From contig JADLFM010000057.1 in the NCBI GenBank assembly GCA_020845495.1, forward strand, positions 1 through 40,497: a stretch of 40,497 nt of DNA, written 5' to 3'. A model generated the notes under the pieces. It saw only the letters and a list, made by a program, of their open reading frames with translations. It was not told the DNA's origin and searched no databases. Shown here one piece after another: positions 1-40,497 of this stretch (positions within the stretch are counted from its first letter, which is position 1; each line of letters begins with the position of its first letter). A program made the translations under genes and the position numbers. The DNA is from Chloroflexota bacterium (GTDB lineage: Bacteria; Chloroflexota; UBA6077; JACCZL01).

Positions 1-105
1 CTGGTGTGGCTCGCGACGACCCAGGCCCGCAACGCCGCCGCCACCCACGCTCACGCCCGCAGACGGCAGCGTAATCGCCTCGCTCTCGCCCTCAACCCAC
101 CATAA
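1..105 (+). CDS. C-terminal end of an unidentified gene (5' end outside window)
   Basis: An open frame runs from the window edge to a TAA at 103-105. It encodes 34 residues with a basic cluster near the end (HARRRQRNRLALALNPP). I do not recognise the family. A short basic tail just before a truncated gene would fit the C-terminus of a transposase whose element ends between 106 and 131, but nothing in the visible sequence proves this. It could equally be an ordinary gene end or a chance open frame. Confidence 0.3.
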   Translation: MVWLATTQARNAAATHAHARRRQRNRLALALNPP

Positions 106-140
106 CATATGTCGTTGTAGTACTAGCGGTCCTGTCCAGC

Positions 141-833
141 ATGGACGTCTACCGTGCCTTCGGGGCCGTCAACGAGGGCCGCGAGACCGATCCGCTCCCC
201 CTCGACGAGACGTCACCGGTTCGCACCGAACGTTACCCCTATCGGGGCAAGATCCCCGGCATGGACGATTACGAGAAACTGGACGTCGAGGCGGTCTACC
301 TACGCCGCCAGGGCACCGTGCTCCGACTGCCGATGGTCTACGGCGAGCACGACGTCCAGCGTCGCGAGGAGCCTATCCTACGGCGCGTCAGGGCCGGCCG
401 AGCGCGTATTCCAGTCGGGCCGGGCACGTGGCTCTGGTCGCGCGGCTATGTGAAGGATATCGCGACGGCGGTTCGGCTGGCGATCGAGACGCCGGCGGCG
501 GCCGGCGAGGTGTTGAACTTGTGCGAGGCGCAGACCTGGACGATGGACGCATGGCTCCGCCAGATTCTGGCGGCAGCAGGATCCTCGACCGACCTGACGC
601 GAGTGCCCGAGGATCTGCTGCCGCGCGATCTCGGCCTGACCGGGTCGATTCGCCAGCAGATCCTGGTCGTCCCGGCGAAAGCGCGCGCACTGCTCGGCTG
701 GACCCACGGCGATCCGGAGGACCGGGTCCGACGCTCGGTCGCTTGGCACCTCGCGCATCCGCCGAGCGAGCCGGAGTCTGACTTCTCAGCGGACGACCGC
801 GCGCTCGCAGCCGCTATCACCGACGCAGGCTGA
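141..833 (+). CDS. NAD-dependent epimerase/dehydratase family protein, N-terminally truncated
   Basis: The 230-residue product is the middle and C-terminal part of an extended short-chain dehydrogenase/epimerase. It begins at the segment SSMDVYRAFG, which in full-length relatives follows the Rossmann beta-alpha units, so the N-terminal GxxGxxG nucleotide-binding half (roughly 80-100 residues) is absent. Later family features remain: a substrate-site segment LRLPMVYGEHD near residues 62-72, and GYVKDIATAVRLAIE, the usual 'D-V-A-x-A' helix. The same frame stays open upstream only to a TAA at 72-74, and residues encoded just before the ATG (LSS) still match the family, so the break lies at about 130. 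The gene is probably inactive, or a fragment left by an insertion or deletion. It converges on the hydrolase gene downstream. Confidence 0.7.
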   Translation: MDVYRAFGAVNEGRETDPLPLDETSPVRTERYPYRGKIPGMDDYEKLDVEAVYLRRQGTVLRLPMVYGEHDVQRREEPILRRVRAGRARIPVGPGTWLWSRGYVKDIATAVRLAIETPAAAGEVLNLCEAQTWTMDAWLRQILAAAGSSTDLTRVPEDLLPRDLGLTGSIRQQILVVPAKARALLGWTHGDPEDRVRRSVAWHLAHPPSEPESDFSADDRALAAAITDAG

Positions 834-846
834 TACCGCTTTCACA

Positions 847-885
847 CCCTCCCCCGCGAGCCTGCGTACACCTCGTGGGGGAGGG
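847..885. terminator. Hairpin between convergent genes (possible bidirectional terminator)
   Basis: The arms at 847-860 (CCCTCCCCCGCGAG) and 872-885 pair over 14 bp with one G-T wobble and an 11-nt loop. The hairpin sits between the stop of the epimerase (833, plus strand) and the stop of the hydrolase (968, minus strand). There is no clear T-run on either side, so an intrinsic terminator is only inferred from position and stem strength. Confidence 0.4.
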
Positions 886-967
886 AGTATTCAGTGCTCC
901 GAGCCCGGCGTGCCCCGAGCCCGACGCTGCCGAGGAACGCCCTTGCGTCGACATACGCTGGCGCTGG

Positions 968-1783
968 CTACACCTCGACAGCGCCCTGGTCGACGGCAAG
1001 CCCCACATCACCCCCGAACGCCACTCGCGCTTCGACGAGCATCGGCTCAGCCAGGGCGTCATCCGGAAGGTGCGTCAGGTACAGGCGTTGCGCGCCGGCC
1101 GCCCGTGCGGCACGGCCGGCGTCGCCGGCCGTCGAATGTCCCCCACGGTGAATGGCATCAGCCTGTGCGTCCAGGCCGCCGGCCTCGTGGAACAGGATGT
1201 CGACACCCTGACACGCTTCGACGAGCCGGTCCGAGGGCCGAGTATCGCCGCTGTAGCCAAGGCGTACGCCATCGACGTCGACCACACAACCCAGCGCACC
1301 ACCCTCCGGCGGCTCGTGATCCACGAGAAAGACCGCGAGCGTGCCGCCATCCGGCAGCTCCGCGCGCTCGCCATCTTGAAGCGACATCCATCGCAGGGCC
1401 GGCGCGAGGTTCGTCGGTGTATTCGAGCCAGTCGCTTCGAAGAAGCGTCCGAGCGCCGCAAGGACGCGCGGTTCCGCGTAAACGCGCGTCTCGATCGCCG
1501 TCGGACTCTCGCCGGCGCGGACGGTCTGGACCCGCTGCCAGAGCAGTAACGGATTGAGGCCGCCCATATGGTCGGCATGGCGATGGCTGACGAAGATGTC
1601 ACGCACCCGCCGAGGATCGACGCCACCCGTGAGGAGCGCCCGCACGACGTCCAGGCCATCGCCAGTGTCGAGGAGAATCGGCGGCAGAGAGCGGTCGGCG
1701 CGCTCGACGAGCAGGCACGCCTGGTAGCGGCATTCGTTAGCGGCGCCGCCGGTCCCGAGCAAGAGGACGCGCGGACGGGTCAT
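968..1783 (-). CDS. MBL-fold metallo-hydrolase (RNase Z-like)
   Basis: The 271-residue protein has the metallo-beta-lactamase signature SHRHADH with H67, H69, D71 and H72 as metal ligands. Further ligand candidates are H156 (VDHEPPEG), D180 in YSGDT and H238 in LTHL, the same order as in the RNase Z/phosphodiesterase branch. The N-terminal LLGTGGAA strand-loop is also typical of that branch. The ATG at 1783 is preceded by a GAGGTG ribosome-binding site on the minus strand. It is a cytosolic enzyme; the substrate cannot be told from sequence, and a cyclic or phosphate diester is only an inference from the family. It is divergent from the flavoprotein gene on its right. Confidence 0.88.
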   Translation of the reverse strand: MTRPRVLLLGTGGAANECRYQACLLVERADRSLPPILLDTGDGLDVVRALLTGGVDPRRVRDIFVSHRHADHMGGLNPLLLWQRVQTVRAGESPTAIETRVYAEPRVLAALGRFFEATGSNTPTNLAPALRWMSLQDGERAELPDGGTLAVFLVDHEPPEGGALGCVVDVDGVRLGYSGDTRPSDRLVEACQGVDILFHEAGGLDAQADAIHRGGHSTAGDAGRAARAAGAQRLYLTHLPDDALAEPMLVEARVAFGGDVGLAVDQGAVEV

Positions 1784-2019
1784 CGATCGTCACCTCAGCG
1801 GATGCTCGGCGCATCGCGCGCCCTGGAATGATGGCCGGTCCACAGGCGCCACGTCGAGGCGAACGAGGTATCAGTCATCAGGCATCGGCACGGGCCACTC
1901 CCCCGGACGACGCTCGCCTGAGGACTGTCTGCGGGGTGTTGATAGCGCGTTACTCTCGTCAGTGCGGAACGGCTCTGGTAGCATGGGACTCTGCGCGGGA
2001 CTGCGTGTGGGGGGAGGAC

Positions 2020-3258
2020 GTGCCACAGGTCGACCATCTCATCATCGGGGGCGGACTGGCAGGCGTATCGGCGGCCGAGACACTGCGGGCTGTCGGGGTG
2101 CGCGGCTCGATCGCCATCGTCTCGGGTGAGATCGACCCTCCGCACGACCGCCCGCCTCTCTCCAAGCAATTCCTCCGCGACGAGCGCTCGCGCGAGCAGG
2201 TGCTCCTGAAGCCGCTCGACTTCTACCAGGCGCAGCGGATCGGCCTTGCCCTCGGCACGCCTGCCCTCGAGCTCGACCCGGCTGCCCACGAAGTTCTCCT
2301 GGCCGATGGTACGAAGGTCGGGTACCAGCGGCTGTTGCTCGCCACGGGCGGACGGCCCCGCAAGCTCGGCGTGCCCGGCGAGACCATGCCAGGGGTGTAC
2401 GAGCTTCGCACGCTGGCAGAGGCCGAGCGCTTGAAGGAGGCGGCCGGTGCCGCGACGAGCGTCGTGGTCATCGGGGCCGGCTTCCTCGGGCTCGAGATCG
2501 CCGCGGCGCTGGCGGTGCGCGGGCTCGAGGTGACTGTCCTGAATTTGGGTGACCGCGTCTGGCCCGGCATCGTGCCACCTGAGATCGCCGCCGCTATTCA
2601 GTCCGACTTCGAGGCGCGGGGGGTTACCTTCCGCCACCTCGTGCGGGTGACCGCGTTTGAGGGCAAGGAGCGCCTGGAGCTCATCATCACCAACGCCGGC
2701 GACTTCGAGGCGAGCTTCGCCATCGTGGCGGCCGGTATCCAGTTGAACACGGAGCTTGCCGAGGCAGCCGGCCTGGACGTCGCCGGTGGGATCGTCGTCG
2801 ACGAGCTACTCCAGACTTCGGCGCAGCACGTCTACGCGGCAGGCGACGTGGCAAGCTTTCCGGACCCGTTCGCGAGCCTGGATGGGCAGCCGGTCCGCCG
2901 CCACGTCGAGCACTGGGACAATGCGATCGCGCAGGGGAAGGTGGCCGGCGCGAACATGGCCGGGCGGAGGCTCGCCTACCGGCGGGTGCCGTACTTCTGG
3001 TCCGATCTGTTCGAGATGAACGTCAACGTGCTCGGTGCGCTCGACGGCGCCGAGCGGACGGTTCTGCGCGGCTCGATCGAGGAGCGGCGATTCACCTATC
3101 TGGTGCTGCGTGGCGGCCTGATTCGCGGCGCCTTGATGGCCAATCAGGTCCGCGACCGCAAGCCGCTGGCGGCGCTGATTGGCAAGCGCATCCCGGTTGG
3201 GGACCAGATCGAGCAGCTCGCCGACGCGTCGTTCTCACTGGCGGCGCTCGCGGGGTGA
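2020..3258 (+). CDS. FAD/NAD(P)-dependent oxidoreductase, ferredoxin (rubredoxin) reductase type
   Basis: The product (about 412 residues) has the FAD-binding GGGLAG loop at its very N-terminus, the RPPLSK motif of Rieske/rhodocoxin-type ferredoxin reductases, and a second Rossmann motif VVVIGAGFLGLEIA for NAD(P)H. It also has the YAAGDVA motif that contacts FAD, and a C-terminal reductase domain beginning near VEHWDNAIAQG. It would transfer electrons from NAD(P)H to a small iron-sulphur partner; no ferredoxin gene lies nearby. The frame is open back to 1828, but family homology begins only at the residues encoded from 2020 (GTG). GTG 2005 is an alternative start, since the GGGGAGGA at 2011-2018 lies too close to 2020 for an ideal ribosome-binding site. 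Confidence 0.87.
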   Translation: MPQVDHLIIGGGLAGVSAAETLRAVGVRGSIAIVSGEIDPPHDRPPLSKQFLRDERSREQVLLKPLDFYQAQRIGLALGTPALELDPAAHEVLLADGTKVGYQRLLLATGGRPRKLGVPGETMPGVYELRTLAEAERLKEAAGAATSVVVIGAGFLGLEIAAALAVRGLEVTVLNLGDRVWPGIVPPEIAAAIQSDFEARGVTFRHLVRVTAFEGKERLELIITNAGDFEASFAIVAAGIQLNTELAEAAGLDVAGGIVVDELLQTSAQHVYAAGDVASFPDPFASLDGQPVRRHVEHWDNAIAQGKVAGANMAGRRLAYRRVPYFWSDLFEMNVNVLGALDGAERTVLRGSIEERRFTYLVLRGGLIRGALMANQVRDRKPLAALIGKRIPVGDQIEQLADASFSLAALAG

Positions 3259-3354
3259 CCGGTCAGGGACACGGCCAGTGGTCGGGCGCGTTCGATAGCG
3301 GCGGTCGCGCACCACGCGCGGTGCCCAGACGAGTAGCGCCGTGAGTATCACCCC

Positions 3355-4416
3355 ATGAACCGCACTGACCGCCTCCTGGGCATCTTGCTCGAATTACAGG
3401 CCCGTGGAGGCGTACGCGCCGAGGATCTGGCCCAGACATTCGAGGTCAGCGTCCGGACCGTCTACCGCGATGTCCAGGCGCTCTGCGAGACCGGCGTGCC
3501 GGTCGTGGCGACACCCGGCAAGGGCTATCGACTTCTCGACGGCTACTTTCTCCCACCGCTCAGCTTTACGGCCGATGAGGCGGCGCTGCTGGTCCTGGGT
3601 GGAGGATTCGTCCGCGAGCGAGTCGACGCCGGCCTGCGCCGAGCGGCTGACGAGGCGCTCCGCAAGTTGAGGGGCATCCTGCCCCCTGACCGCCGCGCTG
3701 AGACGGAACAGCGTCGCAAGGCTCTGGCCTTCGCGACGATGACCCCGGCGGTTGCGGACGATCCCCGATTGGCGCTGGCGCGGCGCGCCATCGACGAGCG
3801 GCGGGTGGCCCGCCTGCTCTACCACACCTATCGACGGCCAGCGCCGGAATTGCGTGACGTCGAGCCGGTGCGGCTCATCCATCTGAATGACGGCTGGTAT
3901 CTGGCCGCCTACTGCCGGCTCCGGCAGGCGCCCCGCGTCTTTCGCCTCGACCGGGTCGACCGGCTAGCGGTACTGGAGGAGCGGTTCGTGCTCGACGTAC
4001 GGCACCACGACCCGCCGCACCCGCCGATGCGCCTGGGTGGATACCCTGAGGCCCGCGTCCGCTTCGAGCCGTCGGTGGTACGCTGGGTCCGCGAGCGCCA
4101 GTCATTCACCCTGCTGCGCGAGGAGCCCACGCCCGGCCGGACGCGGGCCGGTCCGGTCTTCGTCTACGCGATCCGCGACGAGCGCGAGTTGATCGGCTGG
4201 CTGCTGCAATGGGGACGCAGCGTCGAGGTGCTGGAACCGGCCTCGTTACGGGAGCGGCTCACCGAGGAAGCACGGGCGATCCTGGCATGCCACGGCGAGC
4301 CGCCGAGACGGGCCGCCTCCGAACCACGGCGCGCAGAGTCACGGAGCACGAGTTCGGACAAATGTTCGGGTTCGGCGTCGGCTCCTGACAGGCAGTTGTC
4401 AGGAGCGCGGGCGTAA
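3355..4416 (+). CDS. YafY-type transcriptional regulator (HTH-11 + WYL domain)
   Basis: The 353-residue protein starts with a DeoR/HTH-11-like winged helix (NRTDRLLGILLELQ through VSVRTVYRDVQALCETGVPV, residues 2-50), followed by the typical GKGYRLLDGYFLPPLSFT linker. A WYL domain covers about residues 140-220 (DGWYLAAYCRLRQAPRVFRLDRV), with a WCX-like extension after it. WYL domains sense ligands and are common in regulators that control a neighbouring gene. The C-terminal 30 residues are serine/arginine-rich and overlap a palindrome (4381-4406) that could be the operator of the next gene. The start is ATG at 3355. The regulator probably controls the VOC gene 66 bp downstream. Confidence 0.92.
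   Translation: MNRTDRLLGILLELQARGGVRAEDLAQTFEVSVRTVYRDVQALCETGVPVVATPGKGYRLLDGYFLPPLSFTADEAALLVLGGGFVRERVDAGLRRAADEALRKLRGILPPDRRAETEQRRKALAFATMTPAVADDPRLALARRAIDERRVARLLYHTYRRPAPELRDVEPVRLIHLNDGWYLAAYCRLRQAPRVFRLDRVDRLAVLEERFVLDVRHHDPPHPPMRLGGYPEARVRFEPSVVRWVRERQSFTLLREEPTPGRTRAGPVFVYAIRDERELIGWLLQWGRSVEVLEPASLRERLTEEARAILACHGEPPRRAASEPRRAESRSTSSDKCSGSASAPDRQLSGARA
4381..4406. promoter_or_regulatory. Perfect 10-bp palindrome, candidate WYL-regulator operator
   Basis: GCTCCTGACA, then a 6-nt spacer, then TGTCAGGAGC gives a perfect dyad with core TGACA-N6-TGTCA. It lies in the last codons of the WYL regulator gene and 77 bp before the GTG of the first VOC gene, where an operator for that gene would be expected. 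A stem-loop role in the RNA is the alternative. Regulator binding is inferred, not shown. Confidence 0.45.
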
Positions 4417-4482
4417 GCTGACGGTACAGGTCGGGCATGCGGCGACGGGCGCTCCGACCGAGTACCGGACAGGAGCCGGACC

Positions 4483-4842
4483 GTGATCGAGGGTTTGACC
4501 TACGTTATCGTGACCACGGATGACGTGCCGCGTGCGCGCGCCTTCTACACCGAGAAGCTGGGCCTGGCGACCGAGGATGACATCGGCGACCAGTTCAGCC
4601 AGTTCACCACGCGCGACGGCACCCGCTGGGCCGTCATGCAGTCGCCGTCCCACGCGGCGCCCCGAAGCGCCGAGTTGTACCTGACGGTCGGCGACCCGGA
4701 TGAAGCGTACCGGGTGTGGCAGTCGCGCGGCGTCGAGATGGTCACCGAGCCGCACGACGAGCCGTTCGGACGGACGTTCGCCTTCAAGGACGCCGACGGC
4801 CGGGTGCTCCACGCCTACGCGCCACCTCGGCCTCCCGCATGA
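4483..4842 (+). CDS. VOC family protein (glyoxalase/bleomycin-resistance fold)
   Basis: The 119-residue protein is one complete vicinal-oxygen-chelate unit pair: the first beta-alpha-beta-beta-beta module starts IEGLTYVIVTTDDVPRARAF, and the second begins SAELYLTVGDPDEAYRVW. It ends with the usual FAFKDADGRVLHAY strand. GTG at 4483 follows an AGGAGC ribosome-binding site. Members of this fold are small cytosolic dioxygenases, isomerases, thiol transferases or drug-binding proteins, and the sequence does not tell which. It lies directly downstream of the WYL regulator and heads a group of three VOC genes. Confidence 0.9.
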   Translation: MIEGLTYVIVTTDDVPRARAFYTEKLGLATEDDIGDQFSQFTTRDGTRWAVMQSPSHAAPRSAELYLTVGDPDEAYRVWQSRGVEMVTEPHDEPFGRTFAFKDADGRVLHAYAPPRPPA

Positions 4843-4844
4843 GG

Positions 4845-4894
4845 GCGCCAGCCTTGGAGCGCCAGCCTTGGAGCGCCAGCCTTGGAGCGCCAGC
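4845..4894. repeat. 14-bp tandem repeat, 3.6 copies
   Basis: The unit GCGCCAGCCTTGGA is repeated without mismatch three times and then for 8 further bases. It begins immediately after the stop codon of the first VOC gene. The 14-bp period is twice seven, which matches the heptanucleotide arrays elsewhere in the window. Confidence 0.9.
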
Positions 4895-4972
4895 ATGTGG
4901 GTCCGCTGCCTAAATGGTGGAAGGTCAGGCGTGCCGATAACGCCCTGGCACGCTGACATGGAGAAATCGAGC

Positions 4973-5398
4973 ATGAGAGTACGTTTCGTTGCCGGCTTCG
5001 CGCCGATCGTCCCCGATCTCGCCGTTGCCCGCCGGCTCTACGTCGACGTCCTCGGGCTGCCGCTCGAAGGCGACGACTACCCGATGACTCACGCTCTGGA
5101 CGGTGTGAAGCACTTCGGGCTCTGGCCGCTGTCGGAGGCTGCGCGCGCCTGTTTCGGGATAGAGACCTGGCCGTCGGACGTACCGGCTCCGCAGGGTAGC
5201 CTGGAGTTCGAGGTGGATGATGTGGATACCGCGGCGGCCGAGCTCGAGGCCAGGGGGTACCGCCTGCTGGTGTCGGCGCACGTCGAGCCATGGGGTCAGA
5301 CGGTGGCGCGGCTACTGGGACCGGAGGGATTGCTGATCGGACTCACAGTGACGCCGTGGTTGCGAGAGGACACGTCGCAGGCGCCCACGTCGTCGTAG
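4973..5398 (+). CDS. VOC family protein
   Basis: The 141-residue product begins MRVRFVAGFAPIVPDLAVA, the first strand and helix of a VOC module, with the family pattern 'DLAVARRLYVDVLGLPLEG'. A second module starts GSLEFEVDDVDTAAAELEARG and ends ARLLGPEGLLIGLT. The ATG at 4973 has a GGAG ribosome-binding site nine bases upstream; an ATG at 4958 in the same frame is a less likely start. It is the second of three VOC genes. Its stop codon is followed within 25 bases by remnants of a MerR-type regulator. The substrate is not predictable. Confidence 0.87.
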   Translation: MRVRFVAGFAPIVPDLAVARRLYVDVLGLPLEGDDYPMTHALDGVKHFGLWPLSEAARACFGIETWPSDVPAPQGSLEFEVDDVDTAAAELEARGYRLLVSAHVEPWGQTVARLLGPEGLLIGLTVTPWLREDTSQAPTSS

Positions 5399-5422
5399 GC
5401 CAGGTCTCGAGGAGTTGGGCCT

Positions 5423-6059
5423 GCTACGCTCCAGCAGGTCTTGACGCTCCGGTACCTGGGCTTCGCGCTCGAACACCTCGGCGCACTCCTCGCTCGACCG
5501 GACTGTAGCCTGGAGGCTGCGCTCCAGATCCAGCGGCAGGTGCTGGGGGAACGGGGTGCCGAGATGGGGGGCGATCGACGCGGCGCTCGGGGCGCCGCTC
5601 GACGGACGGATTGAGGCGGGCCATTGGAACTGGCTGCACGGTGCCGAGGCGTCGGCCGTCGTGCAGATGGGGCTGATAGGGAAAGGCACAGTGATGGAAG
5701 AGCGGTATACGCCCGAGCAGATGAAGCAGTTCGAGGCGCTCGGCAAGGAGGTACCGCCCGAGGAGATCCACGCGGTCGAGGAGGGCTGGACGGCACTGCT
5801 GGCCGAGGTGCGGGCGAAGCGCGATCTGGACCCAGCGAGCGAGCCCGCCCGCGACCTTGCCGACCGGTGGCAGGCGCTGACCGAGCGGACGATGCGCCAC
5901 TACGAGAAGTACCCGGAGCTCGCGGCTGCCATCGCCGAAAGCTACCGCCAGCAGCGGTATACAGATACCCCACGGGCGCCCCAACCGGAGGACTTCGCGT
6001 TCATCGCGCGGGTGAACGAGGCGCGTGGTACGAGCGGCGCCGGTGGGGGCGCCTCATGA
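5423..6059 (+). pseudogene. MerR/TipA-type regulator remnant (DNA-binding domain lost, frameshifted)
   Basis: From 5423 the frame reads ATLQQVLTLRYLGFALEHLG and continues SLEAALQIQRQVLGE. This is the end of a MerR helix-turn-helix domain and its dimerisation helix. The frame then shifts at a run of six G's near 5565-5571 and continues in another frame as GAIDAALGA. That second frame runs into a TipAS-like ligand domain (MEERYTPEQMKQFEAL through the stop at 6057-6059). The winged-helix recognition part is missing altogether. The 3' part (ATG 5694, about 121 residues) is still open and could be translated as a stand-alone TipAS-like protein. It shares an ATGA overlap with the next VOC gene. In intact relatives such regulators activate transcription in response to bound drugs. 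Confidence 0.7.
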
Positions 6060-6481
6060 AGCCCAGGATCACGCTCCTCACTCTGGGCGTGAGCGATCTG
6101 GAACGGTCGCTCACCTTCTATCGCGACGGGCTCGGGTTGCCCACCGAGGGCATCCTCGGCCAGGAGTTCGAGTACGGGGCGGTGGCGTTCTTCACCCTTC
6201 AGAGCGGGCTGATGCTCGCGCTCTGGCCGAGGACGAGCATCGCCCGCGATACCGGCCTCCAGCTCCAGCCGCCGAGCGCGACCGAGATGACTATCGGGCA
6301 CAACGTCGGCAGTCGAGAGGAGGTCGACGCGGCGATGGAGCAGGCGGCCCGCGCCGGCGCAACTGTCGTCAAGCCTGCCGGCGAGACGTTCTGGGGCGGG
6401 TATGCAGGCTATTTTCAGGATCCCGACGGCCATGTGTGGGAGGTCGCCTGGAACCCGCAATTCGTGAGTAACGAAGGGTGA
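6056..6481 (+). CDS. VOC family protein, translationally coupled
   Basis: The 141-residue protein begins MKPRITLLTLGVSDLERSLTF and contains the typical FYRDGLGLPTEG and GYAGYFQDPDGHVWEVAWNP segments. The latter is the metal-ligand-bearing last strand of the VOC fold (E in WEVAWNP). The ATG overlaps the stop of the TipAS-like frame (ATGA at 6056-6059), implying translational coupling. The last five codons and the stop are themselves the first units of a heptanucleotide array, so the C-terminus was supplied or altered by the repeat. Its function is otherwise unknown. Confidence 0.88.
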   Translation: MKPRITLLTLGVSDLERSLTFYRDGLGLPTEGILGQEFEYGAVAFFTLQSGLMLALWPRTSIARDTGLQLQPPSATEMTIGHNVGSREEVDAAMEQAARAGATVVKPAGETFWGGYAGYFQDPDGHVWEVAWNPQFVSNEG

Positions 6482-6528
6482 GTGGCGAGTAGCGAGGGGT
6501 GAGTGGCGAGGGGTGAGTGGCGAGTGGA
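6466..6528. repeat. Heptanucleotide tandem array, nine units
   Basis: Nine consecutive 7-mers in strict phase alternate mostly between GAGTGGC and GAGGGGT (variants GAGTAAC, GAAGGGT, GAGTAGC, GAGTGGA). The array starts inside the 3' end of the third VOC gene and contains its stop codon. A second mini-array, two GCGAGTC units plus one variant, follows at 6552-6572. Confidence 0.9.
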
Positions 6529-6598
6529 CGGGAATACGACCTGCCCGGCTTGCGAGTCGCGAGTCGTGAGAACAGGGGCGTGGCTGGGCCGAGCGAGG

Positions 6599-6655
6599 CC
6601 GCATGGCTGAGGTGCGCGGCGTGCCTGAGGCGCGCCGCGCACCTCGGCCATGCGG
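6599..6655. repeat. 23-bp inverted repeat (hairpin)
   Basis: The arms at 6599-6621 (beginning CCGCATGGCTGAGGTGCG) and 6633-6655 are complementary over 23 bp with one G-T pair and an 11-nt loop. No T-run follows. It lies 45 bp from a parS site and could be a small mobile repeat, a structured transcript end or a chromosome-organisation element. Confidence 0.85.
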
Positions 6656-6699
6656 ATCCGGCCAGTGACGTGCGGCCGGCCCAGTCCATCGGGAGCCAT

Positions 6700-6715
6700 C
6701 GTTTCACGTGAAACA
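6700..6715. other. parS site (ParB/Spo0J binding palindrome)
   Basis: CGTTTCACGTGAAACA matches the bacterial parS consensus TGTTTCACGTGAAACA at 15 of 16 positions, including the complete 14-bp core palindrome. It lies in non-coding DNA. Such sites load ParB-CTP clamps and mark the origin-proximal part of a chromosome. Confidence 0.85.
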
Positions 6716-6812
6716 TGGCGTCCTGCCAGTCCCCACGACAGCCGTTCGGTGGACCCTGATCACGCCCCAGGCCGCTCGCCACAGGCTCACCAGACCTGGT
6801 CGACCGGAAGGT

Positions 6813-6992
6813 CCAGCGCCAGGCGTCGGCCGCCTGGCTGTAAACGGCCTCCGGAATGGCGAGCACCGAGTAGCTAGCATCACGGAGCATGGCAACGTAC
6901 TCAGCGCCGAAGGCGTTCGCGCGGTCATGCTGGGCGGCCCGCTCCGCAAACCACGCTCCTGGCTCGGCAGCACGTGCGACGAAGCGGTCACC
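6813..6992 (-). pseudogene. Decayed acyl-CoA dehydrogenase N-terminal fragment
   Basis: On the minus strand one frame reads ERAAQHDRANAFGAEYVA followed by MLRDASYSVLAIPEA. This resembles the N-terminal helical domain of acyl-CoA dehydrogenases ('ARAAEHDR..FP.E....LR.AGY..L.VPE.LGG'). The glycine-rich continuation and the whole FAD-binding and catalytic part are missing, and the reading frame then becomes non-coding in character. I read it as a relic; the match is by eye and short. Confidence 0.4.
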
Positions 6993-7093
6993 GCCGGCAT
7001 GGAGGGAAGGCGGCCACCATCTTCCTCGGAGCCGACATGGTGGATACCCGCCACTCCAGCGGCCCTACGGCCAGGGGGAAAGCCGACCCGGTC

Positions 7094-7477
7094 TCAGTCC
7101 AGGATTGCCTCGGCCTCGATCTCGACCTTCCAGCGCTGGTCGAGCAGGCCAGCCACGACGACCATCGTCGCAACCGGGCGAACGTCGCCGAAGGTCACAC
7201 CGTGCGCCTTGCCAACACTCTCGGCATGCGCGGCGTCGGTGAGGAACATGCGCGTCCGCACCACGTGGCGGGCCTCTCCACCAGTCTCGTGGAGAGCGTG
7301 GAGGATGATTTCGAAGCAGCGGCGGGCCTGGACGCCGGGATCCGGGTCGCAGGTGCCGTCTGGCCAGACCGGCGCCGTTCCCGCAATCAGTACTCGATCG
7401 CCGACGCGCAGCGCACGGCTGAACCCGATGGTCGGCTCGAAGGGGGACCCTGACGAGACACGCTGTCGATCTACCAT
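7094..7477 (-). CDS. RidA family protein (Rid/YjgF/YER057c/UK114)
   Basis: The 127-residue protein shows the RidA pattern: SSGSPFEPTIGFSRALRVGDRVLIAGTAPV near the start, then QARRCFEIILHALHETGG and VVRTRMFLTDAAHAESVGKAHG. It ends VATMVVVAGLLDQRWKVEIEAEAIL, with the conserved terminal glutamate strand. The arginine in 'VRTRMFL' is the position used in deaminating RidA proteins to bind the carboxylate. Classical RidA hydrolyses reactive enamine/imine intermediates from PLP enzymes; this divergent member may have another substrate. ATG at 7477 is chosen because the upstream open frame is only translated repeat DNA. A 13-bp tandem repeat starts 36 bp upstream of the start codon. Confidence 0.88.
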   Translation of the reverse strand: MVDRQRVSSGSPFEPTIGFSRALRVGDRVLIAGTAPVWPDGTCDPDPGVQARRCFEIILHALHETGGEARHVVRTRMFLTDAAHAESVGKAHGVTFGDVRPVATMVVVAGLLDQRWKVEIEAEAILD

Positions 7478-7512
7478 GGCTCGATGCCTCCCGTGCAACG
7501 ATTCTAGCGGCC

Positions 7513-7638
7513 ATGCCGGGCAGGCATGCCGGGCAGGCACGCCGGGCAGGCACGCCGGGCAGGCGCGCCGGGCAGGCACGCCGGGCAGGCACGCCGGGCA
7601 GGCACGCCGGGCAGGCACGCCGGGCAGGCACGCCGGGC
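7513..7638. repeat. 13-bp tandem repeat, about 9.7 copies
   Basis: The unit ACGCCGGGCAGGC (first two units ATGCCGGGCAGGC, the fifth GCGCCGGGCAGGC) repeats from 7513 to 7638. Because 13 is not a multiple of three, each copy shifts the frame. The array lies in the region upstream of the RidA gene, where a change in copy number would alter promoter or leader spacing. The remaining 113 bases up to 7751 show nothing recognisable. Confidence 0.92.
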
Positions 7639-7751
7639 GCAATCTTCGGCGTCCACCTCGACAACCGGGCCGCTCGAACCTGACAGTTCGGGGGCGCCCG
7701 CACTAGGGAGCCGCGCACGCGGGAAGCACTAGCGGCCTCCCACTCGGCGCG

Positions 7752-9794
7752 TCAGTACGGCCGCTCCGAGAAGTCAGGCGCGCGCACGACTCCGGGAGAG
7801 CGGCATGTGATCCGCGCCACGACATAGCCGCGATCCCAGGGCGAGCCGGGCGCCGCCCCGGCCGCGATCTCCTCGAGGTCGTAGCGTCGCGCCGCGACCG
7901 GCACGTTTCCCCGCGCCAGGACGATCAGAAGGCTGCGATCGTCTGACAGTTGGTCGCGTTCGTCCGGGTTGTGACAGTCGCCGTCCAAGTCGCGCTCGTC
8001 TCCGTCCGCACTGTGCCAACTCTCTTTTTCGACCGGTTGCCCCCCCTTCACGCCGGACTGCCCCTTATTCGATCTGACCCGGTCGAGTTCACCGTCTGGT
8101 CGGACTTCGGCCAGCGTCGACGGGACGCCGTCTAGTTCCAGCCATGCCACGAGCACACGGCGGAGCCGGCCTTCGGTAAGCGTCCAGTCGCCCCGCAAAT
8201 TGCGATCGAGAACGACCGTCTCGCCCGGCTGGCGCGCGGCGAGCAGCACAGCGTACGCCGCGAGGAGCCGCTGATTCTCCCGCCTGTCACGGACGGCATC
8301 GGCATAGAAGGCGGACAGGGACAGGAGTGAGCCAAACGCGAGCATGGCGACAGCACTGGGCAAGAGGCGAGACGACGCCCAGCGCTGGGCCCAGGGCAAC
8401 ACGAGGGACGGCAGCAGCCAGAGACCTGCAGGCGGCGCGGTCGATAACTGCCTGGCCGATTCCTCGTCGGCCACACCTGGACGAGGTGCCTGAGGGCCGG
8501 CGACGAACGCCGCCACCAACGCGCCGAGCGCTCCGAAGACGACGGGCGGCAGCGCCCCGATGTAGCGGGCACGCATCACGATCGGGTCGTACGTGCCCTG
8601 AACCGCAGGAAGGCACAATAGCGCCGAGAGAACCAGGAGAGCCGGCAGAGGCACGCCGCGCCGCCAGAGCCAGCCGAGCCCCAGGATGGCGAGGCCGAGG
8701 GCAAGCAGGAGGAGCGGGTGCCAACTGGGTGGGAACGGCGTCTGCCGATCGTTCACGAGGCCGGCGAGCGACGCGCCGAGCGTCAGCAGAATGCGCCCCA
8801 CCCGTTCGACATACGTGGTCTCGGTCAACTGCTCGCCGAAGTTGTACGTCACCTGCATGCGGCTGGCAGCCTCATACCAGGCGGTCGGGCCGACGACGAC
8901 GGCATGCAGGACCAGCGGCCCGAGACCAACGATAACGGCCAGAACGGCTAGCCAGGGCCACGGCGATTTCAGGATACCTCCGCCGCGCCAGAGCCCGAAT
9001 GCGGCGATGGCCGGCAGGATCGTGAGCACGGTCGGATGGGTCTGGAGCGCCAGCCCGAGCATCAGCCCACCAACGACGAGCGACGGCCCGGAGACGAGTG
9101 ACGGACGGAGCGAGGGCAGTGCGCCGTGGCTGGACGGCTGGGCGCCGGCGAGTGGTGACACGCACAGGGCGGCTGGCCGCGCGGTGGTGCGTGCTCTGAA
9201 GGCGCGTTGGACGAGCCAGACAGCCATGGTGGTGAAGAACGGCGTGATGCAGTTCCCCCAGCCGACATGACTGTTGACGACGATATGGACGGCGTTCGTG
9301 GCGAGCAGTAGGGCCGCGACAGCGCCGGCGATTCGGGCAATCAGCGGGCGCCCGACCGAAGACTGAATCGCGAGCTCACGCCCGAGCAGATAGGTTGGCA
9401 CGATGGTCAACGCGCCGAACACGAGCGTCACGAGGCGGGGCAACCAGGCGAACGAACCGAACGTCCAGAGTGCGGCGGCAACGATGTAGTTGTAGAGCGG
9501 GCCATTGTAGACGTCGTCGTTCGTGAGCGGGATGACCTGGGTCCGGAGGATCGAATACGCCAGGCGGGCCTCATCGCCCTCGTCGGTCCAGATCGGAATC
9601 GTCAGGAGATGGGGCCAGCGTATGAGCGCTGCCAACAGCACAAGCGCCGCCGGCAGCGCAACAGCCTGGAGCACAACTCGGAGACGTCCTATAGCTGCCG
9701 ACGGCTCCAACCCCTCAGGGGGCACCTCCGATGCCGGGCAATCCGGGGACGGGTCGGTCAGGCCTGCCTGGCCGCCGGGAACGGTCACATCCAC
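7752..9794 (-). CDS. Glycosyltransferase family 39-like integral membrane protein
   Basis: The product (about 680 residues) is a multi-pass membrane protein of the ArnT/PMT (GT-C) type. The first helix (residues 37-64) is followed by an external loop with acidic residues in IWTDEGDEARLAY, the position of the catalytic Asp/Glu in GT-C enzymes. About ten further hydrophobic segments follow (YLLGREL..., VLTILPAIAAFGLW, WPWLAVLAVIVGLGPL and others). A hydrophilic C-terminal part of about 170 residues probably lies outside the membrane. Such enzymes move a sugar from a polyprenyl-phosphate carrier onto lipid or protein. GTG at 9794 follows GGAGGA with an 8-base spacing; the frame is open to 10016, but that extension looks non-coding. 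It is divergent from the flavoprotein gene on its right. Confidence 0.88.
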   Translation of the reverse strand: MDVTVPGGQAGLTDPSPDCPASEVPPEGLEPSAAIGRLRVVLQAVALPAALVLLAALIRWPHLLTIPIWTDEGDEARLAYSILRTQVIPLTNDDVYNGPLYNYIVAAALWTFGSFAWLPRLVTLVFGALTIVPTYLLGRELAIQSSVGRPLIARIAGAVAALLLATNAVHIVVNSHVGWGNCITPFFTTMAVWLVQRAFRARTTARPAALCVSPLAGAQPSSHGALPSLRPSLVSGPSLVVGGLMLGLALQTHPTVLTILPAIAAFGLWRGGGILKSPWPWLAVLAVIVGLGPLVLHAVVVGPTAWYEAASRMQVTYNFGEQLTETTYVERVGRILLTLGASLAGLVNDRQTPFPPSWHPLLLLALGLAILGLGWLWRRGVPLPALLVLSALLCLPAVQGTYDPIVMRARYIGALPPVVFGALGALVAAFVAGPQAPRPGVADEESARQLSTAPPAGLWLLPSLVLPWAQRWASSRLLPSAVAMLAFGSLLSLSAFYADAVRDRRENQRLLAAYAVLLAARQPGETVVLDRNLRGDWTLTEGRLRRVLVAWLELDGVPSTLAEVRPDGELDRVRSNKGQSGVKGGQPVEKESWHSADGDERDLDGDCHNPDERDQLSDDRSLLIVLARGNVPVAARRYDLEEIAAGAAPGSPWDRGYVVARITCRSPGVVRAPDFSERPY

Positions 9795-10307
9795 GGTGAG
9801 CGTCCTCCGGCGCGGGTGACGAGCGCCACCGCCAGGAGCGTGAGCCGAGAAATGCTGCCGTTCAAATACGCCACTGGCCGACAGCGTCGAGATAGACGGT
9901 CGGCAAAGCTTCGGGCAGCGGCGGACATGAGAGGGCAACGCATCGGTGCGGTGGAGCCCCTCCACGAGCGAGCGCGAGTATAGGGCACGGCGCGCCCGTT
10001 CGCCAGCGCTGGGCATGCGTCGCGCGTCAGCATAGGAGGCAGATACACGGCCTGCACGTGCACCGCCCGCATACTCGCGACCCAGCGCAGGCTGGGCCAG
10101 CGAGACTTGTCACCTGGGAGCCAGGAGCATCTGAGCCGTGCGTAGCCAGCGCACACGTGAGGAGGCGCGGCGACCGGTCCGGTATCCTCCTGACACTCAG
10201 ATGAGCCTTTGACGCGATCGTCACCGCGCGCTGCGGACGCAGGCTCACCGGCCGGCAGACACTCTCTGGGACGCCGCATGGTCGGCATGGAAGGGACGCG
10301 GAGCGCG
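9795..10307. other. Divergent intergenic region, no gene seen
   Basis: This stretch separates the GT39 gene (minus) from the flavoprotein gene (plus) and must hold promoters for both. I see no convincing -35/-10 pair, repeat or RNA gene in it. A short hydrophilic extension of either reading frame is possible but unsupported. Confidence 0.4.
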
Positions 10308-11588
10308 ATGGCGGACGTAGCGGTGATCGGGGCGGGGATTCTCGGGCTGGCCGGGGCGCGGCGGCTCGTGCAAGGCGGCGCGCGGGTGACGGTGTTCGAG
10401 CGGGAGCCGCTGCCGGGCGGGCTCGTCGTCGGGTTCAAGATCGGGCAAAGCTGGCTCGAACGCTACTACCATCATCTCTTCCGCTCTGACCGCCGGACGA
10501 TTGGATTGATCGACGAGGTGGGACTCGGCGGTCGAATGGTCTGGGGCCGTCCCCCAACGGCGATCCTCCGCAGGGGCCAGATTCGGCGGCTGGATGGCCC
10601 GCTCGAAGTGCTCCGGTTCACGCCACTCTCGTTTCCGGCGCGCCTTCGGCTGGGGATGGGGGTGGCGGCGCTGAAGGCGATCCCGAATCCGGAGTGGCTA
10701 GAGGGGCAGACGGCCGCGCGCTGGCTCCAGCGCTGGATGGGCCGCGAGGTCTACGAGGGCGTCTGGAAGCCGCAACTGATCGGAAAGTTCGGGCGCGAGG
10801 CCGACCAGATCGCAATGCCCTGGATGTGGGCGCGCATCCACGACCGTACCCCGCAGCTTGGCTACCTGCGCGGCGGCTTCCAGCAGTTCTACGAGGCGCT
10901 GACCGCCGACGTGGAGCGTCACGGCGCGACGTTGCGGCTCTCTTGCCCGGTCGAGGCGATCGAGCGGCGCGGCGACAAGGTCGTACTGGCCACCCCGAGC
11001 GGCGAGGCAAGGTTCGACGCGGTCCTCTGTTCGTTGCCGACCCGCCTCTTCCTGAAGGTCACGCGCGGCCTGCCCGAGTCGTACGTTCGCGAGTACGCGA
11101 ACCTCGGCGAACACTATGCGGCGCACTGCGTCATCCTGGAGCTAGATCGACGACTCCAGCCAGCCTACTGGGTGAGCGTCGCCGATCCGGGTTACCCATT
11201 CGTGGCGCTAGTGGAGCACACCAACTGGCTCCCGCCGGACGATTACGACGGCAGCCACGTCGTCTATCTGGGCAACTACCTGCCGATGGACGATCCCCTG
11301 CTCCGGATGAGCGATCGGGAGGTGCTGGACACGTTCTTGCCGCACCTCGCGCGCATCAACCCGCGCTTCGACCGCTCCTGGGTGAAGGCGGCGCATGTCT
11401 TCGCCGCGCCATACGCGCAGCCGATCGTTCGGGTCGGCTACCGTGAGAGCCTGCCACCGCACCAGACGCCGCTGCCGGGAGTCTGGCTAGCGAACATGGG
11501 CCATGTCTACCCACACGACCGGGGCCAGAACTACAGCGCGATCCTCGGCGAGGAAATGGCCGACACGATCCTCGCCACCACCGCCTGA
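10308..11588 (+). CDS. FAD-dependent oxidoreductase, amine-oxidase/protoporphyrinogen-oxidase-like
   Basis: The protein (about 426 residues) opens with the dinucleotide-binding motif VAVIGAGILGLAGARRL and an acidic strand end VTVFERE at the expected distance, then PGGLVVGF, the second FAD-contact loop. The segment SWLERYYHHLFRSDR and the C-terminal motif GVWLANMGHVYPHDRGQNYSAILGEE fit the large amine-oxidase superfamily, close to the UDP-galactopyranose-mutase-like branch. The substrate is unknown. A carotenoid, polyprenyl or sugar substrate is possible, and the neighbouring membrane glycosyltransferase makes an envelope role plausible. ATG 10308 has GGAG four bases upstream; ATG 10287 and 10278 are alternatives in the same frame. 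Confidence 0.85.
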   Translation: MADVAVIGAGILGLAGARRLVQGGARVTVFEREPLPGGLVVGFKIGQSWLERYYHHLFRSDRRTIGLIDEVGLGGRMVWGRPPTAILRRGQIRRLDGPLEVLRFTPLSFPARLRLGMGVAALKAIPNPEWLEGQTAARWLQRWMGREVYEGVWKPQLIGKFGREADQIAMPWMWARIHDRTPQLGYLRGGFQQFYEALTADVERHGATLRLSCPVEAIERRGDKVVLATPSGEARFDAVLCSLPTRLFLKVTRGLPESYVREYANLGEHYAAHCVILELDRRLQPAYWVSVADPGYPFVALVEHTNWLPPDDYDGSHVVYLGNYLPMDDPLLRMSDREVLDTFLPHLARINPRFDRSWVKAAHVFAAPYAQPIVRVGYRESLPPHQTPLPGVWLANMGHVYPHDRGQNYSAILGEEMADTILATTA

Positions 11589-11720
11589 CAATGTATCCTC
11601 CGCCCGAGCGTTCTCTGACCATTCAGGACCGGGGTGGAGCGAGCGACGCGGCCTCTGTGAGCCTCGCCCTGGTTTTTTGCGCCGACAGGCCGCCGTCTCG
11701 ACAGACTGACGAGGTATCCG

Positions 11721-13136
11721 ATGTCGCAGATCGTTTCCACTGACGTTCTCCAGCGAGCGCAGGCCCGTCCGCTCGGCGCATACACGGAGGGGCTGGCCCG
11801 CTACGCGAGCGAGTTTCGCTACGACCACCTGCCCGACGACGTCCGGCAGTTCACGCGGCTAATCCTGCTCGATACGCTCGGGGCGATGGTCGCCGCGTCG
11901 TCGTCACGCTACCCGCTGCGAGGGTCGCTCGGGGGCTTCGTCAGCCGGCAGGGCGGGGCGACGGACTCGACGCTGCTTGGTCTGGGCGAGCGCTCCGCGA
12001 TCGTCAACGCCGCCCTCTACAACGGCACCCTCGGCTACTACTGCGACATCGAGAGCCACCATCCTGGCGCGATCCTCCACGGCGCGGCCATCGTCGTGCC
12101 GACCGCCCTGGCCGTGGCCGAGGCGCGCGGCAAGAGCGGCGCAGACGTACTCACGGCCGTTGCCCTCGGCCTCGACGTCGGCTGTCGGGTGAGCTACGCC
12201 ATCGACCCAAACGCCCTGTACGCACGCGGCTTCCATCCGACCGCCGTGTGTGGCGCGTTCGGGGCGGCGGCTGCTGCCGGCTGGCTGCTCGGCCTGGATA
12301 CGACGCGGATGGCCAACGCTTTCGGGCTCACCGCCAATCAAGCGTCCGGCCTGCTCGCCTGGGCCAGCGATCACACCGAGACCTCGCGCCCTTTCAATCC
12401 GGGCATCGCGGCTCGGAATGGCGCGACGGCGGCGCTGCTGGCTGAGGCCGGGATGGGCGCTCCCCAGAACGTTCTCGATCCAGCCGAGAAGTACAACGTC
12501 TTTCGTGCCTGGGCCGTCGAACCACGCCCCGAGGAGTTACTGGATCGGCTTCACGAGCGGTATTTCATCATGGAATCGGCGGTCAAGCTGTACGCCTGCT
12601 GCGCCTTCCTGCACCCGGCGCTCGACGGCATCATGGCGTTGCTCGACGCGGGCCAGGTGTCCGCCGAGGAGGTGCGGGCGATCACGCTTCGCTTCAGCCA
12701 CTCTGGCCGCGCGATGATCGACCAGAACGAGTTGAAGTCGCACCGCGCTCAGTACATCCTGCCGATTGGCCTGCTCAACCGTCGGGTGGTGCTGGACGAC
12801 ATCCTGTTCGAGCCACGCGATACCCGCGTCGCGGCGCTCGGAGAGCGAACCCGGGTGGTGGGAGACGACGACCTGGAGCGATTCTACCCCGACCGCTACC
12901 CGTCCATCGTGGAGTTAACGACCGATGACGGCCGGACGGTGAGTCAGCGCGTCGACTGGCCGAAAGGGTACCCACAGAACCCTGTCACCCTGGCCGACGT
13001 CGAGCGCAAGTTCCGCGACCTGGCGGCGCCAGTAGTCGCCGTCGCGATGGCCGAGCAGATCGTCGAACTGGTCGGCGAGATCGAGCGCCTGGAGCGCGTC
13101 GACGACCTGATGGCGCTCGTCGCCCGGACCGGCTAG
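11721..13136 (+). CDS. MmgE/PrpD family protein
   Basis: The 471-residue protein has the MmgE/PrpD architecture. An all-helical N-terminal domain contains LILLDTLGAMVAA, the segment ALYNGTLGYYCDIES..HHPG matching the family's active-site-lining 'NG...HxxDFDD...HPG' region, and ALGLDVGCRVSYAIDP. A lid-domain C-terminal part (AVKLYACCAFLHPALDGIMAL) follows. Characterised members are 2-methylcitrate dehydratase, cis-aconitate decarboxylase and iminodisuccinate epimerase. No methylcitrate-cycle neighbours are present, so the reaction is open. The ATG is preceded by ACGAGG at a usable distance. The 132 bp before it contain a T6 run (11673-11678) but no clear terminator stem. Confidence 0.92.
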   Translation: MSQIVSTDVLQRAQARPLGAYTEGLARYASEFRYDHLPDDVRQFTRLILLDTLGAMVAASSSRYPLRGSLGGFVSRQGGATDSTLLGLGERSAIVNAALYNGTLGYYCDIESHHPGAILHGAAIVVPTALAVAEARGKSGADVLTAVALGLDVGCRVSYAIDPNALYARGFHPTAVCGAFGAAAAAGWLLGLDTTRMANAFGLTANQASGLLAWASDHTETSRPFNPGIAARNGATAALLAEAGMGAPQNVLDPAEKYNVFRAWAVEPRPEELLDRLHERYFIMESAVKLYACCAFLHPALDGIMALLDAGQVSAEEVRAITLRFSHSGRAMIDQNELKSHRAQYILPIGLLNRRVVLDDILFEPRDTRVAALGERTRVVGDDDLERFYPDRYPSIVELTTDDGRTVSQRVDWPKGYPQNPVTLADVERKFRDLAAPVVAVAMAEQIVELVGEIERLERVDDLMALVARTG

Positions 13137-13435
13137 TCCGTCACATGCGGCTGCCGGCGGTATGCGCTCGCGAGCCTGCCGCTCTGATATCGGTGGGGCC
13201 GATTACCCGGCTGGAATACACAGGCGACGCCATCAGAGAGATCGTCGTCGGCACGTGAGAACGAATTGTTTCACGTGAAGCACACTCACCCACGATACGA
13301 CGTACGGGCGGCTATCCGCCCGGCGAGGGCAGTCCGGGTGACCGGGCTGCCGCCGCCGAGCCGACGGCACAGTGATGACAGCAACGATCCTCTGACACGC
13401 TGCCGTCTCGCAACCCAAGGAGCGGCGAGCGTCGC
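13137..13435. other. Intergenic region carrying a parS site
   Basis: No gene is visible between MmgE/PrpD (plus) and the GNAT gene (minus); the two genes converge here. The stretch contains the second parS palindrome of the window (13267-13282). I see no other repeat or RNA element. Confidence 0.5.
13267..13282. other. parS site (second copy)
   Basis: TGTTTCACGTGAAGCA matches the consensus TGTTTCACGTGAAACA at 15 of 16 positions. It lies 6.6 kb from the first site, again between genes. Two intergenic copies at this quality make chance very unlikely. Confidence 0.82.
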
Positions 13436-14068
13436 CTATCCTTCCATCGTGCTCGTCGCGGTCCGATGGGCCTGCCACTCGTGGCGCAGTAACCCGAAGT
13501 GGACCACGTCATAGCGATGGTCATCGCGGTGGATGGCCTCACGCCAGACGCCCTCGGGCTTGAACCCCGCCTTCTCGTAGGCTCGGAGCGCGCGGACGTT
13601 GTAGCCGATGGTCGTCAGCCAGACGCGGTACAGGTTCAACTCCAGAAAGGCGTAGCGAAGGATCAGGTCGATGGCGTCGCTTCCGTAGCCGCGCCCCCAG
13701 TACGCCGGATCGCCGATCGCGATCCCGAGCATGGCCGTCTGATGCGTCCACTCGATCTGGCCCAGGGCCACCAGTCCGATGAGCGTATCGTCGGCGAGGG
13801 TACGGAGGCGGAAGACATATCCGTTCGGCGCGCTGAGAAACGGCGTCTCCCAGGCCGCGTGCGCCTCCGGCGAGAGGGGGCGCGCCGGATCGTTGTCGAG
13901 GATTCGCAGGTACTGATCGTCCTCGCTCCAGCGGGCGAAGGCGTCGTGGTCGGACGGCAGGGGTGCGGCGAGTCGCACCAGACGACCCCTGAACAGGGGA
14001 GTGAACCGAGGCAATGCCTGCTCGGACGGCAATGGAGTGCCCTTTCTGATGGCAGCAAACATCGGCAT
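13436..14068 (-). CDS. GNAT family N-acetyltransferase (RimJ/RimL type)
   Basis: The protein (about 210 residues) begins with the RimL-like strand RGRLVRLAAPLPSDHDAFARW. The acetyl-CoA pyrophosphate loop is IGDPAYWGRGYGSDAIDLILRYAF (the R/Q-x-x-G-x-G/A motif as GRGYGS), and the terminal motif B is YNVRALRAYEKAGFKPEGVWRE. These features place it with ribosomal-protein-alanine or small-molecule acetyltransferases; the acceptor is unknown. The start is ATG 14068, with AGGT about nine bases upstream; GTG 14077 in the same frame is possible. The gene converges with MmgE/PrpD across the parS-bearing gap. Confidence 0.9.
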   Translation of the reverse strand: MPMFAAIRKGTPLPSEQALPRFTPLFRGRLVRLAAPLPSDHDAFARWSEDDQYLRILDNDPARPLSPEAHAAWETPFLSAPNGYVFRLRTLADDTLIGLVALGQIEWTHQTAMLGIAIGDPAYWGRGYGSDAIDLILRYAFLELNLYRVWLTTIGYNVRALRAYEKAGFKPEGVWREAIHRDDHRYDVVHFGLLRHEWQAHRTATSTMEG

Positions 14069-14228
14069 GGCGAACACGACCTATCGCACGGATGAGCGCG
14101 ATAGGTGAAGGTCGGCCGCACGCTCCCACACAAGGGGGAACGCAATCCCATCTCGGGATCAGCGGCCGGCGGCTCGTCCCCGGGCTGCCATTGGGCACTC
14201 ACACTCAGTCAGGCTACAGCCAAGCATA

Positions 14229-15164
14229 TCACGCGCCGCCTGGCCGCGCGTCACTCGGCCGTGCGCCATCCGCCCGCCCCTCCCCTGGCTCAACGCCATC
14301 CAACAGCACACCGCCCGGCCGCCCATCATCGAACCGAGCATCTCGCGCATCGGGTGACGCGGCCAGGGTGGCGTACTGCTCGGCCGCGACCTGGCGGTTG
14401 TGCGCGTCGGTCCAGGACTGAAGCTCTCGCAGCTCGGCGAGTGCCTGGCGCTCCTCGGGCATCAGGCGTCGCTGCCTCTCGGTGGCCTCGAGATCAGCCA
14501 GGCGCGCGGCGTGCTCGTCGCGGAGGGCCACCGTGCGGCCTGCAAAGCGCGCGTGGAAGGCTGCCCGAGCGGCGGCTTTCGCGCGCCGATTCTGGATGCG
14601 GACGAGCAGCAGGTAGGCGAGGATACCGGCGCCGTGAGCGGCGCCTGCGATCGCCGAAAGTGCCGGCGTCGCCGCGTTGTAGATCCAGCGAAAGTCTCCG
14701 ACGCCGCTGACAACGCTGATACCGGGGTAGAGCACCAGCACGAGCAGCAGCGTCGCGTGCGCGAACCCCATCGCCACGTCATGCCAGACGTCGCGGAGGC
14801 GCAGCGCGGCGTAGCCGGCGGCGAGCCCGAGGATGAGGCTTGTGCCTGGGCCGGCGGCGGCGATGAGCCATTCGGGAGTCGAGCCGAGGCGGCCAGTGTA
14901 CTCGACGTAGCCCCAGTAGAAGCGGAAGTGGAGGCTCAGGTTACGGGCGCCGAACTCCCACGCCACGAGCCAGTGCGCCACTTCGTGGGCGAGCACGCCG
15001 AGCGGTGTCAGCAGCAGGAATCCGATGCGGTTCGCCAGATTACGGTCATCGGCGGTGTAGGCCATGTCGGTGAGGGAGCGCCAGCGCCTGGGGAGTTGAA
15101 TCAGCGTGTACGCGGCGGCGAGCAGGTAGACGAGGCTGAGCACGTCAGCCGACGGCCCGATCAT
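14229..15164 (-). CDS. Site-2-protease-like (M50) membrane metallopeptidase
   Basis: The 311-residue protein has hydrophobic segments near residues 5-22, 46-68, 97-122, 131-155 and 166-190. The zinc motif AHEVAHW (H60-E61-x-x-H64) sits inside the second segment, as in intramembrane M50 proteases. The aspartate of SGVGDFRWIYN may be the third-ligand region. The C-terminal 120 residues are soluble: a charged coiled coil (ALRDEHAARLADLEATERQRRLMPEERQALAELRELQ split over several heptads), then a low-complexity tail rich in D-A-R-P-G. The coiled coil could bind a regulator or another subunit. A protease of this type normally cleaves a membrane-bound substrate; none is evident nearby. Confidence 0.8.
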   Translation of the reverse strand: MIGPSADVLSLVYLLAAAYTLIQLPRRWRSLTDMAYTADDRNLANRIGFLLLTPLGVLAHEVAHWLVAWEFGARNLSLHFRFYWGYVEYTGRLGSTPEWLIAAAGPGTSLILGLAAGYAALRLRDVWHDVAMGFAHATLLLVLVLYPGISVVSGVGDFRWIYNAATPALSAIAGAAHGAGILAYLLLVRIQNRRAKAAARAAFHARFAGRTVALRDEHAARLADLEATERQRRLMPEERQALAELRELQSWTDAHNRQVAAEQYATLAASPDARDARFDDGRPGGVLLDGVEPGEGRADGARPSDARPGGA

Positions 15165-15210
15165 CCCGCCGCCTCCTCATCAGCCGCCATACGACACTCG
15201 ATCCCCGTCA

Positions 15211-15300
15211 CTCACAACTATCTGCCCTCGGCTCGCTCGCAACTCACCGCTCGCCATCCTCCTCTCGACTCCCTGCTCACGACCCTTGGCTCGTCCGTCT
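15211..15300. repeat. Degenerate heptanucleotide-period tract
   Basis: Between the M50 gene start and the aldo/keto reductase stop the sequence is pyrimidine-rich and can be phased in sevens (GCAACTC, ACCGCTC, GCCATCC, TCCTCTC, GACTCCC...). These resemble the reverse complement (GCCACTC / ACCCCTC) of the array at 6466. The match is loose and may be a decayed copy. Confidence 0.4.
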
Positions 15301-16166
15301 CACGCCCACCGGCCCACGAAGGGGCTCTCGTAACGATTGGCCGTCGCGAGGAGGGCAGCCCGGGCTGGCTCCTGAAGCGGCTGGAAGCGCTCGGCGGCAG
15401 CCAGAAGCCTGGGGAGGATGGTGACGTCGCCGGTGCTGCACAGGGTATCAACGGGAAGCGACAGATTGAACGCGACCGCTCGATCGATCGAGTCTCGATC
15501 GTCGAACGGCTCATACCAGCAAGCGTAGGTCTTCTCGCGGTTGCCCCAGGGCCGCTTGGCGAGCGTCTTGATGATGTGGACGCCAACGTCACGGCGGGCG
15601 CACTCGTCCAGCAGCACTTCGACATCGCGGCGGTACTCCGGGATCGACCAGAGCACGAAGTTCAGCGGGAACATGACGGTATCAAAGTCGAAGCGACGCA
15701 ATGCCTCCAACTGGGTGCGCGGTGCATCGTGGGTGTGCCCGGTGATCCCGAGCCAGCGGGTAAGCCCCTCGTCGCGAGCGCGTATCAGGGTCTCGAGCGC
15801 GCCGCCCTTGCGGGTGACCTCGTCAAGGACGTCCGGCTTCCCGACTGAGTGAAGCTGGTACAGGTCGAAGCGGTCCACGCCGAGCCGCTCGAGGGAGCGA
15901 TGGCACTCGGCCCAGGAGCCTTCGGCGTCGCGGATGTTCGTCTTGCAGCCGAGAAAGACCTGATTGCGGATCGTCGGCATCCAGGACCGAAGCCGTAGCT
16001 CGGCGTCGCCGTAGCTGGGTGCCACGTCGATGTGGTTCACCCCGTAGTCCAGGGCGGTCTGGATCGCGATGTCGGCGGTGGGTTGATCGACCCGGCCGAT
16101 GCCGGCCGCGCCGAACGCGACGACGCTGCTCTCGTGGCCGGTGCGGCCCAGGCGACGCTTCTCCAT
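15300..16166 (-). CDS. Aldo/keto reductase
   Basis: The 288-residue protein shows the full AKR catalytic tetrad: D47 (NHIDVAPSYG), Y52, K75 (LGCKTN) and H106 (LYQLHSVG). It begins MEKRRLGRTGHESSVVAFGAA, the usual beta-hairpin cap. The long FNFVLW and C-terminal segments fit the bacterial general-oxidoreductase/AKR branch near the iron-sulphur-associated subfamily, but no cysteine cluster is present. It reduces an aldehyde or ketone with NADPH or the reverse. The ATG at 16166 has AGGGGGG upstream. Two heptanucleotide units (16183-16196) lie just before the start, and a degenerate tract follows the stop. Confidence 0.92.
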   Translation of the reverse strand: MEKRRLGRTGHESSVVAFGAAGIGRVDQPTADIAIQTALDYGVNHIDVAPSYGDAELRLRSWMPTIRNQVFLGCKTNIRDAEGSWAECHRSLERLGVDRFDLYQLHSVGKPDVLDEVTRKGGALETLIRARDEGLTRWLGITGHTHDAPRTQLEALRRFDFDTVMFPLNFVLWSIPEYRRDVEVLLDECARRDVGVHIIKTLAKRPWGNREKTYACWYEPFDDRDSIDRAVAFNLSLPVDTLCSTGDVTILPRLLAAAERFQPLQEPARAALLATANRYESPFVGRWA

Positions 16167-16634
16167 GGATGTCCCCCCTGGCGAGTGGTGAGTGGGAAAG
16201 ACGGGCGGCACTCGAGATCAGGGTACCTGCCCGGCGGCATCCCCGGCGATGTTCCTCGCTGCATCGGAGCCTGACACGGCGGTGCACCGTCGTGAGCGTC
16301 GAAGCACTCGCAAGCTGGATGCTCCGGGCAACGGAACGGCCGCTGGTACGAGTGTGACACATACGGGGATCGGGTGCGTCGGGCGTGCGGGGCTTGACGA
16401 GAAACTCGCCGGCCTCCTATTGTCGGCGCGGCCAGTCGATGCAGCACGTCGGTCATGGCCGTCCGACGTTCGGCCGGCCGACCCAGGCTCGGACAACGGT
16501 GCAGTAGCGCGTGGGGCGAGCAGGGTGTGGGCGCGGGGGCAGTGTGCGGCGTGTGGGCGCGGGGGGCGACGCTTGATCGTCGGTGCTGACGCGGCAGTAG
16601 GGCGAGGGACGTGCGGGTGCGGGGGAGCGACAAC
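16167..16634. other. Divergent intergenic region
   Basis: This gap lies between the aldo/keto reductase (minus) and the second GT39 gene (plus). It holds two GAGTGGN heptamers at 16183-16196 and a candidate promoter at 16394-16423. No gene is supported; the open frames here lack family resemblance and have no credible ribosome-binding sites. Confidence 0.5.
16394..16423 (+). promoter_or_regulatory. Candidate sigma-A promoter for the GT39/MFS genes
   Basis: TTGACG at 16394-16399 and TATTGT at 16418-16423 are separated by 18 bp and point towards the membrane glycosyltransferase 212 bp downstream. The call is by motif only. Confidence 0.4.
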
Positions 16635-17897
16635 ATGAGGCGGTGGCGGCGGTACCGTCTGGCAGCCGAGGGACTGCTGGTCTTCGCGGTGCTGGCGGTG
16701 TCACTCGAAGTCTTCTTCTCGGCAAGAGCGAAACTCGACTCGGACGAAGCTGAGTGGATTGGCACCACGCGCTACTTTCAGACGTTGTTCGTGGAGCACG
16801 ACGTCTCGCCCGCGTCCTGGCCCGACGAGTACTGGACACGTACTCAGCCGATGGTGGTGCGCTACGCCATCGGCGGCTGGCTCTGGCTATGCGGCTACGA
16901 CCTGTACGCCCTCGACCCCACCTACGACCACACGGCCAGTCTGGCGGCTAATCGCCGGGCCGGCCTCGGCCCGTCAGACGCGCTCCTGGCCGACGCGCGC
17001 GTGCCGATGCGCCTGCTCGCGGCGCTGGCCGTCACGATGCTCTACCTGGTGGTCCGGATACTGGCCGGGCCAATTGGCGGGCTCGTCGCCGCGACGCTGG
17101 CCGTCGGCAGCCCGTATCTCCAGGAGCACCTGATCCGCGCCAAGGCCGAGTCAACGCTCATGTTCCTGCTCTTCGCGGGACTCGTCGCCGCGGTCGTCGG
17201 GATACGGCGATCTGGGCAAGCGGCGCCGCGCATGGGCTGGAGCGTCGGTGCGGGCGTGTTGTTGGGGTTGGCCTTCGGCGCCAAGCTGACGGCCGTGTTG
17301 ATCCTCGTGGCGGTGGCACTCTGGGGCATCTGGTCGGCCCTGGCTGACTGGCGACACGGCTGGCGCTGGCCGGCCGGGGCACTGGCCGCGGCGCTCCTGG
17401 TCTTCCTGGCCAGCAACCCATTCCTCTACCCCGATCCGGTCGGCCGAACCTGGCTACTGTTCGCCAACCGCCAGGAGGAGATGGCGCGCCAGCAGATGAA
17501 CGTCCCGAGCCGCGCCGTCTACACCTTCGGCCGGCGCGTGGCGCTGGTCTGGGATCGGAGCACCTTGAACGATGCCCTCGGCCCCTCGCGGCTCGACACA
17601 CCGGTCGAGGCGATCCTGGCCGTCGTCGGCGCGGTCTGGCTCGCGGCGCGAGCACTCCGGCGACGGCCGAGCGCCGACGGCTTCGTGCTGCTATGGGCGG
17701 TCTGTCTCTGGTGTGGCGTGACGGCCGGCCTCGGCTTCTTACTCCAGCATTATTTCGTACCAACGGCGATGACAGCCCAGTTGCTAGCTGGGCTTGCGGC
17801 CGGCTGGTCCGCGCGCGCGGGCTGGACTCTCGCACGCCGCTACTGGCTCGCGGCCCGCCCCCTCCTGCGAGCATCGCCCCCCAGCTCGCTTCCGTAA
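16635..17897 (+). CDS. Glycosyltransferase family 39-like membrane protein
   Basis: The product (420 residues) is a second GT-C-type multi-pass protein. Its first helix (residues 8-30) is followed by the loop AKLDSDEAEWIGTTRYF, with the acidic pair expected of a polyprenyl-phosphate-sugar transferase. At least eight further membrane segments follow, including VPMRLLAALAVTMLYLVV and GVLLGLAFGAKLTAVLIL. ATG 16635 has GGGGGAG six bases upstream. It probably decorates an envelope lipid or protein and is unrelated in close sequence to the larger GT39 gene at 7.8-9.8 kb. The MFS gene starts 44 bp downstream, so both may share a transcript. Confidence 0.83.
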   Translation: MRRWRRYRLAAEGLLVFAVLAVSLEVFFSARAKLDSDEAEWIGTTRYFQTLFVEHDVSPASWPDEYWTRTQPMVVRYAIGGWLWLCGYDLYALDPTYDHTASLAANRRAGLGPSDALLADARVPMRLLAALAVTMLYLVVRILAGPIGGLVAATLAVGSPYLQEHLIRAKAESTLMFLLFAGLVAAVVGIRRSGQAAPRMGWSVGAGVLLGLAFGAKLTAVLILVAVALWGIWSALADWRHGWRWPAGALAAALLVFLASNPFLYPDPVGRTWLLFANRQEEMARQQMNVPSRAVYTFGRRVALVWDRSTLNDALGPSRLDTPVEAILAVVGAVWLAARALRRRPSADGFVLLWAVCLWCGVTAGLGFLLQHYFVPTAMTAQLLAGLAAGWSARAGWTLARRYWLAARPLLRASPPSSLP

Positions 17898-17940
17898 TAG
17901 CCATCGGCCACCGGAAACGAGCAGGAAAGCGCGCACCTGT

Positions 17941-19377
17941 ATGAGGAGGCGAGCCGCCGCGAAGCACGACCGTCTGATGGCGGCGCTCGTTCCCCTGGGT
18001 GCAGCGGCAGTCGCCTTCATGGCGGCGCAAGGGTTCGGGCGTTTCGGCTTTGGGCTGGTCTTGCCGGCCATGCGCGACGCGCTCGGTCTCACGAACGGCG
18101 AGATGGGGACGCTCGCCGGGGTAGGTCTGGTCGCCTACCTCATCTCATCGGCGCCGGCTGGCGCGCTCGCAACCCGCTACGGCACCCGCTGGGTCGTCGT
18201 CAGCGGCCTGCTGGGAATCGCGGCCGGCCTGGCAGGGACCGGCTTCGCCACCGGCTTTGTCCTGGCAGCCGGCTGTCAGGCGCTCGCCGGGATCACCGCG
18301 CCAGCGGCGGTCGTCCCACTCCTCGCGGTCGGGAATCGCTGGGCGCCACCGGCGCTCCAGGGGCGTGCGACCGGATTGGTTGTTGCAGGCGGGGGTCTCG
18401 GACTGCTGGCCGCCGGGGTGCTCGTGCCCTGGCTGCTCGGCCCGAACGACGCGCTGGCGTGGCGGCGAGCATGGTGGGGGCTGGGGGGAGCGACGCTCGC
18501 GGCGGCTATCGTCGCAGCGTTGTTCCTGCGTGACCCGCCGCGCCGGACACCACCAGGGCCGCGGTCAATGACCCGTGTGCAGCCGGAGTCACCCGCTGTC
18601 GTCAGGACTGCATCAGCGCCGGATGCGAGGCCAGATGAGCGGATCGGATCGCGCGAACCACCAGGGCACAGCCAGCGTGAGGGCTCACGGACGGGGATAG
18701 GGCTGGTCTACCGCTCGGGAGGGGTCTGGAGGCTGGCCGTCGTCTATGCCCTGTACGGCGTCGCCTACATCGTCTACGGGACGTTCTTCGCGGCCCACCT
18801 CCAACAACGCGGCCTCGGTGCGGCTGAAGTCGGGCGGCTCTGGGCGCTAGCTGGGCTGGCCGCTGCTGCGAGCGGATTGGTTGGCGGACTGCTGGCCGAT
18901 CGCCTCGGGCCGACAACAGCACTGGTCACGATGTTCCTGCTCGAAGGCGGGGGGCTCACAACGCTGGCACTCGGCGATGGGACCGCCTGGTACGCCCTTT
19001 CGGCGCTGCTGTACGGCATCTCGATGTTCGGGTTCCCAGCAGCAGTGAGCAAAGCCTGTTCGGCGCTCGTGGGGCCACGCCTCGCATCCGCGGCGCTCGG
19101 GCTGCTCGCCACAACGTTCGCAGTCGGACAGGCAGCCGGGCCAATTGTCGCAGGGGTGCTGGCTGACTACACCGGCTCGCTCGGGCCGGGCCTACTGTTC
19201 GCGGCAGCGTCCGATGCGTTCGGAGCGCTCGTCCTGCTGGTGCTGCGGGAAGCGCCCCTCCAGCACGCTGACAGACCGCGGAGCTCAGCGGGAAGACGGC
19301 GAACATCCCGTCAGTCGACTGGCCGGCCTGGACCGTCTGTTCCGAAGGCACCCGATCGGGATAGGGAAACCGGCTGA
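17941..19377 (+). CDS. MFS transporter
   Basis: The 478-residue protein has twelve predicted membrane segments in two halves. The first half includes GRFGFGLVLPAMRDALGLTNGEMGTLAG and the cytoplasmic loop ATRYGTRW (motif A region), and the second LLADRLGPTTALVTMF. A hydrophilic middle loop of about 70 residues joins the halves. The N-terminal pattern recalls YbfB/YjiJ-type MFS proteins; the substrate is unknown. ATG 17941 has GGAAAG upstream at a rather long distance; ATG 17977 (MAALVPLG) is possible. It acts in the cytoplasmic membrane. Confidence 0.9.
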   Translation: MRRRAAAKHDRLMAALVPLGAAAVAFMAAQGFGRFGFGLVLPAMRDALGLTNGEMGTLAGVGLVAYLISSAPAGALATRYGTRWVVVSGLLGIAAGLAGTGFATGFVLAAGCQALAGITAPAAVVPLLAVGNRWAPPALQGRATGLVVAGGGLGLLAAGVLVPWLLGPNDALAWRRAWWGLGGATLAAAIVAALFLRDPPRRTPPGPRSMTRVQPESPAVVRTASAPDARPDERIGSREPPGHSQREGSRTGIGLVYRSGGVWRLAVVYALYGVAYIVYGTFFAAHLQQRGLGAAEVGRLWALAGLAAAASGLVGGLLADRLGPTTALVTMFLLEGGGLTTLALGDGTAWYALSALLYGISMFGFPAAVSKACSALVGPRLASAALGLLATTFAVGQAAGPIVAGVLADYTGSLGPGLLFAAASDAFGALVLLVLREAPLQHADRPRSSAGRRRTSRQSTGRPGPSVPKAPDRDRETG

Positions 19378-19409
19378 CCGTTCTTCGTGGCAGGCGCTGT
19401 CGAACTGAT

Positions 19410-19441
19410 GCGCGTTCATTGCCAAGCGCGTTCATTGCCAA
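19410..19441. repeat. 16-bp perfect tandem duplication
   Basis: GCGCGTTCATTGCCAA occurs twice back to back and a third copy begins (GCACGTT). It lies in the gap between the MFS gene and the pRiA4b-type gene. No function is evident; it could be a regulatory direct repeat. Confidence 0.8.
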
Positions 19442-19619
19442 GCACGTTGAACGATGCTGCTCGCCGATGATGCCAGAGCGCACCGTATCATCTCCTGGTG
19501 AAGCACGCGTTGATGGACCATGGCGTTCACCAGCCGACCGGAGAGGGTGTGCGGTGCTCGGCCTGGAGGGCAAGAGCCACTACACCACCGCGGCCGAGCA
19601 TCGAAGGGAGGGGCGAGCC

Positions 19620-20297
19620 GTGCCGAGGGCGTCGAGGATGCAACACAGGCCGCGCTACGAGCCGCCGATCTGTGTGTTTCGGGTCCGCATGCGCCCCTCT
19701 CCCTACGGGCCAGCCGACCCCGAGAAGATCTGGCGCGAGATCGAGATCGCCTCTAACCAACCGCTCGAGGAGCTTGGCGATGAGATCCCCCGCGCCTTCG
19801 GCTTCCACCTGGATCACCTCTGGTCGTTCTACCTGCCTGGGCCGACGCCGCGCCGCCCAGTCGAATACACCTGCGCCAACGCCGTCGAGGCTAACGAGCA
19901 ACTCGGCATCCAGGACATGCTCACGCAACTCCGTGGGATCTTCGCCCTCAGCGATGCCCCGTACGGCGCGCAGAGCCGGTTGCTGGCCGACCTGATGGAG
20001 CCATCCCCGATCGACGCGAGCACGGTAGCGATCCGCGACGTCCCGTTCCCAAAGAGCCCGGATCGGCTGCTCAAGAGCGGGAAACTCGCAAAGCCGCAGT
20101 ACCGAGAGTTCCGCTACGTCTTCGACTTCGGGGACGGCTGGACGTTCGGTGTCAAGGTCGTCGGGACGCGCGACGAGGTCGAGCCGGGGGCCAGCTATCC
20201 GCGCGTCGTCGCACGTCAAGGTGAGGCGCCACCACAGTACCCCAACGGGGACGACGAAGAGTGGGACGACGAGGAGGACACTGGCGAGGAGACATGA
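19620..20297 (+). CDS. Plasmid pRiA4b ORF-3-like family protein
   Basis: The product (about 225 residues) carries the pRiA4b ORF-3 fold: ICVFRVRMRPSPYGP opening strand, IWREIEIASNQPLEELGDEIPRAFGF with the helix after it, HLWSFYLPG, and the signature FRYVFDFGDGWTFGVKVVG followed by YPRVVARQGEAPPQYP. It ends in a very acidic tail (DDEEWDDEED). The family occurs on plasmids and beside IS1096-type elements, but its biochemical role is unknown. GTG 19620 is chosen for its GGGAGGG site seven bases upstream; ATG 19638 is an alternative. No transposase is visible nearby. Confidence 0.85.
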   Translation: MPRASRMQHRPRYEPPICVFRVRMRPSPYGPADPEKIWREIEIASNQPLEELGDEIPRAFGFHLDHLWSFYLPGPTPRRPVEYTCANAVEANEQLGIQDMLTQLRGIFALSDAPYGAQSRLLADLMEPSPIDASTVAIRDVPFPKSPDRLLKSGKLAKPQYREFRYVFDFGDGWTFGVKVVGTRDEVEPGASYPRVVARQGEAPPQYPNGDDEEWDDEEDTGEET

Positions 20298-20404
20298 GCC
20301 GCGCGCCGCTGGCGTCGTTTGCCTGTCACCATTCTGGGCGAGCGGACGGCCCGAGACCGGGATCGCAACTGGCAATCCGACGCGATATGGAGGGTACCCG
20401 AACG

Positions 20405-21415
20405 ATGCAAGCACTGATCTACACCGGCCCCGACCGACTCGAAGTTCAGGACGTAGCCACGCCGGAGCCGGGTGACGGCGAAGTGCTCGTCCGAGTCCAC
20501 TACGTCGGCATCTGCGGCACGGATCTTCATCTCTGGCAAGGCGAGATGAAGGCAGCCCTCGTGCCCGTCATCGTGGGGCACGAGGTCGTCGGAGAGGTGG
20601 TGCAGGATCGCTCCGGCCGTTTCGCACCCGGCGATCGGGTGGCCATCGAGCCGTTGCTGGTGTGCGGCGAGTGCCGGGCCTGCCGTGGCGGCTTCAGCCA
20701 TGTCTGCCGGAATTTGAAGGTTCAAGGTGTCCATGCGAACGGTGGCGCGGCTGAGTACATGGTGACACCCTCCCACCGGCTCCATGCGCTCCCGGACAGC
20801 CTCTCCTGGGAGACGGCCGCGCTGACCGAACCGACCTCGGTAGCGGTCCATATGAATCGACGGGCTGGTATCCAGCTTGGAGACGTAGTACTGGTGCTGG
20901 GCGGCGGGCCGATCGGGCTCCTGGTGGCGAGCGTCGCGCGGGCAGCCGGCGCGGGGCGCGTGCTCGTGTCTGAGGTGAGCCCGACGCGCCTCGATCTGTG
21001 CATGAGCGTCGGCCTGGAGACGATCGACGCACGTGCAAGCGACCCGGTCGAGGTGATCCGTGGCCTGACGAACGGCGAGGGCGCGGACGTGGTGGTGGAG
21101 GCAGTCGGGCACCCGGCGACGGCCGCGCAGATGACCGAGGCCGCCCGCCCGCACGGCACGATCCTGATCGGCGGGATCGGCGCTGGCGCCGTCCCGACCG
21201 ATCTGCCGGCCGTCGTCTTCAAGGAGCTTACGTTCGTCGGCTCGCGGGTCTACGAGTCGCGCGACATGGACACGGCGATCCACCTGCTCGCTTCCGGCGC
21301 GGTCAAGGTCGATGGATTGATCACGCGAATGGTGCCGCTAGCGGCTGCCGTGGCGGACGGTTACGAGCGGCTTCGCTCCTCCCGAGACGAGATGAAAATT
21401 CTGCTGGCGCCATAA
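20405..21415 (+). CDS. Zinc-dependent alcohol/polyol dehydrogenase (MDR family)
   Basis: The 336-residue protein is a classical zinc MDR enzyme. Catalytic-zinc ligands are C37 (VGICGTDLH), H59 and E60 (VGHEVVGEV); structural-zinc cysteines are C87, C90, C93 and C101. The NAD-binding motif VLVLGGGPIGLLVA follows. The tight spacing, short length and lack of the 20-residue loop of classical alcohol dehydrogenases favour the sorbitol/threonine-dehydrogenase branch. It oxidises a secondary alcohol or polyol with NAD. The start is ATG 20405 with GGAGGG about ten bases upstream; ATG 20387 is possible. It converges with the phosphorylase gene. Confidence 0.92.
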   Translation: MQALIYTGPDRLEVQDVATPEPGDGEVLVRVHYVGICGTDLHLWQGEMKAALVPVIVGHEVVGEVVQDRSGRFAPGDRVAIEPLLVCGECRACRGGFSHVCRNLKVQGVHANGGAAEYMVTPSHRLHALPDSLSWETAALTEPTSVAVHMNRRAGIQLGDVVLVLGGGPIGLLVASVARAAGAGRVLVSEVSPTRLDLCMSVGLETIDARASDPVEVIRGLTNGEGADVVVEAVGHPATAAQMTEAARPHGTILIGGIGAGAVPTDLPAVVFKELTFVGSRVYESRDMDTAIHLLASGAVKVDGLITRMVPLAAAVADGYERLRSSRDEMKILLAP

Positions 21416-21575
21416 ATCTCGGGGTGCTCGCGCCTTGGCGGTGTGTCGCGCAGCGCCCACCCAGGTTGCATCGGTTGGGTGTATCGGTTTCTCCAGCAGC
21501 ATCGGGGTAGATCCCAGGTGCGGCATCCGAATCGACGGCAGCGCATCTGCCAGGCCGAGAGGAGGACGGGGCAAG

Positions 21576-24500
21576 TCAGCCGCTGATGCACAGGGCGGCG
21601 GCGACATCGCGAAGGGTGGCCGCCTCGGCGTCGCTGACCTGACGGAGCGGGCCGCCTCGGCCGTCGTGTTCGGCAGCGGCCTGGGCTACTCGCTCGCCCA
21701 CGAGCAGCAGCCAGCGTTTGTACTCGGCCGCCTCGTCGGGCATGACCTTCTCGTCGAGCAGGTCGGCGGCCTGTCGGCAGCGCGCCAGCACGTCGTCGAG
21801 GAAGTCGTCGCGGCCGTCGGCGGTGCGCAGATCGTAGCGGCGGCTGATATCGGCGAGAAGTTGCTCGCTGGTCTCAACGACGGCCGCGTCCTGGCCGGCC
21901 AGGGTGCGCACCAGCCGATTGCTGGCCAGGAAGCGAGCCATCGTGGCCGGCGCGTTCACCGCCGTGGCAAGTTCCAACAGGGCGCCGCGCGCGCCGCTAT
22001 CGCTGGCGTTCAGCATTGTCAGCCCAACCAGGATGGGCGTCTCGCGCAACAGTCGGTCCTCGTCCTCGGTCAGCCCCCAGGGGTTCGGCGCGGTGTCGGC
22101 GAGCGGGGGCCGCCCGAGACGCTGGCCCGGCTGGACGTCCTCGCCACGGGTACGCTCGACCTCGAGCGGGCCGACCCGCCAGATCTCGGCACAGTACTCG
22201 CGGATGGCGCGGTCGGACGAGAAGTATCCGCAGCGAGCGGCGTTCAGGATCGACATCCGGGTCCAACGGTCGCTGTCGTCGAAGGCACGGCCGACGGCGT
22301 CCTGAGCGTCCACGTAGGGTTGGTAGTCGGCCAGGAGCATATACGGGTCTTCGGTAAGAAGCCCGTTCACGATCGGCTGGAATACGTGAGGGTCGCCAGC
22401 CGAGAATCGGCCAGAGGCGATATCGTCGAGGACGGCGCGGAGCGTGGGGTTCGCGTCGGCGATGGTAGCTGGGCGATAGCCGAGCGCCTTGCGTGCAACA
22501 ACTTCCTCGGCAGTCAGTCCGAAGAGGAAGAAGTTGTCCTCGCCAACCAGCTCGCGGATCTCGACGTTCGCGCCGTCGAGGGTGCCGATGGTGACGGCGC
22601 CGTTGAGGGCGAGCTTCATGTTACCGGTGCCAGACGCTTCCTTGCCGGCCAGCGAGATCTGCTCGGAGAGGTTGGCGGCGGGGTAGATGCGCTCGCCGAG
22701 TGAGACGTTGAAGTTCGGCAGGTAGACGACCTGGAGGCGCTCGGAGACGACCGGGTCGGCGTTGACGACGCGGGCGACCTCGTTGATGAGTTTGACGATC
22801 AGCTTCGCCATCCGGTAGCCCGGCGCGGCCTTGGCTCCGAAGATGACGGTCCGCGCGATCGGCTCGGACGACGGGTCGGCCTGGAGGCGGTGGTAGAGGG
22901 TGATGACGTGGAGCACCTTCAGCAGTTGCCGCTTGTACTCGTGGAGACGCTTGACCATCACATCAAACAACGACGCCGGGTCCACAACGAGGCCGACCCG
23001 GTCGCGGATCGTGAGCGCGAGCAACTGTTTGTTCTGGCGCTTGACCCGTCGCCAGGCGGCGCTAAACTCGGGGTCATCGGTGAGCGGCTCGAGCCGGCGA
23101 AGCTGGTCGAGATCGGTGATCCAGCCCTCGCCGATGTGCCGGCCGATCAATTGCGCGAGGCGCGGATTGGCGAGCTTCAGGAAGCGTCGGGGCGTCACGC
23201 CATTCGTGACGTTCAGGAACTTTGCCGGCCACAACTCGGCGAAGTCCCGCAGGACGACGTCACGCAGCAGCCGCGACTGAAGGGGCGCGACGCCGTTGAC
23301 CGCAAAGCTCCCAACACAGGCGAGGTGAGCCATCCGGATTCGCTGTTCCGGCCCCTCCTCAAAGATCGAGAGACGGCGGACGCGATCCTCGTCGCCGGGG
23401 AAGCGGGCGCGCACCTCGTCGAGGAAGCGGCGGTTGATCTCGTAGATGATCTCGAGATGGCGGGGCAGCACTCGCGCAAAGAGGCTCGTGGGCCAGCGTT
23501 CGAGCGCCTCGGGCAGCAGCGTATGGTTGGTGTACGCGAAGACCCGGCTTGCAATCGCCCAGGCCGGATCCCAGCCCATCCCGTGTGCGTCGATGAGTAG
23601 TCGCATCAACTCCACGATGCCGATCGAGGGATGGGTATCGTTGAGTTGGATGGCGACCTGATCGGCCAACTGCTCGATCGGGGCGCCGCTGATCCGCACG
23701 ACGCGCAGGATGTCCCAGAGCGAGCAGGCGACGAAGAAGTATTGCTGTTCGAGGCGCAGTTGCCGGCCCTGAGCGGTGCTATCCTCAGGGTAGAGCACCT
23801 TGGTCAGGTTCTCGGAGAGCACCTGGTTGTGGACGGCGCGGACGTAGTCGCCGCTGTTGAAGGTCTGAAGGTCAAGCTGGCTGGTGGCTCGGGCGTACCA
23901 GAGCCGGAGCGTGTTGACGACGCCGCTCCGGTAGCCCGGCACGAGCAGGTTGTACGGAACGCCCAGGACGGTGCGCTCGGGCACCCAGCGAACCTGATAG
24001 CGGCCATCCGCGTCGGTTCCCGACTCAGTGTGACCGCCGAAGCCGACAGTGACGGCCATCTCGGGATGAGGGAGCTCCCAGGGGTCGCCACGGGTGAGCC
24101 AGTCGTCGACTTGCTCGACCTGCCAGCCATCCTGGAACTCCTGACGGAAGATGCCGAACTCATAGCGGATGCCGTAGCCCACGCTTGGGATGCGGAGCGT
24201 CGCCAGGGAGTCGAGGTAGCAGGCAGCGAGTCGGCCGAGGCCGCCGTTGCCAAGACCTGGCTCCGGCTCGAGGGTCCGCAAGCCGTCCAGGCTGAGGCCA
24301 AGATCGGCGAGCGCTTCACGGGCGACGTCCTCGCTGTCGGTGTTGAGCAGGTTGTTGTCGAGTTGCTTCCCGACGAGGTACTCAGCCGAGAGGTAGGCAA
24401 CGAAGCGGGCCTGATTGTCGATGCCGGTATGGACGGTGTCGAGCCAGCGCTGAATCAGGCGGTCGCGGACGGTCTGGGCCAGCGCGAGGTAGCAGTCGTT

Positions 24501-24635
24501 CGGCGTGGCGAACGAGAGATCGGTGCCGCGCCGGTCGTGCAGGTTCGAGAGAAAGGCTCGACGGAAGTCGGCGACGGGGGTGGCGGCGCCCTCGGTGTCG
24601 ATACGAGCGCGACCGCCGCTGACCGGCTGCTGCAT
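21576..24635 (-). CDS. glgP: Alpha-glucan (glycogen) phosphorylase with extra C-terminal domain
   Basis: The 1019-residue protein contains a complete GT35 phosphorylase (about residues 1-820). It has VAYLSAEYLVGKQLDNNL, GLGNGGLGRLAACYLDSLA, NDTHPSIGIVELMRLL, NVTNGVTPRRFL and the PLP-lysine segment EASGTGNMKLALNG near residue 670, followed by TIGTLDGANVEI. It releases glucose-1-phosphate from glycogen or other alpha-1,4-glucans in the cytosol. About 190 further residues form an unusual C-terminal domain, ending DEAAEYKRWLLLVGERVAQ and SDAEAATLRDVAAALCI. ATG 24635 follows GGAGGGG. The pentapeptide-repeat gene lies upstream on the same strand. No glgA, glgB or glgC is in the window. Confidence 0.94.
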   Translation of the reverse strand: MQQPVSGGRARIDTEGAATPVADFRRAFLSNLHDRRGTDLSFATPNDCYLALAQTVRDRLIQRWLDTVHTGIDNQARFVAYLSAEYLVGKQLDNNLLNTDSEDVAREALADLGLSLDGLRTLEPEPGLGNGGLGRLAACYLDSLATLRIPSVGYGIRYEFGIFRQEFQDGWQVEQVDDWLTRGDPWELPHPEMAVTVGFGGHTESGTDADGRYQVRWVPERTVLGVPYNLLVPGYRSGVVNTLRLWYARATSQLDLQTFNSGDYVRAVHNQVLSENLTKVLYPEDSTAQGRQLRLEQQYFFVACSLWDILRVVRISGAPIEQLADQVAIQLNDTHPSIGIVELMRLLIDAHGMGWDPAWAIASRVFAYTNHTLLPEALERWPTSLFARVLPRHLEIIYEINRRFLDEVRARFPGDEDRVRRLSIFEEGPEQRIRMAHLACVGSFAVNGVAPLQSRLLRDVVLRDFAELWPAKFLNVTNGVTPRRFLKLANPRLAQLIGRHIGEGWITDLDQLRRLEPLTDDPEFSAAWRRVKRQNKQLLALTIRDRVGLVVDPASLFDVMVKRLHEYKRQLLKVLHVITLYHRLQADPSSEPIARTVIFGAKAAPGYRMAKLIVKLINEVARVVNADPVVSERLQVVYLPNFNVSLGERIYPAANLSEQISLAGKEASGTGNMKLALNGAVTIGTLDGANVEIRELVGEDNFFLFGLTAEEVVARKALGYRPATIADANPTLRAVLDDIASGRFSAGDPHVFQPIVNGLLTEDPYMLLADYQPYVDAQDAVGRAFDDSDRWTRMSILNAARCGYFSSDRAIREYCAEIWRVGPLEVERTRGEDVQPGQRLGRPPLADTAPNPWGLTEDEDRLLRETPILVGLTMLNASDSGARGALLELATAVNAPATMARFLASNRLVRTLAGQDAAVVETSEQLLADISRRYDLRTADGRDDFLDDVLARCRQAADLLDEKVMPDEAAEYKRWLLLVGERVAQAAAEHDGRGGPLRQVSDAEAATLRDVAAALCISG

Positions 24636-24787
24636 GGTGGCCCCCTCCAGAGGATGATCCTCCACGAGCGACAGGGTACACCTTCGGGGGGCAGAGCCGG
24701 GGCTAGCAGGGCAGCACGCTCGGCCCCTGAGGGGCGATTCCTCGATACAAAAGGAGCAGACGGTGGAGAGTCGGGGTACCCTGACGG

Positions 24788-25384
24788 CTAGACGACGATG
24801 ATGCCGATCTCGCGCGCCAGATCCTCGAACTGTTGGCGCGTGACGATCGTGCCCGTCAGATCGTGCTTGCGGATGTTCCAGCCGGTGAGGGTGGCGCCGC
24901 GCAAGTCGGTCTGCGCGAACTTCGCCTCACGAAACTCGAGGTTCGATAGATCGGCGTCCACGAATGACACCTTCTCGAGGTTCGCAAGCGACAGGTCAGC
25001 CTCCACGAGCAGGCAGCGAGTGAAATCGGCGTTCGCGAGGTCGAGTCCGCGAAAGTTGCTGTAGGTCAGGTTGCAGCCGCGAAAGGCCACGGCGGTGATG
25101 TCCTCGACCTCCGTGAAATCGACCCCGAGCAGTTTGCACTTTTCAAACTCAGCGGAGAACAGCCGGGCGCCGCGCACGCGCGCGTTGGCAAGGTTGCAGG
25201 CGCGGAACTGGGCGGCATTCAATCGGGCGCCGGTGAAGTCAGCATTCTCGAACGAGCACTCGACGAACGTGCATTCCTTGAGGCTCGCTTTTTCGAACGA
25301 GAGGCCGTCGAACACTGTGCGCTCGAACCGGTCGCCCTCGCAGATGGTACCGACGTCGTCTTGCGAGAAGACCCTCGTCCTCAT
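24788..25384 (-). CDS. Pentapeptide-repeat protein
   Basis: The 198-residue protein consists almost wholly of A(D/N)Lxx-type pentapeptides, for example CSFENADFTGARLNAAQF, SNFRGLDLANADFTRCLL and DLSNLEFREAKFAQTDLRG. These predict a right-handed quadrilateral beta-helix. Some repeats carry cysteine where alanine is usual (ECTFVECSF, KCKLLGVDF). It has no signal peptide or membrane segment, so it should be cytosolic. Characterised relatives mimic DNA and protect DNA gyrase (Qnr, MfpA), but many have unknown roles, and I see no feature that proves a gyrase link. The start is ATG 25384 (GTG 25387 directly precedes it) with a weak ribosome-binding site. Confidence 0.9.
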   Translation of the reverse strand: MRTRVFSQDDVGTICEGDRFERTVFDGLSFEKASLKECTFVECSFENADFTGARLNAAQFRACNLANARVRGARLFSAEFEKCKLLGVDFTEVEDITAVAFRGCNLTYSNFRGLDLANADFTRCLLVEADLSLANLEKVSFVDADLSNLEFREAKFAQTDLRGATLTGWNIRKHDLTGTIVTRQQFEDLAREIGIIVV

Positions 25385-25538
25385 CACACCATCTTTCGCG
25401 CCGAATACTGGGGCACCAGATACCGGGGGGCACTGAAGCGTGCATGCGGATCTCACGGGGAGTGTCACCTGCCAATCCGCGGCCCGCTGATGCCGCGGCC
25501 CGGACTGGCAGGCGTCTGGGTATCGGGGTCGGCAGCCG

Positions 25539-26027
25539 TCAGCCGGCGCGGGATGGGACGCCTGAGGCGGCACTGGCCCGGAACGCCTCGACGATGCGAA
25601 CGACCTCGGCCTCGTCGACGTGGACGGTGCCCTCGGCGGCCTGCCGGCTCAGGTCGAACAGGGCGAACGCCTTGGCGCCGTTCGGGGTCTCGCGGTACCT
25701 GGGGACCATGTGGCAGTGGAAGTGCGGAAAACTCTCGCCCATCGCCGCCGTGTAGATTCGCAGCGCGCCAGTGATCTCGCGCAAAAGTCCCTCGAAGTGG
25801 CGGAGCGTCGGCCCGAAACTCTGGGCTTCCGTGTCGTCGAACTCGGCCGGCTCGGGGACGTGGCGGCGGGTCTGGAGGGTCAGCCAGCCGGCCACGCCGT
25901 ACGGCGGCGCGCTGTGCCGTACGACCCACAGGTCATCCTGGTACAGCAGGCCGTGGGGCACGGCGAGGGCGCCGCTGCTCACGGCACAGATCCGGCACTC
26001 GGGGGCGCTCTGATGGTCGGGCGTCAC
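25539..26027 (-). CDS. HIT family protein
   Basis: The 162-residue protein has the histidine-triad motif HFHCHMV with H104, H106 and H108, preceded by the nucleotide-binding PPYGVAGWLTLQTRRHVPEP strand-loop. A CRIC pair (C13, C16) near the N-terminus resembles the zinc-binding cysteines of Fhit/Hint-type proteins. HIT enzymes hydrolyse or transfer nucleoside monophosphates linked to phosphates, amines or sulphates. The start is GTG 26027, with AGGAG seven bases upstream. A heptanucleotide array starts 21 bp before the start codon and so lies in the promoter or leader region. Confidence 0.88.
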   Translation of the reverse strand: MTPDHQSAPECRICAVSSGALAVPHGLLYQDDLWVVRHSAPPYGVAGWLTLQTRRHVPEPAEFDDTEAQSFGPTLRHFEGLLREITGALRIYTAAMGESFPHFHCHMVPRYRETPNGAKAFALFDLSRQAAEGTVHVDEAEVVRIVEAFRASAASGVPSRAG

Positions 26028-26048
26028 ACTCACTCTCCTGATGACATC

Positions 26049-26111
26049 GAGTTTGGAGGTTCGAAGCTGGAGGTTTGGGGCTGGGGGTTTGGGGTTAGAG
26101 GTTCGGGCGTG
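26049..26111. repeat. Heptanucleotide tandem array, nine units
   Basis: Nine 7-mers in strict phase fit G-R-R-G-B-T-N and include GAGTTTG, GAGGTTC (twice), GGGGTTT and GGGGTTA. The units differ from the GAGTGGC family at 6466 but share the period, the G-rich start of each unit and the position beside a gene end. From 26112 to about 26450 I see no gene or element. Confidence 0.85.
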
Positions 26112-26458
26112 CCCCCACGGGCGGCGCTCGCCAGGAGCGGCACGTATGCTCGCCAGGATAGCCATTCGTATCAGCACCGCCATTCCTGGTGAAGCGGCAC
26201 GCCCTACAGCACCGCGCAGGTCGACAGGATACGCCTGCCACGCCGAGGCAGTTGCGCCTGCGCAGACAGTTGTACCCCACAAGGTCATGTGTGCCCCGCA
26301 CGGCGCTCTCGGCCCGGCGAGACCGGGTCGAGGTACGGGCTCGGTGCGGCGGCGCGACAGGATGTGGCGCCGCGTGGGCCAGGTACAGAGGACGGAAGCG
26401 CGGCCGGGCACTGGTGGAGGCGGGGGTGCGGGTGAAGGGTAGTACCAGGTACACGCCC

Positions 26459-26487
26459 TTGACCGATCGCCGGAGGGGGCGTATGCT
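26459..26487 (+). promoter_or_regulatory. Sigma-A-type promoter of the sigma-factor operon
   Basis: TTGACC (26459-26464, 5 of 6 to consensus) and TATGCT (26482-26487) are separated by exactly 17 bp. Transcription is expected to start near 26494, within the segment that carries the LexA-like box, and about 35 bp before the first gene. Confidence 0.65.
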
Positions 26488-26499
26488 GCCAATGGAATA

Positions 26500-26511
26500 G
26501 AACATTTGTTC
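26500..26511. promoter_or_regulatory. LexA-box-like operator
   Basis: GAACATTTGTTC, flanked by A and G, matches the Gram-positive LexA box (CGAAC-N4-GTTCG type) at both half-sites, with 9 of 10 specified positions. It lies at about +6 to +17 relative to the predicted transcription start, an ordinary operator position. LexA control is inferred from motif and placement. Confidence 0.65.
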
Positions 26512-26528
26512 GAATACGGAGGTAGGTT

Positions 26529-27062
26529 GTGACCGCTCCTGTCGTCGATACCCCCGGACGCGCGGCCCGGCGGCCCCGAACGCCTCGCATCTCCACATCG
26601 TCAGCCGCACCACCTGTCCGTACCCAGAAGCCTCCGCCGGAGAGCCGAGCCGGGGGGCCAACGGTACGGCTGGAAGTCAGGCGCGGCAGCAGGTCGAACG
26701 TCAGCGCCGAAGCCGAACTGGCGTCCGCTTGTGCTACCCCTCCGGACGAACCGGTTGGCTCGGGCGCGCAGGGAGGCTCGGACGAGCATGCCAGCCGGCC
26801 ACTCGACACGACGGCTGTAGCTGGCATCGAAGGGCTAGCCCAGGAGACGGCGATGCTCCGCGCCGCGATCCGACGCCTTGCCGAGGGCGGAGATGCCGGC
26901 CGCGACGTGCGCATTCTCGCCGAGCTACGCCATCAAGTCGGGGCGCTCTGCACGGCGCTCAAGACCCAGCACGATCTCCAGGGGAGCCTGGCCGACGACC
27001 TGTCGACCGAGCTTGCGCGCGCGCTCGAAGAGCTTGGCGACACCGTGGGGGTGCCGCGATGA
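26529..27062 (+). CDS. Unknown coiled-coil protein, first gene of LexA-box operon
   Basis: The 177-residue protein is not assigned to a named family. Residues 1-95 are disordered and rich in P, R, A, S and T. Residues 100-177 form a leucine-patterned helical region (EGLAQETAMLRAAIRRLAEGG, then an L-x-x-x-L-x-x-x pattern to ELARALEELGDTV), which should make a helical bundle or coiled coil. GTG 26529 has GGAGG six bases upstream. The stop overlaps the start of the next gene (ATGA at 27059-27062), so the two are translationally coupled. The arrangement suggests a partner or regulator of the sigma factor encoded two genes on, or part of a membrane complex with the next protein. Confidence 0.75.
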   Translation: MTAPVVDTPGRAARRPRTPRISTSSAAPPVRTQKPPPESRAGGPTVRLEVRRGSRSNVSAEAELASACATPPDEPVGSGAQGGSDEHASRPLDTTAVAGIEGLAQETAMLRAAIRRLAEGGDAGRDVRILAELRHQVGALCTALKTQHDLQGSLADDLSTELARALEELGDTVGVPR

Positions 27063-27418
27063 GCGGACAGTATCGATTCGAGGCGGAGCAGGGCGGGCGG
27101 CGGCGCGAGGGAGCGCGTCATGAGGGGCCGGGCGCCCTGGCACGGGCGCTCGAACGGTGGCGGCGCGCCCTGCCGGCCGAGCGGGCCGCCTCAGGCGAAG
27201 GGCGCGGCCTACCGGCCAGCGTGAGCGAGCTTGCCCGCCGCCTGGACGACAGTGGCTGCGCCTACGGCCGGGTCAGCGCGGCGCGCCTGGAGCACCTGAC
27301 GCGGGCGTACGAGCGCCTCGAGACCAAGTTGAACGCCGTCCTGATGGCGGCGACGGGGACATTCCTGAGCACCCTGGCCGGCTTGCTCCTGTACTACGTC
27401 CGGGGGGCAGGGCATTGA
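27059..27418 (+). CDS. Small protein with C-terminal membrane helix (holin/XhlA-like layout)
   Basis: The 119-residue protein has a charged N-terminal half and a short coiled coil (RLEHLTRAYERLETKLNAVL). A single membrane-spanning segment of about 20 residues follows (MAATGTFLSTLAGLLLYYV), with a very short tail RGAGH. This coiled-coil-then-helix layout resembles small phage or bacteriocin accessory proteins such as XhlA, but the likeness is one of architecture, not of proven homology. An anti-sigma role is another option, since it lies between an ATGA overlap upstream and the TTG start of a sigma factor downstream. It is expected in the cytoplasmic membrane with its N-terminus in the cytosol. 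Confidence 0.75.
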   Translation: MSGQYRFEAEQGGRRREGARHEGPGALARALERWRRALPAERAASGEGRGLPASVSELARRLDDSGCAYGRVSAARLEHLTRAYERLETKLNAVLMAATGTFLSTLAGLLLYYVRGAGH

Positions 27419-28605
27419 GCCAGCGGAGGCCGATCGACGTTCGAGATGCCCGCCGGCCGGCCCGCCCGCCAGCACAGCCGGCTGAGAGCGAAGCTGCCGA
27501 TGAGCCGGAGGGGCGTGGCGATACGCTCAGAGAGGTCAGCGGCTCGTTGGCGGGCGACTCGTTGGCGATGGGCGGCCTGGCGGGCGACTCGTTGGCGATG
27601 GGCGGCCTGGCGGGCGACGCGTTGGCGGGCGGCTCGTTGGCGGGCGGGTCGTTGGCAGGCGACTCGTTGACGATAGACGGTGTCGCGGCGGACGATCTGG
27701 CGGCGGACGATCTGGCGGCGGAGGACGCGCAGATCACCGCCACTGCCAACGATCTGGCCCGCGCCTACCAGGCCGGGCGGACCGAGGCACTCGCCGAGTT
27801 GTTCGACCTGCTGCGCCCGCTGCTCCAGTACCCGCTTGGGAGGTACGGGCACGGGCGGCGCGGGCTCCCTTCGGCGCTCGACATGGACGACCTCCAGCAG
27901 CAAAGCTGGCTCATTCTCGACGGCCTCGCCCGGCGCTGGGATCCGGCTGTCGGCGACTTCCCGGCCTATATCCGACGGGCGTTCGCCTGGGAGCTCTGGC
28001 GGTACGTTCGGTCGCTCTCGCCGAGCCGGCGGGCTAGAGCCGTCCGGGTGGACAACGTCCAGCATGACGACCTCCTCGAGCGGCTAGGCGAGCAAGCTGG
28101 CGCGGATGGGCGCGCCTGGGACGACGATCTGATCGTGACCGAACTGCTGGCGGAGCTCGATCCTGTAGCGCGCTGGACGCTGCTGCTCCACATCCTCGAG
28201 GATCGAGCGCTCGACGATGTTGCCCGGGCGCTCGAACTGACCCAGGCGACCGCCTACCAGACCTACCGGCGGGCGCTCGATTGGCTGCGGCTGCGGGCCG
28301 ACCTGGACATGGACCCGGACGACGCCCTCGCACGCGAGCCAACTGGCCGGCCGGCCATCGAGCGGCTCGTGGAGGCGCTGCACGCCGGCGCGGGGCCAGG
28401 CCGTCGGCTGCCGGGCCGAGCTTCAGTCTGTGCGGCGGCGAAGCTCTCGGAAGTCCGCTTCGCCCGACTGATGGGGCTCCTCATCGAGCTCGGGTGTGTG
28501 GAGGGACGGTCGGCGCGCAAGCCGGGTCGACTGATCCACACGACGCCGGCCGAGACGCTCACCCACCTGCGGCACGCAACGGCGCGCATCGCCGCCGAGG
28601 TATGA
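27415..28605 (+). CDS. Sigma-70-family sigma factor with pentad repeats and winged-helix-like C-terminus
   Basis: The 396-residue product starts at TTG 27415, which overlaps the TGA of the preceding gene, with GGGGGGCAGGG just upstream. Residues 42-103 are twelve five-residue units of the GDSLA/MGGLA/ADDLA type. Region sigma2 spans about 106-215: DMDDLQQQSWLILDGLARRWDP and FPAYIRRAFAWELWRYVRS, the usual -10-recognition helix. Region sigma4 spans about 240-290 (LAELDPVARWTLLLHILEDRAL, then DVARALELTQATAYQTYRRAL). The last 100 residues add a winged-helix-like domain (KLSEVRFARLMGLLIELGCVEGR). Ordinary ECF sigma factors are about 170-200 residues, so both ends are extra. The upstream LexA box suggests DNA-damage control; its target promoters are unknown. 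Confidence 0.85.
   Translation: MSQRRPIDVRDARRPARPPAQPAESEAADEPEGRGDTLREVSGSLAGDSLAMGGLAGDSLAMGGLAGDALAGGSLAGGSLAGDSLTIDGVAADDLAADDLAAEDAQITATANDLARAYQAGRTEALAELFDLLRPLLQYPLGRYGHGRRGLPSALDMDDLQQQSWLILDGLARRWDPAVGDFPAYIRRAFAWELWRYVRSLSPSRRARAVRVDNVQHDDLLERLGEQAGADGRAWDDDLIVTELLAELDPVARWTLLLHILEDRALDDVARALELTQATAYQTYRRALDWLRLRADLDMDPDDALAREPTGRPAIERLVEALHAGAGPGRRLPGRASVCAAAKLSEVRFARLMGLLIELGCVEGRSARKPGRLIHTTPAETLTHLRHATARIAAEV
27538..27723 (+). repeat. 15-bp in-frame repeats (pentapeptide units) in the sigma-factor gene
   Basis: About twelve 15-bp units built on GGCGACTCGTTGGCG lie in frame near the 5' end, and a 30-bp higher unit (GDSLAMGGLA) is repeated exactly twice. Gain or loss of units would change protein length without shifting the frame. 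Confidence 0.85.
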
Positions 28606-28738
28606 GGCTAGCCCTACGTGCGAAACGCGTGGCAGCACGCTGGCCGCCCCGCGTCAGGCGGCAGACGTCATGGACAGGCGGCGGGCGGCATGGGCGGCTG
28701 CACCCCACCGCCCTGCCCACGCCTCCACTGGTGCTTCG

Positions 28739-29428
28739 TCAGCCGCCGAGCGGGTCGAGCAAGGGCAGCACCCGATCGAGCCGTGTGATTCGGTGGTCGA
28801 AGCGGCTGCTCGTGCCGTAGTCGCCGCTCTGGTGCGCCTGCTCGATCTTGACGGCGACCATTCCAAGATCCCTGGCAGCGTCAAGTTCGGTGAAGGCACC
28901 GTCGGCCACGAACATGCAAGCGGCTGGCTCGACGCCCAGGGAGCGGCACGCATGCTCGAAGATCGCGGGGTCCGGCTTCGCGACGCCGACCTCGTAGGAG
29001 AGTACGAGCGCTTCGAAGGAGTCGGCCAGCCCAATCCGCCGAACGACCTCGCCGGCCTGCGCTGAGCAGTTGCTGACCAGTCCGCGCTGGTACCCGCGTG
29101 CGCCAAGCTCGGCGAGGAGCGGCAGCGCCTCCGGATAGAGCGTGACGGCCGAGGCCCAGCCGGCCGCCTCGACCTCGGCCAACTCAACGACGAGCGCGGG
29201 TGACGGATCGACGCCAAGCTGACCGAGCATCACCCGAATCTCGTCCTCCAGGCCGCCGAGCTTGCCGAGCATCCGATCGAGGACGTTGGCGTGCCAGAGG
29301 GCGGCCCATGCGTCCGGATCGACGCTCGCGCGTACTGCGAGTTTGTGGCGCGTCTCACGGACGGCCGCGGGTGTCAGGTAGAGGAGCGTGTCGTACAGAT
29401 CGAAGAGGACGGCGCGAATCCTCGTCAT
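28739..29428 (-). CDS. HAD family hydrolase
   Basis: The 229-residue protein starts MTRIRAVLFDLYDTLLYL. The nucleophile is D10, and position +2 is tyrosine (D-L-Y-D-T), as in haloacid-dehalogenase-type members rather than the D-x-D of most phosphatases. Motif II is SNCSAQ, the lysine lies in GVAKPDPAIFEHA, and motif III is VADGAFTELDAA. A helical cap lies between residues 20 and 95. It is cytosolic; the substrate is unknown. The ATG overlaps the stop of the upstream AIR-synthase gene (ATGA at 29425-29428), so the two are translated together. Confidence 0.9.
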   Translation of the reverse strand: MTRIRAVLFDLYDTLLYLTPAAVRETRHKLAVRASVDPDAWAALWHANVLDRMLGKLGGLEDEIRVMLGQLGVDPSPALVVELAEVEAAGWASAVTLYPEALPLLAELGARGYQRGLVSNCSAQAGEVVRRIGLADSFEALVLSYEVGVAKPDPAIFEHACRSLGVEPAACMFVADGAFTELDAARDLGMVAVKIEQAHQSGDYGTSSRFDHRITRLDRVLPLLDPLGG

Positions 29429-30438
29429 CGCGTCTCTCCGGGTGGCGCGTACGCTTCGAGGATGCGCCAGAGTTCGTCGCGAACGACCGGCCCAGCCTCG
29501 ACCGGGCGCCCGTTGACCATCACCCACCGTCCGTCCTCGGTGACCCGGCCAATCGGCGCGACCGGGATGCCGCGCTCGCGGAGCCCCGTCAGCAGCCGTC
29601 CCGGCTCCGGGCAGGCGATCAGCAGCGCGCCACTCGAGATCAGCCGGAGCACGTCCGCCCCAAAGACGGTGCACACCGCGCGGGTTTCCTCCCGCACGGG
29701 AACGGCGCTCGCGTCGACCTCGAAGCCGACGCCGGATGCCTCGGCCAGTTCCCAGAGCGCGCCGAGCACCCCGCCTTCGGTCGGATCGTGGAGGGCAGTC
29801 GCTCCAAGCTCGGCGGCAAGCACCCCTTCCGGCACGACGCTCAGTTCCTGGGTGAACGTCTGGGCGCGGGCAATCGTCGCTGGATCGAGCCGCCCACGCA
29901 AGACCGACTCCAGATCGGTCGCCAGGATCGCCGTGCCTTCTAGTGCGGCCGCCTTGGTCAACAAGAGCGTATCGCCGGGGCGGGCGCCGCTCGACGCGAC
30001 GACGCGGTCCCGCCGCGCCCGCCCCACCGACGTCATCGCGACGATGGGCGCGGTCACGCTGGCGGCGACCTCAGTGTGCCCGCCGAGCACCTCGATGCCC
30101 AACTCGCGGGCCGCCCGGTCGATATCCTCCATCATCCGAGCGACGTCCGCCTCGTCAGATGTTGGGGGGAAGATCAGGGTGGCGAGCACGCCGACCGGCC
30201 GAGCGCCCATCGCGGCGATGTCGTTGCAGGAGACGTGGACGGCGTACCAGCCGGCCCCGGCACCGGCACCCGTGATCGGGTCCGACGACAGCACGCAGAC
30301 CTCATCGCCGAACGCGACGGCCGTCGCGTCCTCGCCGATGCGAGCGTGAATGACGACGTCTGAGCGGCGCGTCCCCAGCCGATCCAGGACGAGCCGCTGG
30401 AGCGTGGACGGATCGAGCTTGCCGGTTCTCAGCCCCAC
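29425..30438 (-). CDS. AIR synthase-related protein (HypE/PurM/ThiL superfamily)
   Basis: The product (about 337 residues) has the PurM fold signature: LRTGKLDPSTLQRLVLDRLG, IGEDATAVAFGDEVCVLSSDPITG (ATP/magnesium-binding GEDA loop), HVSCNDIAAMGARPVGVLATL and HDPTEGGVLGALWELAEASG. It most resembles the 'AIR synthase family' relatives of HypE. It lacks the C-terminal PRxC cysteine that HypE needs for cyanide-ligand synthesis (it ends EAYAPPGETR), and no hydrogenase genes are near. It probably makes or uses a phosphate-activated small molecule. GTG 30438 follows CAGGGGG; the frame is open to ATG 30525, which would add 29 low-complexity residues. Coupling to the HAD hydrolase suggests the two act on one metabolite. 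Confidence 0.83.
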   Translation of the reverse strand: MGLRTGKLDPSTLQRLVLDRLGTRRSDVVIHARIGEDATAVAFGDEVCVLSSDPITGAGAGAGWYAVHVSCNDIAAMGARPVGVLATLIFPPTSDEADVARMMEDIDRAARELGIEVLGGHTEVAASVTAPIVAMTSVGRARRDRVVASSGARPGDTLLLTKAAALEGTAILATDLESVLRGRLDPATIARAQTFTQELSVVPEGVLAAELGATALHDPTEGGVLGALWELAEASGVGFEVDASAVPVREETRAVCTVFGADVLRLISSGALLIACPEPGRLLTGLRERGIPVAPIGRVTEDGRWVMVNGRPVEAGPVVRDELWRILEAYAPPGETR

Positions 30439-31257
30439 CGCCGCCCCCTGCCGGTCGCTTGCCCGCACATCATCGCTCCGTTCCTCCACGACACTGTCGC
30501 TCTCTGCCCCTCTCGTTGCTCGCATAGTACGGGAATCGTCGCGGCGGCTGGCCGGTTGACGGCCAGATCAAGTGTTGACGAGACCGGCGAAAGGTGAGAC
30601 CGGCGAGCAACAGGGGGGGCACCGCGTCACGCCAATCGGTCGGAAGCGTTCAGGACGAGCGGGATACCGCGGGCCGCGCGCCCACGCCCGTTGTCGAGAT
30701 GGAAAGCAGCCGTCTGAGGCGCCCCCCTCGATCTGCGCAATGACGCGCACACATCACGTTGCTCCTCTCCTGAAGCAGCGGCGCCGCGAGCGGCGAGCAG
30801 GCGTTCCATTCTTACAAAGATGTGTCAAGGGCGGCAGGACTTGTGTGTGCCCTCCGAATTCGCTACATTGAACGCTACTCCTGCATTCAGCGCGGGCCGA
30901 CCTGGCGCGCGCGAGCGAGGAGACTGGCACCGCGGTCGGGTGTGAGAGGCGGGGAATGTGGAGCCCCGCGATGCGCGCCTCCAGAGCGTACGAGCGTAGC
31001 CGTATGCCACTTCGCCCCGGCGTCGTGTATACGCCCAGGCTGCCCACAGGGTTCGTCGACATGGCACACCTGGCCGTTCCGGGCGCGACGAGCGTAGGGT
31101 GACCGGCGAGAATTGCCCTGGCTGAGCCGCCAGAGATGCCTCACCAGTCCTCGTCGCCTGCCCAGAGCGGACCCGGTGATGGTGGGTACCCTCCTGGCAT
31201 TCGAACGGTAGGCGGCGCTCGCCTGCGCCCGGTCAGGGAGTTAGAAAGCCAGACACT
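30439..31257. other. Long divergent intergenic region
   Basis: About 0.8 kb separates the AIR-synthase gene (minus) from the cyclase gene (plus). I see a short hairpin at 30548-30566 (CTGGCCG, 5-nt loop, CGGCCAG), a repeated GAGACCGGCGA (30580s-30610) and a candidate promoter at 30841-30869. Several open frames exist, but none has a credible start or family likeness. The length would allow a small RNA or a riboregulated leader; I cannot support one. Confidence 0.4.
30841..30869 (+). promoter_or_regulatory. Candidate promoter upstream of the cyclase operon
   Basis: TTGTGT and TACATT are separated by 17 bp and point to the cyclase gene, leaving a leader of about 380 bases. The motif quality is modest. 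Confidence 0.3.
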
Positions 31258-33024
31258 ATGACACGGCACGTTGCTACTCAGCGCCGCGTTGCCGCGATCC
31301 TCGTCGCCGATATGGTTGGCTACAGCCGGCTGATGGAGGCGGACGAGGAATACACCCATATCTGGCAGATGCGCCTGCGCGCCGAGATCCTGGACCCGGG
31401 CATAGCCAGCCATGCCGGGCAGGTCGTCAAGAACACCGGTGACGGTTTCGTCGCGGTCTTCGATAGCGCGCTCGACGCGACTCGCTGTGCCCTCTTCTTG
31501 CAGCGAGCGGTGACCGCCCGAACTGCCGAACAGCCCGCCGAGGTGCGGATCAGCTTTCGGATGGCGGTGAACGTCGCCGATATCATCGTCGAGGCCGACG
31601 ATATTTACGGCGGCGGTGTCAACGTGGCCGCGCGCCTCCAGACTTATGCCGAGCCAGGCGGCATCGTCGTCTCCGGCGCGGTGGTCGAGCAGGTCGGCAG
31701 CAGTCTGACCGTCGGCGCGATCGACCTCGGCGACGTGCACCTGCGCAATCTCAGCCGCCCGGTGCGGGTCTTCGCACTGCGCGTTCGGCCGGCCCCGTCA
31801 CGCCTGATCGGCGATAGCCTGAGCGGGGGCGAGGCCCGGCCGTCCATCGCCGTGCTGCCGTTCCGGATGCACCCGACCGACCCGGCAGAAAGCTACTTCG
31901 CGGACGGGGTCGTCGAGAACATCGTCCAGGGGCTCGCGACGCTCAAAGAGCTGTTCGTCATCTCGCGCCGCTCGACGCTGAACTACGGTGGCGCCTCGAT
32001 CGACGCCCGCGCCATTGGCCGCGAGCTAGGGGTGCGCTACGTGCTGTACGGGAGCGTCCGCCGCACCAGCGGCCGGCTCAGGATCGGCACCGAGCTCAGT
32101 GACGCCGAAACCGGCACCGTCGTCCGTGCCGACCAGTACGATGGCAGCCTCGCCGATCTATTCGAACTACAAGGCCAGATTGCCATGAACGTGGTGCGGA
32201 CGATTGCGCCGCACGTCCACGAACGAGAGTTGGTACGAGCGCTCCGCAAGCAGCCACAGAACCTCACCGCCTACGACCTCGTCCTTCAGGCGCTCGATCT
32301 CCTCTACCGGATGGACTACGAGTCATTCTCGCGCACGCGGGGCCTGCTCCAACAGGCCATCGCCCACGACCCCGGGTACGCCCCGGCCTACTCCTACACG
32401 GCGTACTGGTACATCCTGCGGGTGGGCGAGATGGGCTCGACTGACATCGACGGAGACTCCGCAGCAGCAGCGAGTCACGCCGCCACGGCACTCGAGCTCG
32501 ACGACGAAGACGCCCAATCGCTAGCGATCGCCGGGCACGTCCAGGCCTATCTGATGAAGGACTTTCCATTGGCACTGTCGCTCCTCGACCGCGCCATTGC
32601 AGTCGGCCCGAGCTCAGCGTTGGCGTGGTCGATGAGCAGCGCCACCCGCGGCTTCATGGGCGATGGCGCGACAGCGCTGAAGCATGGTGAGATGGGCGTT
32701 CGCCTCTCGCCGCTCGATGCGCGCCTCTTCTGGCACGAAGGGCTGTTGGCCCAGGCGCATTACGTCCTGGGTGACTACGAGGAAGCTCTCGAGTGGGTGC
32801 ACAGCGCGCTCGAACGGAACGAGTCGATTCGCTTCAACATCCGCACCCAGATCGCCACACTCGTGGCCCTCCAACGGATGGACGAGGCGGCGGAGGCCGC
32901 TCGACGTCTGCTCTACCTGCAACCGGACTTTCGGCTGGGGGTGTACTCCAGACGCTGCCCGTTTCAGCCTCCGATCCTGGATCCCTGGCTCACACGTCTG
33001 GGATCGGCGGGACTCCCCATGTGA
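31258..33024 (+). CDS. Class III adenylate/guanylate cyclase with TolB-like and TPR regions
   Basis: The 588-residue protein opens with a class III cyclase domain (residues 8-180). The first metal aspartate is D18 in VADMVGYSRL, the second D62 in KNTGDGFVAVF, and the transition-state asparagine region is IYGGGVNVAARLQ. A TolB-like segment follows (SIAVLPFRMHPTDPAESYFADGVVENI, residues 198-310), and then TPR-type helices to the end (YDLVLQALDLL, HAATALELDDEDAQSLAIAG, YEEALEWVHSAL). No membrane helix is seen, so it should be a soluble enzyme making cAMP or cGMP, with the C-terminal part for protein contacts or sensing. The next gene starts 55 bp downstream, so a shared transcript is likely. Confidence 0.92.
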   Translation: MTRHVATQRRVAAILVADMVGYSRLMEADEEYTHIWQMRLRAEILDPGIASHAGQVVKNTGDGFVAVFDSALDATRCALFLQRAVTARTAEQPAEVRISFRMAVNVADIIVEADDIYGGGVNVAARLQTYAEPGGIVVSGAVVEQVGSSLTVGAIDLGDVHLRNLSRPVRVFALRVRPAPSRLIGDSLSGGEARPSIAVLPFRMHPTDPAESYFADGVVENIVQGLATLKELFVISRRSTLNYGGASIDARAIGRELGVRYVLYGSVRRTSGRLRIGTELSDAETGTVVRADQYDGSLADLFELQGQIAMNVVRTIAPHVHERELVRALRKQPQNLTAYDLVLQALDLLYRMDYESFSRTRGLLQQAIAHDPGYAPAYSYTAYWYILRVGEMGSTDIDGDSAAAASHAATALELDDEDAQSLAIAGHVQAYLMKDFPLALSLLDRAIAVGPSSALAWSMSSATRGFMGDGATALKHGEMGVRLSPLDARLFWHEGLLAQAHYVLGDYEEALEWVHSALERNESIRFNIRTQIATLVALQRMDEAAEAARRLLYLQPDFRLGVYSRRCPFQPPILDPWLTRLGSAGLPM

Positions 33025-33078
33025 CGTATGCCCGGGCCGACACTCAGGCCCGTGGCACGAGGATAAGGAGGGGTGGGC

Positions 33079-34032
33079 ATGACCGGCAATACGGGCAATA
33101 CCGGGAATACCGGGAATACCGGCAACACGGGCAATACGGGCATCGCCGGCGATATGGGTACCTGGTTCCTACCGGACCGGGTGGATCTCCCTTTTGTGAC
33201 CCTACGCGACCCAGCCAACGCCGCGACGACACTTGGCGAACTGTACCCTACAGGGCTGACCGCGTTCCCGCAACGGTACTGGGCCGCCAAGTGGAACGCC
33301 TGGCTCGTGCTGGATCAGTTCTCACAAGCTGGGCCCTGGACGAAGGATCTCGACGATGCTGTAGCCGACGTGGACGCCGAGTTCAGGCGGGCCGGCGCCC
33401 TGGACACCGAGTTGCGTAATCTCGTACGGGCAGCGCGGGACGAGCGGGCTGAGGCGATGGGAGAAATCCTGTCGCAAGACATCGAGTTCTTCAGCGACTT
33501 CATGGGGCTGCTGATGATCGCGCCCAGTTCGCACCCGGGCACCTATCGCGTCCTGCACATCGCCAGTCTGATCGCGTCGTTCGGCGCGCTCCACTACAAG
33601 GGCATCTACAACCGGGCGCGGCCGTCGCAGCGCTGCCCGGCGCTGCGGCCGCCGATCCCGGTGCCGGGACATTCATCGTTCCCCAGCGGCCACGCCACGC
33701 AAGCACACCTGATGGCTCGCTGTGCCGATCACATCCTCACCGGCACGTTGTCGACGACTGACGCCCGGATCTACCGCGCCGGCCTCACCGCGCTCGCACG
33801 CCAGGTGGCCCGCAATCGGGAGATCGCTGGCGTGCACTTTCAGAACGATTCCGAAGGCGGCAAGGTGCTCGCGGACAAGGTGTTCGCGCGGCTCGCGGCG
33901 CTGACCAGCGGGCGATTCTTCGACGCGGTCCAGGCCGCACGGGACGAATGGCGGCAGCCTGCGCAGTCTCACAGCGGAGCCGTACATACCGCTCAGACGC
34001 AGGTCGCGCAGACAGGGGATGGGCACGCATGA
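33079..34032 (+). CDS. Vanadium-dependent haloperoxidase / PAP2-like protein
   Basis: The 317-residue protein carries the three-part PAP2/vanadate-binding motif: K-x6-RP in YKGIYNRARPSQR, PSGH in FPSGHATQAH, and R-x5-H-x3-D in NREIAGVHFQND. These residues bind phosphate in acid phosphatases and vanadate in haloperoxidases, so either activity is possible. No signal peptide or membrane helix is visible. The N-terminus is a run of GNT/TGN triplets (residues 2-22) encoded by 9-bp DNA repeats. ATG 33079 has GGAGGGG seven bases upstream (GTG 33073 in frame is less likely). The stop overlaps the next start as ATGA (34029-34032). Confidence 0.88.
   Translation: MTGNTGNTGNTGNTGNTGNTGIAGDMGTWFLPDRVDLPFVTLRDPANAATTLGELYPTGLTAFPQRYWAAKWNAWLVLDQFSQAGPWTKDLDDAVADVDAEFRRAGALDTELRNLVRAARDERAEAMGEILSQDIEFFSDFMGLLMIAPSSHPGTYRVLHIASLIASFGALHYKGIYNRARPSQRCPALRPPIPVPGHSSFPSGHATQAHLMARCADHILTGTLSTTDARIYRAGLTALARQVARNREIAGVHFQNDSEGGKVLADKVFARLAALTSGRFFDAVQAARDEWRQPAQSHSGAVHTAQTQVAQTGDGHA
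33082..33147 (+). repeat. 9-bp in-frame repeats encoding Thr-Gly-Asn triplets
   Basis: Seven units of the ACCGGCAAT / ACGGGCAAT / ACCGGGAAT type follow the start codon of the haloperoxidase-like gene. They encode a short collagen-like Gly-x-y run without proline, probably a flexible lead. Confidence 0.9.
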
Positions 34033-35159
34033 GCGAGAATCCACCCGACGTGCCGACGGCCGCCCAGACACCTGCTCAACCATCTGCCCAGGCGGCTGCT
34101 CGGACGACCGTCGAAGGCGATATCGACCTGGACCCCCTCCGGAAAGAGCTCGAGGAGACGACCCTGATCTGCGATCCCTCAGGCATCGATGCCGAACTGC
34201 TGCGGATAGCGCCGGAGGATCGCCATCAGTGCGGATTGCCGCCGGAACCGGACGAGCGCACCGAGCCCGCACAGTACCGATTCTGGCACGACCTGTTTGA
34301 ACCACTCCCACGGTTCGTCGACCCGGAATTCAGGTTCGTGCTCCACCAGTTCCAGCGTACGTTTCCGGTGCGGACCGCCGTCATCCGTACGTCCCACGAG
34401 GGCAGCCGTAACTGGTCTGGCGCCTACATCACGCCCCGAGACGGGCTGATGTTTACGGGGGTATTTGGCGCGTGGCGCATTCCGGAGGTGTCGCGGCCGG
34501 ACGGCACGCCGTCCGAGAACGAGTACGGAAGCTCGACCTGGATTGGGCTCGACGGCCAGCGAAAATATCTCGATTCGTCCCTGCCGCAGATTGGCACCGC
34601 GCACTACCTGGTTCGCGACGGAAGCAGCCTGGAGCCCAAAACCTGGGCCTGGTGGCAGTGGTGGAACCGAGACCAGCCAGCGCCACCAGTTGAACTGGCG
34701 CTGAAGGTATCCCCAGGTCACCTCATCCTGTGCGCACTGCTCGTCGTCAACGCGACGCAGGTCATGTTCTTGATCAAGAACCAGGACACTAGCGAGATGT
34801 GCAAGCCGTTCATCAAGACGGCGCCAAAGGCCAGGATGCCAGATGGCACGGACGTGCAGGTGCGCATATCTGGCGCGACTGCCGAGTGGGTCATGGAACG
34901 GCCCGCGGAGTGGCCCACCGACCGGCTCTACGAACTGCCCGACTACGGCACGGTCACCTTCAGCAGGTGCTTCTCGGTCGCCGCTCCCGATCCAGGGCGC
35001 TTTGGACGCGAGGAGACGGTCGAGGCTGCCCGTCTCATCCGCATGTACGCCGTCAAGGAGCGCCCAGACCGAACGCTCACCATCTCGACGGCGAAGCGAA
35101 GCGGCCCATTCAACATCACGGCGAGTTACGTTCCCGAGGGCTCGCTACAGTTTCCCTGA
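34029..35159 (+). CDS. G1 family (glutamic) endopeptidase, eqolisin-like
   Basis: The 376-residue protein contains a G1 peptidase domain at about residues 110-375. It has NWSGAYITPRDG opening, SSTWIGLDGQRKYL, the catalytic glutamine segment LPQIGTAHYL, WAWWQWWNRD, and the catalytic glutamate segment TAEWVMERPAEWP, then LPDYGTVTFSRC. Characterised eqolisins are secreted fungal acid proteases with a Gln/Glu dyad; both residues are present here. Residues 1-110 are an extra N-terminal region (Ala/Pro/Thr-rich, then acidic) with no signal peptide. The start overlaps the stop of the haloperoxidase-like gene, so the two are co-translated. The substrate is unknown. Confidence 0.88.
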   Translation: MSENPPDVPTAAQTPAQPSAQAAARTTVEGDIDLDPLRKELEETTLICDPSGIDAELLRIAPEDRHQCGLPPEPDERTEPAQYRFWHDLFEPLPRFVDPEFRFVLHQFQRTFPVRTAVIRTSHEGSRNWSGAYITPRDGLMFTGVFGAWRIPEVSRPDGTPSENEYGSSTWIGLDGQRKYLDSSLPQIGTAHYLVRDGSSLEPKTWAWWQWWNRDQPAPPVELALKVSPGHLILCALLVVNATQVMFLIKNQDTSEMCKPFIKTAPKARMPDGTDVQVRISGATAEWVMERPAEWPTDRLYELPDYGTVTFSRCFSVAAPDPGRFGREETVEAARLIRMYAVKERPDRTLTISTAKRSGPFNITASYVPEGSLQFP

Positions 35160-35178
35160 TACCGGTCCACCGCGGCTC

Positions 35179-35213
35179 GGCCGCCGTCTGCTCCGCCGGA
35201 GCAGACGGCGGCC
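35179..35213 (+). terminator. Perfect 16-bp hairpin after the cyclase-haloperoxidase-G1 operon
   Basis: The arms at 35179-35194 (GGCCGCCGTCTGCTCC) and 35198-35213 pair perfectly with a 3-nt loop, 20 bases after the stop of the G1 peptidase gene. There is no T-run, so it is either a non-canonical terminator or an mRNA 3'-end stabiliser. Confidence 0.6.
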
Positions 35214-35244
35214 GGACCAGCGGGCACACGTCAGCCGTGCCACA

Positions 35245-35450
35245 GGTCATGCGACCGTCGCCACGGCGTGCCTGGCCCTCGCGGGCGCGACGCCCCTGAC
35301 GCGCCTACGATGCGGCGCGAGCCGCCGCTGAAGCCGAGTCGGCTGTCCACAGGCAACTCGACTGGCGCCGGTGGCCGCTCGTGACCGTGGCTCTGTACGC
35401 GGTCTCGGCGCTATGGCTCGTCGAGAGTCGAGGTGCTGCGCTCGGACGCA
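35245..35450 (+). pseudogene. Possible remnant of a membrane-protein gene
   Basis: One frame reads GHATVATACLALAGATPLTR. After a one-base shift near 35305 another reads YDAARAAAEAESAVHRQLDWR and continues into a hydrophobic segment (PLVTVALYAVSALWLVESR). The codon character is coding-like, but there is no start, and the 3' part runs into the antiporter gene on the other strand. I do not recognise the parent gene. It may be noise. Confidence 0.22.
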
Positions 35451-36787
35451 CGGTGCTGAGACGGGGGCGCGTTCTCACGGCGTTCCGCCGCCAGCGACAC
35501 AGGCGGCTCGTCCAGCGGCTCGAACTCGCCGTGCAACAGGCCGTGCAGGTCGTCGTCCTCGTCCGGAACGATCTCCTCTGGACGTCGGTTGTAGAGCGCC
35601 GTGAGGGCCGGCGGCACCACGATCGTGGTGAGCAGGCTCATGATGACCACGATCGAGAAGGTCGTCCCGGAGATCGCCCCGAGCGACATCCCGATGTTCG
35701 CCACGATCAGCCCCACCTCGCCGCGCGGCGCCATCCCGACCCCTACGATGGCCATCGAGCGCCCCGCCAGCCCCCAGGCGCTCAGCCCGCAGGCGACGAG
35801 TTTTCCGACGATCGCCAATGCTGTAACTGCCAGCGCCAGCCCGAGCACCTGAGCGTCCAGGAAGACGCGCCAATCAACACGCGAGCCGGTGATGACGAAG
35901 AACAGCGGGACGAGCAGTTCGTAGAGCGGGCGCGCCTTGCGCTCCAACTCGTACTGCTCGCGCAGTTCGGCGAACACCATGCCAGCCAGGAACGCCCCGA
36001 TGATCGCGGCTAGCCCGATCTGAGCCGCCAGTGCGGCCAATCCGAGCATCGCGAGCATCGCCACCACGAAGGGGGCGTCGTTGAGACGCAGCCGCTCCAG
36101 GTTCGCGCTCCATCGGGTGACGGCGTGGCGGCCAGCCAGGGCCACGAACGCCGTGAAGCCGATGGCCTGGGCCGCGATCAACCCGATGGACGCGATCGAG
36201 ACGGTCCCGGTCTGCCCGAGCGCCGACACGACCGCGAGGACGATCATCGCCAGGACGTCATCGATGACGGCCGCGCCGAGGATGATGCGGGCTTCGACCG
36301 AGTGCAGTGTGCCGAGGTCGGCGAGGACGCGGGCGGTGATACCCACGCTGGTAGCGACGAGCGACGTGGCGATGAACAGCGCCTCGATGCTGGTCTTGCC
36401 GACAGCCGCCGCGAACGCATACCCGAGCAGGAACGGCAACACCACACCTGCCACGGCGACGATGCCAGCCCGCGCGCCGACGCGCAGGATGTCGGATAGG
36501 CGTGTCTCCAGCCCAACGACGAAGAGCAGGACCACGACGCCAAGCTCGGCGATCACGTCGTAGATGGCCGAGAGTGCAAGCGCAGCTTCGGTCGGGTCGT
36601 GCAGGGCGTGGATCAGCCCCTCGCCGGGCGTGCCGATCAGCCCAAGCGCGAACGGCCCGATCAGGACGCCCGCCAGGAGCTCCCCCACGACGGGGGGCTG
36701 GCGCAGTCGCTCGAAGATCTCCCCGGCGAGGCGGGCCACCAGGAACATCAGGAAGATATCTGCCAGCACTTCGGCGGCCATGTGCAT
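35411..36787 (-). CDS. Cation:proton antiporter (CPA2, Kef/NapA type)
   Basis: The 458-residue protein has about twelve membrane segments with CPA2 hallmarks: RLRQPPVVGELLAGVLIGP near residues 27-45, LFVVGLETRL, ATSLVATSVGITARVL, and ILGAAVIDDVLAMIVLAVV, where the adjacent aspartates are the ion-binding pair. LFFVITGSRVDW and RGEVGLIVANIGMSLG follow. The last 65 residues are a hydrophilic acidic tail without an obvious RCK/TrkA-N domain. It would exchange K+ or Na+ for protons across the cytoplasmic membrane. The start is ATG 36787, or ATG 36781 two codons later. Confidence 0.92.
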   Translation of the reverse strand: MHMAAEVLADIFLMFLVARLAGEIFERLRQPPVVGELLAGVLIGPFALGLIGTPGEGLIHALHDPTEAALALSAIYDVIAELGVVVLLFVVGLETRLSDILRVGARAGIVAVAGVVLPFLLGYAFAAAVGKTSIEALFIATSLVATSVGITARVLADLGTLHSVEARIILGAAVIDDVLAMIVLAVVSALGQTGTVSIASIGLIAAQAIGFTAFVALAGRHAVTRWSANLERLRLNDAPFVVAMLAMLGLAALAAQIGLAAIIGAFLAGMVFAELREQYELERKARPLYELLVPLFFVITGSRVDWRVFLDAQVLGLALAVTALAIVGKLVACGLSAWGLAGRSMAIVGVGMAPRGEVGLIVANIGMSLGAISGTTFSIVVIMSLLTTIVVPPALTALYNRRPEEIVPDEDDDLHGLLHGEFEPLDEPPVSLAAERRENAPPSQHRASERSTSTLDEP

Positions 36788-37185
36788 GGTTGCACCTTAC
36801 GTTTGTGGCGTCCGAGGATAGGGCCAACGGTCAGTGATCCGTGTTTATGTGAAGAGAAGGAGGCATCGGCTGCGCCGTGGTGTACTGGCGCGCCCTGCCC
36901 GCACGGTCAGGCAGCCTCCTCGCCGTCTCGTACCTGGATGCGCAGTCGCTGAGAGTCAGGGCCTAGACACAACCGGCCGTAGACACAAAAAGAGACTGCC
37001 TGCGCAGTCTCCTCCGAGCCGGTCGGATACGGGCGAACCGGCGCCCCCGGAGCCATAGTGACCCACACCGGTAAGTGTACGGGGGTGAATCCCCAGCGTC
37101 CACGTCCCACTCTCCGCGTCCGGCGTCGAGGAAGGAGTGGGGCCGGGGAGAGAGCCCGCTCACTCCCGCTGATTGGGAAGCACGG
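36788..37185. other. Intergenic region between antiporter and M20 genes
   Basis: No gene is seen. The stretch contains a minus-strand intrinsic terminator (36987-37011) that ends the M20/DUF1932 unit, and it must hold the antiporter promoter. A GGGGGTGAATCCCC palindrome at about 37080-37093 has no obvious role. Confidence 0.5.
36987..37011 (-). terminator. Intrinsic terminator for the M20/dehydrogenase unit
   Basis: Read on the minus strand, GAGACTGC, a 4-nt loop and GCAGTCTC form a perfect 8-bp stem directly followed by TTTTT (36991-36987). It lies 175 bp past the stop of the M20 gene. Confidence 0.65.
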
Positions 37186-38511
37186 TCAGACGTCGGCTGC
37201 GAGCCGGGCGGTCAGGTCGAAGATGATCTTCGTGCCGAGCGTCAGGTTCTCCAGGGAGAGTCGCTCGTCGATGCCGTGGTAGCCCTTCAGGTCATCGGCG
37301 GTGAAGATGCAGGGAACGATCCCGTAGGCCGGTACGCCGTGCGAGCGGAAGAAGCGCGCATCGGTGCCGGCGACGAACAGCGACGGCGTCACGACCGCGC
37401 TCGGGACGTGGGCGCGGCACGCGTGCTCGATGGCCGCGAAGCCGGGGCCATCCCAGGGTGCCGTCGCGGCCGGGTTCGGCCAGTACCCGACCTCGATCTC
37501 GATGGCTGGATCGTCGACGATCTGCGCCAGGTTCGAGACGAACGCTCGCGCGTCGGTGTCCGGGAGCAGCCGGCAGTCGAGGCTAATCTCGGCCTGCTCG
37601 GGCAGCACGTTGATCTTGTAGCCGCCGGAGAGCATCGTCAGGCTGATCGTGTCACGCAGCAGCGGGCGGGTCGCGCGGTGGGCGCGGACGTCCTCGCGGG
37701 CGCGCTCGCCGCCCAGACGCGCGAGCATCTCGGCGATCACCTCCGTCTCGCGCTCCTCGGGCGGCTGAGTCAGGAGTTTGTTGGCGGCCCGAATCAAACG
37801 GTGCGTCGCAGCCTCTTCCCAGGGCATCGAGGCGTGGCCCGGCTCGGCCCGCGCGATCATCCTGAGCCAGAGGATCGGCTTCTCGCCGACCGAGACCCCG
37901 AAGACGTCGCCGGCCCGGAAGAAGCCGCGCATTCCGGAGCCGCCCTCATCGAGCATGAAGCCGGGGTCGAGCAAGTCCCAGTGGTCTCTGGCGAGCACGT
38001 TCGCACCCAGGACGCTCCCGACCTCCTCGTCACAGGTGAGCATCAGGACGAGATCGCGAGAGAGAGGGACGCCGAGACGGGTGAACAGGAGCACGGTCAT
38101 CAACTCCATGATGCCCATGCCCTTCATGTCGAGCGTGCCGCGCCCGTAGACGTAGCCATCGGCCACTTCGCCCGAGAACGGGTCGAACGTCCAGTCGGAG
38201 GCAACGGCCTGGACCACGTCCATATGGCTGGAAAGGAGGACCGCTTTCCCGGTGGGTCGCTCGGCGCGCAGCCGGGCGACGAGGTTTACCTTGTTCGGGT
38301 CGCTCGTGGGGAGGGTGATCGACTCGATGCTCGCGCCGTCGAGCAAGTCGCGGATGAAGTCTGCCGTCTCGATCGTCCGGCCCAGCGGGTGCGAGCTATC
38401 GATCCGGACGTACGCCGAGAGGAGGTTGGCGGCCTCACGGGTCACGGCGTCCCAGTCGACGCGCTCGCAGAGCGGATGCGGGGCCGGCGCGGCGGCCGGG
38501 CGGTCGGTCAT
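37186..38511 (-). CDS. M20/M25/M40 family metallo-hydrolase
   Basis: The 441-residue protein has the M20 metal-binding signatures: SHMDVVQA (ligand H, catalytic D), YGRGTLDMKG (bridging D), TCDEEVGS (general-base E and ligand E), and near the end a ligand histidine in KGYHGIDERL. A dimerisation lid domain sits between about residues 215 and 340 (RMIARAEPGHASMPWEEAATHRL). It hydrolyses a peptide or N-acyl amino acid in the cytosol; the exact substrate is unknown. ATG 38511 has AAAGGAG six bases upstream, which decides it over GTG 38526. It follows the dehydrogenase gene by 11 bp, so both form one unit. Confidence 0.92.
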   Translation of the reverse strand: MTDRPAAAPAPHPLCERVDWDAVTREAANLLSAYVRIDSSHPLGRTIETADFIRDLLDGASIESITLPTSDPNKVNLVARLRAERPTGKAVLLSSHMDVVQAVASDWTFDPFSGEVADGYVYGRGTLDMKGMGIMELMTVLLFTRLGVPLSRDLVLMLTCDEEVGSVLGANVLARDHWDLLDPGFMLDEGGSGMRGFFRAGDVFGVSVGEKPILWLRMIARAEPGHASMPWEEAATHRLIRAANKLLTQPPEERETEVIAEMLARLGGERAREDVRAHRATRPLLRDTISLTMLSGGYKINVLPEQAEISLDCRLLPDTDARAFVSNLAQIVDDPAIEIEVGYWPNPAATAPWDGPGFAAIEHACRAHVPSAVVTPSLFVAGTDARFFRSHGVPAYGIVPCIFTADDLKGYHGIDERLSLENLTLGTKIIFDLTARLAADV

Positions 38512-38522
38512 CGGGGCTCCTT

Positions 38523-39413
38523 TCACCTCTCGCTACTCGCCACCCTCGTCTCGGCCAGGATCGCTACGACGTCGTCGAGGGTCTGGCCGCGCGTGCGGGT
38601 CTCGGGTGTCTCGTTCGCAAGGGGCGTCCGGCCGACGAGCCGGTACATCTCGGCGGCGCCGGCCAGGATCTCAGGAGTCAGGCCGAGGTGCCCGAACGTC
38701 GCGGCGATCTCTTCCATCTCGCCGACCCAGCGGTACGCTTTGGGCGGCATGCCGGGCATGCTCCGCTCGACCCAGCCGAGCAGTCCGCTCTGGCTCTGCT
38801 CCAGTTCGGCGCGGAGCGGTGCGGCCAGCCCCATCATCTGCCCGGCCACCAGCAGCTCGGTCGCGAGGGCGGTCAACCCTTTGGTGAGGGCCGCGTAGCA
38901 CATCTTCAGGCCAGACGCCTGCCCGATCTCGGGGCCGATCGGGAGGATGTCCAGACCGTCCGTCGTGAGCTGCGCCAGGTCGACGGCGTGCTCGCCCGAG
39001 ACGTAGAGCCGGGTCTTGTGCTCGCCGCGCTTTGGGGGCGGCCCGATGATGCCGCCGTCCACGAAGCGCGCCCCGGCTGCCGTCAGGATCGCGCCGATCT
39101 CGCGAACGGTCTGCGGCGCGATGGCGTTGCACTCGGCGTAGAGGATGTCCGCGCCGGTCGCTTGCACGGCCACTGCGACTCGCTCGGCGAGGCCACGCGC
39201 CTCGGAGGGAACGAGGATCGCGAGAATGGCGTCAGCCTCGCGGACGAGCGTCTCGTAATCGGGGACAGGCTCGATGCCAGCCTGGGCGGCGAGGCGTGCC
39301 GAGCGCTCGCTCCGACCGGCCAGACAGGTGATGGTTCGAATCCCGCCTGCTCGTACTACCGCGCCGACAGCCGATCCCATCGCGCCCGGGCTCAGGATGC
39401 CTACCGTTCGCAT
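38523..39413 (-). CDS. NAD(P)-dependent oxidoreductase, DUF1932/phosphogluconate-dehydrogenase-like
   Basis: The 296-residue protein has an N-terminal Rossmann motif VGILSPGAMGSAVGAVV, the 6PGDH-like segments DAILAILVPSEA and FVDGGIIGPPPKRGEHKTRLYVSG, and the helix with the catalytic-lysine region GLKMCYAALTKGLTALATELL. A C-terminal DUF1932-type helical domain follows (QSGLLGWVERSMPGMPPKAYRW). It belongs to the beta-hydroxyacid dehydrogenase superfamily; the substrate is unknown. ATG 39413 has GGAAGGAG upstream. The last codons (ETRVASSER) and stop are made of heptanucleotide-type repeats (38525-38545), as in the VOC gene ending at 6481. It is the first gene of a unit with the M20 hydrolase. 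Confidence 0.9.
   Translation of the reverse strand: MRTVGILSPGAMGSAVGAVVRAGGIRTITCLAGRSERSARLAAQAGIEPVPDYETLVREADAILAILVPSEARGLAERVAVAVQATGADILYAECNAIAPQTVREIGAILTAAGARFVDGGIIGPPPKRGEHKTRLYVSGEHAVDLAQLTTDGLDILPIGPEIGQASGLKMCYAALTKGLTALATELLVAGQMMGLAAPLRAELEQSQSGLLGWVERSMPGMPPKAYRWVGEMEEIAATFGHLGLTPEILAGAAEMYRLVGRTPLANETPETRTRGQTLDDVVAILAETRVASSER
38525..38545. repeat. Three heptanucleotide units at a gene end
   Basis: On the minus strand GGGTGGC-GAGTAGC-GAGAGGT occurs in phase and forms the last codons of the DUF1932-type gene. GAGTAGC followed by GAGRGGT and GA also occurs in the 6466-6528 array. Confidence 0.7.
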
Positions 39414-39706
39414 CGCCAGTGCTCCTTCCCGCCGTGCCGTCGCGTGCCTCGAACGCCTGTCGGTAGGGCGGCGATCGCCAAACCGCTGCCGGCAGTCTAG
39501 CGGGGAGCGAGCCCAGGCTCAAGGATGCCAGATGCTCCGGCCCCCCTCGGCATGCTCCGGCCCCTTCGGTGCGGCGGCCGTGCTGGCGCTCCAGCGGGCA
39601 TCAGCTCCGATCCGGGCGGCCAGCAGCGCGGACCGCACCGCGCGGTTCGCCGGCGTACGTCAGGACTCCCTCTCGGAGCGAGCAGCGCCGGCTCTGGTAC
39701 ACGCGC

Positions 39707-40417
39707 TCAGCGCGAGGGCCGAGCCGCTCCCTCACCGGCCGCGCCGAGGAAGAGTTGAGGGTGGGGAAGGCTCGGCTCGAGGAGGGCCGCGATCTGGCTC
39801 AGCACGCGGGCAGTGGCGCCCCAGATCTTGTGCTCACCGTAGCGGTAGAACGCCACCCGACGCATCCCCGTCGGCAGCGTCCAGATCTCTTCATCGACGT
39901 TCGCCGGGTCGAGGAAGAGCGCGAGCGGCACGTCGATGACCTCCGCCACCTCGTCCGAACTGGGCTGAAACCGCGGGCGGCGCGATGTGTAGGCGACGAA
40001 CGGAGCGAGCAGGTAGTGACTGACGGTAATCAATTCCGGATCGAGCCGGCCCCAGACCATCAGCCGGGCCGGGTCCACCCCGAGCTCTTCCTGCGTCTCG
40101 CGGAGCGCCGCCCGCAACAGCGAGCCGTCTTCGGGCTCGTAGCGGCCGCCGGGCAGAGAGATCTGTCCGGCGTGCCGCCGCAGCGTTGTCGGGCGGCGGG
40201 TCAGAACGAGGTACGGCGCCGGTTCGGCGCCAGCGGGAACGGCGCAGGGGTAGAGCAGCACCAACGCCGCCGCGTGGGTCCGTCCGTCCGGATCGGGGGC
40301 AGGCGGTAGCTGACTGCCGGTTAGGCCAAGCCCGGCGATGAGCAACGCCTCATGCAGGCGTGGCAGCAGGGCCGGACCCGTTGACGGCGGGCATGCCGGC
40401 ACCTTCCCGTCCGTCAA
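39707..40417 (-). CDS. NUDIX hydrolase, CoA-pyrophosphatase-like
   Basis: The 236-residue protein has the NUDIX box GQISLPGGRYEPEDGSLLRAA continuing LRETQEELG, with the one-residue-longer spacing seen in CoA diphosphatases (GG-x5-D-x8-RE-x2-EE-x-G). YLVLTRRPTTLRRHAGQISLPGG before it matches the UPF0035/CoA-pyrophosphatase signature. Such enzymes cleave CoA and its derivatives to phosphopantetheine and 3',5'-ADP. The start is unsettled: TTG 40417 and GTG 40402 both fall inside the left arm of a 46-bp inverted repeat. The 39414-39706 gap downstream holds no gene, only a twice-repeated GATGCTCCGGCCCC-like motif near 39531-39566. Confidence 0.87.
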   Translation of the reverse strand: MTDGKVPACPPSTGPALLPRLHEALLIAGLGLTGSQLPPAPDPDGRTHAAALVLLYPCAVPAGAEPAPYLVLTRRPTTLRRHAGQISLPGGRYEPEDGSLLRAALRETQEELGVDPARLMVWGRLDPELITVSHYLLAPFVAYTSRRPRFQPSSDEVAEVIDVPLALFLDPANVDEEIWTLPTGMRRVAFYRYGEHKIWGATARVLSQIAALLEPSLPHPQLFLGAAGEGAARPSR

Positions 40418-40495
40418 TCCATCCGTCGGCCGGTCGCCCCAGTCGAATCGGGCGACCGGCCGCCGGATGGCTTGACGGGCGGGAAGGTGCCGGCA
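40394..40495. repeat. 46-bp inverted repeat at the window edge
   Basis: The left arm at 40394-40439 (starting TGCCGGCACCTTCCCG) and the right arm at 40450-40495 are complementary at 43 of 46 positions, with a 10-nt loop. The arm contains the possible starts of the NUDIX gene. It may be a small non-autonomous mobile repeat, a strong hairpin or part of an element that continues beyond the window. Confidence 0.9.
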
Positions 40496-40497
40496 AG

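What the first reader, a model, noticed from the sequence alone, without database searches (positions are those of the whole stretch)
26459..28605. LexA-box-controlled operon encoding an unusual sigma factor, a one-helix membrane protein and a coiled-coil protein
Seen: a TTGACC-17-TATGCT promoter with GAACATTTGTTC at about +6 to +17, then three genes joined by an ATGA overlap and a TTG/TGA overlap. The last is a sigma-70-family factor with extra domains at both ends, and the middle is a small protein with one C-terminal membrane helix. Known: in Clostridium perfringens uviAB, LexA controls a sigma factor and a small holin-like protein that drive bacteriocin release. Inference: this is an SOS-induced sigma cassette that switches on an unseen target set (prophage, bacteriocin, gene-transfer or damage response). 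I know of no description of this combination in this type of organism.
Basis: partly seen in the sequence, partly recalled or inferred. Interest (0 to 1): 0.82.

Follow-up and report, generated by a model that had tools for sequence, protein, structure and literature searches.

The report
DNA-damage switch for phage-like particles
A Chloroflexota bacterium carries a DNA-damage-controlled switch, a sigma factor made together with two phage-packaging-type proteins, that looks like the command unit of a domesticated virus (possibly a gene transfer agent) whose shell genes sit elsewhere in the chromosomes of its relatives.

Summary
In detail: a housekeeping-type promoter, a GAACN4GTTC box and three overlapping genes (26459-28605). 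The box is a LexA box: it precedes lexA in 20 of 20 related genomes where a family search found lexA, and precedes all 9 strong relatives of the sigma gene (0 of 13 weak hits).

The target set is probably a phage-derived particle. A specific capsid protein (E<1e-130) occurs in 8 of 29 class genomes, the same 8 with the strongest sigma relatives. Portal, large-terminase and tail/holin operons, at separate places, carry the box. In seven sister genomes homologs of ORF1 and of the one-helix protein stand just before the large terminase; in five sigma genomes they are missing there, and ORF1 (with or without the helix protein) is in the sigma operon. In G014 a sigma gene sits back to back with the whole cluster.

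At the box, sigma operons (10/10) and lexA (6/6) have good housekeeping promoters; 0 of 12 phage-operon boxes do. This suggests LexA cleavage, then sigma, then capsid operons. Sigma's targets, particle formation and host-DNA packaging are inferred, not shown. Nearest analogues: PBSX/Xpf and RogA-GafYZ control of the Caulobacter GTA.

The parts
26459..26464 (+). -35 element TTGACC
   Evidence: conserved in homologous operons
26482..26487 (+). -10 element TATGCT, 17-bp spacer
   Evidence: 9 of 12 consensus bases; 0 of 200 shuffles reach it
26500..26511 (.). LexA box GAACATTTGTTC over the likely transcription start
   Evidence: lexA of relatives has the same box; conserved before sigma homologs
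26518..26523 (+). Shine-Dalgarno-like GGAGGT before ORF1
   Evidence: Direct reading
26529..27062 (+). ORF1, 177 aa; homolog of the gene in small-terminase position just upstream of the large terminase in sister genomes
   Evidence: (hhalign E 2.4e-18); naming by position only, fold not recognised
27059..27418 (+). Small membrane protein, 119 aa; homolog of the gene between the small-terminase-position gene and the large terminase
   Evidence: (hhalign E 9e-15)
27335..27391 (+). Predicted membrane helix (residues 93-111)
27415..28605 (+). Sigma-70-family factor, 396 aa
27539..27727 (+). Tandem repeats in the low-confidence N-terminal part of sigma
27841..27981 (+). Sigma region 2 (residues 143-189)
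   Evidence: E 0.0015, below the Pfam cut-off; 19 of 20 homologs in A2 match (E up to 10)
28132..28284 (+). Sigma region 4 (residues 240-290)
   Evidence: E 6.7e-6
28354..28599 (+). Conserved extra C-terminal domain of sigma (residues 314-395)
28739..29674 (-). HAD-type hydrolase ORF, neighbour also in L001 and L002 (not part of the operon)
29425..30525 (-). AIRS-type ORF, neighbour also in G002, G021, G022 (not part of the operon)

Best explanation
The operon is the LexA-controlled command unit of a phage-derived, chromosomally scattered particle system of Chloroflexota, most likely gene-transfer-agent-like. DNA damage inactivates LexA; the housekeeping polymerase then transcribes ORF1 (small-terminase-like by position), the small membrane protein of the packaging module, and the sigma factor. 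The sigma lets the polymerase read the separate portal-adaptor-capsid, large-terminase and tail/holin operons, many of which carry a LexA box but no housekeeping promoter, so that LexA loss and sigma are both needed. Shown by sequence: the box, its conservation, the homologies, the co-occurrence, the promoter contrast. Inferred: that this sigma reads those promoters, that particles form, that they carry host DNA, and that the window's own genome (not held) has the particle genes.
For: LexA box: 20 of 20 lexA-bearing genomes; 9 of 9 strong sigma homologs, 0 of 13 weak ones; 58 AGAACN4GTTCT sites against 5 for the reversed control in 9 genomes. Boxed phage operons: portal, large terminase, tail, holin. 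Capsid in the same 8 of 29 genomes as the strongest sigma hits. ORF1 and TM homologs before the large terminase in 7 genomes, absent there in 5 sigma genomes. G014: sigma gene back to back with the full cluster under LexA boxes. Promoters: 16 of 16 sigma-operon and lexA boxes with a good housekeeping promoter, 0 of 12 phage-operon boxes.
Against: 5 of 10 repair-gene boxes also lack a good housekeeping promoter at that place. Some particle loci of sigma genomes have no box just upstream (large terminase of G021 and G022, portal of G001). The capsid is in 46 of 400 phylum genomes but the sigma in 9. The G014 sigma was not reached by the A2 profile, so its kinship to the window sigma is not shown. 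Capsid divergence does not follow LexA (r -0.12, P 0.61), while sigma (0.72, P 0.012) and portal (0.86, P 0.042, four genomes) do. At least 492 IMG/VR contigs carry capsid relatives and an integrase-like gene lies beside the G025 relative. No particle, packaging or expression data. The candidate sigma motif is weak.
Confidence: 0.62

Rival explanations
1. The particle loci are ordinary or decaying prophage pieces. Temperate phages of this lineage use LexA boxes; the sigma operon is a leftover phage early region.
For: At least 492 IMG/VR contigs carry capsid relatives; capsid divergence does not track LexA; G025 has an integrase-like gene beside portal and terminase.
Against: The sigma operon keeps host neighbours (AIRS in window, G002, G021, G022; HAD in window, G001, G002). 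In G003 and G021 terminase, capsid cluster and sigma operon are on three contigs with host-type genes around. The G025 integrase, used as the only query, found nothing else in 44 loci; other integrases were looked for only by eye.
Confidence: 0.2
2. A PBSX-like killing or lysis system: the sigma drives particles that kill competitors or lyse the cell, not gene transfer.
For: PBSX has the sigma-like factor Xpf and answers DNA damage (passages). Holin and amidase genes are present.
Against: Nothing here separates killing from transfer; terminase and portal homologs point to DNA packaging, which PBSX also has (recalled).
Confidence: 0.2
3. An SOS sigma for repair or bacteriocin genes (UviA-like); the phage operons are only co-regulated by LexA.
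For: 5 of 10 repair-gene boxes lack a good housekeeping promoter. UviA-type clostridial sigma factors drive bacteriocin and toxin genes (passages).
Against: The operon encodes two packaging-module homologs; sigma and capsid co-occur in the class; in G014 a sigma gene adjoins the cluster.
Confidence: 0.1

Closest known systems
PBSX of Bacillus subtilis with its sigma-like factor Xpf
   Same: Phage-derived particle genes switched on after DNA damage by a sigma-like factor (passages of PMC9836290 and PMC10141391).
   Different: PBSX is one prophage-like region with its own repressor (recalled). Here LexA boxes stand on both tiers, the loci are scattered, and the sigma is in an operon with packaging-module genes.
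Caulobacter GTA: LexA-like RogA repressing gafYZ (and RcGTA GafA)
   Same: A LexA-family repressor controls a dedicated transcription activator of a particle cluster; GafA has sigma-like regions (passages). Sister genomes here have a LexA paralog followed by a sigma gene.
   Different: RogA lacks key cleavage residues and the GTA work was SOS-independent in part. Here the box is that of lexA itself and the activator is a sigma-70-family factor.
Faecalibacterium GTA (FpGTA)
   Same: Particle genes in two operons about 125 kb apart in one strain (passage of PMC12946183).
   Different: No LexA-boxed sigma unit is described in the passages seen.
UviA (Clostridium perfringens)
   Different: Drives bacteriocin; here the partners are phage packaging-type genes.
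SU10-type tailed phages
   Same: Capsid and adaptor match SU10-type Pfam families.
   Different: Portal matches the SPP1 type; genes are chromosomal and scattered.

Membership tests
LexA (SOS) regulon | Operator identical in kind to that of lexA in the same genomes | tested here: met
   20 of 20 related genomes with lexA; window's own lexA not available
LexA (SOS) regulon | Operator conserved before orthologs | tested here: met
   9 of 9 strong sigma homologs
LexA (SOS) regulon | LexA binding and induction by DNA damage | not testable with these tools
   Needs experiment
Sigma-70 family (ECF-like) | Regions 2 and 4 | tested here: met
   Region 4 above cut-off, region 2 below it; TIGR02937 just below its cut-off; structure matches
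Gene transfer agent | Phage-derived head, packaging and lysis genes | tested here: met
   In relatives, not in the window
Gene transfer agent | No integration or replication genes; chromosomally fixed, vertical | tested here: inconclusive
   No integrase noticed by eye except G025; sigma and portal track LexA, capsid does not
Gene transfer agent | Particles carrying random host DNA | not testable with these tools
   Needs experiment
Small terminase (TerS) | Position directly upstream of the large terminase | tested here: met
   Homologs in 7 sister genomes, with the TM gene between; in the window no terminase is adjacent
Small terminase (TerS) | Recognised TerS fold or family | tested here: not met
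   No Pfam/PHROG match, no fold match (model of low confidence)
Holin-like/UviB or XhlA protein | Match to a holin family | tested here: not met
   No holin family in Pfam or PHROGs for the TM protein
UviAB cassette | Associated bacteriocin gene | not tested
   Not searched for
Ordinary prophage | Contiguous genome with integrase | tested here: inconclusive
   Scattered in G003 and G021; G025 has an integrase-like neighbour; assemblies are fragmented

The most novel reading that the evidence does not exclude
Chloroflexota carry an old, widespread gene-transfer-agent-type element whose production is decided directly by LexA through a dedicated sigma factor: a two-key switch in which capsid operons are LexA-repressed and readable only by a sigma that is itself LexA-repressed and co-made with packaging-module proteins. 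Sister lineages may reach similar wiring with a LexA paralog in tandem with a sigma.
Probability: 0.45. Interest if true: 0.9.

Novelty: new variant of a known kind. Interest (0 to 1): 0.8.

Why it matters
If true, it adds a phylum to GTA-type systems: the listings of four full-text searches showed no paper titled or abstracted as describing a GTA in Chloroflexota (one search listed 20 of 25 papers), and 'Chloroflex' is absent from four GTA or related papers searched for it. The library lacks most subscription papers and bioRxiv as a collection. It would give a short wiring from DNA damage to particle production and make testable why cells with broken DNA would make particles. The capsid profile marks loci in 46 of 400 sampled phylum genomes.

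Tried and rejected
Anti-sigma reading of the TM protein (one-helix partner of an ECF-like sigma): set aside because its homologs also sit beside the large terminase and five sigma loci lack it (L030, L032, L033, L034, L035).

Sigma relatives in viral contigs: none by pattern. In genome contigs: only 3 by pattern.

Sigma promoter motif: TGGTGTGG 39-49 bases upstream of the box in six clade-A boxes; shuffle P 0.02-0.13 over the word lengths tried, after seeing it by eye, so suggestive only.

LexA boxes in 91 viral-contig loci: 11 against 6 for the reversed control, so no clear enrichment.

ORF1 as a solved small-terminase fold: no match. A resemblance of sigma's C-terminal domain to an FtsK-gamma-type winged helix came from memory and was not tested. 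My simple gene caller chose wrong frames in places (L104, L108); phage genes there were located by tblastn.

Choices before counts: the promoter test used 12 phage boxes at 11 regions and left out G008 (L138) and L056; 10 repair boxes, chosen by eye. Pfam later checked 8 of those 10: 7 matched, L092 had no match; L075 and L093 were not scanned. Several boxes were not assigned to a gene (for example L058, L060, L066, L071, L073, L078, L081, L086). The profiles contain most of the sequences they find; the TM hits in L141 and L145 were not in the model.

Full report
What is there. The window is 40,497 bases, 68% G+C, from an organism for which no whole genome is held. At 26459-26511 it has TTGACC, 17 bases, TATGCT, then GAACATTTGTTC. 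Three genes follow: ORF1 (26529-27062), a 119-residue protein with one C-terminal hydrophobic helix (27059-27418) and a 396-residue sigma factor (27415-28605). The box by itself could be chance: 28 of 100 shuffled windows hold one.

It is a LexA box. Relatives of the sigma were found in three named records (two titled Chloroflexi/Chloroflexota, one Proteobacteria) and, through them, in a class of which 29 genomes were searched. All 9 hits at E 9e-14 or better have GAACN4GTTC upstream; none of the 13 weaker loci does (one of the 13, L017, is a contig-end fragment). A lexA family search found lexA in 3 of 3 genomes and 17 of 19 (none in G022 and G025). All 20 have the box upstream of at least one lexA copy; in G012 only the second-best locus has it. 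Seven further LexA paralog loci (L282-L288) have none. AGAACN4GTTCT occurs 58 times in 9 sigma-bearing genomes against 5 for the reversed pattern, and more often than the control in each. recA was not examined.

What else carries the box. Reading the genes after boxes gave lexA, Y-family polymerase (PF00817), Rad52-type (PF04098), helix-hairpin-helix and radical-SAM proteins, and phage genes. Families for phage genes of these loci: major capsid protein (phrog_212, E 8e-74; PF17236), portal (PF05133; phrog_64, E 9e-44), SU10-type adaptor (PF24175), large terminase (PF17289), holin (phrog_1299), amidase (PF01510). Between genomes the capsid is 59-78% identical and the portal 59-69%. In G003 and in G021 the large terminase, the portal-to-capsid cluster and the sigma operon are on three contigs. 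None of 19 phage-protein queries hit the window.

Link between sigma and particle: co-occurrence. The capsid profile scores E<1e-130 in 8 of 29 class genomes, the same 8 whose sigma scores E<1e-40. One weak capsid hit (G020, 1e-18) has no sigma; G016 has a weaker sigma (9e-14) and a different, protease-fused capsid-type gene like those of G007 and G014. Fisher P is 2e-7, not corrected for kinship. In 400 sampled phylum genomes the capsid is in 46 (E<=1e-10) and the sigma in 9, so the sigma is one lineage's way of control, not a constant partner.

Link: packaging-module genes inside the operon. In G004, G005, G007, G012, G014, G015 and G016 homologs of ORF1 and of the TM protein stand directly before the large terminase. 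Profile comparison: ORF1 E 2.4e-18, probability 99.0 (one of seven rows of A9 was in a wrong frame); TM E 9e-15, probability 98.4. At the large-terminase loci of five sigma genomes (G003, G021, G022, G024, G029) neither is found, while in the ten sigma loci (window included) ORF1 is found in 8 and the TM gene in 5. G021, G024 and G029 have ORF1 without TM; G016 and G023 have sigma without either. Large-terminase loci of G008, G009, G013, G025 and a broken hit in G002 also show neither; no large terminase was found in G001 and G023.

Link: G014. A sigma gene (PF08281, E 3e-8) is back to back with ORF1-homolog, TM-homolog, large terminase, portal, protease-capsid, a weak adaptor match, amidase, a tail-type gene and holin within about 11.6 kb, with LexA boxes between them. 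That sigma is short and was not reached by the A2 profile, so kinship to the window's sigma is not shown.

How it probably works. At the LexA box, sigma operons (10 of 10, window included) and lexA (6 of 6) have good housekeeping promoters, mean 9.5 and 10.7 of 12 consensus bases, against about 6 in shuffles. Twelve phage-operon boxes average 6.75 and none beats its shuffles at P<0.05. Repair genes are mixed, 5 of 10. In G014 the sigma side has TTGACA-17-TACTAT and the capsid side has no such promoter. The simplest reading is a two-key circuit: LexA cleavage frees both tiers; the first, read by the housekeeping polymerase, makes sigma and packaging-type proteins; the second needs that sigma. 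The candidate recognition motif is weak, so the last step is inference. Some particle loci in sigma genomes show no box just upstream (large terminase of G021 and G022, portal of G001).

The proteins. The sigma has regions 2 and 4 and an extra C-terminal domain modelled with high confidence; the best solved matches are sigma factors and their complexes. ORF1's model is of low confidence and matches no solved fold, so it is named by position only. The TM protein matches no holin family and the element has another holin-type gene.

Gene transfer agent or phage? For a domesticated element: scattered loci, host-type neighbours, compact gene set, a kept place of the sigma operon (AIRS gene beside it in window, G002, G021, G022; HAD gene in window, G001, G002), shared flanking genes of the capsid locus in G003 and G021, and divergence of sigma (r 0.72, P 0.012, seven genomes) and portal (r 0.86, P 0.042, four genomes) following LexA. 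Against: capsid divergence does not follow LexA (r -0.12, P 0.61), many virus-labelled contigs carry the capsid, an integrase-like gene lies beside the G025 relative, several genomes are fragmented assemblies, and nothing is known of particles.

Sister lineages. G004, G006, G007, G010 and G015 carry a LexA paralog directly followed by a short sigma-type gene (Pfam for G006 only). Three of these five (G004, G007, G015) have a large-terminase hit. This resembles Caulobacter, where the LexA-like RogA represses the GTA activators.

Known or new. SOS plus a phage sigma-like factor is the PBSX/Xpf plan (passages); LexA-like control of GTA activators is known in Caulobacter (passages); split GTA loci are known (passage). 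A LexA-boxed operon joining packaging-module genes to a sigma, with capsid operons elsewhere, was not met in the listings of nine literature searches in an open-licence library. I file it as a new variant of a known kind.

Noticed in passing
L282, L283, L284, L285, L286 (G006, G004, G010, G007, G015): A LexA paralog without the GAACN4GTTC box is directly followed by a short sigma-type gene; possibly an alternative control unit.
   Followed up: partly
L107 9383-11736 (G003): The large-terminase gene looks interrupted at its Walker A motif by an intein-like insert.
   Followed up: no
L153 6734-9094 (G025): Integrase-like gene beside portal and large terminase, so this relative may be a true prophage.
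   Followed up: partly
window 33073-35159: PAP2-type and peptidase A4-type genes side by side; the first begins with a short repeated stretch.
   Followed up: no
window 24788-25573: Pentapeptide-repeat protein about 1 kb upstream of the operon on the other strand.
   Followed up: no
L254 9372-9486 (G378): Two GAACN4GTTC boxes directly upstream of a scaffold-capsid pair beside core genes, in a genome outside the sigma class hits.
   Followed up: no
L075, L080, L092, L093: Rad52-type single-strand-annealing-like genes (PF04098 confirmed for L080 only) directly after LexA boxes.
   Followed up: partly
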